Assembly (NCBI GenBank): GCA_027055635.1
Contig: JALUMZ010000111.1
Location: 1 to 38,226 of the forward strand
Source: Campylobacteraceae bacterium
Lineage (GTDB): Bacteria; Campylobacterota; Campylobacteria; Campylobacterales; Sulfurospirillaceae
DNA: 38,226 nucleotides
Direction of reading: 5' to 3'
Position 1 is the stretch's first letter; each line of letters starts with the position of its first letter. A program made the position numbers and the translations under genes. A model generated the notes under the pieces. The model saw nothing but the letters and a program-made list of their open reading frames with translations, searched no databases and had not been told where the DNA came from. Of the stretch, positions 1 through 38,226 are shown one piece after another.

Positions 1-149
1 ATATATTATTATATCCCAAAAAAAATTTAATAAATTTATAAAGAATAAGCATTAAAATTACGCTATCAAACGAAAAAAATAAAAGTAAAAAAATCTTGCC
101 ATATAGATAAATTTTACTTTTAAGAATTCGTAAACTATGGAGAAAAAAT
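1..149 (+). promoter_or_regulatory. Leader/promoter region of the molybdoenzyme operon
   Basis: This is a very AT-rich non-coding stretch before the first operon. A ribosome binding site GGAG lies 7 bases before the ATG at 150. A 10-bp inverted repeat AAAAGTAAAA (81-90) / TTTTACTTTT (112-121) flanks a possible -10 region (CATATAGATAAAT, about 100-112). In DNA this AT-rich such a repeat can arise by chance, so a regulatory role is only a suggestion. No convincing -35 box is seen. Confidence 0.35.
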
Positions 150-2588
150 ATGAAAGTTGAGATCTCAAGAAGGAGATTTCTTCAAGGCAGTGTTGCTCTT
201 AGTGTTGTTGGTGGAACAGCACTTGGAACTACCAATATTTTGGCAGCTACAAAAAAGAGCGAAGATTCCAAAATAAGGCCTACGAAGAAAACCCCGACAC
301 TTTGTGAGATGTGTGTAAACAAATGTGCACTCATAGCGCAAGTGAGAAATGGTGTTATTAAGAAACTAGATCCAAACCCACTTTTCCCTAAATCTAAAAA
401 TATGCTTTGCGCAAGAGGAGATGCTGGAATACATGCCCTATATGATCCGGATAGATTAAAATATCCTCTCATTAGAATAGGAAAAAGAGGAGACGGCAAA
501 TATAGAAGAGCATCTTGGGATGAAGCATTTGAGTTTATCAAAAACAAGATGGTAAAGATACTAGATGAAGAGAAAGACAACCGCTCCTGTATAGGTTATT
601 GTGCTGGAGAGGGAATGGCAGAACCGACTTATAAAGAGTTTATGTCTCAAAAATTTGGATCTTCAAATTTTATAAATCATGCTTCTATATGCTTACAGAC
701 CGCAATTTCCGGATATGCTTTGACGATAGGCGGATATGGTCAGGCAGATCTAAATAATGCGAAGTATATTATCATGGCAGGAGCCAATAGAGCAGAAGCT
801 ATACTGACTCCAGATACTATGGAACTTTTTAAGAGGACTAGAGGAAGAGGTGCAAAACTAGTAGTAGTTGATCCAAGATATACAAATACCGCGATTCATG
901 CTGATACATATGTACCTATAAAAGTGGGAACTGATCTAGCTTTTGTGCTAGCACTCACTTATGTTGCAATCAAAAATAGGCTCTACAATAGAGATTTTGT
1001 AGATAAGAATTTTGATAATTTTAATGTTTATAAATTACATATATTGGAAAAAGGATATACTCCTCAATGGGCTGAAAAGATCACAGGAGTACCGGCTAAA
1101 ACGATAGAGAAGATAGCTTATGATTTTATGGCAAATGCTCCAGAATCTGTTTATTATCAAGGAAGAAGAAGTACTTGGGGAGTTTTGGACTTTCAACTTC
1201 GCCGTGCACAGGCTATATTTAGTGCTCTTGGTGGAGGGATAGATATAAAAGGCGGCATAGTTTTTGGTAGAAAATTACCTCTTGATGCCATTGAAATCAA
1301 TGCTCCACTATATGCAAATGCACAAGAGAGAATAGAGAAAAAAGCAGCGGCTATTATCGGTTCGACCGGCTCATGGATAGCATGGAGAAATATGGTAGCC
1401 CAAGGAAATACCCCTTATCAAGTAAGAGGACTGTTTGTTTACAAGCAAAACCCAATGCTTTCTGTTCCAAATACTAAAAAAACAAAAGAGATGTTTGAGA
1501 AGCTTGATTTGGTAGTAGTTATTGATACTATGCCAAGTGATACGGCTATGATGGCAGATGTTATACTCCCAGAGTGTACATACTTAGAGAGAGAAGATCC
1601 TATAAAATCCTTTGGTGGAGTGGAGCCTGCGATTGTGCTTAGGCAAGAAGTTATAAGTCCTATGTACGAAACCAAGCCGGTCTTTGATATCATGAAAGGA
1701 ATAGCTGAAAAATTAAGTAAACCTCTTTGGCAAAATACTCTAAAGTATGATGAAGATGTTCAAGACGATACTAAAGATATGAAACCAGAAGAGTTGGAGA
1801 AATATTACAAAGAGAATGGCTTTGATTTAACAGATATGTTTGGAGAATCTCAAGAAGAAGAGAATAGAAAGATGTTTGTTGGCAAGTATGGGGAAAAAGC
1901 TTGGGAAAAACTTCGTGAAAAAGGTGTTTTTTACCCTAATATGGATAAATACTTTAAAAAACTAGACAATAATACTTTTGAGTATTATCCTGAAAATAAA
2001 AAGGCTTACTCCATAGATAAATTGGCTGAAAAAGCAGATAAAGATGCATATTTGCACGATACTTGTATCAATCCAAAAGAGATTTCGGAGCTTAGAAAAT
2101 TCTTTAAAACACCAAGCAAAAAAATAGAGTGTTATTTGGGCAATTTAAAGAAAAAAGGCGTAGATGCTTTGCCTACTTGGAGGGATGAAGCGTATGTAAA
2201 AGTTCCAAAAGGTAAGTTTAAATTTATCACAGGTCGTCATGCTCAGTTTACTCAAGATGCTACCCAAAATAACATAATGTTGCTTGAGTTGATGAAGGAA
2301 AATTATGTTTGGATAAATGAGAAAGAGGCAAAAATAAGAGGTATAAAATTTGGAGACGAAGTGGAGATAACAAGTAAGACAGGAAGTGTTCGCATAAAAG
2401 CCTATCCTACTCCAAAAATTGTACCCGAGACTCTATTTTATATACATGGGTTCGGTGCAAAATCAACCGGCTTGACATTTGCACAAAGAAATGGCGCTAG
2501 TGATAATGAGATCATAGAAGATAAGATAGAGCCTGTTTTTGGTAGTGCTGTTATGCATGATACTATAGTAGATATAAGGAAGGTGTGA
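150..2588 (+). CDS. psrA: Molybdopterin oxidoreductase catalytic subunit, polysulfide/thiosulfate reductase (PsrA/PhsA) type
   Basis: This 812-residue member of the DMSO-reductase superfamily begins with a Tat signal (RRRFLQG at residues 7-13), so the folded enzyme is probably exported to the periplasm. The motif CxxCxxxC...C (C52, C55, C59, C87) should bind the proximal [4Fe-4S] cluster. Cysteine 181 in HASICLQ sits where the molybdenum ligand is found in PsrA/PhsA enzymes. The C-terminal part looks like the dinucleotide-binding domain that holds bis-MGD. The next two genes encode the matching electron-transfer and membrane subunits, which supports a quinone-linked respiratory complex. In this family the substrate may be polysulfide, thiosulfate or another sulfur compound, and sequence alone does not decide between them, so the symbol is a family assignment. 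Confidence 0.85.
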   Translation: MKVEISRRRFLQGSVALSVVGGTALGTTNILAATKKSEDSKIRPTKKTPTLCEMCVNKCALIAQVRNGVIKKLDPNPLFPKSKNMLCARGDAGIHALYDPDRLKYPLIRIGKRGDGKYRRASWDEAFEFIKNKMVKILDEEKDNRSCIGYCAGEGMAEPTYKEFMSQKFGSSNFINHASICLQTAISGYALTIGGYGQADLNNAKYIIMAGANRAEAILTPDTMELFKRTRGRGAKLVVVDPRYTNTAIHADTYVPIKVGTDLAFVLALTYVAIKNRLYNRDFVDKNFDNFNVYKLHILEKGYTPQWAEKITGVPAKTIEKIAYDFMANAPESVYYQGRRSTWGVLDFQLRRAQAIFSALGGGIDIKGGIVFGRKLPLDAIEINAPLYANAQERIEKKAAAIIGSTGSWIAWRNMVAQGNTPYQVRGLFVYKQNPMLSVPNTKKTKEMFEKLDLVVVIDTMPSDTAMMADVILPECTYLEREDPIKSFGGVEPAIVLRQEVISPMYETKPVFDIMKGIAEKLSKPLWQNTLKYDEDVQDDTKDMKPEELEKYYKENGFDLTDMFGESQEEENRKMFVGKYGEKAWEKLREKGVFYPNMDKYFKKLDNNTFEYYPENKKAYSIDKLAEKADKDAYLHDTCINPKEISELRKFFKTPSKKIECYLGNLKKKGVDALPTWRDEAYVKVPKGKFKFITGRHAQFTQDATQNNIMLLELMKENYVWINEKEAKIRGIKFGDEVEITSKTGSVRIKAYPTPKIVPETLFYIHGFGAKSTGLTFAQRNGASDNEIIEDKIEPVFGSAVMHDTIVDIRKV

Positions 2589-2590
2589 TT

Positions 2591-3256
2591 ATGAACTATG
2601 CAATGGCACTTGATTATCAAAATTGTATAAACTGCAAGGCATGCGAAGTGGCTTGTAAAGAGGAAAATGGAGTTCAGCTTGGGGCTGATAAACAAAGAAT
2701 TTGGGTTGGTGTAACTGAGGGTTCTATATTTGGTAATCCTTTTGTAAATCTCTATCCCTCACAATGTAATCACTGTATAGATGCACCATGTGTCAGTGTC
2801 TGTCCGACACATGCTAGCCACTATGTGGATGGTGGTGTTGTTATGGTTGATCCAACAAAATGTATCTTGTGTAAAGGATGCATGGAGGCTTGCCCTTATG
2901 ATGCGAGATTTGTTGATGATACTATTTTTGCAGTTGATAAATGTACTTTTTGTTATCATAGAATTGATGAGTACGGCACAACAGCTTGTCAAGCAACTTG
3001 TCCTACAAAAGTCAGGATGTTTGGTGATTTGGATGATGAGAATTCTGATTTGGTCAAATTACTCAAAAAGCGAAAATTTTTCTTTTTAAAAGAGAGTGAA
3101 AAAACTGTACCAAAACTTTTTTATTTGGTGCCCGAAGATGAAAATTTCTTGCTAAGAAGTGTAGGAAAAGAGACTAAAATTCATACATGGGATGAGATAA
3201 AACCGATATATGACAAAGCAAAGGCTAAAAGGAGTAAAGAATGGAAAAAATCATAA
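2591..3256 (+). CDS. psrB: 4Fe-4S ferredoxin-type electron transfer subunit (PsrB/PhsB/NrfC type)
   Basis: Four cysteine groups typical of the four-cluster iron-sulfur subunit are present: CINCKACEVAC, CNHCIDAPCVSVC, CILCKGCMEAC, and a split set with CTFC and CQATC. The protein should pass electrons between the membrane anchor and the molybdenum subunit on the periplasmic side. It has no signal peptide of its own and is probably carried out with the Tat-exported catalytic subunit. The ORF track starts at GTG 2585, but the AGGAAGG ribosome binding site fits ATG 2591 better, giving 221 residues starting MNYAMALDYQ. It lies directly after the catalytic subunit gene, and its last 16 bases overlap the next gene, so translation is probably coupled. 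Confidence 0.87.
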   Translation: MNYAMALDYQNCINCKACEVACKEENGVQLGADKQRIWVGVTEGSIFGNPFVNLYPSQCNHCIDAPCVSVCPTHASHYVDGGVVMVDPTKCILCKGCMEACPYDARFVDDTIFAVDKCTFCYHRIDEYGTTACQATCPTKVRMFGDLDDENSDLVKLLKKRKFFFLKESEKTVPKLFYLVPEDENFLLRSVGKETKIHTWDEIKPIYDKAKAKRSKEWKKS

Positions 3257-4503
3257 TAGCTGGGCTTGAAATAAACAAGATTGGCATCTTCAAGTTGCTT
3301 TTTAACAAAGCAATGCTTGTAGCTTATGTTTTGTTGGCGGTTGGAATTTATGGAATATATGAAGCATTTGATCAGAGGTATTTTAGTGTCGTAGCAAATG
3401 CCCATACAGCAGGATTAGATCCCTCAAATCCTTACTTGATACAAGCAATGAAAGATGCAGTTTTTGGACATGTTGGAGAAGTGAGTCGAGAAAATCCTTG
3501 GACTCTTTTTATCGTGAACTACATGTATATGATCTATACAGGCAGCGGTATTATATTTTTAGTAGCACTTGCAGAGCTTATGAATGTAGAAGTGATAGCT
3601 AAAACTGCGGCAGGATTTATGACGCTAGGTCTAGCTATGGTTTTTGCAGGACTTTTTACAATCGCGACAGATTTGAATATGTTGAATATGTTAAGTATGT
3701 TAACATCTCCAAATTTTAATGCAGGGATGTGGTTGATGCTCCCTCTTTATCTTACATACATACCTTTTGTTATGTTTGAAATTTATCTATTGATTACAAA
3801 TAAAAAAGAGTGGGCAAAGAGGTTGGCATTGATTGTTTTGCTATTGAGTGTTGGCGTTGATATTATAGAGTACTTTATACAGGCAAAACTTTTTTCTATG
3901 AATGTAGCTCGCCACCTATGGACAGAATTTCCTGCACTTACTTTTTATTTTATCATCACAGCCTTTGTCTCTTCTTTAGGAATTATGGGCTTGTATGCAT
4001 TTTTTGATCACAGAAAATCTCCAATTTATAGAGATTTGATGGAAGATATTAGAAAAGCGATGCTATTTTTTGTTATAATACTAAGTGCTTATGAGATATT
4101 GGCATATTTGGTTGTAGATAAATCTTGGGCATTCAATATACTTTTTGGACCATTTAAGTATGCTTATTTTGGTGGTTATATATTTTTGACATTGGTTTTA
4201 CCATTTTTATTAACATTTAATAAAGGTAAGCCGATATTAACAATCATAGCTTCTATATCCACTATAGTAGGTGGATATATAGGAAGATATCTATTTGTGT
4301 ATGGCGGAAATGCAAACCCACTTTCAGATAGATTTGCAACAGGTTATGAAAAATATGATTTTTACGGTGTAGCCAATAGTATCAACTATGAATGGCCTCA
4401 TCAAGCAGAAGTTTTTATAGTCATCGGTTCAATCGGTGTGGCATTGGCTGTGTATAAACTGGTAAATTTACTTTTGTCAGTCTCTAAAATAAGAGAGCAT
4501 TGA
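3241..4503 (+). CDS. psrC: NrfD/PsrC-family integral membrane quinone-interacting subunit
   Basis: This 420-residue, strongly hydrophobic protein has about eight to ten membrane segments, as expected for the NrfD/PsrC family. In such complexes this subunit anchors the enzyme and exchanges electrons with menaquinone. The segment between the first two helices (about residues 45-85) and a second long loop near the C terminus (about 355-385, containing GGNANPL) are probably periplasmic. The start at 3241 overlaps the ferredoxin gene by 16 bases, and GGAG lies just upstream. Family membership is clear from composition, layout and operon context. Which quinone and direction of electron flow it uses cannot be read from the sequence. 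Confidence 0.82.
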   Translation: MEKIIIAGLEINKIGIFKLLFNKAMLVAYVLLAVGIYGIYEAFDQRYFSVVANAHTAGLDPSNPYLIQAMKDAVFGHVGEVSRENPWTLFIVNYMYMIYTGSGIIFLVALAELMNVEVIAKTAAGFMTLGLAMVFAGLFTIATDLNMLNMLSMLTSPNFNAGMWLMLPLYLTYIPFVMFEIYLLITNKKEWAKRLALIVLLLSVGVDIIEYFIQAKLFSMNVARHLWTEFPALTFYFIITAFVSSLGIMGLYAFFDHRKSPIYRDLMEDIRKAMLFFVIILSAYEILAYLVVDKSWAFNILFGPFKYAYFGGYIFLTLVLPFLLTFNKGKPILTIIASISTIVGGYIGRYLFVYGGNANPLSDRFATGYEKYDFYGVANSINYEWPHQAEVFIVIGSIGVALAVYKLVNLLLSVSKIREH

Positions 4504-4535
4504 GAAATTTCACAGTTACTTCACAATTTATATGT

Positions 4536-4541
4536 TATAAT
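4536..4541 (+). promoter_or_regulatory. Possible -10 element upstream of the small secreted protein gene
   Basis: A TATAAT hexamer lies 33 bases after the psrC stop and 67 bases before the ATG at 4609. No good -35 box stands at the usual distance, which is normal for Campylobacterota sigma-70 promoters. The gene could also be co-transcribed with psrC, so a separate promoter is uncertain. Confidence 0.35.
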
Positions 4542-4552
4542 TATAATAATAA

Positions 4553-4586
4553 AAGGTTTTGCTTATTTATAAATGAGCAAAACCTT
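4553..4586 (+). repeat. Perfect 11-bp inverted repeat (leader hairpin)
   Basis: The arms AAGGTTTTGCT (4553-4563) and AGCAAAACCTT (4576-4586) are exact reverse complements around a 12-base AT-rich loop that can add a few more pairs. It sits between psrC and the small secreted protein gene, directly before that gene's ribosome binding site. No T run follows on the plus strand, so it is more likely an RNA-processing or stability hairpin, or an operator, than a terminator. Confidence 0.6.
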
Positions 4587-4608
4587 AAATCTTATGAAAG
4601 GAGAAAAT

Positions 4609-4926
4609 ATGAAGAGATTACTAGTAGTAGTATTCGCAGCAATAGTAGGCTTGAGTTTTGTTAGCACTTCGGCATTTGCAAGTAGTGACAAAGGACAAAA
4701 GATAATTGTCAAAAAGTTAAAGAGAGCTTGTGGTTTCAATGGTGGTGTTTTGGCAAAAAAACATACTCAAGAAGAGTGGACTACAATCTTTAAGGCAGGC
4801 AATCTTAATAGTGAAATAAAGACACTATGTCCAAAAGCTAAGCCACTTAAGAAAAAATATGTTAAAGATGTTTATGATTTCTTAAATAACTTCGCTAGTG
4901 ATAGCGGTAATGTACCATCTTGCTAA
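4609..4926 (+). CDS. Small secreted cysteine-containing protein; resembles Campylobacterota proteins annotated 'cytochrome c' but has no CXXCH
   Basis: This 105-residue protein has a signal peptide (MKRLLVVVFAAIVGLSF...AFA) and a mature part of about 80 lysine-rich residues. Its possible ligands or disulfide partners are C41, H52, C74 and C105 (the very last residue, in NVPSC). There is no CXXCH heme motif. From memory, similar short periplasmic proteins with KHTQ-x-EW and a terminal NVPSC occur in other Campylobacterota and are often auto-annotated as cytochromes. That resemblance is recall, not a search result. The start at 4609 is preferred over 4573 because AAAGGAG precedes it and it begins the signal peptide. 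It follows the molybdoenzyme operon on the same strand, which suggests but does not prove a link to that enzyme. Confidence 0.65.
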   Translation: MKRLLVVVFAAIVGLSFVSTSAFASSDKGQKIIVKKLKRACGFNGGVLAKKHTQEEWTTIFKAGNLNSEIKTLCPKAKPLKKKYVKDVYDFLNNFASDSGNVPSC

Positions 4927-4957
4927 TCATAATATAAAAAACAGTTTGTTTTACAAC

Positions 4958-4993
4958 ATAAGGGGCTAGAATGCTTTGCATTTAGTCCCTTAT
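4958..4993. terminator. Stem-loop between convergent genes
   Basis: ATAAGGGGCTA-G-AATGC pairs with GCATTTAGTCCCTTAT around a TTT loop, with one G.T wobble and one bulged G. This gives about 16 pairs. It lies between the convergent small secreted protein gene (+) and the coiled-coil gene (-), where a shared terminator is expected. The downstream tract is TA-rich rather than a pure T run. Confidence 0.6.
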
Positions 4994-5009
4994 ATATTAG
5001 AGTCAGATT

Positions 5010-6224
5010 TTAATCATCCTTTTTGGTTTTTATAGTGCCATCTAGTATGTTTTTTGCAACTTCCCATGCTCTTAAGCCTAATTTTTTCGCCTCTGTTGTT
5101 GCTTTTTGTACCTTTTCATTTTGCTTTATATTTTCTAGCGTTTCATTTGCGTTTTTTCCAAGCTCTCCCATGTCCTTTTTAAAGGTTTCTAGTTTTACTT
5201 CTGCTTTTTCTTTTATTTCGTCTATGGTAACATCTGTTGTAAGTTCTTCTAGCCTTTGAGAGATCGCTTCTTTTGCCTCTACAGTTGCTCGTTTGATTTT
5301 TTCTACAGAGCTATCATATTTTTGTATTTTTTCATCTAAAACTTTATGAATTTTGCCATCATATTGGTATGAAAAATCCTTAAGAATATCTATATACTCA
5401 TCTTCTATACTCAGTAAATCCCTCTTTATGGAGTCTAAATTTTGCCCATGCAAGGCATCACTCTCTTGAGGAGCAAATTGTATATCATTCTTGATTTTAT
5501 TTATAGTTTTTAATATTCCAAGTTTTGTGCCCTCAACAGCCCCACTTGTTAACTCTTTGTTGTATGCCAAATTTTCATTTGCTAGCTCTAAAGCTACACT
5601 TATGATAGTTTTTGTTATATTTGAAAATCTTTTCTTTGAAAACTCTCCGTCACTCATAGCTTGAAATGAGAGGTTTTTTGTGATTTGTAAAGTTGTATCC
5701 TCTATATCTTTTCCTTTTTCTAGGGTTGTTAATAGAGCCTCCTCTGTCGTTTCTCTTAAAATACCTAACATTTCAAGCGCATTTAGCTTTGTATCGTTTA
5801 GTGCTTCTAGAGAAGTATCTTTAAGATTTTGAGGAAATGAGTTAATGTGTTTTTCAAGTGTACTGTATGTATTTTTTATGGAAGTTTGTATTTTAGTTTT
5901 TTGTTTTTGGACGGATTTTTGTAAATGCTCTATTTCATAGATGGTTTTATACAAAAACTCCTCTTTGTCATGATTTGCAGCTTCTAGCAAACCCTCTATG
6001 ATAGCAGAAATATTTGCAGAATTTTTTAATTTTTCGTGTTCTAGAATTTTGCAATACTGCTCAAAAAGTTCAGCTGTCCTTTCTTGAATCTTTTTTTCAT
6101 CTTTGAGTCTTTGCATTTTTTTTCTTGATAACTCAAAACTTAGTTCTTTTAGTATTTTAACAAATTGGGGATTTTCTCTGTTTTGTTTTATTGTGTTTAA
6201 AAATATTGTTTGGATAGATTCCAT
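5010..6224 (-). CDS. Coiled-coil-rich protein of unknown function
   Basis: This 404-residue, soluble-looking protein has no signal peptide or membrane segment. It is dominated by charged amphipathic helix (repeated E, K, L, A), with long predicted coiled coils over roughly residues 80-400. The C-terminal third (EAISQRLEELT...KKDMGELGKNANETLENIK) has apolipoprotein/LEA-like amphipathic periodicity. It may belong to DUF6781, a family I recall from Campylobacterota, but I am not sure. The start at 6224 (MESIQ) is chosen over 6245 because AAGGAG stands 5 bases before it. It follows the DUF493 gene by 10 bases in the moaC transcript, which does not reveal its job. Confidence 0.7.
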   Translation of the reverse strand: MESIQTIFLNTIKQNRENPQFVKILKELSFELSRKKMQRLKDEKKIQERTAELFEQYCKILEHEKLKNSANISAIIEGLLEAANHDKEEFLYKTIYEIEHLQKSVQKQKTKIQTSIKNTYSTLEKHINSFPQNLKDTSLEALNDTKLNALEMLGILRETTEEALLTTLEKGKDIEDTTLQITKNLSFQAMSDGEFSKKRFSNITKTIISVALELANENLAYNKELTSGAVEGTKLGILKTINKIKNDIQFAPQESDALHGQNLDSIKRDLLSIEDEYIDILKDFSYQYDGKIHKVLDEKIQKYDSSVEKIKRATVEAKEAISQRLEELTTDVTIDEIKEKAEVKLETFKKDMGELGKNANETLENIKQNEKVQKATTEAKKLGLRAWEVAKNILDGTIKTKKDD

Positions 6225-6234
6225 TTTTGCTCCT

Positions 6235-6504
6235 TTATAGTACAAATTTTATTTTATCATGCTTTTTTAGGGTTTCAAAAAGCTCTTTTCTGTCATCTTG
6301 ATTGTGTACAAGTACTTCTAGTGTATGGCTACTGTATTTTCCTTTTGAACTGTTTTGAGATTTTTTAAGACTATAAGCCCTATCCCCCAAAGCCTCTTTT
6401 GCAATTTTTTTAGCGCTGTTATCTCTGTTTATTATCATCTTATACTGCCAATTGCAAGGATAATCTAGTTTAAGCTCTTTTGTATTGTCCACTTTTTCCA
6501 CCAT
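6235..6504 (-). CDS. DUF493 family protein (HP0495/YbeD-like)
   Basis: This 89-residue protein matches the compact ferredoxin-like DUF493 fold found as HP0495 in Helicobacter and YbeD in E. coli. Recognisable features are the [12 protein letters not shown] opening strand, the [10 protein letters not shown] segment and the short C-terminal [11 protein letters not shown] regulatory ACT-like role has been proposed for the family, but its function is not settled. Its first 35 bases lie inside the end of moaC. The start is supported by AGGAG five bases upstream, within moaC, so translational coupling is likely. Confidence 0.8.
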
Positions 6505-6943
6505 CTTTCTCCTCTAGTAGTATATCGCTTATAACCATAGATCTGTCTATCGCTTTTGCCATGTCGTATATGGTTAAAAGTCCTATGCTTACACCCATGA
6601 GTGCCTCCATCTCTACTCCTGTCTGCCCCCTTAGTTTTGCAGTTACATAGAGTTTAAAGCCCGGCAGTTCTGGCAGTTCATCTACATCGCAATTTACCGA
6701 AGTGAGCATTAGCGGATGACACATAGGTATGAGATCGCTTGTCTTTTTTGTTCCTAAAATTGCAGCTATTACGGCAGTTTGAATAACCGGACCCTTCTTT
6801 GTTTTTTCTCCAACTATCATATCAAAAGCCTCTTGACTCATAGTTATGGTTCCACTAGCTTTTGCAACTCTAAATGTATCTGCTTTTTGAGAGACATCCA
6901 CCATCTTTGGTCTATCTTTTTCATCCAAATGTGTTAATTTCAT
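6470..6943 (-). CDS. moaC: Cyclic pyranopterin monophosphate synthase MoaC
   Basis: At 157 residues it is close to the usual 160. Family landmarks are MCHPLML (about residue 73), [10 protein letters not shown] (about 104), TIYDMAKA and the terminal [12 protein letters not shown]. MoaC converts the MoaA product to cyclic pyranopterin monophosphate, the first committed intermediate of molybdenum cofactor, in the cytoplasm. The cofactor is needed by the molybdoenzyme encoded at the start of this window. AAGGAG precedes the ATG, and an extended -10 promoter lies just upstream. It heads a probable three-gene transcript with DUF493 and the coiled-coil gene. Confidence 0.95.
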
Positions 6944-6971
6944 CTTATTTCTCCTTTGAAGGCAATATCAA

Positions 6972-6980
6972 ATTATAGCA
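6972..6980 (-). promoter_or_regulatory. Extended -10 promoter of moaC
   Basis: Read on the minus strand this is TGCTATAAT, a full TGn-TATAAT extended -10. It ends about 28 bases before the moaC ATG. It lies directly downstream of one arm of the inverted repeat at 6981-7035. Confidence 0.65.
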
Positions 6981-7035
6981 TAAGTACCTAAGTTTTTTTT
7001 GCTATTAATTGGTGTTACTTCTGGTTAGGTACTTA
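6981..7035. repeat. 11-bp inverted repeat upstream of moaC
   Basis: TAAGTACCTAA (6981-6991) and TTAGGTACTTA (7025-7035) are perfect reverse complements separated by 33 bases. One arm includes the stop codon of the LUD gene and the other abuts the moaC -10 box. It may terminate the LUD transcript or form a pair of operator half-sites for moaC. No T run follows on the minus strand. Confidence 0.5.
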
Positions 7036-7629
7036 AAATCCTAACTCTTCATTAACTATGATTATGTGGGTTCTGTCTTTTTCATCACCATTTATATATG
7101 TGAATTTATTTGCTATATTTTCAAGGTTGTATTTAGGTTTTTTGCCCATTTTGCTTGCAATTTTATTCATTCTTTCTATGTTTTTTACCGCCGCTATTTT
7201 CATAATCCGTTCAAATCCATCTTTTAGGGTTGGAACAATTTTATTCTTACCGACAACGAGTAAAACTTTTTTAGGGCCAAAGATTTGGGCTGCTACTCTG
7301 TTGCCACTTCCGTCTGCGTTGACTAGCTCTCCATCTTTAGTGATAGCATTGCATCCTGTAACATATAGATCTGAAAGAAGACCTTCTCTTCTTCTTTTTA
7401 TGTTTTCATCCATACTTATTCCACTTTCATATTGATTAAAAACTTTGAGATTTTTTTGCTCTAGTATATAATCGAGCAGTCCAATTTGAGCAATAGTAGT
7501 CGAACCACCAAATCCAACCGAGCCAACACTCTTTAAAAACCTTTTTGCAAGAGTCAGAGCTTCACTTTTATCTTCTACAAAATAGACGCTAAAACCGTTT
7601 TTTGCTAAATTTTCTTTAAGTCTGTCCAT
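7033..7629 (-). CDS. LUD-domain (LutC/YkgG, DUF162) protein
   Basis: This 198-residue single-domain protein has the LUD core: GFGGSTT near residue 30, VTGCNAITKDGELVNADGSGNR in the middle, and VLLVVGKNKIVP. LUD proteins are linked to lactate utilisation through LutABC complexes, but many stand-alone members have unknown roles. No lutA or lutB neighbour is present. The start at 7629 (MDRLKE) is preferred over 7659 because AAGGAT precedes it at good spacing. It is probably transcribed alone. Confidence 0.85.
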   Translation of the reverse strand: MDRLKENLAKNGFSVYFVEDKSEALTLAKRFLKSVGSVGFGGSTTIAQIGLLDYILEQKNLKVFNQYESGISMDENIKRRREGLLSDLYVTGCNAITKDGELVNADGSGNRVAAQIFGPKKVLLVVGKNKIVPTLKDGFERIMKIAAVKNIERMNKIASKMGKKPKYNLENIANKFTYINGDEKDRTHIIIVNEELGF

Positions 7630-7649
7630 GATATATATCCTTTTATCAT

Positions 7650-7658
7650 ATTTTATCA
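7650..7658 (-). promoter_or_regulatory. Extended -10 promoter of the LUD gene
   Basis: On the minus strand the sequence is TGATAAAAT, 20 bases before the ATG at 7629. The same 9-mer precedes leuC, mqnD and recA at similar distances, which supports it as a promoter element. Confidence 0.55.
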
Positions 7659-7684
7659 AACATCTTATAAAACTTTTGTTATCA

Positions 7685-7861
7685 TTTCAAAACCAAGGTC
7701 AAACGGTAGATTTTTATCAAATCATTTCAAAAGGACTCAGACCAACGGGAGGATTTGTCCTTTGATTTTGTTTTGGGTTGTTTTTCAAAACCAAGGTCAA
7801 ATGGTAGATTTTTATCAAATCATTTCAAAAGGACTCAGACCAACGGGAGGATTTGTCCTTT
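7685..7861. repeat. 79-bp direct repeat, two copies 98 bp apart
   Basis: Copy 1 spans 7685-7763 and copy 2 spans 7783-7861. They differ at one position (c7704 versus t7802). Each starts TTTCAAAACCAAGGTCAAA and ends ...GGATTTGTCCTTT. After that point copy 1 diverges while copy 2 continues into the right arm of a long hairpin. The block fills the gap between the LUD gene (-) and the aminotransferase gene (+). No ORF with plausible coding content crosses it. Confidence 0.9.
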
Positions 7862-7882
7862 TGAAATGATTTGATAAAAATC
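7807..7882. repeat. Perfect 28-bp inverted repeat with 20-base loop
   Basis: The arms 7807-7834 and 7855-7882 are exact reverse complements (GATTTTTATCAAATC... / ...GATTTGATAAAAATC). They enclose the loop TCAGACCAACGGGAGGATTT. The hairpin ends 40 bases before the aminotransferase start, so it would lie in that gene's leader if transcription begins upstream. There is no T run after it, so a simple intrinsic terminator is unlikely. It could be a miniature palindromic element. Confidence 0.88.
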
Positions 7883-7922
7883 GTAACAAGGATAAAAAAG
7901 TAAAAGTAAAAAAGGATTGATT

Positions 7923-9041
7923 ATGCGTTGTTCAAAGATGAGCTCATTTATAGTTATGGATATAGTAAGAGATGCTCTAAAATACGAAGATGCTGTACAT
8001 TTTGAAGTGGGACAACCAGATCTGCCACCATCTCCAAAAGTCAAAGAAGCTCTTCATAGTGCTATAGATGATGATAGATTTTCTTATACCCAAAGTCTAG
8101 GATTGTTAGAATTGAGAGAGAAGATAGCCTATCAATATAAAAAAACTTATAATTTAGATATAGATCCAAAGAGGATATTTTTGACTCCCGGAACGAGTGG
8201 GGCATTTTTGATAGCATACTCCTTGACGCTAAAAAATTCTGCAAGACTTGGGCTTAGCGATCCATCATATCCTTGTTATAAAAATTTTGCTTATATGATG
8301 GATATAGAGCCTCTTTTTATGCCTATCGACAAGAGAGATAATTTTGAGCTACATGTAGATGACTTGGTGGGAAAAAGACTAGGTGCCTTACAAATCTCAT
8401 CCCCATCAAATCCGACAGGAAATATATATGAGAGAGAAAACTTAGGGGATTTGGTTGAGTATTGTGATAGAAACGATATAGCTTTTATATCAGATGAACT
8501 CTACCATGGTTTGACTTATGAAGGTGAAGCAAGTTGTGCTTTGGAGTTTAGTGACAAGGCTTATATAGTAAATGGTTTTTCAAAATACTATTGTGTTCCG
8601 GGGAATAGATTGGGTTGGATAATAGTTCCAAAACATAAACTTAAACAAGCAGAGATATTGAGTCAAAATCTTTTTATATCTGCTCCGACACTTAGCCAAT
8701 ATGGTGCATTGGCTGCATTTGATGATGAGTATCAAGCTGGCGTAAAAGAGGAGTTTAAAAAAAGAAGAGACTATCTTTATGGTGAATTGTCACAAATATT
8801 TGAGATAGACGCTGCTCCACAAGGTGCTTTTTATCTATGGGCAAATATCTCAAAATACAGTGATGACAGCTTCGCATTTGCAAAAGAATTATTAGAAAAT
8901 ATACATATTGCTGCGACTCCGGGTGTGGATTTTGGTAAAAATGGTACAAACAAGTATATCCGATTCGCATACACTAGAAATATAGAGCATCTAAGTGAAG
9001 GAGTGCGCAGGATAAAGAAATACTTGGGCATTACCTTGTGA
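7923..9041 (+). CDS. Pyridoxal-phosphate aminotransferase, class I/II
   Basis: This 372-residue fold-type I aminotransferase has EVGQPDLPPSPKV at the N terminus, TPGTSGAFL for the cofactor phosphate region, SPSNPTGN, SDELYHGLTY, and the Schiff-base lysine in NGFSKYYCVPGNRLGW. The C-terminal IRFAYTRN supplies the arginine that binds substrate carboxylate. The amino-acid specificity cannot be told from sequence. ATG 7923 is used, with AAGGA upstream, rather than TTG 7917. The last 11 bases overlap the convergent pldA gene. Its upstream region carries the long stem-loop described separately. Confidence 0.88.
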   Translation: MRCSKMSSFIVMDIVRDALKYEDAVHFEVGQPDLPPSPKVKEALHSAIDDDRFSYTQSLGLLELREKIAYQYKKTYNLDIDPKRIFLTPGTSGAFLIAYSLTLKNSARLGLSDPSYPCYKNFAYMMDIEPLFMPIDKRDNFELHVDDLVGKRLGALQISSPSNPTGNIYERENLGDLVEYCDRNDIAFISDELYHGLTYEGEASCALEFSDKAYIVNGFSKYYCVPGNRLGWIIVPKHKLKQAEILSQNLFISAPTLSQYGALAAFDDEYQAGVKEEFKKRRDYLYGELSQIFEIDAAPQGAFYLWANISKYSDDSFAFAKELLENIHIAATPGVDFGKNGTNKYIRFAYTRNIEHLSEGVRRIKKYLGITL

Positions 9042-10041
9042 TAGCAAATCCAAGTCCTATTTTGTCATTTCTTTTATTGTAGTCTATGAGACTCTCTCCA
9101 TATCCGCTAAAGATTTGGAAGTATCCAAATGTGTCGCTTATCCAAGGCAGAGGAAAGGTCCAATCAAACTGCACCGCACCTCTGTTTGTGCCGTCAAACT
9201 TGAAATTATCTCTTAGAAGAAGGGTAAAGAGGTGTTTTTTATATGGATAAGTGATTCTTAAATCCCCATAGCCAAGATATTTGTATATGTCTGGATTATC
9301 ATCACCGCTGGTGTCATTTATGTCTGTTTTTTGGTGTTCGGGGATTCTATACCAGACTCTAGGGATGATAAAAATTCCCTCTTTTTGAAAAATTCCAGAT
9401 AGATAGACTCTATTCCATGACCTTGATACCCTTCCGCCTTGTCCGTTTGACTGGTGAAGTATGCCGATTGTATATGCTTTTAGCGGACTCTGTTTTTTTG
9501 CATAAGGAAATACCATAAAAAGTTCAGGTTCATAGTTGGTTTCTCTAAATGGTGAAGATTTTGCGCTTGTCTGCCACCATGAGGTTTGAGAATATCCTAA
9601 GAAGAGTTCATTTCTGCCTCCAAAAAGGTCTTTTGCCAAACTCTTTTTGAAGCTGATTTGAAACTTTGTCTCTGTGTCTTTCCTGTTTGAATGTGATACA
9701 AAATCATAAGTGCTTGGCAGGAGATAATTCATCTTGTATGGTTTGACATCAAATGAAGAAAATATTATCTCCCTTATGCTTTTGTCTGTGCTTTCGTGAC
9801 TATACCCCTCTATACTGTTGTCGCCATAGGTGATTATGCTCCTATCTTGTGTTTTTGTAGTTATTTTTTGGTTTTTTGGTTTTAAGGATTTGGTAGCTAA
9901 GGCTTTGTATAAAAGCATAGCCTCTTTGATTTTGCCTCTGGCTTCTAGTATCTGTGCTCTTTTATATAAAACAGATATATCATCTGCCACCAATGTAAGG
10001 CCAAAAAATGCTATGATTATAAGTATATTTTTTTTGAACAA
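9031..10041 (-). CDS. pldA: Outer-membrane phospholipase A (OMPLA)
   Basis: The 336-residue protein has a signal peptide (MFKKNILIIIAFFGLTLVA), a short helical N-terminal part, and a beta-barrel region from about residue 120. The active-site motif HQSNGQGG...SRSWNRVY places His, Ser (+2) and Asn (+14) exactly as in the E. coli catalytic residues H142, S144 and N156. OMPLA hydrolyses phospholipids that reach the outer leaflet of the outer membrane and is active as a calcium-bound dimer. The start is TTG, with AGGA seven bases before it; no ATG gives a better signal peptide. Its 3' end overlaps the convergent aminotransferase gene by 11 bases. Confidence 0.92.
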   Translation of the reverse strand: MFKKNILIIIAFFGLTLVADDISVLYKRAQILEARGKIKEAMLLYKALATKSLKPKNQKITTKTQDRSIITYGDNSIEGYSHESTDKSIREIIFSSFDVKPYKMNYLLPSTYDFVSHSNRKDTETKFQISFKKSLAKDLFGGRNELFLGYSQTSWWQTSAKSSPFRETNYEPELFMVFPYAKKQSPLKAYTIGILHQSNGQGGRVSRSWNRVYLSGIFQKEGIFIIPRVWYRIPEHQKTDINDTSGDDNPDIYKYLGYGDLRITYPYKKHLFTLLLRDNFKFDGTNRGAVQFDWTFPLPWISDTFGYFQIFSGYGESLIDYNKRNDKIGLGFAITR

Positions 10042-10091
10042 AATGTATCCTAGGAGTAATTTTTAGGAATTTTATCACATTTGGGAGTGTA

Positions 10092-10979
10092 ATGCAATAT
10101 AATCTATCAGGCATATTGGCTATTTTTCTTTGGTCAACTCTAGCAAGCCTAACAGTAAAAGTGGGAAGAGTACCGCCATTTGAGTTGGTTTCTATATCTT
10201 TTACGGTTGCTTTCTTTATCGGCTTGGTATTGTGGAAAAAAGAGGGCAGAGGGATTTTGATACACTTAAGGCTTCCTCTGAAGGTATGGTTTGTTGGTGT
10301 CGGTGGGTTGTTTGGTTACCATTTTTTCTATTTTTTGGCATTGCAAAATGCACCTGCAGTTGAGGCAAATTTAATCAATTATCTCTGGCCTTTGTTTATA
10401 GTTCTGTTTAGTGCTTTTTTGCCCGGTGTCAAACTTAAGTGGTTTCATATTTTAGGTGTTATTCTCGGGCTTGGTGGTGTTGTGGTATTGCTTGGAGCAA
10501 AAGGTGGATTTAGTTTTGATTATCAGTATATGAGGGGTTATTTTTATGCTTTTATTTGTGCTTTGGTTTGGTCATCGTACTCTGTGTTGTCTAGGTATTT
10601 TGGCAAAGTTCCAACAAGCGCTGTAGGAGGATTTTGTGGGGTAACTGCTATTTTGGCATTTGTATGTCATTTGCTGTTTGAAACTACTTTAATTCCAAAT
10701 TTTAGTTCATTTATGGCTATCTTCATTTTGGGGCTTGGTCCTGTTGGAGGTGCTTTTTTTCTTTGGGATTATGGTGTCAAAAAAGGAGATATACAGATGC
10801 TAGGGACAATGTCATATCTGACACCTTTACTCTCAACTCTTCTTCTGATAGTTTTAGGTTTGTCGAAGCCAAGTTTGGCGATATGGCTAGCATGTTCTTT
10901 GATAGTATTAGGTTCTATTGTGGCGTCATTGCCACTATTCAAAAAGTTCATAGTCAACTACTTTGCTAAGAGTATTTAA
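10092..10979 (+). CDS. EamA/DMT-family transporter
   Basis: This 295-residue protein has ten predicted membrane helices arranged as two repeated EamA halves (about residues 5-140 and 150-285). Typical features are the opening AIFLWSTLASLTVK, the NYLWPLFIVLF segment and the second-half repeat FICALVWSSYSV. Members of this drug/metabolite transporter family export amino acids, metabolites or nucleotide derivatives, and the substrate here is unknown. GGGAG precedes the ATG. The 3' end overlaps on the opposite strand with the Dabb-domain remnant. Confidence 0.85.
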   Translation: MQYNLSGILAIFLWSTLASLTVKVGRVPPFELVSISFTVAFFIGLVLWKKEGRGILIHLRLPLKVWFVGVGGLFGYHFFYFLALQNAPAVEANLINYLWPLFIVLFSAFLPGVKLKWFHILGVILGLGGVVVLLGAKGGFSFDYQYMRGYFYAFICALVWSSYSVLSRYFGKVPTSAVGGFCGVTAILAFVCHLLFETTLIPNFSSFMAIFILGLGPVGGAFFLWDYGVKKGDIQMLGTMSYLTPLLSTLLLIVLGLSKPSLAIWLACSLIVLGSIVASLPLFKKFIVNYFAKSI

Positions 10980-11105
10980 CTCTTTTAATTTTTGTATGAG
11001 TTGCAAGTGAGTTGGATTTGTGGCATATATGTTCAGATCCTCTTTTGATTCAAAATCAGCTATTAAAGCTATATCATAGCTTCTCCTTTGCTTTTTTATA
11101 GTCAT
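10935..11105 (-). pseudogene. C-terminal remnant of a Dabb (stress-responsive alpha/beta barrel) domain protein
   Basis: A 56-codon minus-strand frame, absent from the ORF track, encodes MTIKKQRRSYDIALIADF followed by ESKEDLNIYATNPTHLQLI and ...SKVVDYEL. This matches the second half of a Dabb ferredoxin-like domain, whose full length is about 95-100 residues: a central strand with DxAL, the ESKEDL helix start, the xxPxH helix, and the final VVDYE strand. The N-terminal half is missing. Upstream in this frame there is an in-frame stop, and the DNA there encodes the end of mobA. The frame overlaps mobA by 32 bases and the EamA gene by 45 bases (antisense). No good ribosome binding site is seen, so a deletion remnant is more likely than a working gene. 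Confidence 0.65.
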
Positions 11106-11640
11106 CAGGTCTGTTTAGATTCATAAAGGGTTCATTTTCGTTAAACTCAACATATTTTGTATCAACTCTCTGAAGTAAATTTTTTATTTTGTGGTTGTTT
11201 TGTAAAATCTGCTCTCTCAAAACTTTTAAAATTTTAGGTGAATATATAGCACAAAGTTGGTGTGAGCCAAAAGGAGATCTTGCTACAACACAGTCATGTC
11301 CATCAAAATTTTCATAAAGTTTTCTATATATATCTTTAGTTACAAAAGGGGTATCTACACTTAGCAGAGCAACATCTGTTTTTAGTTTTTTTAGTATGCT
11401 ATATAGTGCTATGAGAGGTGAAAACTCCCTAAACTCTTCTAAATCTTCTACAAAAGAGGCTTTAAACTCAAATTTATCCCTGTTTTTACAGCTTACATGC
11501 AGGCTTTTAAACCAAGGAGAGACTCTGTGGAGTTGATATTGGGTTAGTGTCTCATGTTTGCCAAAGGGGAGTAGTGCTTTATCTCTCCCCATTCTAGAGC
11601 TTTTTCCTCCGGCAACTATAACACAAGGTAGAGGTAAGAT
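11074..11640 (-). CDS. mobA: Molybdenum cofactor guanylyltransferase MobA, apparently with a non-canonical start codon
   Basis: The nucleotidyltransferase signature CVIVAGGKSSRMGRDKALLPFG is present, but its first part lies upstream of the first ATG (11592). Between an in-frame TGA at 11671-11673 and that ATG there is no ATG, GTG or TTG. The best fit is ATC at 11640, seven bases after AGAGG, giving 188 residues; ATA at 11643, overlapping the leuC TAA as ATAA, is the alternative. Starting at 11592 would remove the GTP-binding loop. Other landmarks are LLSVDTPFVTK (metal-binding aspartate) and the C-terminal FMNLNRPDDY. MobA attaches GMP to molybdopterin, a step towards the bis-MGD expected in the window's molybdoenzyme. 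It is probably coupled to leuC. Confidence 0.8.
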   Translation of the reverse strand: MLPLPCVIVAGGKSSRMGRDKALLPFGKHETLTQYQLHRVSPWFKSLHVSCKNRDKFEFKASFVEDLEEFREFSPLIALYSILKKLKTDVALLSVDTPFVTKDIYRKLYENFDGHDCVVARSPFGSHQLCAIYSPKILKVLREQILQNNHKIKNLLQRVDTKYVEFNENEPFMNLNRPDDYKKAKEKL

Positions 11641-12905
11641 TATAGAGCCTCTGGATTTGCTATTTTTCCCTCAACTGCACTAGCTGCTGCTACTGCTGAG
11701 TTTGCAAGATAGATTTTACTGCTTCTATCTCCCATTCTACCTACAAAATTCCTGTTTGTAGTAGATATACAGACTTCATCTTTGCCGAGTATGCCCATGT
11801 ACCCACCCAAACATGCTCCACATGTTGGGTTTGAAAATAGAGCTCCAGCTTGTATAAATATCTCTACCAAGCCCTCTTTTTGTGCTTGAAGAGAGATCTT
11901 TTGTGTAGCAGGAGTTATGATAAGCCTAGTCTTTCTAGCTACTTTCTTGCCTTTTAGGATTTTAGCGGCAATCCTTAAATCTTCCAATCTTCCATTTGTG
12001 CAACTTCCTATAAAGACTTGATCTACAGCTATATCATCACTAACTGCTCTGCTCAAAGGCTTTCCATTTGATGGAAGACTAGGGTATGCAATCATGGGTT
12101 CAAGTTTTGATACATCTATATATATGGTTTGTACATAAGAGGCATCATCATCAGAGTAGAACTCTTTTGGCTCTCTTGCGAGCTCTTTATCTGCTAGAAA
12201 CTCTCTAGTGATGTTATCAACTGCTATTATTCCATTTTTTGCTCCGGCCTCTATCGCCATGTTACATAGACTAAATCTGTCATCCATGCTAAGATACCCA
12301 ATAGTGTCTCCGGTAAATTCCAAAGTTTTATATAGTGCCCCATCAACTCCGAGTTGACGAATTACCTCTAAAATCAAATCTTTTCCATAGATTAATTCTC
12401 CGGGTTTTCCGCTAAATACAACTTTTATGGCTTGAGGTACTTTAAACCAATTTCCTCCCGTGATGAGTGCAAAAGATATATCGGTAGAGCCCATACCGGT
12501 AGAGAAAGCTCCGAGTGCTCCGTGGGTACATGTATGGCTGTCAGCTCCTATGATAACATCACCGGGAACTACAAGCCCTTTTTCGGGGAGGAGTGCATGC
12601 TCTATGCCCATATCTTTTTCATCAAAAAAGTGTTTTAGATTGTGTTTATATGCAAAATCACGGCTGATTTTTGCCTGATTTGCACTTGCTATATCTTTTG
12701 CCGGGATGAAATGATCCATTACGATAGAGAAACCATCTGGATTTGCCAGCTTCTCCACTCCGCTATCTTCAAAAGCTTTTATAGATATAGGGGTTGTTAT
12801 ATCATTCCCTATAACCATATCTATATTTGAGCGGATAATCTCACCGGCATACACTTTGCGTCCTACATGGTCACTAAATATCTTCTCTGTTATTGTTTGT
12901 GGCAT
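11640..12905 (-). CDS. leuC: 3-isopropylmalate dehydratase large subunit
   Basis: This 421-residue aconitase-superfamily protein is the shorter LeuC type common in Campylobacterota and archaea. The [4Fe-4S] cluster cysteines are in FIGSCTNGRLEDL and SNPTCGACLGG (two cysteines), and DSHTCTHGALGAFSTGMGSTD is typical. With LeuD it isomerises 2-isopropylmalate to 3-isopropylmalate in leucine synthesis. leuD and leuB are not in this window. A homoaconitase-like activity is possible in this subfamily but less likely. The ATG has AAGGA upstream and an extended -10 box. mobA follows immediately at its stop codon. Confidence 0.88.
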   Translation of the reverse strand: MPQTITEKIFSDHVGRKVYAGEIIRSNIDMVIGNDITTPISIKAFEDSGVEKLANPDGFSIVMDHFIPAKDIASANQAKISRDFAYKHNLKHFFDEKDMGIEHALLPEKGLVVPGDVIIGADSHTCTHGALGAFSTGMGSTDISFALITGGNWFKVPQAIKVVFSGKPGELIYGKDLILEVIRQLGVDGALYKTLEFTGDTIGYLSMDDRFSLCNMAIEAGAKNGIIAVDNITREFLADKELAREPKEFYSDDDASYVQTIYIDVSKLEPMIAYPSLPSNGKPLSRAVSDDIAVDQVFIGSCTNGRLEDLRIAAKILKGKKVARKTRLIITPATQKISLQAQKEGLVEIFIQAGALFSNPTCGACLGGYMGILGKDEVCISTTNRNFVGRMGDRSSKIYLANSAVAAASAVEGKIANPEAL

Positions 12906-12933
12906 AAAAATCCTTTTTTAGCTATTAAGTGTT

Positions 12934-12942
12934 ATTTTATCA
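12934..12942 (-). promoter_or_regulatory. Extended -10 promoter of leuC
   Basis: The minus-strand sequence is TGATAAAAT, about 28 bases before the leuC ATG. It is identical to the element upstream of the LUD, mqnD and recA genes. Confidence 0.55.
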
Positions 12943-12951
12943 AAAAACTAT

Positions 12952-13542
12952 TTAAGGTATCTTTGGAGCCATAATTTTTTCTCCTATAAAGCCATAATTT
13001 GCACCAACTCTTGCTAGCGGGTTAAAGTCGATATGGAGTTTTTTGCTATTGGTTATGATTTTATTTTTAACAAATAGTTTTTTTATCTCTAGGATTATCG
13101 GTATAGTTTTACTCTCTTTTAGATCTATCTCTTCATAAAAATCACAAAAATATGCCACGGGTGAACCCTCTATCATGGGTGGAAAATTCTCTTCTATCTT
13201 ATTTAATTTTATATCAAACTCTTTAGCTTCGCTGATATTTTTATCTAACTCTTTTGAGCTAAAATGCAGCTTTTCAAGTTGATTTTCTCCTGCTATGCAG
13301 ATGGTACATTTTTTTGTTTTTCTTATATTTCTCAGGGTATCTTTTGGCTCTTTATTGCTTTTATGTCCGATTGAGACTATGAGGGTAGGAGGATTTGAAC
13401 TAAGCGGTGTAAAGTAGCTAAAGGGTGCAATATTTATTTGGGTATCTTGTGTTACTATCCAAGCTATCGGTCTTGGTACTGCTGTTTGAGCAGTTAGTTT
13501 ATATCTTGTAGGTGAGTCTAACTCTTCAAAATCAAATATCAT
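12952..13542 (-). CDS. Flavin reductase-like (FMN-binding split barrel) domain protein
   Basis: This 196-residue protein of the flavin-reductase-like family has RYKLTAQTAVPRPIAWIVTQD near the N terminus, then NIAPFSYFTPLSSNPPTLIVSIG, the usual FMN-contacting segment, and the C-terminal FNPLARVGANYGFIGE. Such proteins bind FMN and reduce flavin or act on small substrates; the specific reaction is unknown. The start at 13542 (MIFDF) is chosen over 13557 because AAGGAG lies 4 bases upstream. It is transcribed divergently from the NFACT gene through a palindromic promoter. Confidence 0.85.
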   Translation of the reverse strand: MIFDFEELDSPTRYKLTAQTAVPRPIAWIVTQDTQINIAPFSYFTPLSSNPPTLIVSIGHKSNKEPKDTLRNIRKTKKCTICIAGENQLEKLHFSSKELDKNISEAKEFDIKLNKIEENFPPMIEGSPVAYFCDFYEEIDLKESKTIPIILEIKKLFVKNKIITNSKKLHIDFNPLARVGANYGFIGEKIMAPKIP

Positions 13543-13560
13543 AAAATCTCCTTGCAAATA

Positions 13561-13578
13561 ATGGTATAATCATACCAT
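13561..13578. promoter_or_regulatory. Palindromic bidirectional -10 region
   Basis: ATGGTAT-AATC-ATACCAT is a perfect 7-bp palindrome around four bases. On the plus strand it contains TGGTATAAT, an extended -10 that ends 20 bases before the NFACT ATG (13591). On the minus strand it reads TGGTATGAT, an extended -10 for the flavin-reductase gene (ATG 13542). One short symmetric element therefore seems to serve both genes. Confidence 0.6.
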
Positions 13579-13590
13579 AAAAGGAAATAT

Positions 13591-14922
13591 ATGAGAAGAT
13601 ATGAGTTGGTGCAGATTGCGGATTACCTGAAAAATTTTAGAAAGATAAGTGCCATACGAAGAGTGGGAGATAATGTTATAAATATTATTTTTGATAGACA
13701 AAAGTCTCTCTTTTTTGATCTAAGAAGAGGGGATTCGCATATCTTTATCAAAGATGATTTTACAAGAGCAAAGATATATAAAGCACCATTTGATGTGATA
13801 CTTACAAAGAGATTTACAAATTCTAATATGCAGAGTATCAAAGTTCTAAAAGATGATAGAATTTTACAAATAGGTGTCATTTCAAATTCAAAATACAAAT
13901 CAGATGAAACACTCTTGCAGATGGAGTTTACGGGAAAAAATACAAATGTGATTATTTTAGATAACAATGGTTTCATCCTTGAGGCACTTAGGCATATAGA
14001 TATATCCTCCTCTTATAGAGAGGTAAAGGTGGGAATTGCTCTAAAATCTCTACATGTGGAGCAAAAATTTTTGCCAAAAGAGAGTAAAAAGATAGAAGAT
14101 ATAGAGTTGTTTTTAGAAGACGAGTACAATAGAAGAGTACAAAAGAGTCTTGTTGCGACAAAAAAACAAAAAAGTGCAAGTATTCAAAAGAGAGTAAAAA
14201 AACTCCAAAAACTCCTTGATGGGCTAGATAGCGAAGAGAGATTGATGAGTAAAAGTGAAACTTATAGTTTGTGGGGTGCTTTGATTTTTAGTAATCTTGA
14301 TAAAATAAAGGGGTATAAAAAAGAGATTAGTCTTGATGATTTTGAGGGAAACAGTGTGAAAATAATCCTTCCAAAAGAGGCAAGAAGTGGGGCGGAGGCT
14401 GGAAATCTCCTTTTTGAAGCATCAAAAAAACTAAAAAGAAAAGCAAAATCACTGCATATAGAGAGAGATAGTCTTTGTGGTAAGATAGAGTTTTTCAAAA
14501 AATTACAAAATGCAATAAATATGGCTAATAGTGAAACAGAGATAAATATACTCTATCCAAAACAAAAGCACTCAAAAAAAGCCAAGGGAAAACAGGTCTC
14601 TTACGAGAGTTTTTATATAGAGGGTTTCAAAGTGATGCTTGGAAAAAATGAGAAAGGCAATATAGAACTCCTAAAGGAAGCAAAAAAGAGGGATATTTGG
14701 CTACACTTAAAAGATATGCCCTCTAGTCATGTTATAATAAGAACAGATAAACAAAATATACCAACAAATGTGCTAGAGTTTGCCTCAAAACTTTGTGCAG
14801 AGTTTAGTGTGAGTCAAAAAGGAGTATATTTGGTCGATTATACTCCTAGAAGAAATGTAAAGATGGGTGAAGGTGCACATGTAAACTATGTGGATTATAA
14901 AACAATGAGTGTAAGTATCTGA
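13591..14922 (+). CDS. NFACT-family protein (RqcH/Rqc2-like, formerly fibronectin-binding protein)
   Basis: This 443-residue protein has an NFACT-N domain (about residues 1-170, with the conserved DR of LKDDRILQIGVI), a central coiled coil (about 190-310, KKQKSASIQKRVKKLQKLL), and a C-terminal NFACT-R/DUF814 domain with KRDIWLHLKDMPSSHVII, VDYTPRRNVKMGEGAHVNY. RqcH binds stalled large ribosomal subunits and recruits tRNA-Ala to add alanine tails; the DR pair is important for that activity. At 443 residues it is shorter than Bacillus RqcH (about 570). Whether it performs tailing here is inference. AAAGG precedes the ATG. The stop codon is the first part of the palindromic element downstream. 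Confidence 0.85.
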   Translation: MRRYELVQIADYLKNFRKISAIRRVGDNVINIIFDRQKSLFFDLRRGDSHIFIKDDFTRAKIYKAPFDVILTKRFTNSNMQSIKVLKDDRILQIGVISNSKYKSDETLLQMEFTGKNTNVIILDNNGFILEALRHIDISSSYREVKVGIALKSLHVEQKFLPKESKKIEDIELFLEDEYNRRVQKSLVATKKQKSASIQKRVKKLQKLLDGLDSEERLMSKSETYSLWGALIFSNLDKIKGYKKEISLDDFEGNSVKIILPKEARSGAEAGNLLFEASKKLKRKAKSLHIERDSLCGKIEFFKKLQNAINMANSETEINILYPKQKHSKKAKGKQVSYESFYIEGFKVMLGKNEKGNIELLKEAKKRDIWLHLKDMPSSHVIIRTDKQNIPTNVLEFASKLCAEFSVSQKGVYLVDYTPRRNVKMGEGAHVNYVDYKTMSVSI

Positions 14923-15034
14923 CCTTACGCACTTTTTTCTCGAAAAGTCCTACTTTTCGCAAGCTTCAAGGGGGTTGTAGGGACTTTAGTCCCTGCCACT
15001 ATAAGGAGTTTTGCTCGTTATGGTGTGTAAGATC
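14919..15034. repeat. Multi-hairpin palindromic element with imperfect terminal inverted repeats
   Basis: The ends GACCTTACGCAC (14921-14932) and GTGTGTAAGATC (15023-15034) pair at 11 of 12 positions, counting one G.U. Inside are three successive hairpins: CGAAAAGT/ACTTTTCG with loop CCT (14941-14959), AGGGAC/GTCCCT with loop TTTA (14979-14994), and CACTATAAGGAG/CTCGTTATGGTG (14997-15025, one mismatch, one G.U), which shares bases with the terminal arm. It begins at the NFACT stop codon and ends before the ribosome binding site of the next gene. It may be a REP/MITE-like element that also acts as a terminator. Confidence 0.7.
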
Positions 15035-15057
15035 ACTAAGTATTTAAGGAGATTGAC

Positions 15058-15378
15058 ATGGCAATAGGTCCCGTTGGTGCAGTCGCATACGCAAATCAAG
15101 CGATGCCTGCTCAAACCAAGATACAATCAAATTTTCAAAATAGATTAGATATGCAAAATGGTGCGGCTATGGCAATGCAAGATGCAGATAAAGAAGAGAT
15201 AGCAGATGTGAGACCAACCGAAGAGACTTACAAGATAGACCCTGATCATGAGCATGAAAAAAAGAGAAAAGAGGAAGAGCAAAAAAAAGAGAAAAAAAAT
15301 TCCCAAAACAAAGAAGATGGGGAAGAAGAGGAAAACAGCAGTATTGCTAGCCCTAGACATTTGGATATATGCGTCTGA
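15058..15378 (+). CDS. Small charged hypothetical protein
   Basis: This 106-residue protein has an N-terminal MAIGPVGAVAYANQ segment rich in small residues, then DMQNGAAMAMQ, then a long, highly charged low-complexity part (K/E runs, about residues 62-95), and ends PRHLDICV. I recall short proteins with the same layout (MAxGPVG... and ...HLDI.V) from other Campylobacterota, always without function. The charged region is probably disordered. AAGGAG lies 7 bases before the ATG, so the gene is probably real. It stands alone between the palindromic element and the cdsA promoter. Confidence 0.65.
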   Translation: MAIGPVGAVAYANQAMPAQTKIQSNFQNRLDMQNGAAMAMQDADKEEIADVRPTEETYKIDPDHEHEKKRKEEEQKKEKKNSQNKEDGEEEENSSIASPRHLDICV

Positions 15379-15435
15379 CCACAATAAATGATATGTTTTA
15401 AAAGTTTAGCATAAGGATAAACTCACACTATATAC

Positions 15436-15443
15436 GATAAAAT
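15436..15443 (+). promoter_or_regulatory. -10 element upstream of cdsA
   Basis: GATAAAAT (within CGATAAAAT) lies 23 bases before the preferred ATG at 15467. It closely matches the TGATAAAAT elements elsewhere in the window. It could drive the cdsA-dxr-uraA-signalling protein gene row. Confidence 0.45.
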
Positions 15444-15466
15444 ACAAAAAATTATTGGAAACGCCT

Positions 15467-16231
15467 ATGGATTTTAAGAAAATATTTGTATCTCACAAAG
15501 AGAGGATACTCACTTCGATAGCATTAGTATTAGTTGCTTTAGCTGTGGCAGTTATTGACAATACTCTTCTTACATGGTTGGTTTTAGGTGCTATATACCT
15601 AGTCTCTTTTTATGAAGCCATGAATCTTTTTGAGATCAAAGAAAAAAAATACCTAGTTTATGCTTTAGCTCTTTGGCTTGCCGCTTTTATATATCCAAAT
15701 CCAGACGATCTTTTTTATCTTGTTATAATTATATTTTTATCTATCATGGTTCATAAAAAAGATGTCAATTACCGTGTTTTGGCCCCGTTTTTCTACCCTA
15801 CACTATCTATGCTTTTTCTATTTGCCCTATATAAAGACTTTGGTATGGGTACGATTGTGTGGTTGGTAGTGATTGTTGCCGGAGCAGATATAGGAGCTTA
15901 TATTACAGGTAAGAGCATAGGGAAAACTCCATTTTCAAAAACATCTCCAAACAAGACTTGGGAGGGGGTGATAGGAGGTATCTTGATGGCAACTATCCTA
16001 GGCTCTATTGTCGGACTTGGAAGTGTTGAGCTAAATATCTCACTACTCGTCTCTTTTCTTGTTGCCCTATCATCTGTTTGGGGTGATCTGTTTGAGAGTT
16101 ATCTCAAGAGAGAAGCTGGTGTGAAAGATAGCGGTGCGATCTTTCCGGGTCACGGAGGTATGCTTGATAGGCTAGATGGTTATCTCTTTGGTTCTATAGT
16201 TATGACTGTACTTCTTAGGGGTCTGCTTTAG
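15467..16231 (+). CDS. cdsA: Phosphatidate cytidylyltransferase
   Basis: This 254-residue membrane protein has about seven to eight helices. The CDP-diglyceride synthase signature is complete: SPNKTWEGVIGG at about 165 and KREAGVKDSGAIFPGHGGMLDRLDG near the end, with the aspartates that bind metal and CTP. It makes CDP-diacylglycerol from phosphatidate and CTP, the branch point for phosphatidylglycerol and phosphatidylethanolamine. ATG 15467 (MDFKK) is preferred over TTG 15455, with GGAA upstream. The dxr ATG follows its TAG with no gap, an arrangement common in bacteria. Confidence 0.93.
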   Translation: MDFKKIFVSHKERILTSIALVLVALAVAVIDNTLLTWLVLGAIYLVSFYEAMNLFEIKEKKYLVYALALWLAAFIYPNPDDLFYLVIIIFLSIMVHKKDVNYRVLAPFFYPTLSMLFLFALYKDFGMGTIVWLVVIVAGADIGAYITGKSIGKTPFSKTSPNKTWEGVIGGILMATILGSIVGLGSVELNISLLVSFLVALSSVWGDLFESYLKREAGVKDSGAIFPGHGGMLDRLDGYLFGSIVMTVLLRGLL

Positions 16232-17305
16232 ATGATACTGCTTGGTTCTACAGGCTCTATCGGTGTCAATACACTTAAATTAGCAAAAAAATTTGCTCTA
16301 CATGTAGAGACTCTAGTCGCAGGGAAAAATATAGATCTCTTAAACAAGCAGATAGAAGAATTTCACCCAAAGTATGTCTGTGTCAGCGAAAAAGACTCAA
16401 AAAATAGAGTAAAACATGATAGAGTTTTTGTTGGAGCGGAGGGGATTTTAGAGGTTATAAGTAGAAGTCAAAGTGATTTGGTAGTAAATGCCCTTGTTGG
16501 ATTTGCAGGTTTAGCCCCCTCTATAAAAACCCAAGAATTAGGTAAAAAGTTGGCTTTAGCAAACAAAGAGTCTTTGGTTGTTGCGGGAAATTTATTGGAT
16601 ACTGATAAAATCATACCCATAGATAGTGAACATTTTGGTCTAAAGTACCTTTTAAATGGTAGAAAAGTAACATCAATGACGATAACTGCAAGTGGCGGTT
16701 CATTTCGAGATACTCCTCTTGAAAAACTCTCTCTCATGAGTGTAACCCAAGCCCTAAATCATCCAAACTGGTCTATGGGCAAAAAAATCACGATAGACAG
16801 TGCAACTATGACAAATAAAATTTTTGAGCTTTTAGAGGCAAAGTGGCTCTATGGATGTCAAAATTTAGATGCCATCATAGAGACAAAATCCATCATACAT
16901 GCCTTTGTCAACTTTATAGATGGAAGTACAACGGCACACTTTGCAAATGCAGATATGCAACTTCCTATCTCCTTTGCACTCAAGGGAAATATCGAAGAGG
17001 AGATATTGCCACATGTAAACTTATTGGAAGTTGGAAATTTAGAATTTAGAGAGATACAAGAGGCAAGATACCCTATGTGGGAGTTGAGAGAAGATATACT
17101 TAAAAACCCTCAACTTGGAGTTGTGTTAAATGCTGCAAATGAAATCAGTGTAGCAAAATTTTTGAATAACGAGATAAATATACTCGATATTGCAAAGATA
17201 AATAAAAAAGCATACAGGTATTTTGAGAGTGTCAGGCCTGTAAATTTGGATGATATTTTTGAAATAGATAAAGAAGTAAGAAAATTTTCTAAAGGAGATT
17301 TATGA
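16232..17305 (+). CDS. dxr: 1-deoxy-D-xylulose 5-phosphate reductoisomerase
   Basis: At 357 residues it is slightly shorter than E. coli Dxr (398). The NADPH-binding GSTGSIG is at the very start, followed by ALANKESLV, the metal and substrate segment PIDSEHFGL, ASGGSFRDTP, and HPNWSMGKKITIDSATMTNK. Dxr catalyses the first committed step of the MEP isoprenoid pathway. The second residue group (MILLGSTGSIG) shows that the start is correct and the N terminus is short. It forms an operon with cdsA (no gap) and uraA (ATGA overlap). Confidence 0.95.
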   Translation: MILLGSTGSIGVNTLKLAKKFALHVETLVAGKNIDLLNKQIEEFHPKYVCVSEKDSKNRVKHDRVFVGAEGILEVISRSQSDLVVNALVGFAGLAPSIKTQELGKKLALANKESLVVAGNLLDTDKIIPIDSEHFGLKYLLNGRKVTSMTITASGGSFRDTPLEKLSLMSVTQALNHPNWSMGKKITIDSATMTNKIFELLEAKWLYGCQNLDAIIETKSIIHAFVNFIDGSTTAHFANADMQLPISFALKGNIEEEILPHVNLLEVGNLEFREIQEARYPMWELREDILKNPQLGVVLNAANEISVAKFLNNEINILDIAKINKKAYRYFESVRPVNLDDIFEIDKEVRKFSKGDL

Positions 17306-18549
17306 GTAAAACAGACTATAATTTTCGTCTAAGAGACAGCGTAGTTGGTTTGCAGTTTTTGTTTGTAGCATTTGGTGCTTTGGTTCTCGTTCCGATTTTG
17401 ACAGGACTTGATCCTAATGTTGCTCTTTTTACAGCGGGTTTGGGAACGCTTTTGTTTCAGGTTATCAATAGAAAAACCGTACCCCCTATCTTTTTGGCTT
17501 CCTCGTTTGCCTTTATAGCGCCCATCATATATGGCGTAAAAACATGGGGGATTGCGGGAACTATGTCAGGACTTGCTGCAGCTGGACTTTTGTATGTGGT
17601 TTTGAGTTTTGCTATAAGAATTTATGGCTCAAACTTTATACACAAGCTTTTGCCGGCAGTTGTGGTCGGACCTGTCATCATGACGATTGGTTTGATACTC
17701 TCCCCGGTGGCAGTTCATATGGCGATGGGTCAAACAGGTGATGGATCTGCTGTTTTAGTTCCATTTGATAAAGCCATAGTTATATCTATGATTTCATTGG
17801 CAACTACTCTTCTAGTCTCTTTGCTTGGCAAAGGTGTATTTAGATTACTGCCTATTCTATCAGGAATTGTGGTTGGATATATAGTCTCCTTGATGTACGG
17901 AATAGTGAGTTTTGATGCTGTTTCAAAAGCTGCTTGGTTTACTATACCTCATTTTGTAGCACCGCAGCTTAATTGGCAAGCTATTATATATATAGTTCCT
18001 ATTGCCATTGCACCGGCAGTTGAGCATATCGGAGATATTTTAGCCATCAGTCGAGTAACGAAGAAAGATTATCTAAAGGAGCCCGGGTTAAAAAATACAC
18101 TCTTGGGTGATGGGTTGGCGACGAGCTTGGCTGCATGCTTTGGTGGTCCACCAAATACAACATACTCAGAAGTTACAGGAGCTGTTACTATCACAAAGGC
18201 TTATAACCCTGCCATAATGACATGGGCAGCAATTTTTGCTATTATTTTGGCATTTGTAGGGAAATTAGGTGGTCTCTTGGCAACTATACCGGTGCCTGTG
18301 ATGGGTGGAATTATGCTTTTGCTTTTTGGTATAATAGCATCTATCGGAATGGGAACGCTGATAAAAGAGAAGGCAGATTTGGAAGATCCTAGAAATATGA
18401 TCATAGTATCTATGATTTTGGTTTTTGCTATTGGAGGCTTTACATTTGATTTTGGTGGAGTTGCTTTTAGTGGTATAGGACTTGGGGCAGTTGTCGGGAT
18501 ATTTTTAAATTTAGTGTTGCCAAAGACAAAACATTTAGAAGGTTATTAG
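17302..18549 (+). CDS. uraA: Uracil/xanthine permease of the NCS2 family (UraA-like)
   Basis: This 415-residue protein has about 14 membrane segments. NCS2 features are QFLFVAFGALVLVPILTGLDPNVAL at the start, FLASSFAFIAPI, PAVEHIGDILAIS (the conserved glutamate of the substrate site) and FGGPPNTTYSEVTGAV. UraA members carry uracil with protons; xanthine carriers are the alternative. The ATG overlaps the dxr stop codon as ATGA, with GGAG upstream, so it belongs to the same operon. Confidence 0.85.
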   Translation: MSKTDYNFRLRDSVVGLQFLFVAFGALVLVPILTGLDPNVALFTAGLGTLLFQVINRKTVPPIFLASSFAFIAPIIYGVKTWGIAGTMSGLAAAGLLYVVLSFAIRIYGSNFIHKLLPAVVVGPVIMTIGLILSPVAVHMAMGQTGDGSAVLVPFDKAIVISMISLATTLLVSLLGKGVFRLLPILSGIVVGYIVSLMYGIVSFDAVSKAAWFTIPHFVAPQLNWQAIIYIVPIAIAPAVEHIGDILAISRVTKKDYLKEPGLKNTLLGDGLATSLAACFGGPPNTTYSEVTGAVTITKAYNPAIMTWAAIFAIILAFVGKLGGLLATIPVPVMGGIMLLLFGIIASIGMGTLIKEKADLEDPRNMIIVSMILVFAIGGFTFDFGGVAFSGIGLGAVVGIFLNLVLPKTKHLEGY

Positions 18550-18559
18550 GAGATAAAAT

Positions 18560-21442
18560 ATGAAACAATACACCAGCGGCGGACTTATAAAATTATTAAT
18601 GTTTTTATCTGTTGCTGGGTTTATTGTTATTGCGCTAGTGCTGATTTTGGTATTTAAAGATGCTTCATATGATTATTTTAATAAATCGTTATCATCTACA
18701 AAGGTAAGCTACTATAAAAAAGCAAAAATTGAGGCTCAAGATAGAGTTCAAAAACTTATAAATTTTGTAAATATATATAAAAAAACTGCAAAAGAGAGCT
18801 CAAAACAAAGAGTAAAAGATAATGTAAACTTTGCTATAAATATAATAAATAATATATACAAACAGTATTCTGATTTTCCAAAAGATATTATCATTGAAAA
18901 GATAAAAAACAGACTTAGAGATATAAGATTTTTTGAAAACAAGACAGGATACTTTTTTATATATAGTTTGAAGGGTAAATGTATATTGCTACCGATTAAA
19001 CCCGAGCTAGAGGGTAGAAATATGATAGATATGCAAGATACCAGGAAGAGATACATCGTAAAAGATAGTATAAATATTGCAAAGCATAAGGGTGAGGGAT
19101 TTTATTCGTGGTGGTGGTATAAGACAGGCAAAAACAGGATGAAAAAGAAGATAGGATATATCAAGATTTTTAAGCCTCTTGGTATATTTGTCGGTACTGC
19201 AAGATATGAAGAAGATGTTTTGGAGTATATCAAAAAAGATATAAGAACATATCTAAATGGGCTTGATATGGACGATTATAGCTATATCTTTGCTTATGAT
19301 TTTTCTGGAAATGATATCATAAATAATGGAAAACTACATAAGATTAATAAATGGAATGAGATAGTAGCAGGAGAGCATATTGTAAGGAGGGCGATAAAGG
19401 GAGCACAGGTAATTCCGAGTGGTTTTTTTATGACATATCGGACAAAGGAGAAGAGAAAGAGACTTTCATATATAAAGTTGATTCCAGAGATTAGTTGGGT
19501 TATAGGGGCAAATGTAGATACTAAAAAGGCAGACTTTATTTACGAAAAAGAGAGAGAAATATTGAAAGGTAGCTTGGATAAAACTGTGCAAAGAGCAATT
19601 TTTATCTCGAGTTTTGTTCTCGCTATTTTTATTTTTATTTTTTTATTGATCTCTATCAAAATAAAACAACTTATAAAGCAACTTGAACAGAAGATTCGCT
19701 TTAGAACAAAGCAACTCTTAGAGCAAAAAAGTGTCTTTGAGACACTTTTTAATAAATCCCATGATGGAATTTTGCTTACAAAACATAAGAAGATTATTGA
19801 TTGCAATAGATCAATGTATAGTATGTATGGCTATGGAAAGAAAGAGGATTTCATAAATATAAAAGCTTCATCTCTTTTCCCAAAATTTCAAGAAGATGGA
19901 AGAAATTCAATGGAAAAACTAGAAGAATTTATAGAAGTTGCAAGAGAAAAAGGTTTTAATGAATTTGAGTTTTTGGCAAAAAGAGTTGATGGGCAAGAGT
20001 TTTGGATAGATATAACTATAACAAAGATAATTCTTGATGGAATTTCAATAGGCTACTTTGTCTTTAAAGATATCGATAAAAGAAAAAAGATAGAAAAAGA
20101 TTTTAAGATTCAACAAGAGAAGCTCTTCTTCCAGGCAAGGCATGACTCTTTAACATCTTTACCAAATCGGATGTTGCTTATGGATAGATTACACCAAAGC
20201 ATAAAAAGAGTAGATAGAAATGGCGGAATTTTTGCTGTTGTATTTTTAGATATAGATAATTTCAAAATGATAAATGATGTTTTTGGTCATGATATAGGGG
20301 ATTTGCTATTGATTGAGATAGCTTCAATTTTAAGATCCTTTACAAGAATCACAGATATAGTCTCGAGATTTGGCGGAGATGAGTTTGTGTTGGTACTGGA
20401 TGATTTAAACAAGGTCGATGATAGCTCTAGAATTTTACAAAAAATATTGGATAGGTTTCAAGAACCTTTTATCTTGCAGGGTAATCCGTTTGATATCACT
20501 TTTAGCATGGGAGTTTCAATCTATCCAAACAGTGCAATAAACGAAGAAGATTTATTGAAATTTGCAGATATGGCTATGTATAGAGCAAAAGAGAGCGGTA
20601 AAAATAGATATCTATACTACGATGAGAGTATGAATATAGACATGTTAAATCATATCAAAATAGAGCAGGACATCAAAAGAGGTGTCAAAAATGATGAGTT
20701 TATACTCCATTTTCAACCTCAATATGAAGTAGGAACACATAAGATATTAGGTTTTGAGGCATTGGTGAGATGGCAACATCCAAAATATGGACTTACATAT
20801 CCAGACTATTTCATACAGATTGCAGAAAACAGTAATCTGATAATTCCTCTTGGAGAATTAATCTCTAAAAAAGCAATAGAGCAGATATCAAAATGGTACA
20901 AAGAGGGCTTAAATCCCGGAATTATTTCTATAAACTTCACTTCAAAACAACTTGAAAATAAGAGTTTTTTTGATGTTTTGAGTGCTTACATGCAGGAGTA
21001 TGGTTGTGAGTCTAGTTGGATAGAGGCTGAGTTGATAGAGAGATATGTGATGAGTGATACAGAGAAAACATCCAAGATATTAGAAAAATTTAAAGAGCTA
21101 GGAGTGGATGTTTCTATTGATGATTTCGGTACGGGCTACTCTTCGCTAAGCTACTTGAAACATTTGGAAATTTCTAAATTAAAGATTGATAAAGTATTTA
21201 TAGATGATATTTCAAAAGATAAGAGAGACAGAGCTATAGCAAGGAGTATAATTGATCTATCCCGTGGTTTGGATTTGAAAGTTTTAGCAGAGGGTGTTGA
21301 GACGAAAGAGCAGTACGATATACTAAAAGATATGGGTTGTGAGATTATACAAGGGTATTATTTCTCAAAACCTCTCTCTAGCGATGACGCAAGAAATTTA
21401 TTGCTAAAAAGAGGAGAAGAGACAGAGCAGCTACAAGTATAA
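18560..21442 (+). CDS. Membrane Cache-PAS-GGDEF-EAL cyclic-di-GMP signalling protein
   Basis: The 960-residue protein has a membrane helix at about 10-32, a periplasmic Cache-type sensor (about 40-340; GYFFIYSLKGKCILLP, then GEGFYSWWWYKTG and GIFVGTARYEEDV), a second helix at 347-368, a PAS domain (about 390-505), GGDEF (RFGGDEF, G605) and EAL (EALVRWQ, E733). The GGDEF site is intact and RITD five residues upstream is a normal inhibitory I-site. EAL landmarks SINFTSKQL, DDFGTGYSS, AEGVET and QGYYFSKP are also present, so both synthesis and hydrolysis of c-di-GMP look possible. The ligand is unknown. It follows uraA by 10 bases. Its last 65 bases overlap znuB on the other strand. Confidence 0.92.
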   Translation: MKQYTSGGLIKLLMFLSVAGFIVIALVLILVFKDASYDYFNKSLSSTKVSYYKKAKIEAQDRVQKLINFVNIYKKTAKESSKQRVKDNVNFAINIINNIYKQYSDFPKDIIIEKIKNRLRDIRFFENKTGYFFIYSLKGKCILLPIKPELEGRNMIDMQDTRKRYIVKDSINIAKHKGEGFYSWWWYKTGKNRMKKKIGYIKIFKPLGIFVGTARYEEDVLEYIKKDIRTYLNGLDMDDYSYIFAYDFSGNDIINNGKLHKINKWNEIVAGEHIVRRAIKGAQVIPSGFFMTYRTKEKRKRLSYIKLIPEISWVIGANVDTKKADFIYEKEREILKGSLDKTVQRAIFISSFVLAIFIFIFLLISIKIKQLIKQLEQKIRFRTKQLLEQKSVFETLFNKSHDGILLTKHKKIIDCNRSMYSMYGYGKKEDFINIKASSLFPKFQEDGRNSMEKLEEFIEVAREKGFNEFEFLAKRVDGQEFWIDITITKIILDGISIGYFVFKDIDKRKKIEKDFKIQQEKLFFQARHDSLTSLPNRMLLMDRLHQSIKRVDRNGGIFAVVFLDIDNFKMINDVFGHDIGDLLLIEIASILRSFTRITDIVSRFGGDEFVLVLDDLNKVDDSSRILQKILDRFQEPFILQGNPFDITFSMGVSIYPNSAINEEDLLKFADMAMYRAKESGKNRYLYYDESMNIDMLNHIKIEQDIKRGVKNDEFILHFQPQYEVGTHKILGFEALVRWQHPKYGLTYPDYFIQIAENSNLIIPLGELISKKAIEQISKWYKEGLNPGIISINFTSKQLENKSFFDVLSAYMQEYGCESSWIEAELIERYVMSDTEKTSKILEKFKELGVDVSIDDFGTGYSSLSYLKHLEISKLKIDKVFIDDISKDKRDRAIARSIIDLSRGLDLKVLAEGVETKEQYDILKDMGCEIIQGYYFSKPLSSDDARNLLLKRGEETEQLQV

Positions 21443-22184
21443 TGCTTGCGCCGGAAGTAAGATCATAGGTATATGAAAGATACAATCCCACAAGAGTAAA
21501 ACACGCAGACAAAAGAGCTGATATAGACATCATACCGCCAAGCGTAGAGGAGAGTTTCTCTGCTATATAAACAGGTATAGTTAAGAGTGCTATGACCAAG
21601 ATAAGCCCGACAATTTTGATAGATACAACAACTGTAAGAGCCGATAAAACCAAAATAAGTGTATAAAAGAACTTTACATGAACACCTCTTAGAGAGGCAT
21701 ATTCACTATCATAAGATACTGCTAGTATATCTCTATACCAAAATATAGTGATAAAGAGGATAATTAGAAGCAGTATAGATATGAAAAGTAGATCATCTCT
21801 ACTGACTGCGAGGATAGAGCCAAAAAGATAGCTCATCAAATCAACATTATATCCGGGTGTCAAATCGATGAACAGAACTCCTATAGCCATACCGACTGCC
21901 CAGATCAGACCTATAAAAGTGTCTATTCTGTTTTTTTGCTTTAGGCTGATAGAGGCCAAAATCAGAGCTGCTCCAACGGCAAACATAGATGCCCCAAAGA
22001 AGATAGGGAAGCCAAAGTATATCGCCATACCTATTCCGCCATAAGAGGTATGCGCTATACCGCCGGCTAAAAAAACCATCCGATTTACTACTATCAAAGA
22101 GCCAATGATACCGGCACAGATGCTAATCAATACCCCGGCAATCAGTGCATTTTGTATGAAGCTATATGATAGTGCCTCTAGCAT
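21378..22184 (-). CDS. znuB: Zinc/manganese-type ABC transporter permease (ABC-3 family)
   Basis: This 268-residue protein has about eight membrane helices and the ABC-3 family pattern: GSLIVVNRMVFLAGGIAHTSYGGIG at about 30-55, GSILAVSRDDL, and VSIKIVGLILVIALLTIPVYIAEKLS, the likely ATPase-coupling region. It is the membrane channel of the znuA-znuC-znuB metal importer. ATG 22184 (MLEAL) is preferred over GTG 22190 because AAGGAG stands 5 bases before it. Its start overlaps the end of znuC, and its end overlaps the convergent signalling gene by 65 bases. Zinc is the most likely metal, manganese or iron are alternatives. Confidence 0.87.
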   Translation of the reverse strand: MLEALSYSFIQNALIAGVLISICAGIIGSLIVVNRMVFLAGGIAHTSYGGIGMAIYFGFPIFFGASMFAVGAALILASISLKQKNRIDTFIGLIWAVGMAIGVLFIDLTPGYNVDLMSYLFGSILAVSRDDLLFISILLLIILFITIFWYRDILAVSYDSEYASLRGVHVKFFYTLILVLSALTVVVSIKIVGLILVIALLTIPVYIAEKLSSTLGGMMSISALLSACFTLVGLYLSYTYDLTSGASIILVAALSLLLFLAINFLRHR

Positions 22185-22933
22185 GAACACTCCTTTTTGG
22201 TTTTGCTTCCAAGTAAATTTAAGAGCTCTACTTCACAAAAATGCTCATCTTTGGTCTTAAATTTGTTTTGATTTGCCCCTATATCATGAAGAATCAGAGT
22301 CCTGTTTATATATGCTACTTTTGAGGCATACTCAAGTATGATTGATATGTCATGACTCACAACCACTACTGTTATATCCTTATTGAGAATCTTTAAAAGC
22401 TCATATACCTCTTTTTGTCCTTTTGCATCTATACTCGAAGTTGGTTCATCTAATAGTAATATTTGAGGATCTGTAAAGAGGGCACGAGCGATCATAACTC
22501 TTTGTCTTTGACCCCCAGAGAGGGATCCTATCTTGTTTTTTGCAAACTCTTTCATGCCCACTTTTTGGAGGACATTATAGGCTTTGGCGATTTCGTCTTT
22601 GCTGTAACCAAAAAGAACTCTTCTCTTGCTTGTGTGCCCCATCAAGACAACTTCAAAAACTCTAATAGGAAAATCAGTATTTACATTGGTATTTTGTGGT
22701 ACATATCCAATCTTCTTTAAGCATGACGAGGAGGCTTTGCCTTCTATCTCGATACTCCCTTTTTGGATCTTGTTTATGCCTAAGATTAACTTCAAAAGTG
22801 TAGATTTTCCCCCGCCGTTTGGACCGATAATGGCTAAAAAATCTTTTTTGTTTATGCTTAGATTTATATTTTCAAGCGCTCTTTGTTTTTCATAGGTAAA
22901 GTAGAGGTTTTTTATCTCAAGTATGGGGCTCAT
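22178..22933 (-). CDS. znuC: Zinc/manganese-type ABC transporter ATP-binding protein
   Basis: This 251-residue ABC ATPase has Walker A GPNGGGKST, the Q-loop in GYVPQN, the signature LSGGQRQR, Walker B ILLLDEP and the switch histidine in VVSHD. The C terminus ends in a short Cys/Lys tail (KTKKECSC). The start at 22933 (MSPILE) is chosen because its ATG overlaps the znuA stop as ATGA, which is typical of translational coupling; the ORF-track start at 22975 would lie inside znuA. It powers metal import with the flanking permease and binding protein. Confidence 0.9.
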   Translation of the reverse strand: MSPILEIKNLYFTYEKQRALENINLSINKKDFLAIIGPNGGGKSTLLKLILGINKIQKGSIEIEGKASSSCLKKIGYVPQNTNVNTDFPIRVFEVVLMGHTSKRRVLFGYSKDEIAKAYNVLQKVGMKEFAKNKIGSLSGGQRQRVMIARALFTDPQILLLDEPTSSIDAKGQKEVYELLKILNKDITVVVVSHDISIILEYASKVAYINRTLILHDIGANQNKFKTKDEHFCEVELLNLLGSKTKKECSC

Positions 22934-23766
22934 TGTGCGATAGCTTTTGCGAAATCGATAAGATTTTCTTCCCATTTTGGATTTAGTGGAGTTACTTTTA
23001 TGACTTTTATATTTAACTCTTTTGCTAACTCTTTTGCTATTTTGTCAGAAAATTCAGGCTGGGTAAATATAGCTTTGATCTTCTCTTTTTTAGCAATTTT
23101 GATGATTTTTATCATGCTCTTTGGTTTTATGGTTTTTCCCTCTATCTCTATTGGTAGTTGAGTTAAATGATACTCATTTGCAAAGTATCCCCATGCAGGG
23201 TGAAAAACCATAAACTTACTGTTTTTTGGAGCTTTTTGGAGTATGTTTTTGATCTTTTTATCGATACTCTCTACATGTAGTATGAAATCCCTATAGTTTT
23301 TTTTATAAAAAGTACAATTTTTAGTATCCTTTTTACAAAGTGTTTTAGAGATCTCTTTGGCTATAAGTTTTATATTTTTAGGTGCTACCCAGATATGTGG
23401 ATCCAAATGCTCTTTCTTTGTGCTAGCACCTTTAAATGTAGCCATAGGCTCTTTTTTTATATCCTTACTTAAATCAACTACAAGCATATTTTTGTTTTGG
23501 TTTGTAAATCTTGGAAGCCAAGCATTTTCAAACTCTACGCCTATGGCAAAATATATATCTGCCCTAGATATATCTCTCATTTGCCTAGGTTTGGGTTCAT
23601 AAGTATGTGGTGAGTCTCCCGGCTTAACCATAACACTTACTTTTACCAAATCTTGTCCGATGGACTTTACAAAAGAGACTTCAGGCAATACACTAACTAC
23701 TATATTTAGCTTTGCATACAAAAAAGAGTTGAAAATCAGGGTTGAAAATAGTATAATCTTTAACAT
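22930..23766 (-). CDS. znuA: Metal-binding periplasmic protein of a zinc/manganese ABC transporter
   Basis: This 278-residue cluster A-I binding protein has a signal peptide (MLKIILFSTLIFNSFLYA). Metal ligands are expected from SPHTYEPKP (His), LDPHIWVAP (His), VFHPAWGYF (His) and the C-terminal TQPEFSD acidic position. It lacks the long histidine-rich loop of E. coli ZnuA, so zinc is likely but manganese is possible. It is the first gene of the znuACB operon. No Shine-Dalgarno sequence is visible before the ATG, and a TATAAT box lies only six bases upstream, suggesting a leaderless or nearly leaderless message. Confidence 0.88.
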   Translation of the reverse strand: MLKIILFSTLIFNSFLYAKLNIVVSVLPEVSFVKSIGQDLVKVSVMVKPGDSPHTYEPKPRQMRDISRADIYFAIGVEFENAWLPRFTNQNKNMLVVDLSKDIKKEPMATFKGASTKKEHLDPHIWVAPKNIKLIAKEISKTLCKKDTKNCTFYKKNYRDFILHVESIDKKIKNILQKAPKNSKFMVFHPAWGYFANEYHLTQLPIEIEGKTIKPKSMIKIIKIAKKEKIKAIFTQPEFSDKIAKELAKELNIKVIKVTPLNPKWEENLIDFAKAIAQ

Positions 23767-23772
23767 AAGCGA

Positions 23773-23778
23773 ATTATA
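23773..23778 (-). promoter_or_regulatory. TATAAT directly before znuA (possible leaderless promoter)
   Basis: On the minus strand TATAAT ends six bases before the znuA ATG. A start site at the usual distance would fall at or next to the ATG. A second candidate, TATAAAAT a few bases further upstream, would still give a leader of fewer than about ten bases. Confidence 0.45.
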
Positions 23779-23794
23779 TTTTATATATGCTTAA

Positions 23795-23811
23795 ATGCGA
23801 CTTAGTCGCAT
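23795..23811. promoter_or_regulatory. Palindrome between znuA and tsaD
   Basis: ATGCGAC-TTA-GTCGCAT is a perfect 7-bp inverted repeat, more GC-rich than its surroundings. It lies between the divergent znuA and tsaD genes, upstream of the znuA -10 box and in the tsaD leader. It could be an operator for a metal regulator or a leader hairpin. I cannot match it to a known Zur or Fur box. Confidence 0.5.
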
Positions 23812-23831
23812 AAAATATGAAAGGTCTATTT

Positions 23832-24821
23832 TTGATTTTAAGTATAGAGAGCAGTTGTGATGATAGCTCCATAGCAGTCACTAGGATAGAGGATAAAAAA
23901 CTACTGTTTCATAAAAAGATTTCTCAAGAGTTGCTACACTCAAAGTATGGTGGAGTAGTGCCAGAGCTTGCAGCTAGACTTCATGCAACAGCACTTCCAA
24001 AGATACTCGAAGAGACAAAAGAGTACTTTAGTGAACTAAAAGCAGTAGCAGTTACAAATGCACCGGGTCTTAGCGTAACTCTTGTCGAGGGAGTGGTGAT
24101 GGCAAAGGCACTTGGTATCTCTTTGGGGCTTCCTCTTTTGCCTATCAACCATCTAAAAGGTCATATATACTCTTTGTTTATCGAAAAAGAGGAGAGGTTT
24201 CCAATGGATCTGTTGTTAGTTTCAGGAGGTCATACCCAAATCCTACATGTAGAGGGATATGATGAGGTAGAGCTCTTGGCAACTACACTAGATGACAGCT
24301 TTGGAGAGAGCTTTGATAAAGTCTCAAAGATGTTAGGATTAGGGTATCCCGGAGGTCCTGTTGTTCAAGAGTACGCAAAAAAAGGTGATATATCAAAGTT
24401 CTCTTTTACAGTGCCTTTGCAAAATTCACCAAAAGTTGCCTTTAGCTACTCCGGATTGAAAAATCAAGTCAGACTTGCCATAGAGTCACTTGAACGATTA
24501 GATGAGCAGGCAAGAGCAGACATAAGTGCTTCATTTCAGAAAACAGCAGTTGAACATCTGATACAAAAATTAAAAAAAGCCTATAAAGGTAAAAAGATAG
24601 AGAATTTTGGTGTAGTAGGAGGTGCGAGTGCAAATATCTATCTAAGGCAGAGACTTGAAGGTTTTTGTAAAGATAAAAAAGCCTCTTTACATGTAGCCGA
24701 GTTAAAATACTGCTCTGACAATGCAGCGATGATAGGCAGATGTGCCATAGATGCGTTTAAGTTGGGTAAATTTAAGAGATTTGAGGATATAGCTATATCC
24801 CCAAGAACAGTGTATGGTTAA
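23832..24821 (+). CDS. tsaD: tRNA N6-adenosine threonylcarbamoyltransferase
   Basis: This is the Kae1/TsaD family protein that, with TsaB and TsaE, places threonylcarbamoyl on A37 of tRNAs reading ANN codons. Evidence: [13 protein letters not shown] at the N terminus, [12 protein letters not shown], the metal-binding NHLKGHIYS (the HxxxH-type site), SGGHTQI, GGASAN and CSDNAAMIG. The ORF-track start is ATG 23817, but TTG 23832 has AAAGG seven bases before it and gives the family-like [11 protein letters not shown] (329 residues). ATG 23817 has no ribosome binding site. The last four bases overlap the convergent ABC permease gene. Confidence 0.94.
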
Positions 24822-25612
24822 GTTCTCCAACTCAAGAGCTTTTTCTCTAACAATCCTATAAGCCAGTTGATTATGATGCCTAGAATTGAGAGTATGGTTA
24901 CTCCCGCAAAGAGCCTCTCTAGATCATAAAGTGAGCCGGCCTCTAAGATATAGGCGCCTATACCGTAGTTTGCCCCTAGCATCTCTGCTGCCACTAGAAG
25001 GATGATTGCAATTGCGAGTGCTATTTTTAGACCAGAGAGGATACCCGGTAGTGCTGCTGGCAGTATAATTTTTCTGACGATAGATGACCACTTTAGACCA
25101 AAACTTTGCCCCATGCGGATAAAACTTCTATCTACATTATCGATTGCAGAGTATGTTGCTACTGCCATGGGCGCGAAAACTCCAAATGCTATAAGGGCAT
25201 ATTTTGAGCCCTCATCTATGCCAAACCATATGACAAACAGAGGTAAAAGAGCGATTTTGGGTATCGGGAATATCGCAGATACTATCGGTAAAAGTCCTGC
25301 TCTTGCAAAACTAAAGAGCCCGATTATTAAGCCAACACTTATACCGGCTATTGTACCCATTATGGAGCCTATGATGAGTCTCGTAAGTGAAGGAACAAGA
25401 TGTTTGAAGAGCAAGCCTGAATGGTACAGATCTAAAAAAGCCTGATAGACTCCTGATGGTCTTGGTAGAGTCAAATCAGATATAAATCCACTCCTTGTAC
25501 CCCACTCCAAAAGAGCAATTATAGTGATAAACACGATGGGCGACACATATACCATTGGTTTAGAGACAAAACCTCCGCCACGAAACTTTACTTCCCTTCT
25601 TTTTTTAGGCAT
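24818..25612 (-). CDS. ABC transporter permease, nitrate/sulfonate/taurine type
   Basis: This 264-residue protein has about six membrane helices. It has the BPD-type permease coupling motif of the SsuC/TauC/NrtB group: [51 protein letters not shown], where EAA-like residues contact the ATPase. It overlaps the ATPase gene by 8 bases, and AAGGAG precedes its ATG, so the two are coupled. The substrate is probably a small organic or oxyanion compound, but no nearby enzyme gene identifies it. Confidence 0.87.
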
Positions 25613-26372
25613 CTATGAGCTCCTTGTCCGCGATTTGTGCCTCTTCTCTCATCAAATCCCACAGCTTTTTTTGCTTTTTACTTAACTCTTGTGCATAATC
25701 TTTTCTTTGCTCAAGAGGGATATCTATATCGACTATCTCTCGTATGACTGCTGGTCTGCGACCAAGTACTATTATTTTGTGTCCGAGTCTTACAGCTTCA
25801 TTAAGATTATGTGTGACATAGCAGGCTGTGAATTTTTCTCTGCTCCAAAGCTCTACTAAATCATCCATAAGAAGTTCTCTTGTTTGGCTGTCTAGTGCTG
25901 AGAGAGGCTCATCCATGAGCATAACCTCAGGGCGAACACTAAGTGCTCTAGCTATCGATACTCTCTGCTTCATGCCTCCACTTAACTGTTTTGGCAGAGC
26001 ATTTGCAAACTCACTCAATCTTGTTCTTTGAAGCACGCTTTTAACTATCTTGGCTATCTGTTTTTTCTTGATATTGTGATCTTCTAGCACCAAAGATATA
26101 TTTTTATAGACACTAAGCCATGGAAGCAGTGCAAAATCTTGAAATATATATGTCAGTGGATTTATAGAGTTTTGGTTCGGTAATCCTACTTGGATAACCT
26201 TTCCTTTATCAGGTTTTTCTAAGCCCCCGATAAATCTCAAAAGAGTAGATTTCCCACAGCCAGAAGGTCCTACAAGAGAGACAATTTGACCCTTTTTTAT
26301 CTCAAAACTTATATCTCTTAAGACCTCTACTTCACCATAGCTGTGAGAAATATTTTCTAAGCTTATATCCAT
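25605..26372 (-). CDS. ABC transporter ATP-binding protein, nitrate/sulfonate/taurine type
   Basis: This 255-residue ATPase has Walker A GPSGCGKST, Q-loop TYIFQDFALLPWLSV, signature LSGGMKQRVSIARAL, Walker B VMLMDEPLSALD and the switch histidine in CYVTHNLNEAV. The FQDFALLPW and DEPLSALD wording is characteristic of the SsuB/TauB/NrtD group. It lies 5 bases after the binding-protein gene and overlaps the permease gene. It energises import by this transporter. No ribosome binding site is obvious, so translation may depend on coupling to the upstream gene. Confidence 0.9.
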   Translation of the reverse strand: MDISLENISHSYGEVEVLRDISFEIKKGQIVSLVGPSGCGKSTLLRFIGGLEKPDKGKVIQVGLPNQNSINPLTYIFQDFALLPWLSVYKNISLVLEDHNIKKKQIAKIVKSVLQRTRLSEFANALPKQLSGGMKQRVSIARALSVRPEVMLMDEPLSALDSQTRELLMDDLVELWSREKFTACYVTHNLNEAVRLGHKIIVLGRRPAVIREIVDIDIPLEQRKDYAQELSKKQKKLWDLMREEAQIADKELIDA

Positions 26373-26377
26373 CTGTT

Positions 26378-27394
26378 TTAGTATGTCTTTACATAGCTAG
26401 AGTCAACTAGCATATCCAGGGTAATACTCTTTTTTACTAGATTTTCAGATTTAAACCACTTTAATTGATCTTTTATACTGCCCATATCCAATTTTGCATC
26501 TCTATTTAATCTCATGGCACCATTTCTTATAGATGGAGCTGCTTTTTTATATGGTTTACTACTATATACATATTTATGTATGAGTTTTATCATCTTTTGC
26601 GCACCCTTTTCACCGAGCTTTTTATCTACTAGAGCATTATCAAAATCATCAACACCCTTAGAGTAGGCTTTTAGAAAAGCTTTTACCAATTTGGGCTTGT
26701 TCTTTGCGATTTTTGAAGATGTAAAAATTGTCGTAACTTGATAGTTTGGTATATAGTCATATACTCTGCCGATTATCTTGACTTTTTTACTTTTTGCAAG
26801 AGCTTTTGCGATGTGAGGTACTATAGACCATGCATCAATTTGTCCGGATTTTAGTGCACCTATAATAGCTCCAACCTTTTGTAGAGGTTTAAGTCTTATA
26901 TCGGAGGGACTAAATCCCTCTTTTTGAGCGATTTTATATGCAACATAGTGAAAAGATGAACCTGTTTGTGTTATTCCAAAAGTATGGTTCTTTAAATCAG
27001 CTGGAGTTTTAAGTCCACCCTCAAAAGCCTTTTTTGAGGCTAGTATCATTTGACCGTCTATCCCTTTCTCTTCGTGTAGTGCACCACCGATAACTTTGAT
27101 AGCGCCTTTTCCTGCTAGATTTATAAGGCCACCGGAGATTGCCGTTACACCAAAATCAACATCACCTGAAGCGATAGCAACTGCCATAGGTTGAGCAGCT
27201 TTAAAAAATTTAAACTCGACATCAAGTCCATTTTTCTTGAAATACCCTCGCTCATAAGCTACAAAACTTCCAGCATGTGAAGTAAATCTCAAAGCCCCCA
27301 CTCTTATCTTTTGCGACGCACTAGCTGTTTGTAAAAATACCAACCCTACCAAAGAGAACAGAATAACCAACCTACTCTTAAAACTCATCTTCAT
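26378..27394 (-). CDS. Periplasmic binding protein, NMT1/SsuA/TauA-like
   Basis: This 338-residue type II binding protein has a signal peptide (LVILFSLVGLVFLQTASA). The mature start KIRVGALRFTSHAGSFVAYERGYFKKNGLDVEF is typical of the SsuA/TauA/NMT1 family, as are AIASGDVDFGVTAISGG and FGITQTGSSFHYVAYK. It captures the substrate for the following ATPase and permease. Candidates are sulfonates, nitrate-like anions, thiamine precursors or similar, and none is favoured by neighbours. AAGGAG lies 7 bases before ATG 27394. An extended -10 promoter lies about 130 bases upstream, leaving a long leader that can fold. Confidence 0.87.
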   Translation of the reverse strand: MKMSFKSRLVILFSLVGLVFLQTASASQKIRVGALRFTSHAGSFVAYERGYFKKNGLDVEFKFFKAAQPMAVAIASGDVDFGVTAISGGLINLAGKGAIKVIGGALHEEKGIDGQMILASKKAFEGGLKTPADLKNHTFGITQTGSSFHYVAYKIAQKEGFSPSDIRLKPLQKVGAIIGALKSGQIDAWSIVPHIAKALAKSKKVKIIGRVYDYIPNYQVTTIFTSSKIAKNKPKLVKAFLKAYSKGVDDFDNALVDKKLGEKGAQKMIKLIHKYVYSSKPYKKAAPSIRNGAMRLNRDAKLDMGSIKDQLKWFKSENLVKKSITLDMLVDSSYVKTY

Positions 27395-27525
27395 TACACA
27401 ACTCCTTTAATTTTTTTATTAACTGACCTTACGCACTAAACACATATCTGGGCAAAAAGAGAAAGTGTCATATGCGAGGCAGGTTTTGAAAGCCTAGCCA
27501 AAGCTAAGGTGAGAAAATCTCAGTT
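27395..27525 (-). ncRNA. Structured leader candidate of the nitrate/sulfonate-type ABC operon
   Basis: Read on the minus strand from a TGGTATAAT promoter, the roughly 125-base leader can form an outer stem ACCUUAGC / GCGUAAGGU (27503-27510 with 27426-27434, one bulge) enclosing two hairpins. One is GGCUAGG / CCUGCC (27478-27499, one bulge), and the other is CGCAUAU / AUAUGUG (27441-27476) with a G.U pair that forms only in minus-strand RNA. A small GAGA/UCUC hairpin lies at the 5' end. The layout resembles a three-way junction, but I cannot match it to a known riboswitch. It also shares CTGACCTTACGCACT with the element at 14919, so it may be a repeat instead. Confidence 0.4.
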
Positions 27526-27534
27526 ATTATACCA
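27526..27534 (-). promoter_or_regulatory. Extended -10 promoter of the ABC transporter operon
   Basis: On the minus strand the sequence TGGTATAAT is a complete TGn-TATAAT extended -10. A start site about seven bases downstream would give a leader of about 125 bases before the binding-protein ATG at 27394. Confidence 0.65.
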
Positions 27535-27690
27535 AATCTTCTCTAAAAATGTATAAATTATGTTAAGAAATCTTTAAGAAATATAAAAAATATTTTTAAT
27601 CTCTACATGTAAGTGCTTCCATAAGGCTATTTGATTATAATTATGGCATTAGAAGTTTTGCTATATAGGGATTAGGGCACTTGGGGAGAC
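27535..27690. other. Non-coding stretch between murB and the ABC operon promoter
   Basis: No gene is visible here. The AT-rich part (27540-27600) precedes the ABC operon promoter. TATAAT-like boxes on both strands lie at 27634-27641 (TTATAATTATG region), and a TACATGTA palindrome is at 27604-27611. A nested inverted repeat covers the murB end (described separately). Confidence 0.6.
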
Positions 27691-27714
27691 TTAGGTTTTG
27701 TGCCCTGAAACTTC
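27652..27714. terminator. Nested inverted repeat at the murB 3' end
   Basis: Outer arms GAAGTTT (27652-27658) and AAACTTC (27708-27714) enclose inner arms AGGGCAC (27674-27680) and GTGCCCT (27700-27706). The structure includes the last codons of murB on the minus strand and could end the mqnD-fliQ-murB transcript. There is no T run, so intrinsic termination is uncertain. Confidence 0.4.
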
Positions 27715-28506
27715 TTTTTCTTTTTGCTTTATCCATGGCAGTATCTCTATCTCAGTTTTTAGGATTATACCTAACTCTTCATAAACTCTTTTTTTTGCCA
27801 ACTCTATGAGGGTTATAGCCTCATCATAAGTTCCACCTCCAAGATTTACCAAAAAGTTTGCATGTTGCTCACTAAATGCCATGTTGCCTATCTTTTTACC
27901 CTTTAGTTTTACAGTATCTAGTAGTTTTCCCGCAAAATTTCCTTTTGGATTTTTGAAACAACTTCCGGCACTCGGAAAATTTGGTTGATTTTGTCTTAGT
28001 TTTTTGAACATATCTAAAAGCTCTAAGTCAAACCCATAATTTATCTCAAAGGTAGCCTCAAATACAACTTCTTTTATACCTGTATGTCTATATCCGAACT
28101 CTATATCTTTTTTATCGATCCAGCCAGATTGTGTTTTGATGGATTTTAAGTGGTTGAATACTTCCCACTCTTTGAGTCCGGCATTCATCTTTATCATGCC
28201 ACCTAGTGTTCCTGGCAACTTTTGCATGAGCTCAAAGTTTGCTAAGTTGTGTTTTTTTGCAAAAGAGAGGATTTTACCACTTTTTGTTGCTCCTCCGATA
28301 TGCAGAGTCTCTACACTTTTTTTTATAAAATTAAACTCTTTACCTAGCATGGCAAGCCTTGGAGGATTTGGAGACACTAGCAGATTATTTGCCCCTCCTA
28401 TCATGACATATGAGCTACAATCTCGAATCTCATCTATGATTTCAACTTTTAATTTTGGTCCTATTTTGATACTTGAATAACTACTAAAATCTATAGTTTT
28501 TTTCAT
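27691..28506 (-). CDS. murB: UDP-N-acetylenolpyruvoylglucosamine reductase
   Basis: This 271-residue protein is the short MurB type usual for Campylobacterota. FAD-binding landmarks are YVMIGGANNLLVS, LPGTLGGMIKMNAG (the conserved PGxxGG), EFGYRHTG, and PSAGSCFKNP with the catalytic serine, followed by GKLLDTVKLKGKKIG and EQHANFLVN. MurB makes UDP-N-acetylmuramate in peptidoglycan synthesis, using NADPH. AAGGAG precedes the ATG. It follows fliQ, an order I recall from Campylobacter jejuni (fliQ-murB), which supports the assignment. Confidence 0.93.
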   Translation of the reverse strand: MKKTIDFSSYSSIKIGPKLKVEIIDEIRDCSSYVMIGGANNLLVSPNPPRLAMLGKEFNFIKKSVETLHIGGATKSGKILSFAKKHNLANFELMQKLPGTLGGMIKMNAGLKEWEVFNHLKSIKTQSGWIDKKDIEFGYRHTGIKEVVFEATFEINYGFDLELLDMFKKLRQNQPNFPSAGSCFKNPKGNFAGKLLDTVKLKGKKIGNMAFSEQHANFLVNLGGGTYDEAITLIELAKKRVYEELGIILKTEIEILPWIKQKEKEVSGHKT

Positions 28507-28528
28507 CTAATAATCTCCTTTTCAAAAA

Positions 28529-28583
28529 GCAAAGCTTCTTGAAAATTCCTCTCACTAAAGCTTTGCCTTTGGCAAGAGAAGCT
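28529..28583. repeat. Alternative inverted repeats in the fliQ-murB gap
   Basis: GCAAAGCTT (28529-28537) pairs with AAGCTTTGC (28558-28566), and AGCTTCT (28533-28539) pairs with AGAAGCT (28577-28583). The two pairings share bases and exclude each other; a third small hairpin TTGCC-TTT-GGCAA lies inside the second. The gap is 129 bases long between fliQ and murB on the minus strand and holds no gene. Confidence 0.5.
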
Positions 28584-28635
28584 CTCATGATTATTACTCT
28601 TATTTGTTTTTTTGGAGCATGAAAGTTTCATCTAG

Positions 28636-28902
28636 TTAAAATATAAAAGTAGGTATCATCGTGATTATCTTAGTAGTAAACTCTATCATCATATTCATCA
28701 TCCAAGGCATCGTGAAGATAGCTACAACGATGACGAGTAAAATCTTTGGTACAAAACTAAGTGTCATCTCATTGATTTGTGTGGTTGCTTGAAATATACT
28801 GATAGCAAGTCCGGCGATGAGTCCTGCCATAAGCATAGGCATAGAGAGATAAAGAGCCATTTTAAAAGTCTCGATGCCTAGTCCGATAAATTTTGCTTCC
28901 AT
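28636..28902 (-). CDS. fliQ: Flagellar type III export apparatus protein FliQ
   Basis: This 88-residue protein has two membrane helices and the FliQ/SpaQ family pattern: an N-terminal helix (FKMALYLSMPMLMAGLIAGLAISIFQATTQINEMTLSFVPK) and a second helix ending MPWMMNMMIEFT. FliQ is part of the FliPQR export gate of the flagellar secretion system. It begins directly after the mqnD stop codon (TAAATG), so the two are co-transcribed. Other flagellar genes are not in this window, which is normal for the scattered flagellar genes of Campylobacterota. Confidence 0.93.
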   Translation of the reverse strand: MEAKFIGLGIETFKMALYLSMPMLMAGLIAGLAISIFQATTQINEMTLSFVPKILLVIVVAIFTMPWMMNMMIEFTTKIITMIPTFIF

Positions 28903-29766
28903 TTAGCTCTCTCTTAACTCTTTGTATTTTGTAGGAATTAAAAAGTCCCTTACCTCTAGCTTTGTATCGTAAAAACCGTGGTTACACCCTATCTCAAAGA
29001 GTTTGTCTATAGCATTGTATTGCTTGTCATCCATGGTGATTGATTTGTCATTTGCATAGAGTTTTAGGTACTTTTGCAAAGTGGGAGCATCAACTCGTAT
29101 CAAATCTCTTTGCAGGAGCATTTTTGAGAGAAGGTTTTGGTTTTGGTGTGCCACTTTGACCGCTTTTGTCAAAGTCTCCTCATACTCTATGGCTTGATTT
29201 AGAGGAATTGATCGACGAATAGCCATGCCTCCTAGAGGAAGCGGCAAATCCTCTTTGCACTCTTGCATCCAAATATCCCAAAGCTCTCTCTCAACTTCTA
29301 GTTTTTCACTAAAATCAAGTATGCTCTCATGTATCAAAACGCCTGCATCAACTTCACCGTTTAAAACTGCATCTTCTATCTCTAAAAAGTTTTTATATAT
29401 AACCCTTGCATCAGGATAGGCTATCTTAAAAAGCAGAGCATTTGTTGTGTTTTCTCCGCTAAGGGCAACTTTAAAATTTCTCTTTAGCCTTTTATCTTTT
29501 AGCTTTACGACTTTTGGACCATAGCCTTCCCCAAAACTAACAGCAGTGCGAAGCAGGGCATACTCATCTCTGATTTTTGGATATAATCCAAAACTAATAG
29601 CAGTAATATCATAGATATTTTCCAAAGCTTTTAGATTCAGAGTCTCAATATCAAGTGCAATATTGTCAAAATTTACACCCTCTAAAGTGATCCAACCAAA
29701 CTTAATAGCATAGTACATAAATATATCGTCTGCGTCCGGTGAGTGAGCTACTATAATATTTCTCAA
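28903..29766 (-). CDS. mqnD: 1,4-dihydroxy-6-naphthoate synthase (menaquinone, futalosine pathway)
   Basis: This 287-residue protein of the MqnA/MqnD periplasmic-binding-like family opens with IVAHSPDADDIFMYYAI, the MqnD hallmark, and has TAISFGLYPKI, SFGEGYGP, and DLPLPLGGMAIRRSI. MqnD cleaves cyclic dehypoxanthinylfutalosine to 1,4-dihydroxy-6-naphthoate, a late step of the futalosine route to menaquinone in the cytoplasm. The start is TTG with AGGAG six bases upstream. It is transcribed divergently from recA through a mirror-image promoter region and leads the mqnD-fliQ-murB row. Confidence 0.88.
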   Translation of the reverse strand: MRNIIVAHSPDADDIFMYYAIKFGWITLEGVNFDNIALDIETLNLKALENIYDITAISFGLYPKIRDEYALLRTAVSFGEGYGPKVVKLKDKRLKRNFKVALSGENTTNALLFKIAYPDARVIYKNFLEIEDAVLNGEVDAGVLIHESILDFSEKLEVERELWDIWMQECKEDLPLPLGGMAIRRSIPLNQAIEYEETLTKAVKVAHQNQNLLSKMLLQRDLIRVDAPTLQKYLKLYANDKSITMDDKQYNAIDKLFEIGCNHGFYDTKLEVRDFLIPTKYKELRES

Positions 29767-29790
29767 AAAATCTCCTCTTGTATGTGAGTT

Positions 29791-29867
29791 TATTTTATCA
29801 CTTTGTGCTTGAAATTGTGCTTTTATCTTCCAAAAAATAGAAGTTTTAATAAAAAAGTGATAAAATA
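29791..29867. promoter_or_regulatory. Mirror-image divergent promoters of mqnD and recA
   Basis: TATTTTATCACTTT (29791-29804) and AAAGTGATAAAATA (29854-29867) form a perfect 14-bp inverted repeat. Each arm carries TGATAAAAT reading outwards. TAAAAT ends the same distance (26 bases) from the recA ATG (29892) as from the mqnD start (29766). No clear -35 boxes are seen. No typical LexA box is visible. Confidence 0.65.
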
Positions 29868-29891
29868 GTAAAAAAATAGATAAGGAATTTT

Positions 29892-32182
<2,291 letters not shown>

Positions 32183-32186
32183 ATAT

Positions 32187-32453
32187 ATGAGTAAGATTTT
32201 AAATGAGTTTGAAAAAGATGGTATAAAAAAGGGCGAGACTGCTTTTTATATCAAAATTTTCATTCTCATTTTGGCTGTTGTATTGTTTGGTATTTATGTA
32301 GGGGATGTTTTATTTGGAAAAAGCTCTTTAGAGGTGCTTTTAGATTTGCAAGAGAGTAGAGACAATCTAAAACAAAATGTTAAAATTATCAAAGAAAAAA
32401 ATGCTCTTTTACAAAAAGAGTATTTTGAGCTTAAGCAGCTAGAGCCTAACTGA
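32187..32453 (+). CDS. Small membrane coiled-coil protein, FtsB/DivIC-like
   Basis: This 88-residue protein has an N-terminal cytoplasmic segment, one membrane helix (about residues 22-42, FYIKIFILILAVVLFGIYVGDVLF), and a short coiled coil (about 48-85, LQESRDNLKQNVKIIKEKNALLQKEY). This is the layout of FtsB/DivIC proteins that bridge the divisome, and the same position after eno holds a comparable gene in Campylobacter jejuni as I recall. The divisome role is inferred from the layout. It starts four bases after eno. Confidence 0.7.
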   Translation: MSKILNEFEKDGIKKGETAFYIKIFILILAVVLFGIYVGDVLFGKSSLEVLLDLQESRDNLKQNVKIIKEKNALLQKEYFELKQLEPN

Positions 32454-32476
32454 GATTAGGTGTGGGAGTAGAATTT

Positions 32477-33106
32477 ATGCGTATTTTTATTCTTTTATTA
32501 TTAGGTACTTTATGTTTTTCAAGAGAAAACCCTTTTGCTCCTGTAGAAAATATATCAAAATCTACTCAGCCAGTTAGACAGGACAAACAATTTGACAGGG
32601 CATATCTCTCTTTGCCGGATAGTGCAAGAATTTTGAAAAAACTTGATGTATATTATCAAAATTTAGATGGGTCAGTTTCCCACCGTTCTGTAAGTATAGA
32701 TAAAAAAATTGATTGGCATAATGAATTTATTTTTTCATATAAAAATAGTGGAAATATAAAGAACACAAGAGTTAAGTCTTTGTCCCCTAAGAGTACGGGA
32801 CATGGTATAAAAAGATACAAATACAAAGATTTTATTGCATTTCAAGTTGGCAATAAAAGGATGAAAATTATCACCAAAGATAGTAAAATACGAGATTTTA
32901 TGGTTGATAATCCCTATAAGATAGTCATTGATTTTAGGAGAGATACAAATTTTTTAACAAAAACTTTCAAAGTAAGGATGCCACCTTTTGTATCTATTGT
33001 TCTAGGAAATCATGACAAGTATTATAGAGTTGTAGTGACTTTAGATGGTCAATATCTCTATAACCTTAAAAAAGATAAGGGTGATTATGTAATCACCCTA
33101 AAGTAG
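32477..33106 (+). CDS. Exported AMIN-domain protein
   Basis: This 209-residue protein has a signal peptide (MRIFILLLLGTLCFS) and an AMIN-like domain at about residues 110-209 (FQVGNKRMKIITKDSKIRDF, YKIVIDFRRDT and FVSIVLGNHDKYYRVVVTL). AMIN domains bind peptidoglycan or localise cell-wall enzymes. The gene holds the place of CgpA (Cj1670c) in C. jejuni, a periplasmic glycoprotein, but I see no D/E-x-N-x-S/T glycosylation site here. ATG 32477 is preferred over GTG 32462, with GGGAG upstream. It closes the recA-eno row. Confidence 0.75.
   Translation: MRIFILLLLGTLCFSRENPFAPVENISKSTQPVRQDKQFDRAYLSLPDSARILKKLDVYYQNLDGSVSHRSVSIDKKIDWHNEFIFSYKNSGNIKNTRVKSLSPKSTGHGIKRYKYKDFIAFQVGNKRMKIITKDSKIRDFMVDNPYKIVIDFRRDTNFLTKTFKVRMPPFVSIVLGNHDKYYRVVVTLDGQYLYNLKKDKGDYVITLK
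33078..33099. terminator. Stem-loop at the end of the AMIN gene
   Basis: AGGGTGATTA and TAATCACCCT pair perfectly, leaving a minimal TG centre (in practice a small loop of six bases). The hairpin lies in the last codons of the AMIN gene, facing the convergent gltA. AAAGTAGTTTT follows on the plus strand, a weak T tract. It may act as a terminator in both directions. Confidence 0.6.
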
Positions 33107-33120
33107 TTTTACCCAATCAC

Positions 33121-34401
33121 TTACTCTTTTGGTGTTTTCTCATCTGGTCCAAGATATAGTTGGCGAGGACGGGCAATCTTCATATCCGGTTGCTCTTTTA
33201 GTTCAATCCATTGAGCAATCCATCCCGGAGCTCTTCCCATAACAAATATTACTGCAAACATCTCTTTTGGAATTTTTAGAGCATTTAAAATAAGCCCTGA
33301 GTAGAAGTCTATATTTGGATATAGTTTTCTCTTTACAAAGTATTCGTCACTAAGTGCTATTTTTTCTATCTTATTTGCAATTTCTAGCAGGTGAGAATCT
33401 ATATCTAATTCATCTACTAATCTATCTCTTAGCTTTTTGAGTATAGTAGCTCTTGGGTCAAAATTTTTATATACTCTGTGTCCAAAGCCCATCAACCTAA
33501 AAGGATCATTTTTATCTTTTGCTTTTGCTATGTATTTATCTACATTTTCTACGCTTCCTATCATTTCGAGTTGGCGAATTACTGATTCGTTTGCTCCTCC
33601 ATGAGCTCTTCCCCAAAGAGCACTAACGCCGGTTGAGATGGCAGCATAAGGGTGTGCTTGAGTTGAAGCAACAACTCTAACAGCAGTTGTTGAAGCATTT
33701 TGTTCATGGTCTGCATGTAGAGTAAATATAGTATCAAGTGCCTCTATCTCTATCGGTTTTAATTCTATGTAGTTATGAGGGTACGCTCTTAGCATAAACA
33801 AGAAGTTTTCGGTAAATCCTTTTGTTAAGTCAGGATATATGACAGGATGACCTTGCGAATATCTATATGAAAAAGCTGCGATAGTTGGAATCTTTGCGAT
33901 GATTCTATGTGCCATCTCCATAACTTCTTCAGGAGTATCCATGTCTAGAGAATCAGAATAAAAAGCAGATAAAGATGCGATAGCAGAAGAGAGTATTGCC
34001 ATTGGGTGAGCATTGTCAGGAAATGCATCAAATAGTTTCTTCATACTTTCATTTATATAAGATCTCTTTTTTAACTCAAACTGAAATGCTTTGAGTTTTT
34101 CTTCTGAAGGCAGTTCTTTGTGTAGCAAAAGATATGCGACATCTAAAAAAGTCTTCTTGGTAGCAAGATAAGATATATCATATCCACGATACATCAATTT
34201 ACCTTTTGCCCCGTCTATATAGGTGATTTTAGATCTACAGCTTGCTGTTGAAGTGAAACCTCTGTCAAATGTAAACATACCGGTATCTTTATAAAATGAA
34301 GATATATCTACGACATCTGGTCCTAATGTTGGCTGAAGTATAGGAAAATCAAACTTTTCCCCTGTTCGGTTGTCTATAACTGTGATACTTTCTTTGCTCA
34401 T
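33121..34401 (-). CDS. gltA: Citrate synthase, type II
   Basis: This 426-residue citrate synthase has FLDVAYLLLHKELPS, the active-site HADHEQNASTTAVR, GFGHRVYKNFDPRA, and NIDFYSGLIL (catalytic aspartate). It condenses oxaloacetate and acetyl-CoA at the entry of the TCA cycle, which runs oxidatively or reductively in this phylum. The start at 34401 (MSKESITV) is preferred over 34428 because AAAGGAG stands 5 bases before it. A TATAAT box lies about 25 bases upstream of the ATG. Confidence 0.96.
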   Translation of the reverse strand: MSKESITVIDNRTGEKFDFPILQPTLGPDVVDISSFYKDTGMFTFDRGFTSTASCRSKITYIDGAKGKLMYRGYDISYLATKKTFLDVAYLLLHKELPSEEKLKAFQFELKKRSYINESMKKLFDAFPDNAHPMAILSSAIASLSAFYSDSLDMDTPEEVMEMAHRIIAKIPTIAAFSYRYSQGHPVIYPDLTKGFTENFLFMLRAYPHNYIELKPIEIEALDTIFTLHADHEQNASTTAVRVVASTQAHPYAAISTGVSALWGRAHGGANESVIRQLEMIGSVENVDKYIAKAKDKNDPFRLMGFGHRVYKNFDPRATILKKLRDRLVDELDIDSHLLEIANKIEKIALSDEYFVKRKLYPNIDFYSGLILNALKIPKEMFAVIFVMGRAPGWIAQWIELKEQPDMKIARPRQLYLGPDEKTPKE

Positions 34402-34426
34402 ATTCTCTCCTTTACAATCATTTTCC

Positions 34427-34432
34427 ATTATA
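34427..34432 (-). promoter_or_regulatory. -10 promoter element of gltA
   Basis: TATAAT on the minus strand, ending 25 bases before the gltA ATG at 34401. It overlaps the ORF-track start at 34428, supporting the shorter protein. Confidence 0.55.
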
Positions 34433-34476
34433 CTACAAGATAGTTTATTAGAAAAAGCAGGATATATTAAATTATA

Positions 34477-35619
34477 TCAATTTTTTATGCTATTTATAAT
34501 TTTTATGCTACTCATAACAAAAATAACTTCAAAAATACTTGCTAAAATAAAAGAGAGATAGGTAAAGTGATCGATGCTTTGTGAATGATATGCAATAGTC
34601 GCAACAGCTATAAGAAGAGTGAGGGGCATAGAGTGAGATAGTGCAAAAAGAGATATCTCTTTTAAGTTAAGAGTATTTATAAAAACAAAAGAGGCGATAA
34701 TCCTGGATCCTATCATCAAAGAGGTTATCAAGAGAGTATTTAATACTAAATCTGTTGATAGTAAGGATTTGAGCTCAAATGTAGAGCCTATATATATGAA
34801 GAATATAGGAACTAAAAAACCAAAACCAAATGATGAGAGCTTTTGTGGTAATTCTTGTTTGTGTTCAAAAAAGGTATTTATGAAAATGCCAGCTACAAAA
34901 GCACCGAAAGCAACCTCTAAATGCAAAAATAACATGATAGCAATGAGAACGAAAAATATGGCCATAGATAGTCTTATGTCTTTTTCTTCTTTATCAACAT
35001 GGGGCATGAGAAAAGTTTTTAGTTCAGGATGCCACCAAAACAGGATATTTAGAAGTCTAAACAGCACAACCATAGATAAGAGAAATAGTATCAGATATAT
35101 TACGGTTTCATATAGTTTAGTCCCTAAACCAAACTCTAGTGAAGCACCGGCCAAAGTTAGAAGTATGATAGATGTTAACTCGCCCATAGTGCCTACTATC
35201 ATTGATAAATTTAACCATTTTGTCTCTTTATCATACTCTTTGTATAGAGTCAAAATCAGCCCCACCGATAGCATCGGCAATAAAATTATCAAAATTTTAT
35301 TAAGATTCAAATAGTATATCGCCATAAATGAAATCACATATAAAAAGACCAAGTATAAAATCCCCTCTTTGATGACAGATCTCTTTTTGCTTGTAAAGAT
35401 TCTTAAATCCACCTCCATTCCTGCCATAAACATAAGATAGAAAAATCCAACATCGGCAAGCAGATTAAATAGATAGTGATCGCTAAGAAATCCAAAAAAA
35501 GTAGCAATTGAGCCAAATATAATCTCAACTGCAGGAGAGGGAATATGAAAATATTTGGAGAAAAAAGGAGAAAGAGAGAGAATCACTGAGATAGTGATTA
35601 TGATAGTTATCTCATGCAT
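34477..35619 (-). CDS. Cation/proton antiporter, CPA2 (KefB-like) family
   Basis: This 380-residue protein has about 12 membrane helices. CPA2 features are IPSPAVEIIFGSIATFFGF at the N terminus, FFYLMFMAGMEVDLR, and GAFVAGIFINTFFEHK in the middle. There is no TrkA-N or other regulatory domain at the C terminus. It exchanges Na+ or K+ for H+ across the inner membrane, with the ion unknown. Its ATG overlaps the bioB stop by 8 bases. The topA-bioB-antiporter order matches what I recall from C. jejuni. Confidence 0.85.
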   Translation of the reverse strand: MHEITIIITISVILSLSPFFSKYFHIPSPAVEIIFGSIATFFGFLSDHYLFNLLADVGFFYLMFMAGMEVDLRIFTSKKRSVIKEGILYLVFLYVISFMAIYYLNLNKILIILLPMLSVGLILTLYKEYDKETKWLNLSMIVGTMGELTSIILLTLAGASLEFGLGTKLYETVIYLILFLLSMVVLFRLLNILFWWHPELKTFLMPHVDKEEKDIRLSMAIFFVLIAIMLFLHLEVAFGAFVAGIFINTFFEHKQELPQKLSSFGFGFLVPIFFIYIGSTFELKSLLSTDLVLNTLLITSLMIGSRIIASFVFINTLNLKEISLFALSHSMPLTLLIAVATIAYHSQSIDHFTYLSFILASIFEVIFVMSSIKIINSIKN

Positions 35620-36457
35620 TGCAGTATTGGGCTATATCATATCCGGCATTTATTATCATTTGTATATCTTTGTTTGGTTTGTTTCCCATTGTTGTAAGGT
35701 AGTTGCCTATCACTATGGAGTTTGCGCCGGCATCAAAGATTTGTGCTTGCTTTGTCTTAAATGTAATCTCTCTACCGCCTGCTACCATCAATCTAACATC
35801 TGGAAGTTCACTTCTTGTATATTTTATAATTGCAAGTGCCAAATCTTCATCTAGAGGCTCTTTCTTGATAGGAAGTGCAGAATTTGGATGAAAGAAGTTT
35901 AAAGGAACAGTAAATGGATTTAGCGATTTTATACTTTGAATAAACGATACTCTATCATCTTCACTTTCACCAAGCCCAAATATTCCACCGCTTACAAGTC
36001 TAAGTTTGGCCTCCTTTACATGTAGGCATGTCTGATACCTTTGCTCCCAAGAGTGGGTAGTGCAGAGAGTCTTGTAAAATTTCCTAGAGCTTTCTAAATT
36101 GTGGTTATAGAGATCAACGCCGGCACTTTTTAAGCTTTTGAGTTGGTTTAGGTTTGCAAGACCATTGCAGGCTATGATGTTAAGCTCTTTTACCTCTCTT
36201 TTTACAGCTTCGCAAGCTCTACAGACAAAGTCTAGTTTTTTATCATCTAGCCCTTTTCCGGAAGTTACGAGACAAAAACCTACAGCGCCATTTGCTTTCG
36301 CAATTTTTGCCTCTTCTACTATTTGGTTTATCTCTTTGTGCTTATATCTCTGTATATCGGCATGGTGCTTTGCGCTTTGTGTGCAAAACCCACAATCTTC
36401 AGCACAACTCCCACTAGAGATATTGCTAATAGCGCATAAAAAAACCTCTTTTGACAT
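35612..36457 (-). CDS. bioB: Biotin synthase
   Basis: This 281-residue radical-SAM protein has CAEDCGFCTQS, the CxxxCxxC motif of the SAM-binding [4Fe-4S] cluster. Further cysteines (in DFVCRACEAV and NIIACNGLAN) and an arginine (LMVAGGRE) correspond to the [2Fe-2S] site. YNHNLESS is typical for BioB. It inserts sulfur into dethiobiotin. It is shorter than E. coli BioB (346), as usual for this phylum. Its ATG overlaps the topA stop codon by one base (TAATG), so translation is coupled. Confidence 0.95.
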   Translation of the reverse strand: MSKEVFLCAISNISSGSCAEDCGFCTQSAKHHADIQRYKHKEINQIVEEAKIAKANGAVGFCLVTSGKGLDDKKLDFVCRACEAVKREVKELNIIACNGLANLNQLKSLKSAGVDLYNHNLESSRKFYKTLCTTHSWEQRYQTCLHVKEAKLRLVSGGIFGLGESEDDRVSFIQSIKSLNPFTVPLNFFHPNSALPIKKEPLDEDLALAIIKYTRSELPDVRLMVAGGREITFKTKQAQIFDAGANSIVIGNYLTTMGNKPNKDIQMIINAGYDIAQYCNA

Positions 36458-38226
36458 TAGGCATCCTCTTTGTATTTACACTTTGGACACTCAAAAATCT
36501 GTTTTTTTCTAAGTTCTCTAGTTACCATCATCTCTCCACATTCAGGACATTTTTTGTTTGTCGGCTGGTGCGTTGAGACAAATTTGCATTTTGGATAGTT
36601 TGAGCAACCGTAAAACTTGCCTCTGCGAGAAAATCTCTCCACTATATCCCCACCGCATAGTGGGCATTTTACACCTTCTACTATCACTTTGGCTTTTTTT
36701 TCTGCTTTGCCTAGATTTTTGGTGTATTTGCATTTTGGAAAGGTGCTACAGGATATAAACTCTCCAAATCTTCCTTTTCTCTTGACCAATTCAGCCCCAC
36801 ACTCAGGGCACATCTCGCCGGTAGGCACTATCACCTTGAGGCTCTTTATATTTTTCTTTCCTTTTTCTATATTTTCCATAAAAGGAGTGTAAAAATCACT
36901 GAGTGTTTTTTGCCAATCTGCCTTATCCATAGCAATTAAGTCTAGTGTCTCTTCCATATCAGAAGTAAATGAGCTATCAACTACTCTTGGAAAGTTTTTC
37001 TCTAGCAAATCTATAACCGTAAATGCGATTTCTGTTGGAATTATCTGTTTTTTCTCTATAGTTATATAGCTTCTAGCTACCAAAGTTGAGATTGTCGGAG
37101 CATAAGTAGATGGCCGTCCGATACCAAGGGATTCTAATTTTTTTATCAAACTGGCTTCAGAGTATCTTGAGGGTGGTTCTGTGAAGTGTTGATTTGCATC
37201 TAGCTTGCTTAACTCGACCTCTTGCCCCTCTTTCAAATCAGGTAGCAGTTTGTCTTTATCGCTTGCTCCATATACTCTGTAAAATCCATCAAAAAGAAGT
37301 TTTCTTCCACTTGCTTTAAATTTCCCGCTTTTGGATTCAAAGATGAGTGTTTGAGACTCAAAAAGAGCACTATTCATTTGAGATGCCAAAAAACGATTGT
37401 AGATTAAAGAGTAGAGTTTTAGTTCATCAGGTTTTAAAAACTCCTTTGCTTTTTGTGGTGTAAAATCCAACAGAGTTGGTCGTATAGCTTCATGTGCCTC
37501 TTGTGCACCTTTGCTTTTTGATTTATAGTATTTTGGTTTTGCAGGAAGGTACTTTTCTCCAAAATTTTCTAAAATCTGCTCTCTTGCAGCCTCTATCGCC
37601 TCTTTGGCAACATTTAGTGAGTCGGTTCTCATATAGGTGATAACCCCTTGAGTTCCTTTGTGCGTCTTTACCCCTTCGTAGAGTGTTTGGGCTAACATCA
37701 TAGTTTTTTTAGGCGAGAAGCCTAGTGAACTAGAAGCACTTTGTTGAAGGGTTGAGGTCATAAAAGCCGGACTTGGAGAGCTTTTTCTCTGCTTCTTCTC
37801 TATCTTGCCAACTCTGAAGTTTTCACCCAAGAGTCTGTTTTTTATCTCATTTGCTCTATCGCTGTTTGTGATTGTCATTTTTTCTATTTTTTTGGCATCA
37901 AATTCAACCAATAGGGATTCTATATTTTTGTTAAAAAGAGCGTCTATGCTCCAAAACTCAACCGGTTTAAAAGCTCTTATCTCTTTTTCTCTATCGACTA
38001 CTATCTTTAGGGTTGAGCTTTGAACACGCCCTGCACTTAAGCCTTTTTGTACTTTAGAAGCTAAAAGTGGGGAGAGTTTGTATCCTACTATCCTATCAAG
38101 TAGTCTTCTTGTTTGCTGAGCATTTATGCTTGAAAAATCAAGTTTTCTTGGGTTGTCAAGTGCATGTTGTATGGCATTTTTTGTGATTTCATGAAAAACT
38201 ATACGAGGAAGCTCTTGGGGTTTTTT
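36457..38226 (-). CDS. topA: DNA topoisomerase I, partial (5' part beyond the window)
   Basis: The minus-strand frame is open from the window end (38226) to the stop at 36457, giving 589 residues and no start; the ORF track shows only an internal piece from a TTG at 37911. Upstream of that, the frame contains RIVFHEITKNAIQHALDNPRK and GLSAGRVQSSTLKIVVDREKEI, typical topoisomerase IA. The active-site tyrosine is in ITYMRTDS. Three C-terminal C4 zinc-ribbon units follow (CPECGAELV..., CPLCGGDIV..., CPECGEMMV...). The enzyme relaxes negative supercoils. Only the N-terminal TOPRIM part (about 120-150 residues) should be missing. Confidence 0.96.
   Translation of the reverse strand, partial: KKPQELPRIVFHEITKNAIQHALDNPRKLDFSSINAQQTRRLLDRIVGYKLSPLLASKVQKGLSAGRVQSSTLKIVVDREKEIRAFKPVEFWSIDALFNKNIESLLVEFDAKKIEKMTITNSDRANEIKNRLLGENFRVGKIEKKQRKSSPSPAFMTSTLQQSASSSLGFSPKKTMMLAQTLYEGVKTHKGTQGVITYMRTDSLNVAKEAIEAAREQILENFGEKYLPAKPKYYKSKSKGAQEAHEAIRPTLLDFTPQKAKEFLKPDELKLYSLIYNRFLASQMNSALFESQTLIFESKSGKFKASGRKLLFDGFYRVYGASDKDKLLPDLKEGQEVELSKLDANQHFTEPPSRYSEASLIKKLESLGIGRPSTYAPTISTLVARSYITIEKKQIIPTEIAFTVIDLLEKNFPRVVDSSFTSDMEETLDLIAMDKADWQKTLSDFYTPFMENIEKGKKNIKSLKVIVPTGEMCPECGAELVKRKGRFGEFISCSTFPKCKYTKNLGKAEKKAKVIVEGVKCPLCGGDIVERFSRRGKFYGCSNYPKCKFVSTHQPTNKKCPECGEMMVTRELRKKQIFECPKCKYKEDA

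Follow-up and report, generated by a model that had tools for sequence, protein, structure and literature searches.

The window, a stretch of 38,226 nucleotides, carries a 79-nt block in two direct copies between a LUD-domain gene and a divergent class I/II aminotransferase gene. The second copy continues into a perfect hairpin. The features of the locus are as follows.

7033–7632, minus strand: LUD-domain gene (Pfam PF02589), divergent, on the other side of the block
7680–7685, plus strand: inferred −10 box TATCAT of the aminotransferase promoter, from comparison with seven congeners that have the empty site
7685–7763, plus strand: copy 1 of the unit, with flank, left arm and core, without right arm (repeat search, sequence)
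7709–7736, plus strand: left arm of copy 1, complementary also to the right arm of copy 2 (inverted-repeat search)
7736–7759, plus strand: conserved core of copy 1 (pattern searches)
7783–7861, plus strand: copy 2 of the 79-nt repeat, one mismatch to copy 1 (repeat search)
7807–7834, plus strand: left arm of the complete hairpin, 28 nt (repeat search, fold)
7834–7857, plus strand: conserved core of copy 2, CTCAGACCAACGGGAGGATTTGTC, the family signature (pattern searches)
7855–7882, plus strand: right arm of the complete hairpin, 28 nt (repeat search, fold)
7883–7901, plus strand: right flank GTAACAAGGATAAAAAAGT, common to a second subfamily copy at the hisF locus (L002)
7923–9041, plus strand: class I/II aminotransferase gene (Pfam PF00155)

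The two 79-nt copies start 98 bp apart and are separated by 19 bp, and their sole mismatch is C7704 versus T7802. Copy 2 forms the perfect 28-bp inverted repeat (7807–7834/7855–7882) around a 20-nt loop, far above chance: about 4e-10 such hairpins are expected in the window by composition, and the fold has a z of −7.4. Copy 1 has the same left arm and loop, and its right side ends after GTCCTTT. The duplication with its spacing and single difference, the stem with its loop and the right arm missing from copy 1 had been described in a first-pass annotation and were confirmed. Its view that the structure is not an intrinsic terminator also held, the stem being A+T-rich and 28 bp long with no T run after 7882. 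The left arm of copy 1 is also complementary to the right arm of copy 2, at a distance of 118 nt, and in the predicted fold of the tandem pair copy 2 is nested inside this pairing.

The same tandem pair is present in a congener, G008 (locus L036), whose flanks are about 88% identical. Both window copies carry the arm sequence AAATCATTTC and both G008 copies carry AAACTGTTTC, so that AAATCATTTC replaces AAACTGTTTC with both arms changed together; the arms of the hisF copy read AAACTGTTTT. The tandem predates the window species, since it is common to G008 and partly to G004 (public MAG contig JALVAU010000254.1, ‘Campylobacteraceae bacterium’). The recent duplication suggested at first is therefore not supported. 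Because G008 has the same tandem and the arms are alike within each genome, the near-identity of the two window copies looks like concerted evolution. Divergent pairs of elements, mostly about 90–120 bp apart, were also seen in several genera (L113, L133, L112, G175:C149, G195:C163), a spacing similar to that of tandem pairs (about 97 bp). Another family of dispersed repeats, TAACTGACCTTACGCACT... / ...GTGCGTAAGGTCAGTTA, occurs at 27420–27530 of the window, in the left flank of L065 and within copy 1 at L041. The matches listed number more than 25 in congener G003 and several in G000, the one in the window among them; in G004 a member of this other family interrupts the first hairpin copy.

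Further copies came to light when the region was compared by BLAST with its own genome, and a pattern search located the 24-nt core CTCAGACCnnnGGGAGGATTTGyC nine times. A reversed control pattern had no match, either in that genome or in the samples of the bacterial family and the order. Twelve of 44 genomes of the bacterial family carry the core, the richest congener having 35 (40 with a looser pattern). Of the 399 genomes in an even sample of the order Campylobacterales, 35 carry it, representing 13 of 87 genera and including single-contig genomes of another family; most of the genomes compared are fragmented MAGs. A phylum-level sample, all genomes of which belonged to the same order, gave nothing further afield, and searches of phages, plasmids and viral contigs gave no matches. 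Rfam had no match in the window at the gathering score, permissive hits lying far below the cut-offs with none credible, and searches of the literature for small repeats in these bacteria brought up no description of this hairpin. The first-pass annotation had proposed a miniature palindromic mobile element and a search of the window's own and related genomes; the copies found there, and the existence of empty sites, bear the proposal out. The family appears to be undescribed: very small mobile DNA hairpins, dispersed among Campylobacterales genomes and usually located directly behind a gene promoter.

The anatomy was drawn from 171 distinct copies. The core is near-invariant in all of them apart from the triplet nnn (most commonly AAC, AAA, GAA, GCA or GTA) and Y. 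It is enclosed by GAGG/CCTC or a compensated version, and the resulting apical module, GAGG-CUC-AGA-CC-NNN-GG-GAG-GAUUUG-CCUC, is about 30 nt long and hardly varies. An asymmetric internal loop often comes next (CGT/TAAG in the window's genus), and beyond it lies an outer stem of about 18–36 bp. The outer arms are unrelated between copies, with a median identity of 38%, and yet 98% of outer pairs are Watson–Crick or G·U, compared with 43% when right arms were dealt to other copies. In the whole family no conserved sequence was found outside the stem, and across genera the conserved part is the loop. Members of the window subfamily have short flanks in common, AGGTnAA..TAG preceding the element and a CG(A/T)TAA-like stretch following it, and in the window's genus the arms share the weak consensus TAGACTTCTTTTAAAACTATTTC. 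A related hairpin was noted at L249 (G000:C268, positions 154–235), upstream of a gapA-like gene whose promoter carries the regular element in G003. It is a perfect 33-bp hairpin with the same outer sequence TAGACTTCTTGCA and a wholly different loop TAACTCATAGATAAGC, and represents either a sister family or a loop replacement.

The arm finder scores all mismatches alike, so the ratio of G·U to A·C mismatches is an unbiased test of which strand folds. The loop strand gave 100:28 (p about 1e-10). The ratio was 53:9 among copies antisense to both neighbouring genes and 20:9 among those sense to both. The loop-bearing strand, to judge from these pairs, shows the signs of folding under selection. 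As the bias is independent of gene orientation, the constraint would act on the strand of the element itself, whether as RNA or as single-stranded DNA, rather than on the host mRNA. Function as an mRNA leader was rejected as the source of the wobble bias, the antisense copies being the most biased.

The genes on either side of the 171 copies are both on the minus strand in 65 cases, divergent in 46, both on the plus strand in 34 and convergent in 12. Empty orthologous sites at 13 loci identify the element as an insertion. At 11 of these 13 the insertion coincides with a −10 box or follows it closely, at no more than about 10 nt, a proportion that overstates the preference because most of the loci were picked for the closeness of the element upstream of a gene. 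Seven of 10 congeners lack the element at the window locus and have a short intergenic region there, in which the −10 box of the aminotransferase gene, TATTAT (TATCAT at 7680–7685 here), is followed directly by the ribosome site. The insertion starts a few bases downstream of TATCAT, at a point not exactly delimited, and the window element would thus sit in the 5′ UTR of the aminotransferase gene. The empty sites of L051 read TATAATATCCTT and continue into the ribosome site; where the site is occupied, the element directly follows CTT. Similar arrangements were seen at L060, L074, L014, L067, L073, L080, L100 and L061, and plausibly at L071; L055 and L077 had no −10 box at the insertion. A larger set comprises 95 copies that precede a start codon by less than 50 bp, on one side only. 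Of these, 39 have a −10-like hexamer at the promoter-side edge, whereas windows of equal size further upstream predict about 17 (p about 2e-7). Targeting of open promoters is compatible with this −10 distribution, and so is selection for the one interval that tolerates an insertion, as selection against insertions that destroy a promoter or ribosome site could give the same pattern. The empty-site alignments revealed no clear direct target duplication; at some edges host bases are duplicated in inverted orientation. At L217 and L220 (G000:C15 and G004:C229), at the promoter where G003 has a full element, short remnants TATAGACTTTT..AAAAGGTCTA without the core were found, looking like decayed or excised copies.

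The inverted duplications bear on the origin of the stem. At L067 the host −10 sequence TATAATTTG, present in the empty orthologs, makes up the outer left arm, and its inverted copy CAAATTATA ends the right arm. At L100 ATAATAT comes back as ATATTAT, and at L071 four bases are likewise repeated inverted. Arms can therefore grow into host DNA by inverted duplication. Only the outer arm ends, at some loci, are demonstrably host-derived; an origin of the arms wholly from the target at insertion was rejected in view of their weak consensus within the window's genus. The loop, too, changes orientation. It is reversed in place, with matching arms and flanks, in the orthologous pairs L014/L087 and L033/L035, with L016/L033 also listed, and other orthologous pairs in opposite orientation include L044/L128, L024/L097, L175/L185, L180/L188 and L110/L176. 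A further copy, in G000 (L004, about 1450–1600, compared with L022, 1200–1600), is chimeric. In G004, a close relative, the place is taken by two copies in inverted orientation, separated by about 250 bp; the G000 copy consists of the left half of one and, inverted, the left half of the other, the result of a hairpin-mediated deletion.

Template switching is reported to homogenise the arms of inverted repeats and to invert the spacer (PMC8604942), and to create and maintain hairpins (PMC8794818). Both marks of a quasipalindrome, arm homogenisation and spacer inversion, were found here at orthologous loci (L014/L087, L016/L033, L033/L035 and others), and we infer template switching as the mechanism in this family. 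Faster evolution of the arms than of neutral sequence was rejected: identity is 0.74 between orthologous arms and 0.67 between intergenic flanks, so that the arms diverge about as the flanks do or slightly more slowly. Since the arms evolve no faster than the flanks, template switching is compatible with the data without being proven against compensatory selection.

Taken together, the window feature is probably a tandem of a truncated and a complete copy of a non-autonomous mobile Campylobacterales hairpin, shaped by template switching and strand recognition and with an incidental effect on the host. The spread, the insertion, the strand-specific folding, the in-place inversion and the host derivation of some arm ends are the parts of this reading that the sequences themselves support. 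The element inserts into intergenic DNA in either orientation, mostly at or just downstream of the −10 box in the compared loci; such a placement leaves the promoter intact and is predicted to make the hairpin the first part of the 5′ UTR. Template switching during replication would copy one arm of the hairpin onto the other, lengthen the arms by inverted duplication of host DNA and flip the loop in place, which would account for arms that are free but paired and for the frequent inversions. The loop strand, recognised as RNA or single-stranded DNA by a putative factor that spreads the element, would be selected to fold. Any effect on the host gene would be incidental, the added structure in the 5′ UTR possibly altering the stability of the mRNA or its translation. 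Transposition itself was not observed, and the copies inspected had no mobilising enzyme next to them. The Y1/RAYT transposase (PF01797, the only family tested) was rejected as mobiliser because it does not co-occur with the element: it was not found in the carriers G000 and G004 (both MAGs about 91–92% complete), and G009 has one such transposase and no element. RAYT-like Y1 transposases of about 220–290 aa are present in 39 of the 44 genomes of the bacterial family.

A minimal form of the element, in which only the folded apical module has heritable identity, is conceivable though unlikely. A putative enzyme would recognise the loop strand as RNA or single-stranded DNA and insert the element into the melted DNA of open promoters, and host replication would remake the stem by inverted copying of flanking promoter DNA.

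A classic MITE or REP, whose transposase acts on terminal inverted repeats while the arms merely drift, appears distinctly improbable. It would agree with a short, dispersed, palindromic and patchy element that has empty sites, and with the arm consensus TAGACTTCTTTTAAAACTATTTC of the window's genus. It does not accommodate conservation of the loop rather than the ends across genera, ends that are unrelated between copies yet still paired, inverted duplications at some edges in place of a clear direct target duplication, or the uncorrelated presence of the Y1 transposase.

Already disfavoured, and very doubtful in our view, is a cis-regulatory RNA, a conserved leader stem-loop with a dedicated protein or ligand and a regulon including the aminotransferase gene. 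A conserved apical loop on a covarying stem, a location between −10 box and start codon and the forward-strand wobble bias are what such a leader would display; the orientation of the copies is nevertheless mixed and often antisense (65 minus/minus against 34 plus/plus), the bias tracks the element's own strand rather than the mRNA strand, and orthologous loci flip orientation. The first-pass annotation had considered a leader controlling the aminotransferase gene. The position in the probable 5′ UTR agrees with this, but a conserved leader is ruled out, as 7 of 10 congeners are empty at the locus and the same element precedes host genes that look unrelated.

A small RNA had also been suggested in the first-pass annotation. 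A dispersed small RNA gene, each copy being transcribed from its own strand, acting in trans and spread by duplication, would explain the conserved loop and strand-specific folding independent of host gene orientation, but is highly improbable for a family that as a whole has no conserved promoter, terminator or sequence beyond the stem, no Rfam match at the gathering score and, because the arms are unrelated between copies, no common target.

Small bacterial repeats are normally recognised by their conserved ends. Repeat finders and Rfam would miss this family because the loop is kept while the paired ends change. Its copies offer well over 100 natural replicates for hairpin maintenance by template switching versus compensatory selection, and a route to long structured 5′ UTRs at gene start sites in many Campylobacterales lineages.

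Among known systems, MITEs are matched by a short, dispersed, non-coding element (171 copies) with empty sites at 13 loci. The Correia/NEMIS MITEs of Neisseria (PMC2649163, PMC2229807) are likewise short, non-autonomous and dispersed, with inverted repeats, and are intergenic and beside promoters; as for them, co-transcription as an RNA hairpin is expected, the Neisseria hairpin being an RNase III substrate (PMC2649163, PMC2229807). MITEs have conserved terminal repeats and direct target duplications, whereas here the terminal inverted repeats are not conserved (median arm identity 38%), the loop is conserved and flips, and the arms are free but paired. REP/REPIN elements with RAYT (Y1) transposases (PMC3116915) are also small extragenic palindromes with many copies per genome and a strand-specific hairpin, but in REPs stem and loop are conserved as a unit, whereas the present stem is not conserved. 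Y1 transposase genes, moreover, occur in genomes both with and without the hairpin. In behaviour the family resembles MITEs and REPs, but it fails their defining test of conserved ends or stem. The ends of IS200/IS605 elements are recognised as single-stranded hairpins. Strand-specific recognition of this kind would explain the wobble bias, although the family differs from IS200/IS605 in having no associated gene and in its variable perfect stems of 20–36 bp, which are not typical of that group. Template-switched quasipalindromes (PMC8604942, PMC8794818) share the arm homogenisation, the extension of arms by inverted duplication and the spacer inversion. These are known as sporadic mutations at resident sequences, whereas here the process has apparently been repeated on a mobile family with one fixed loop.
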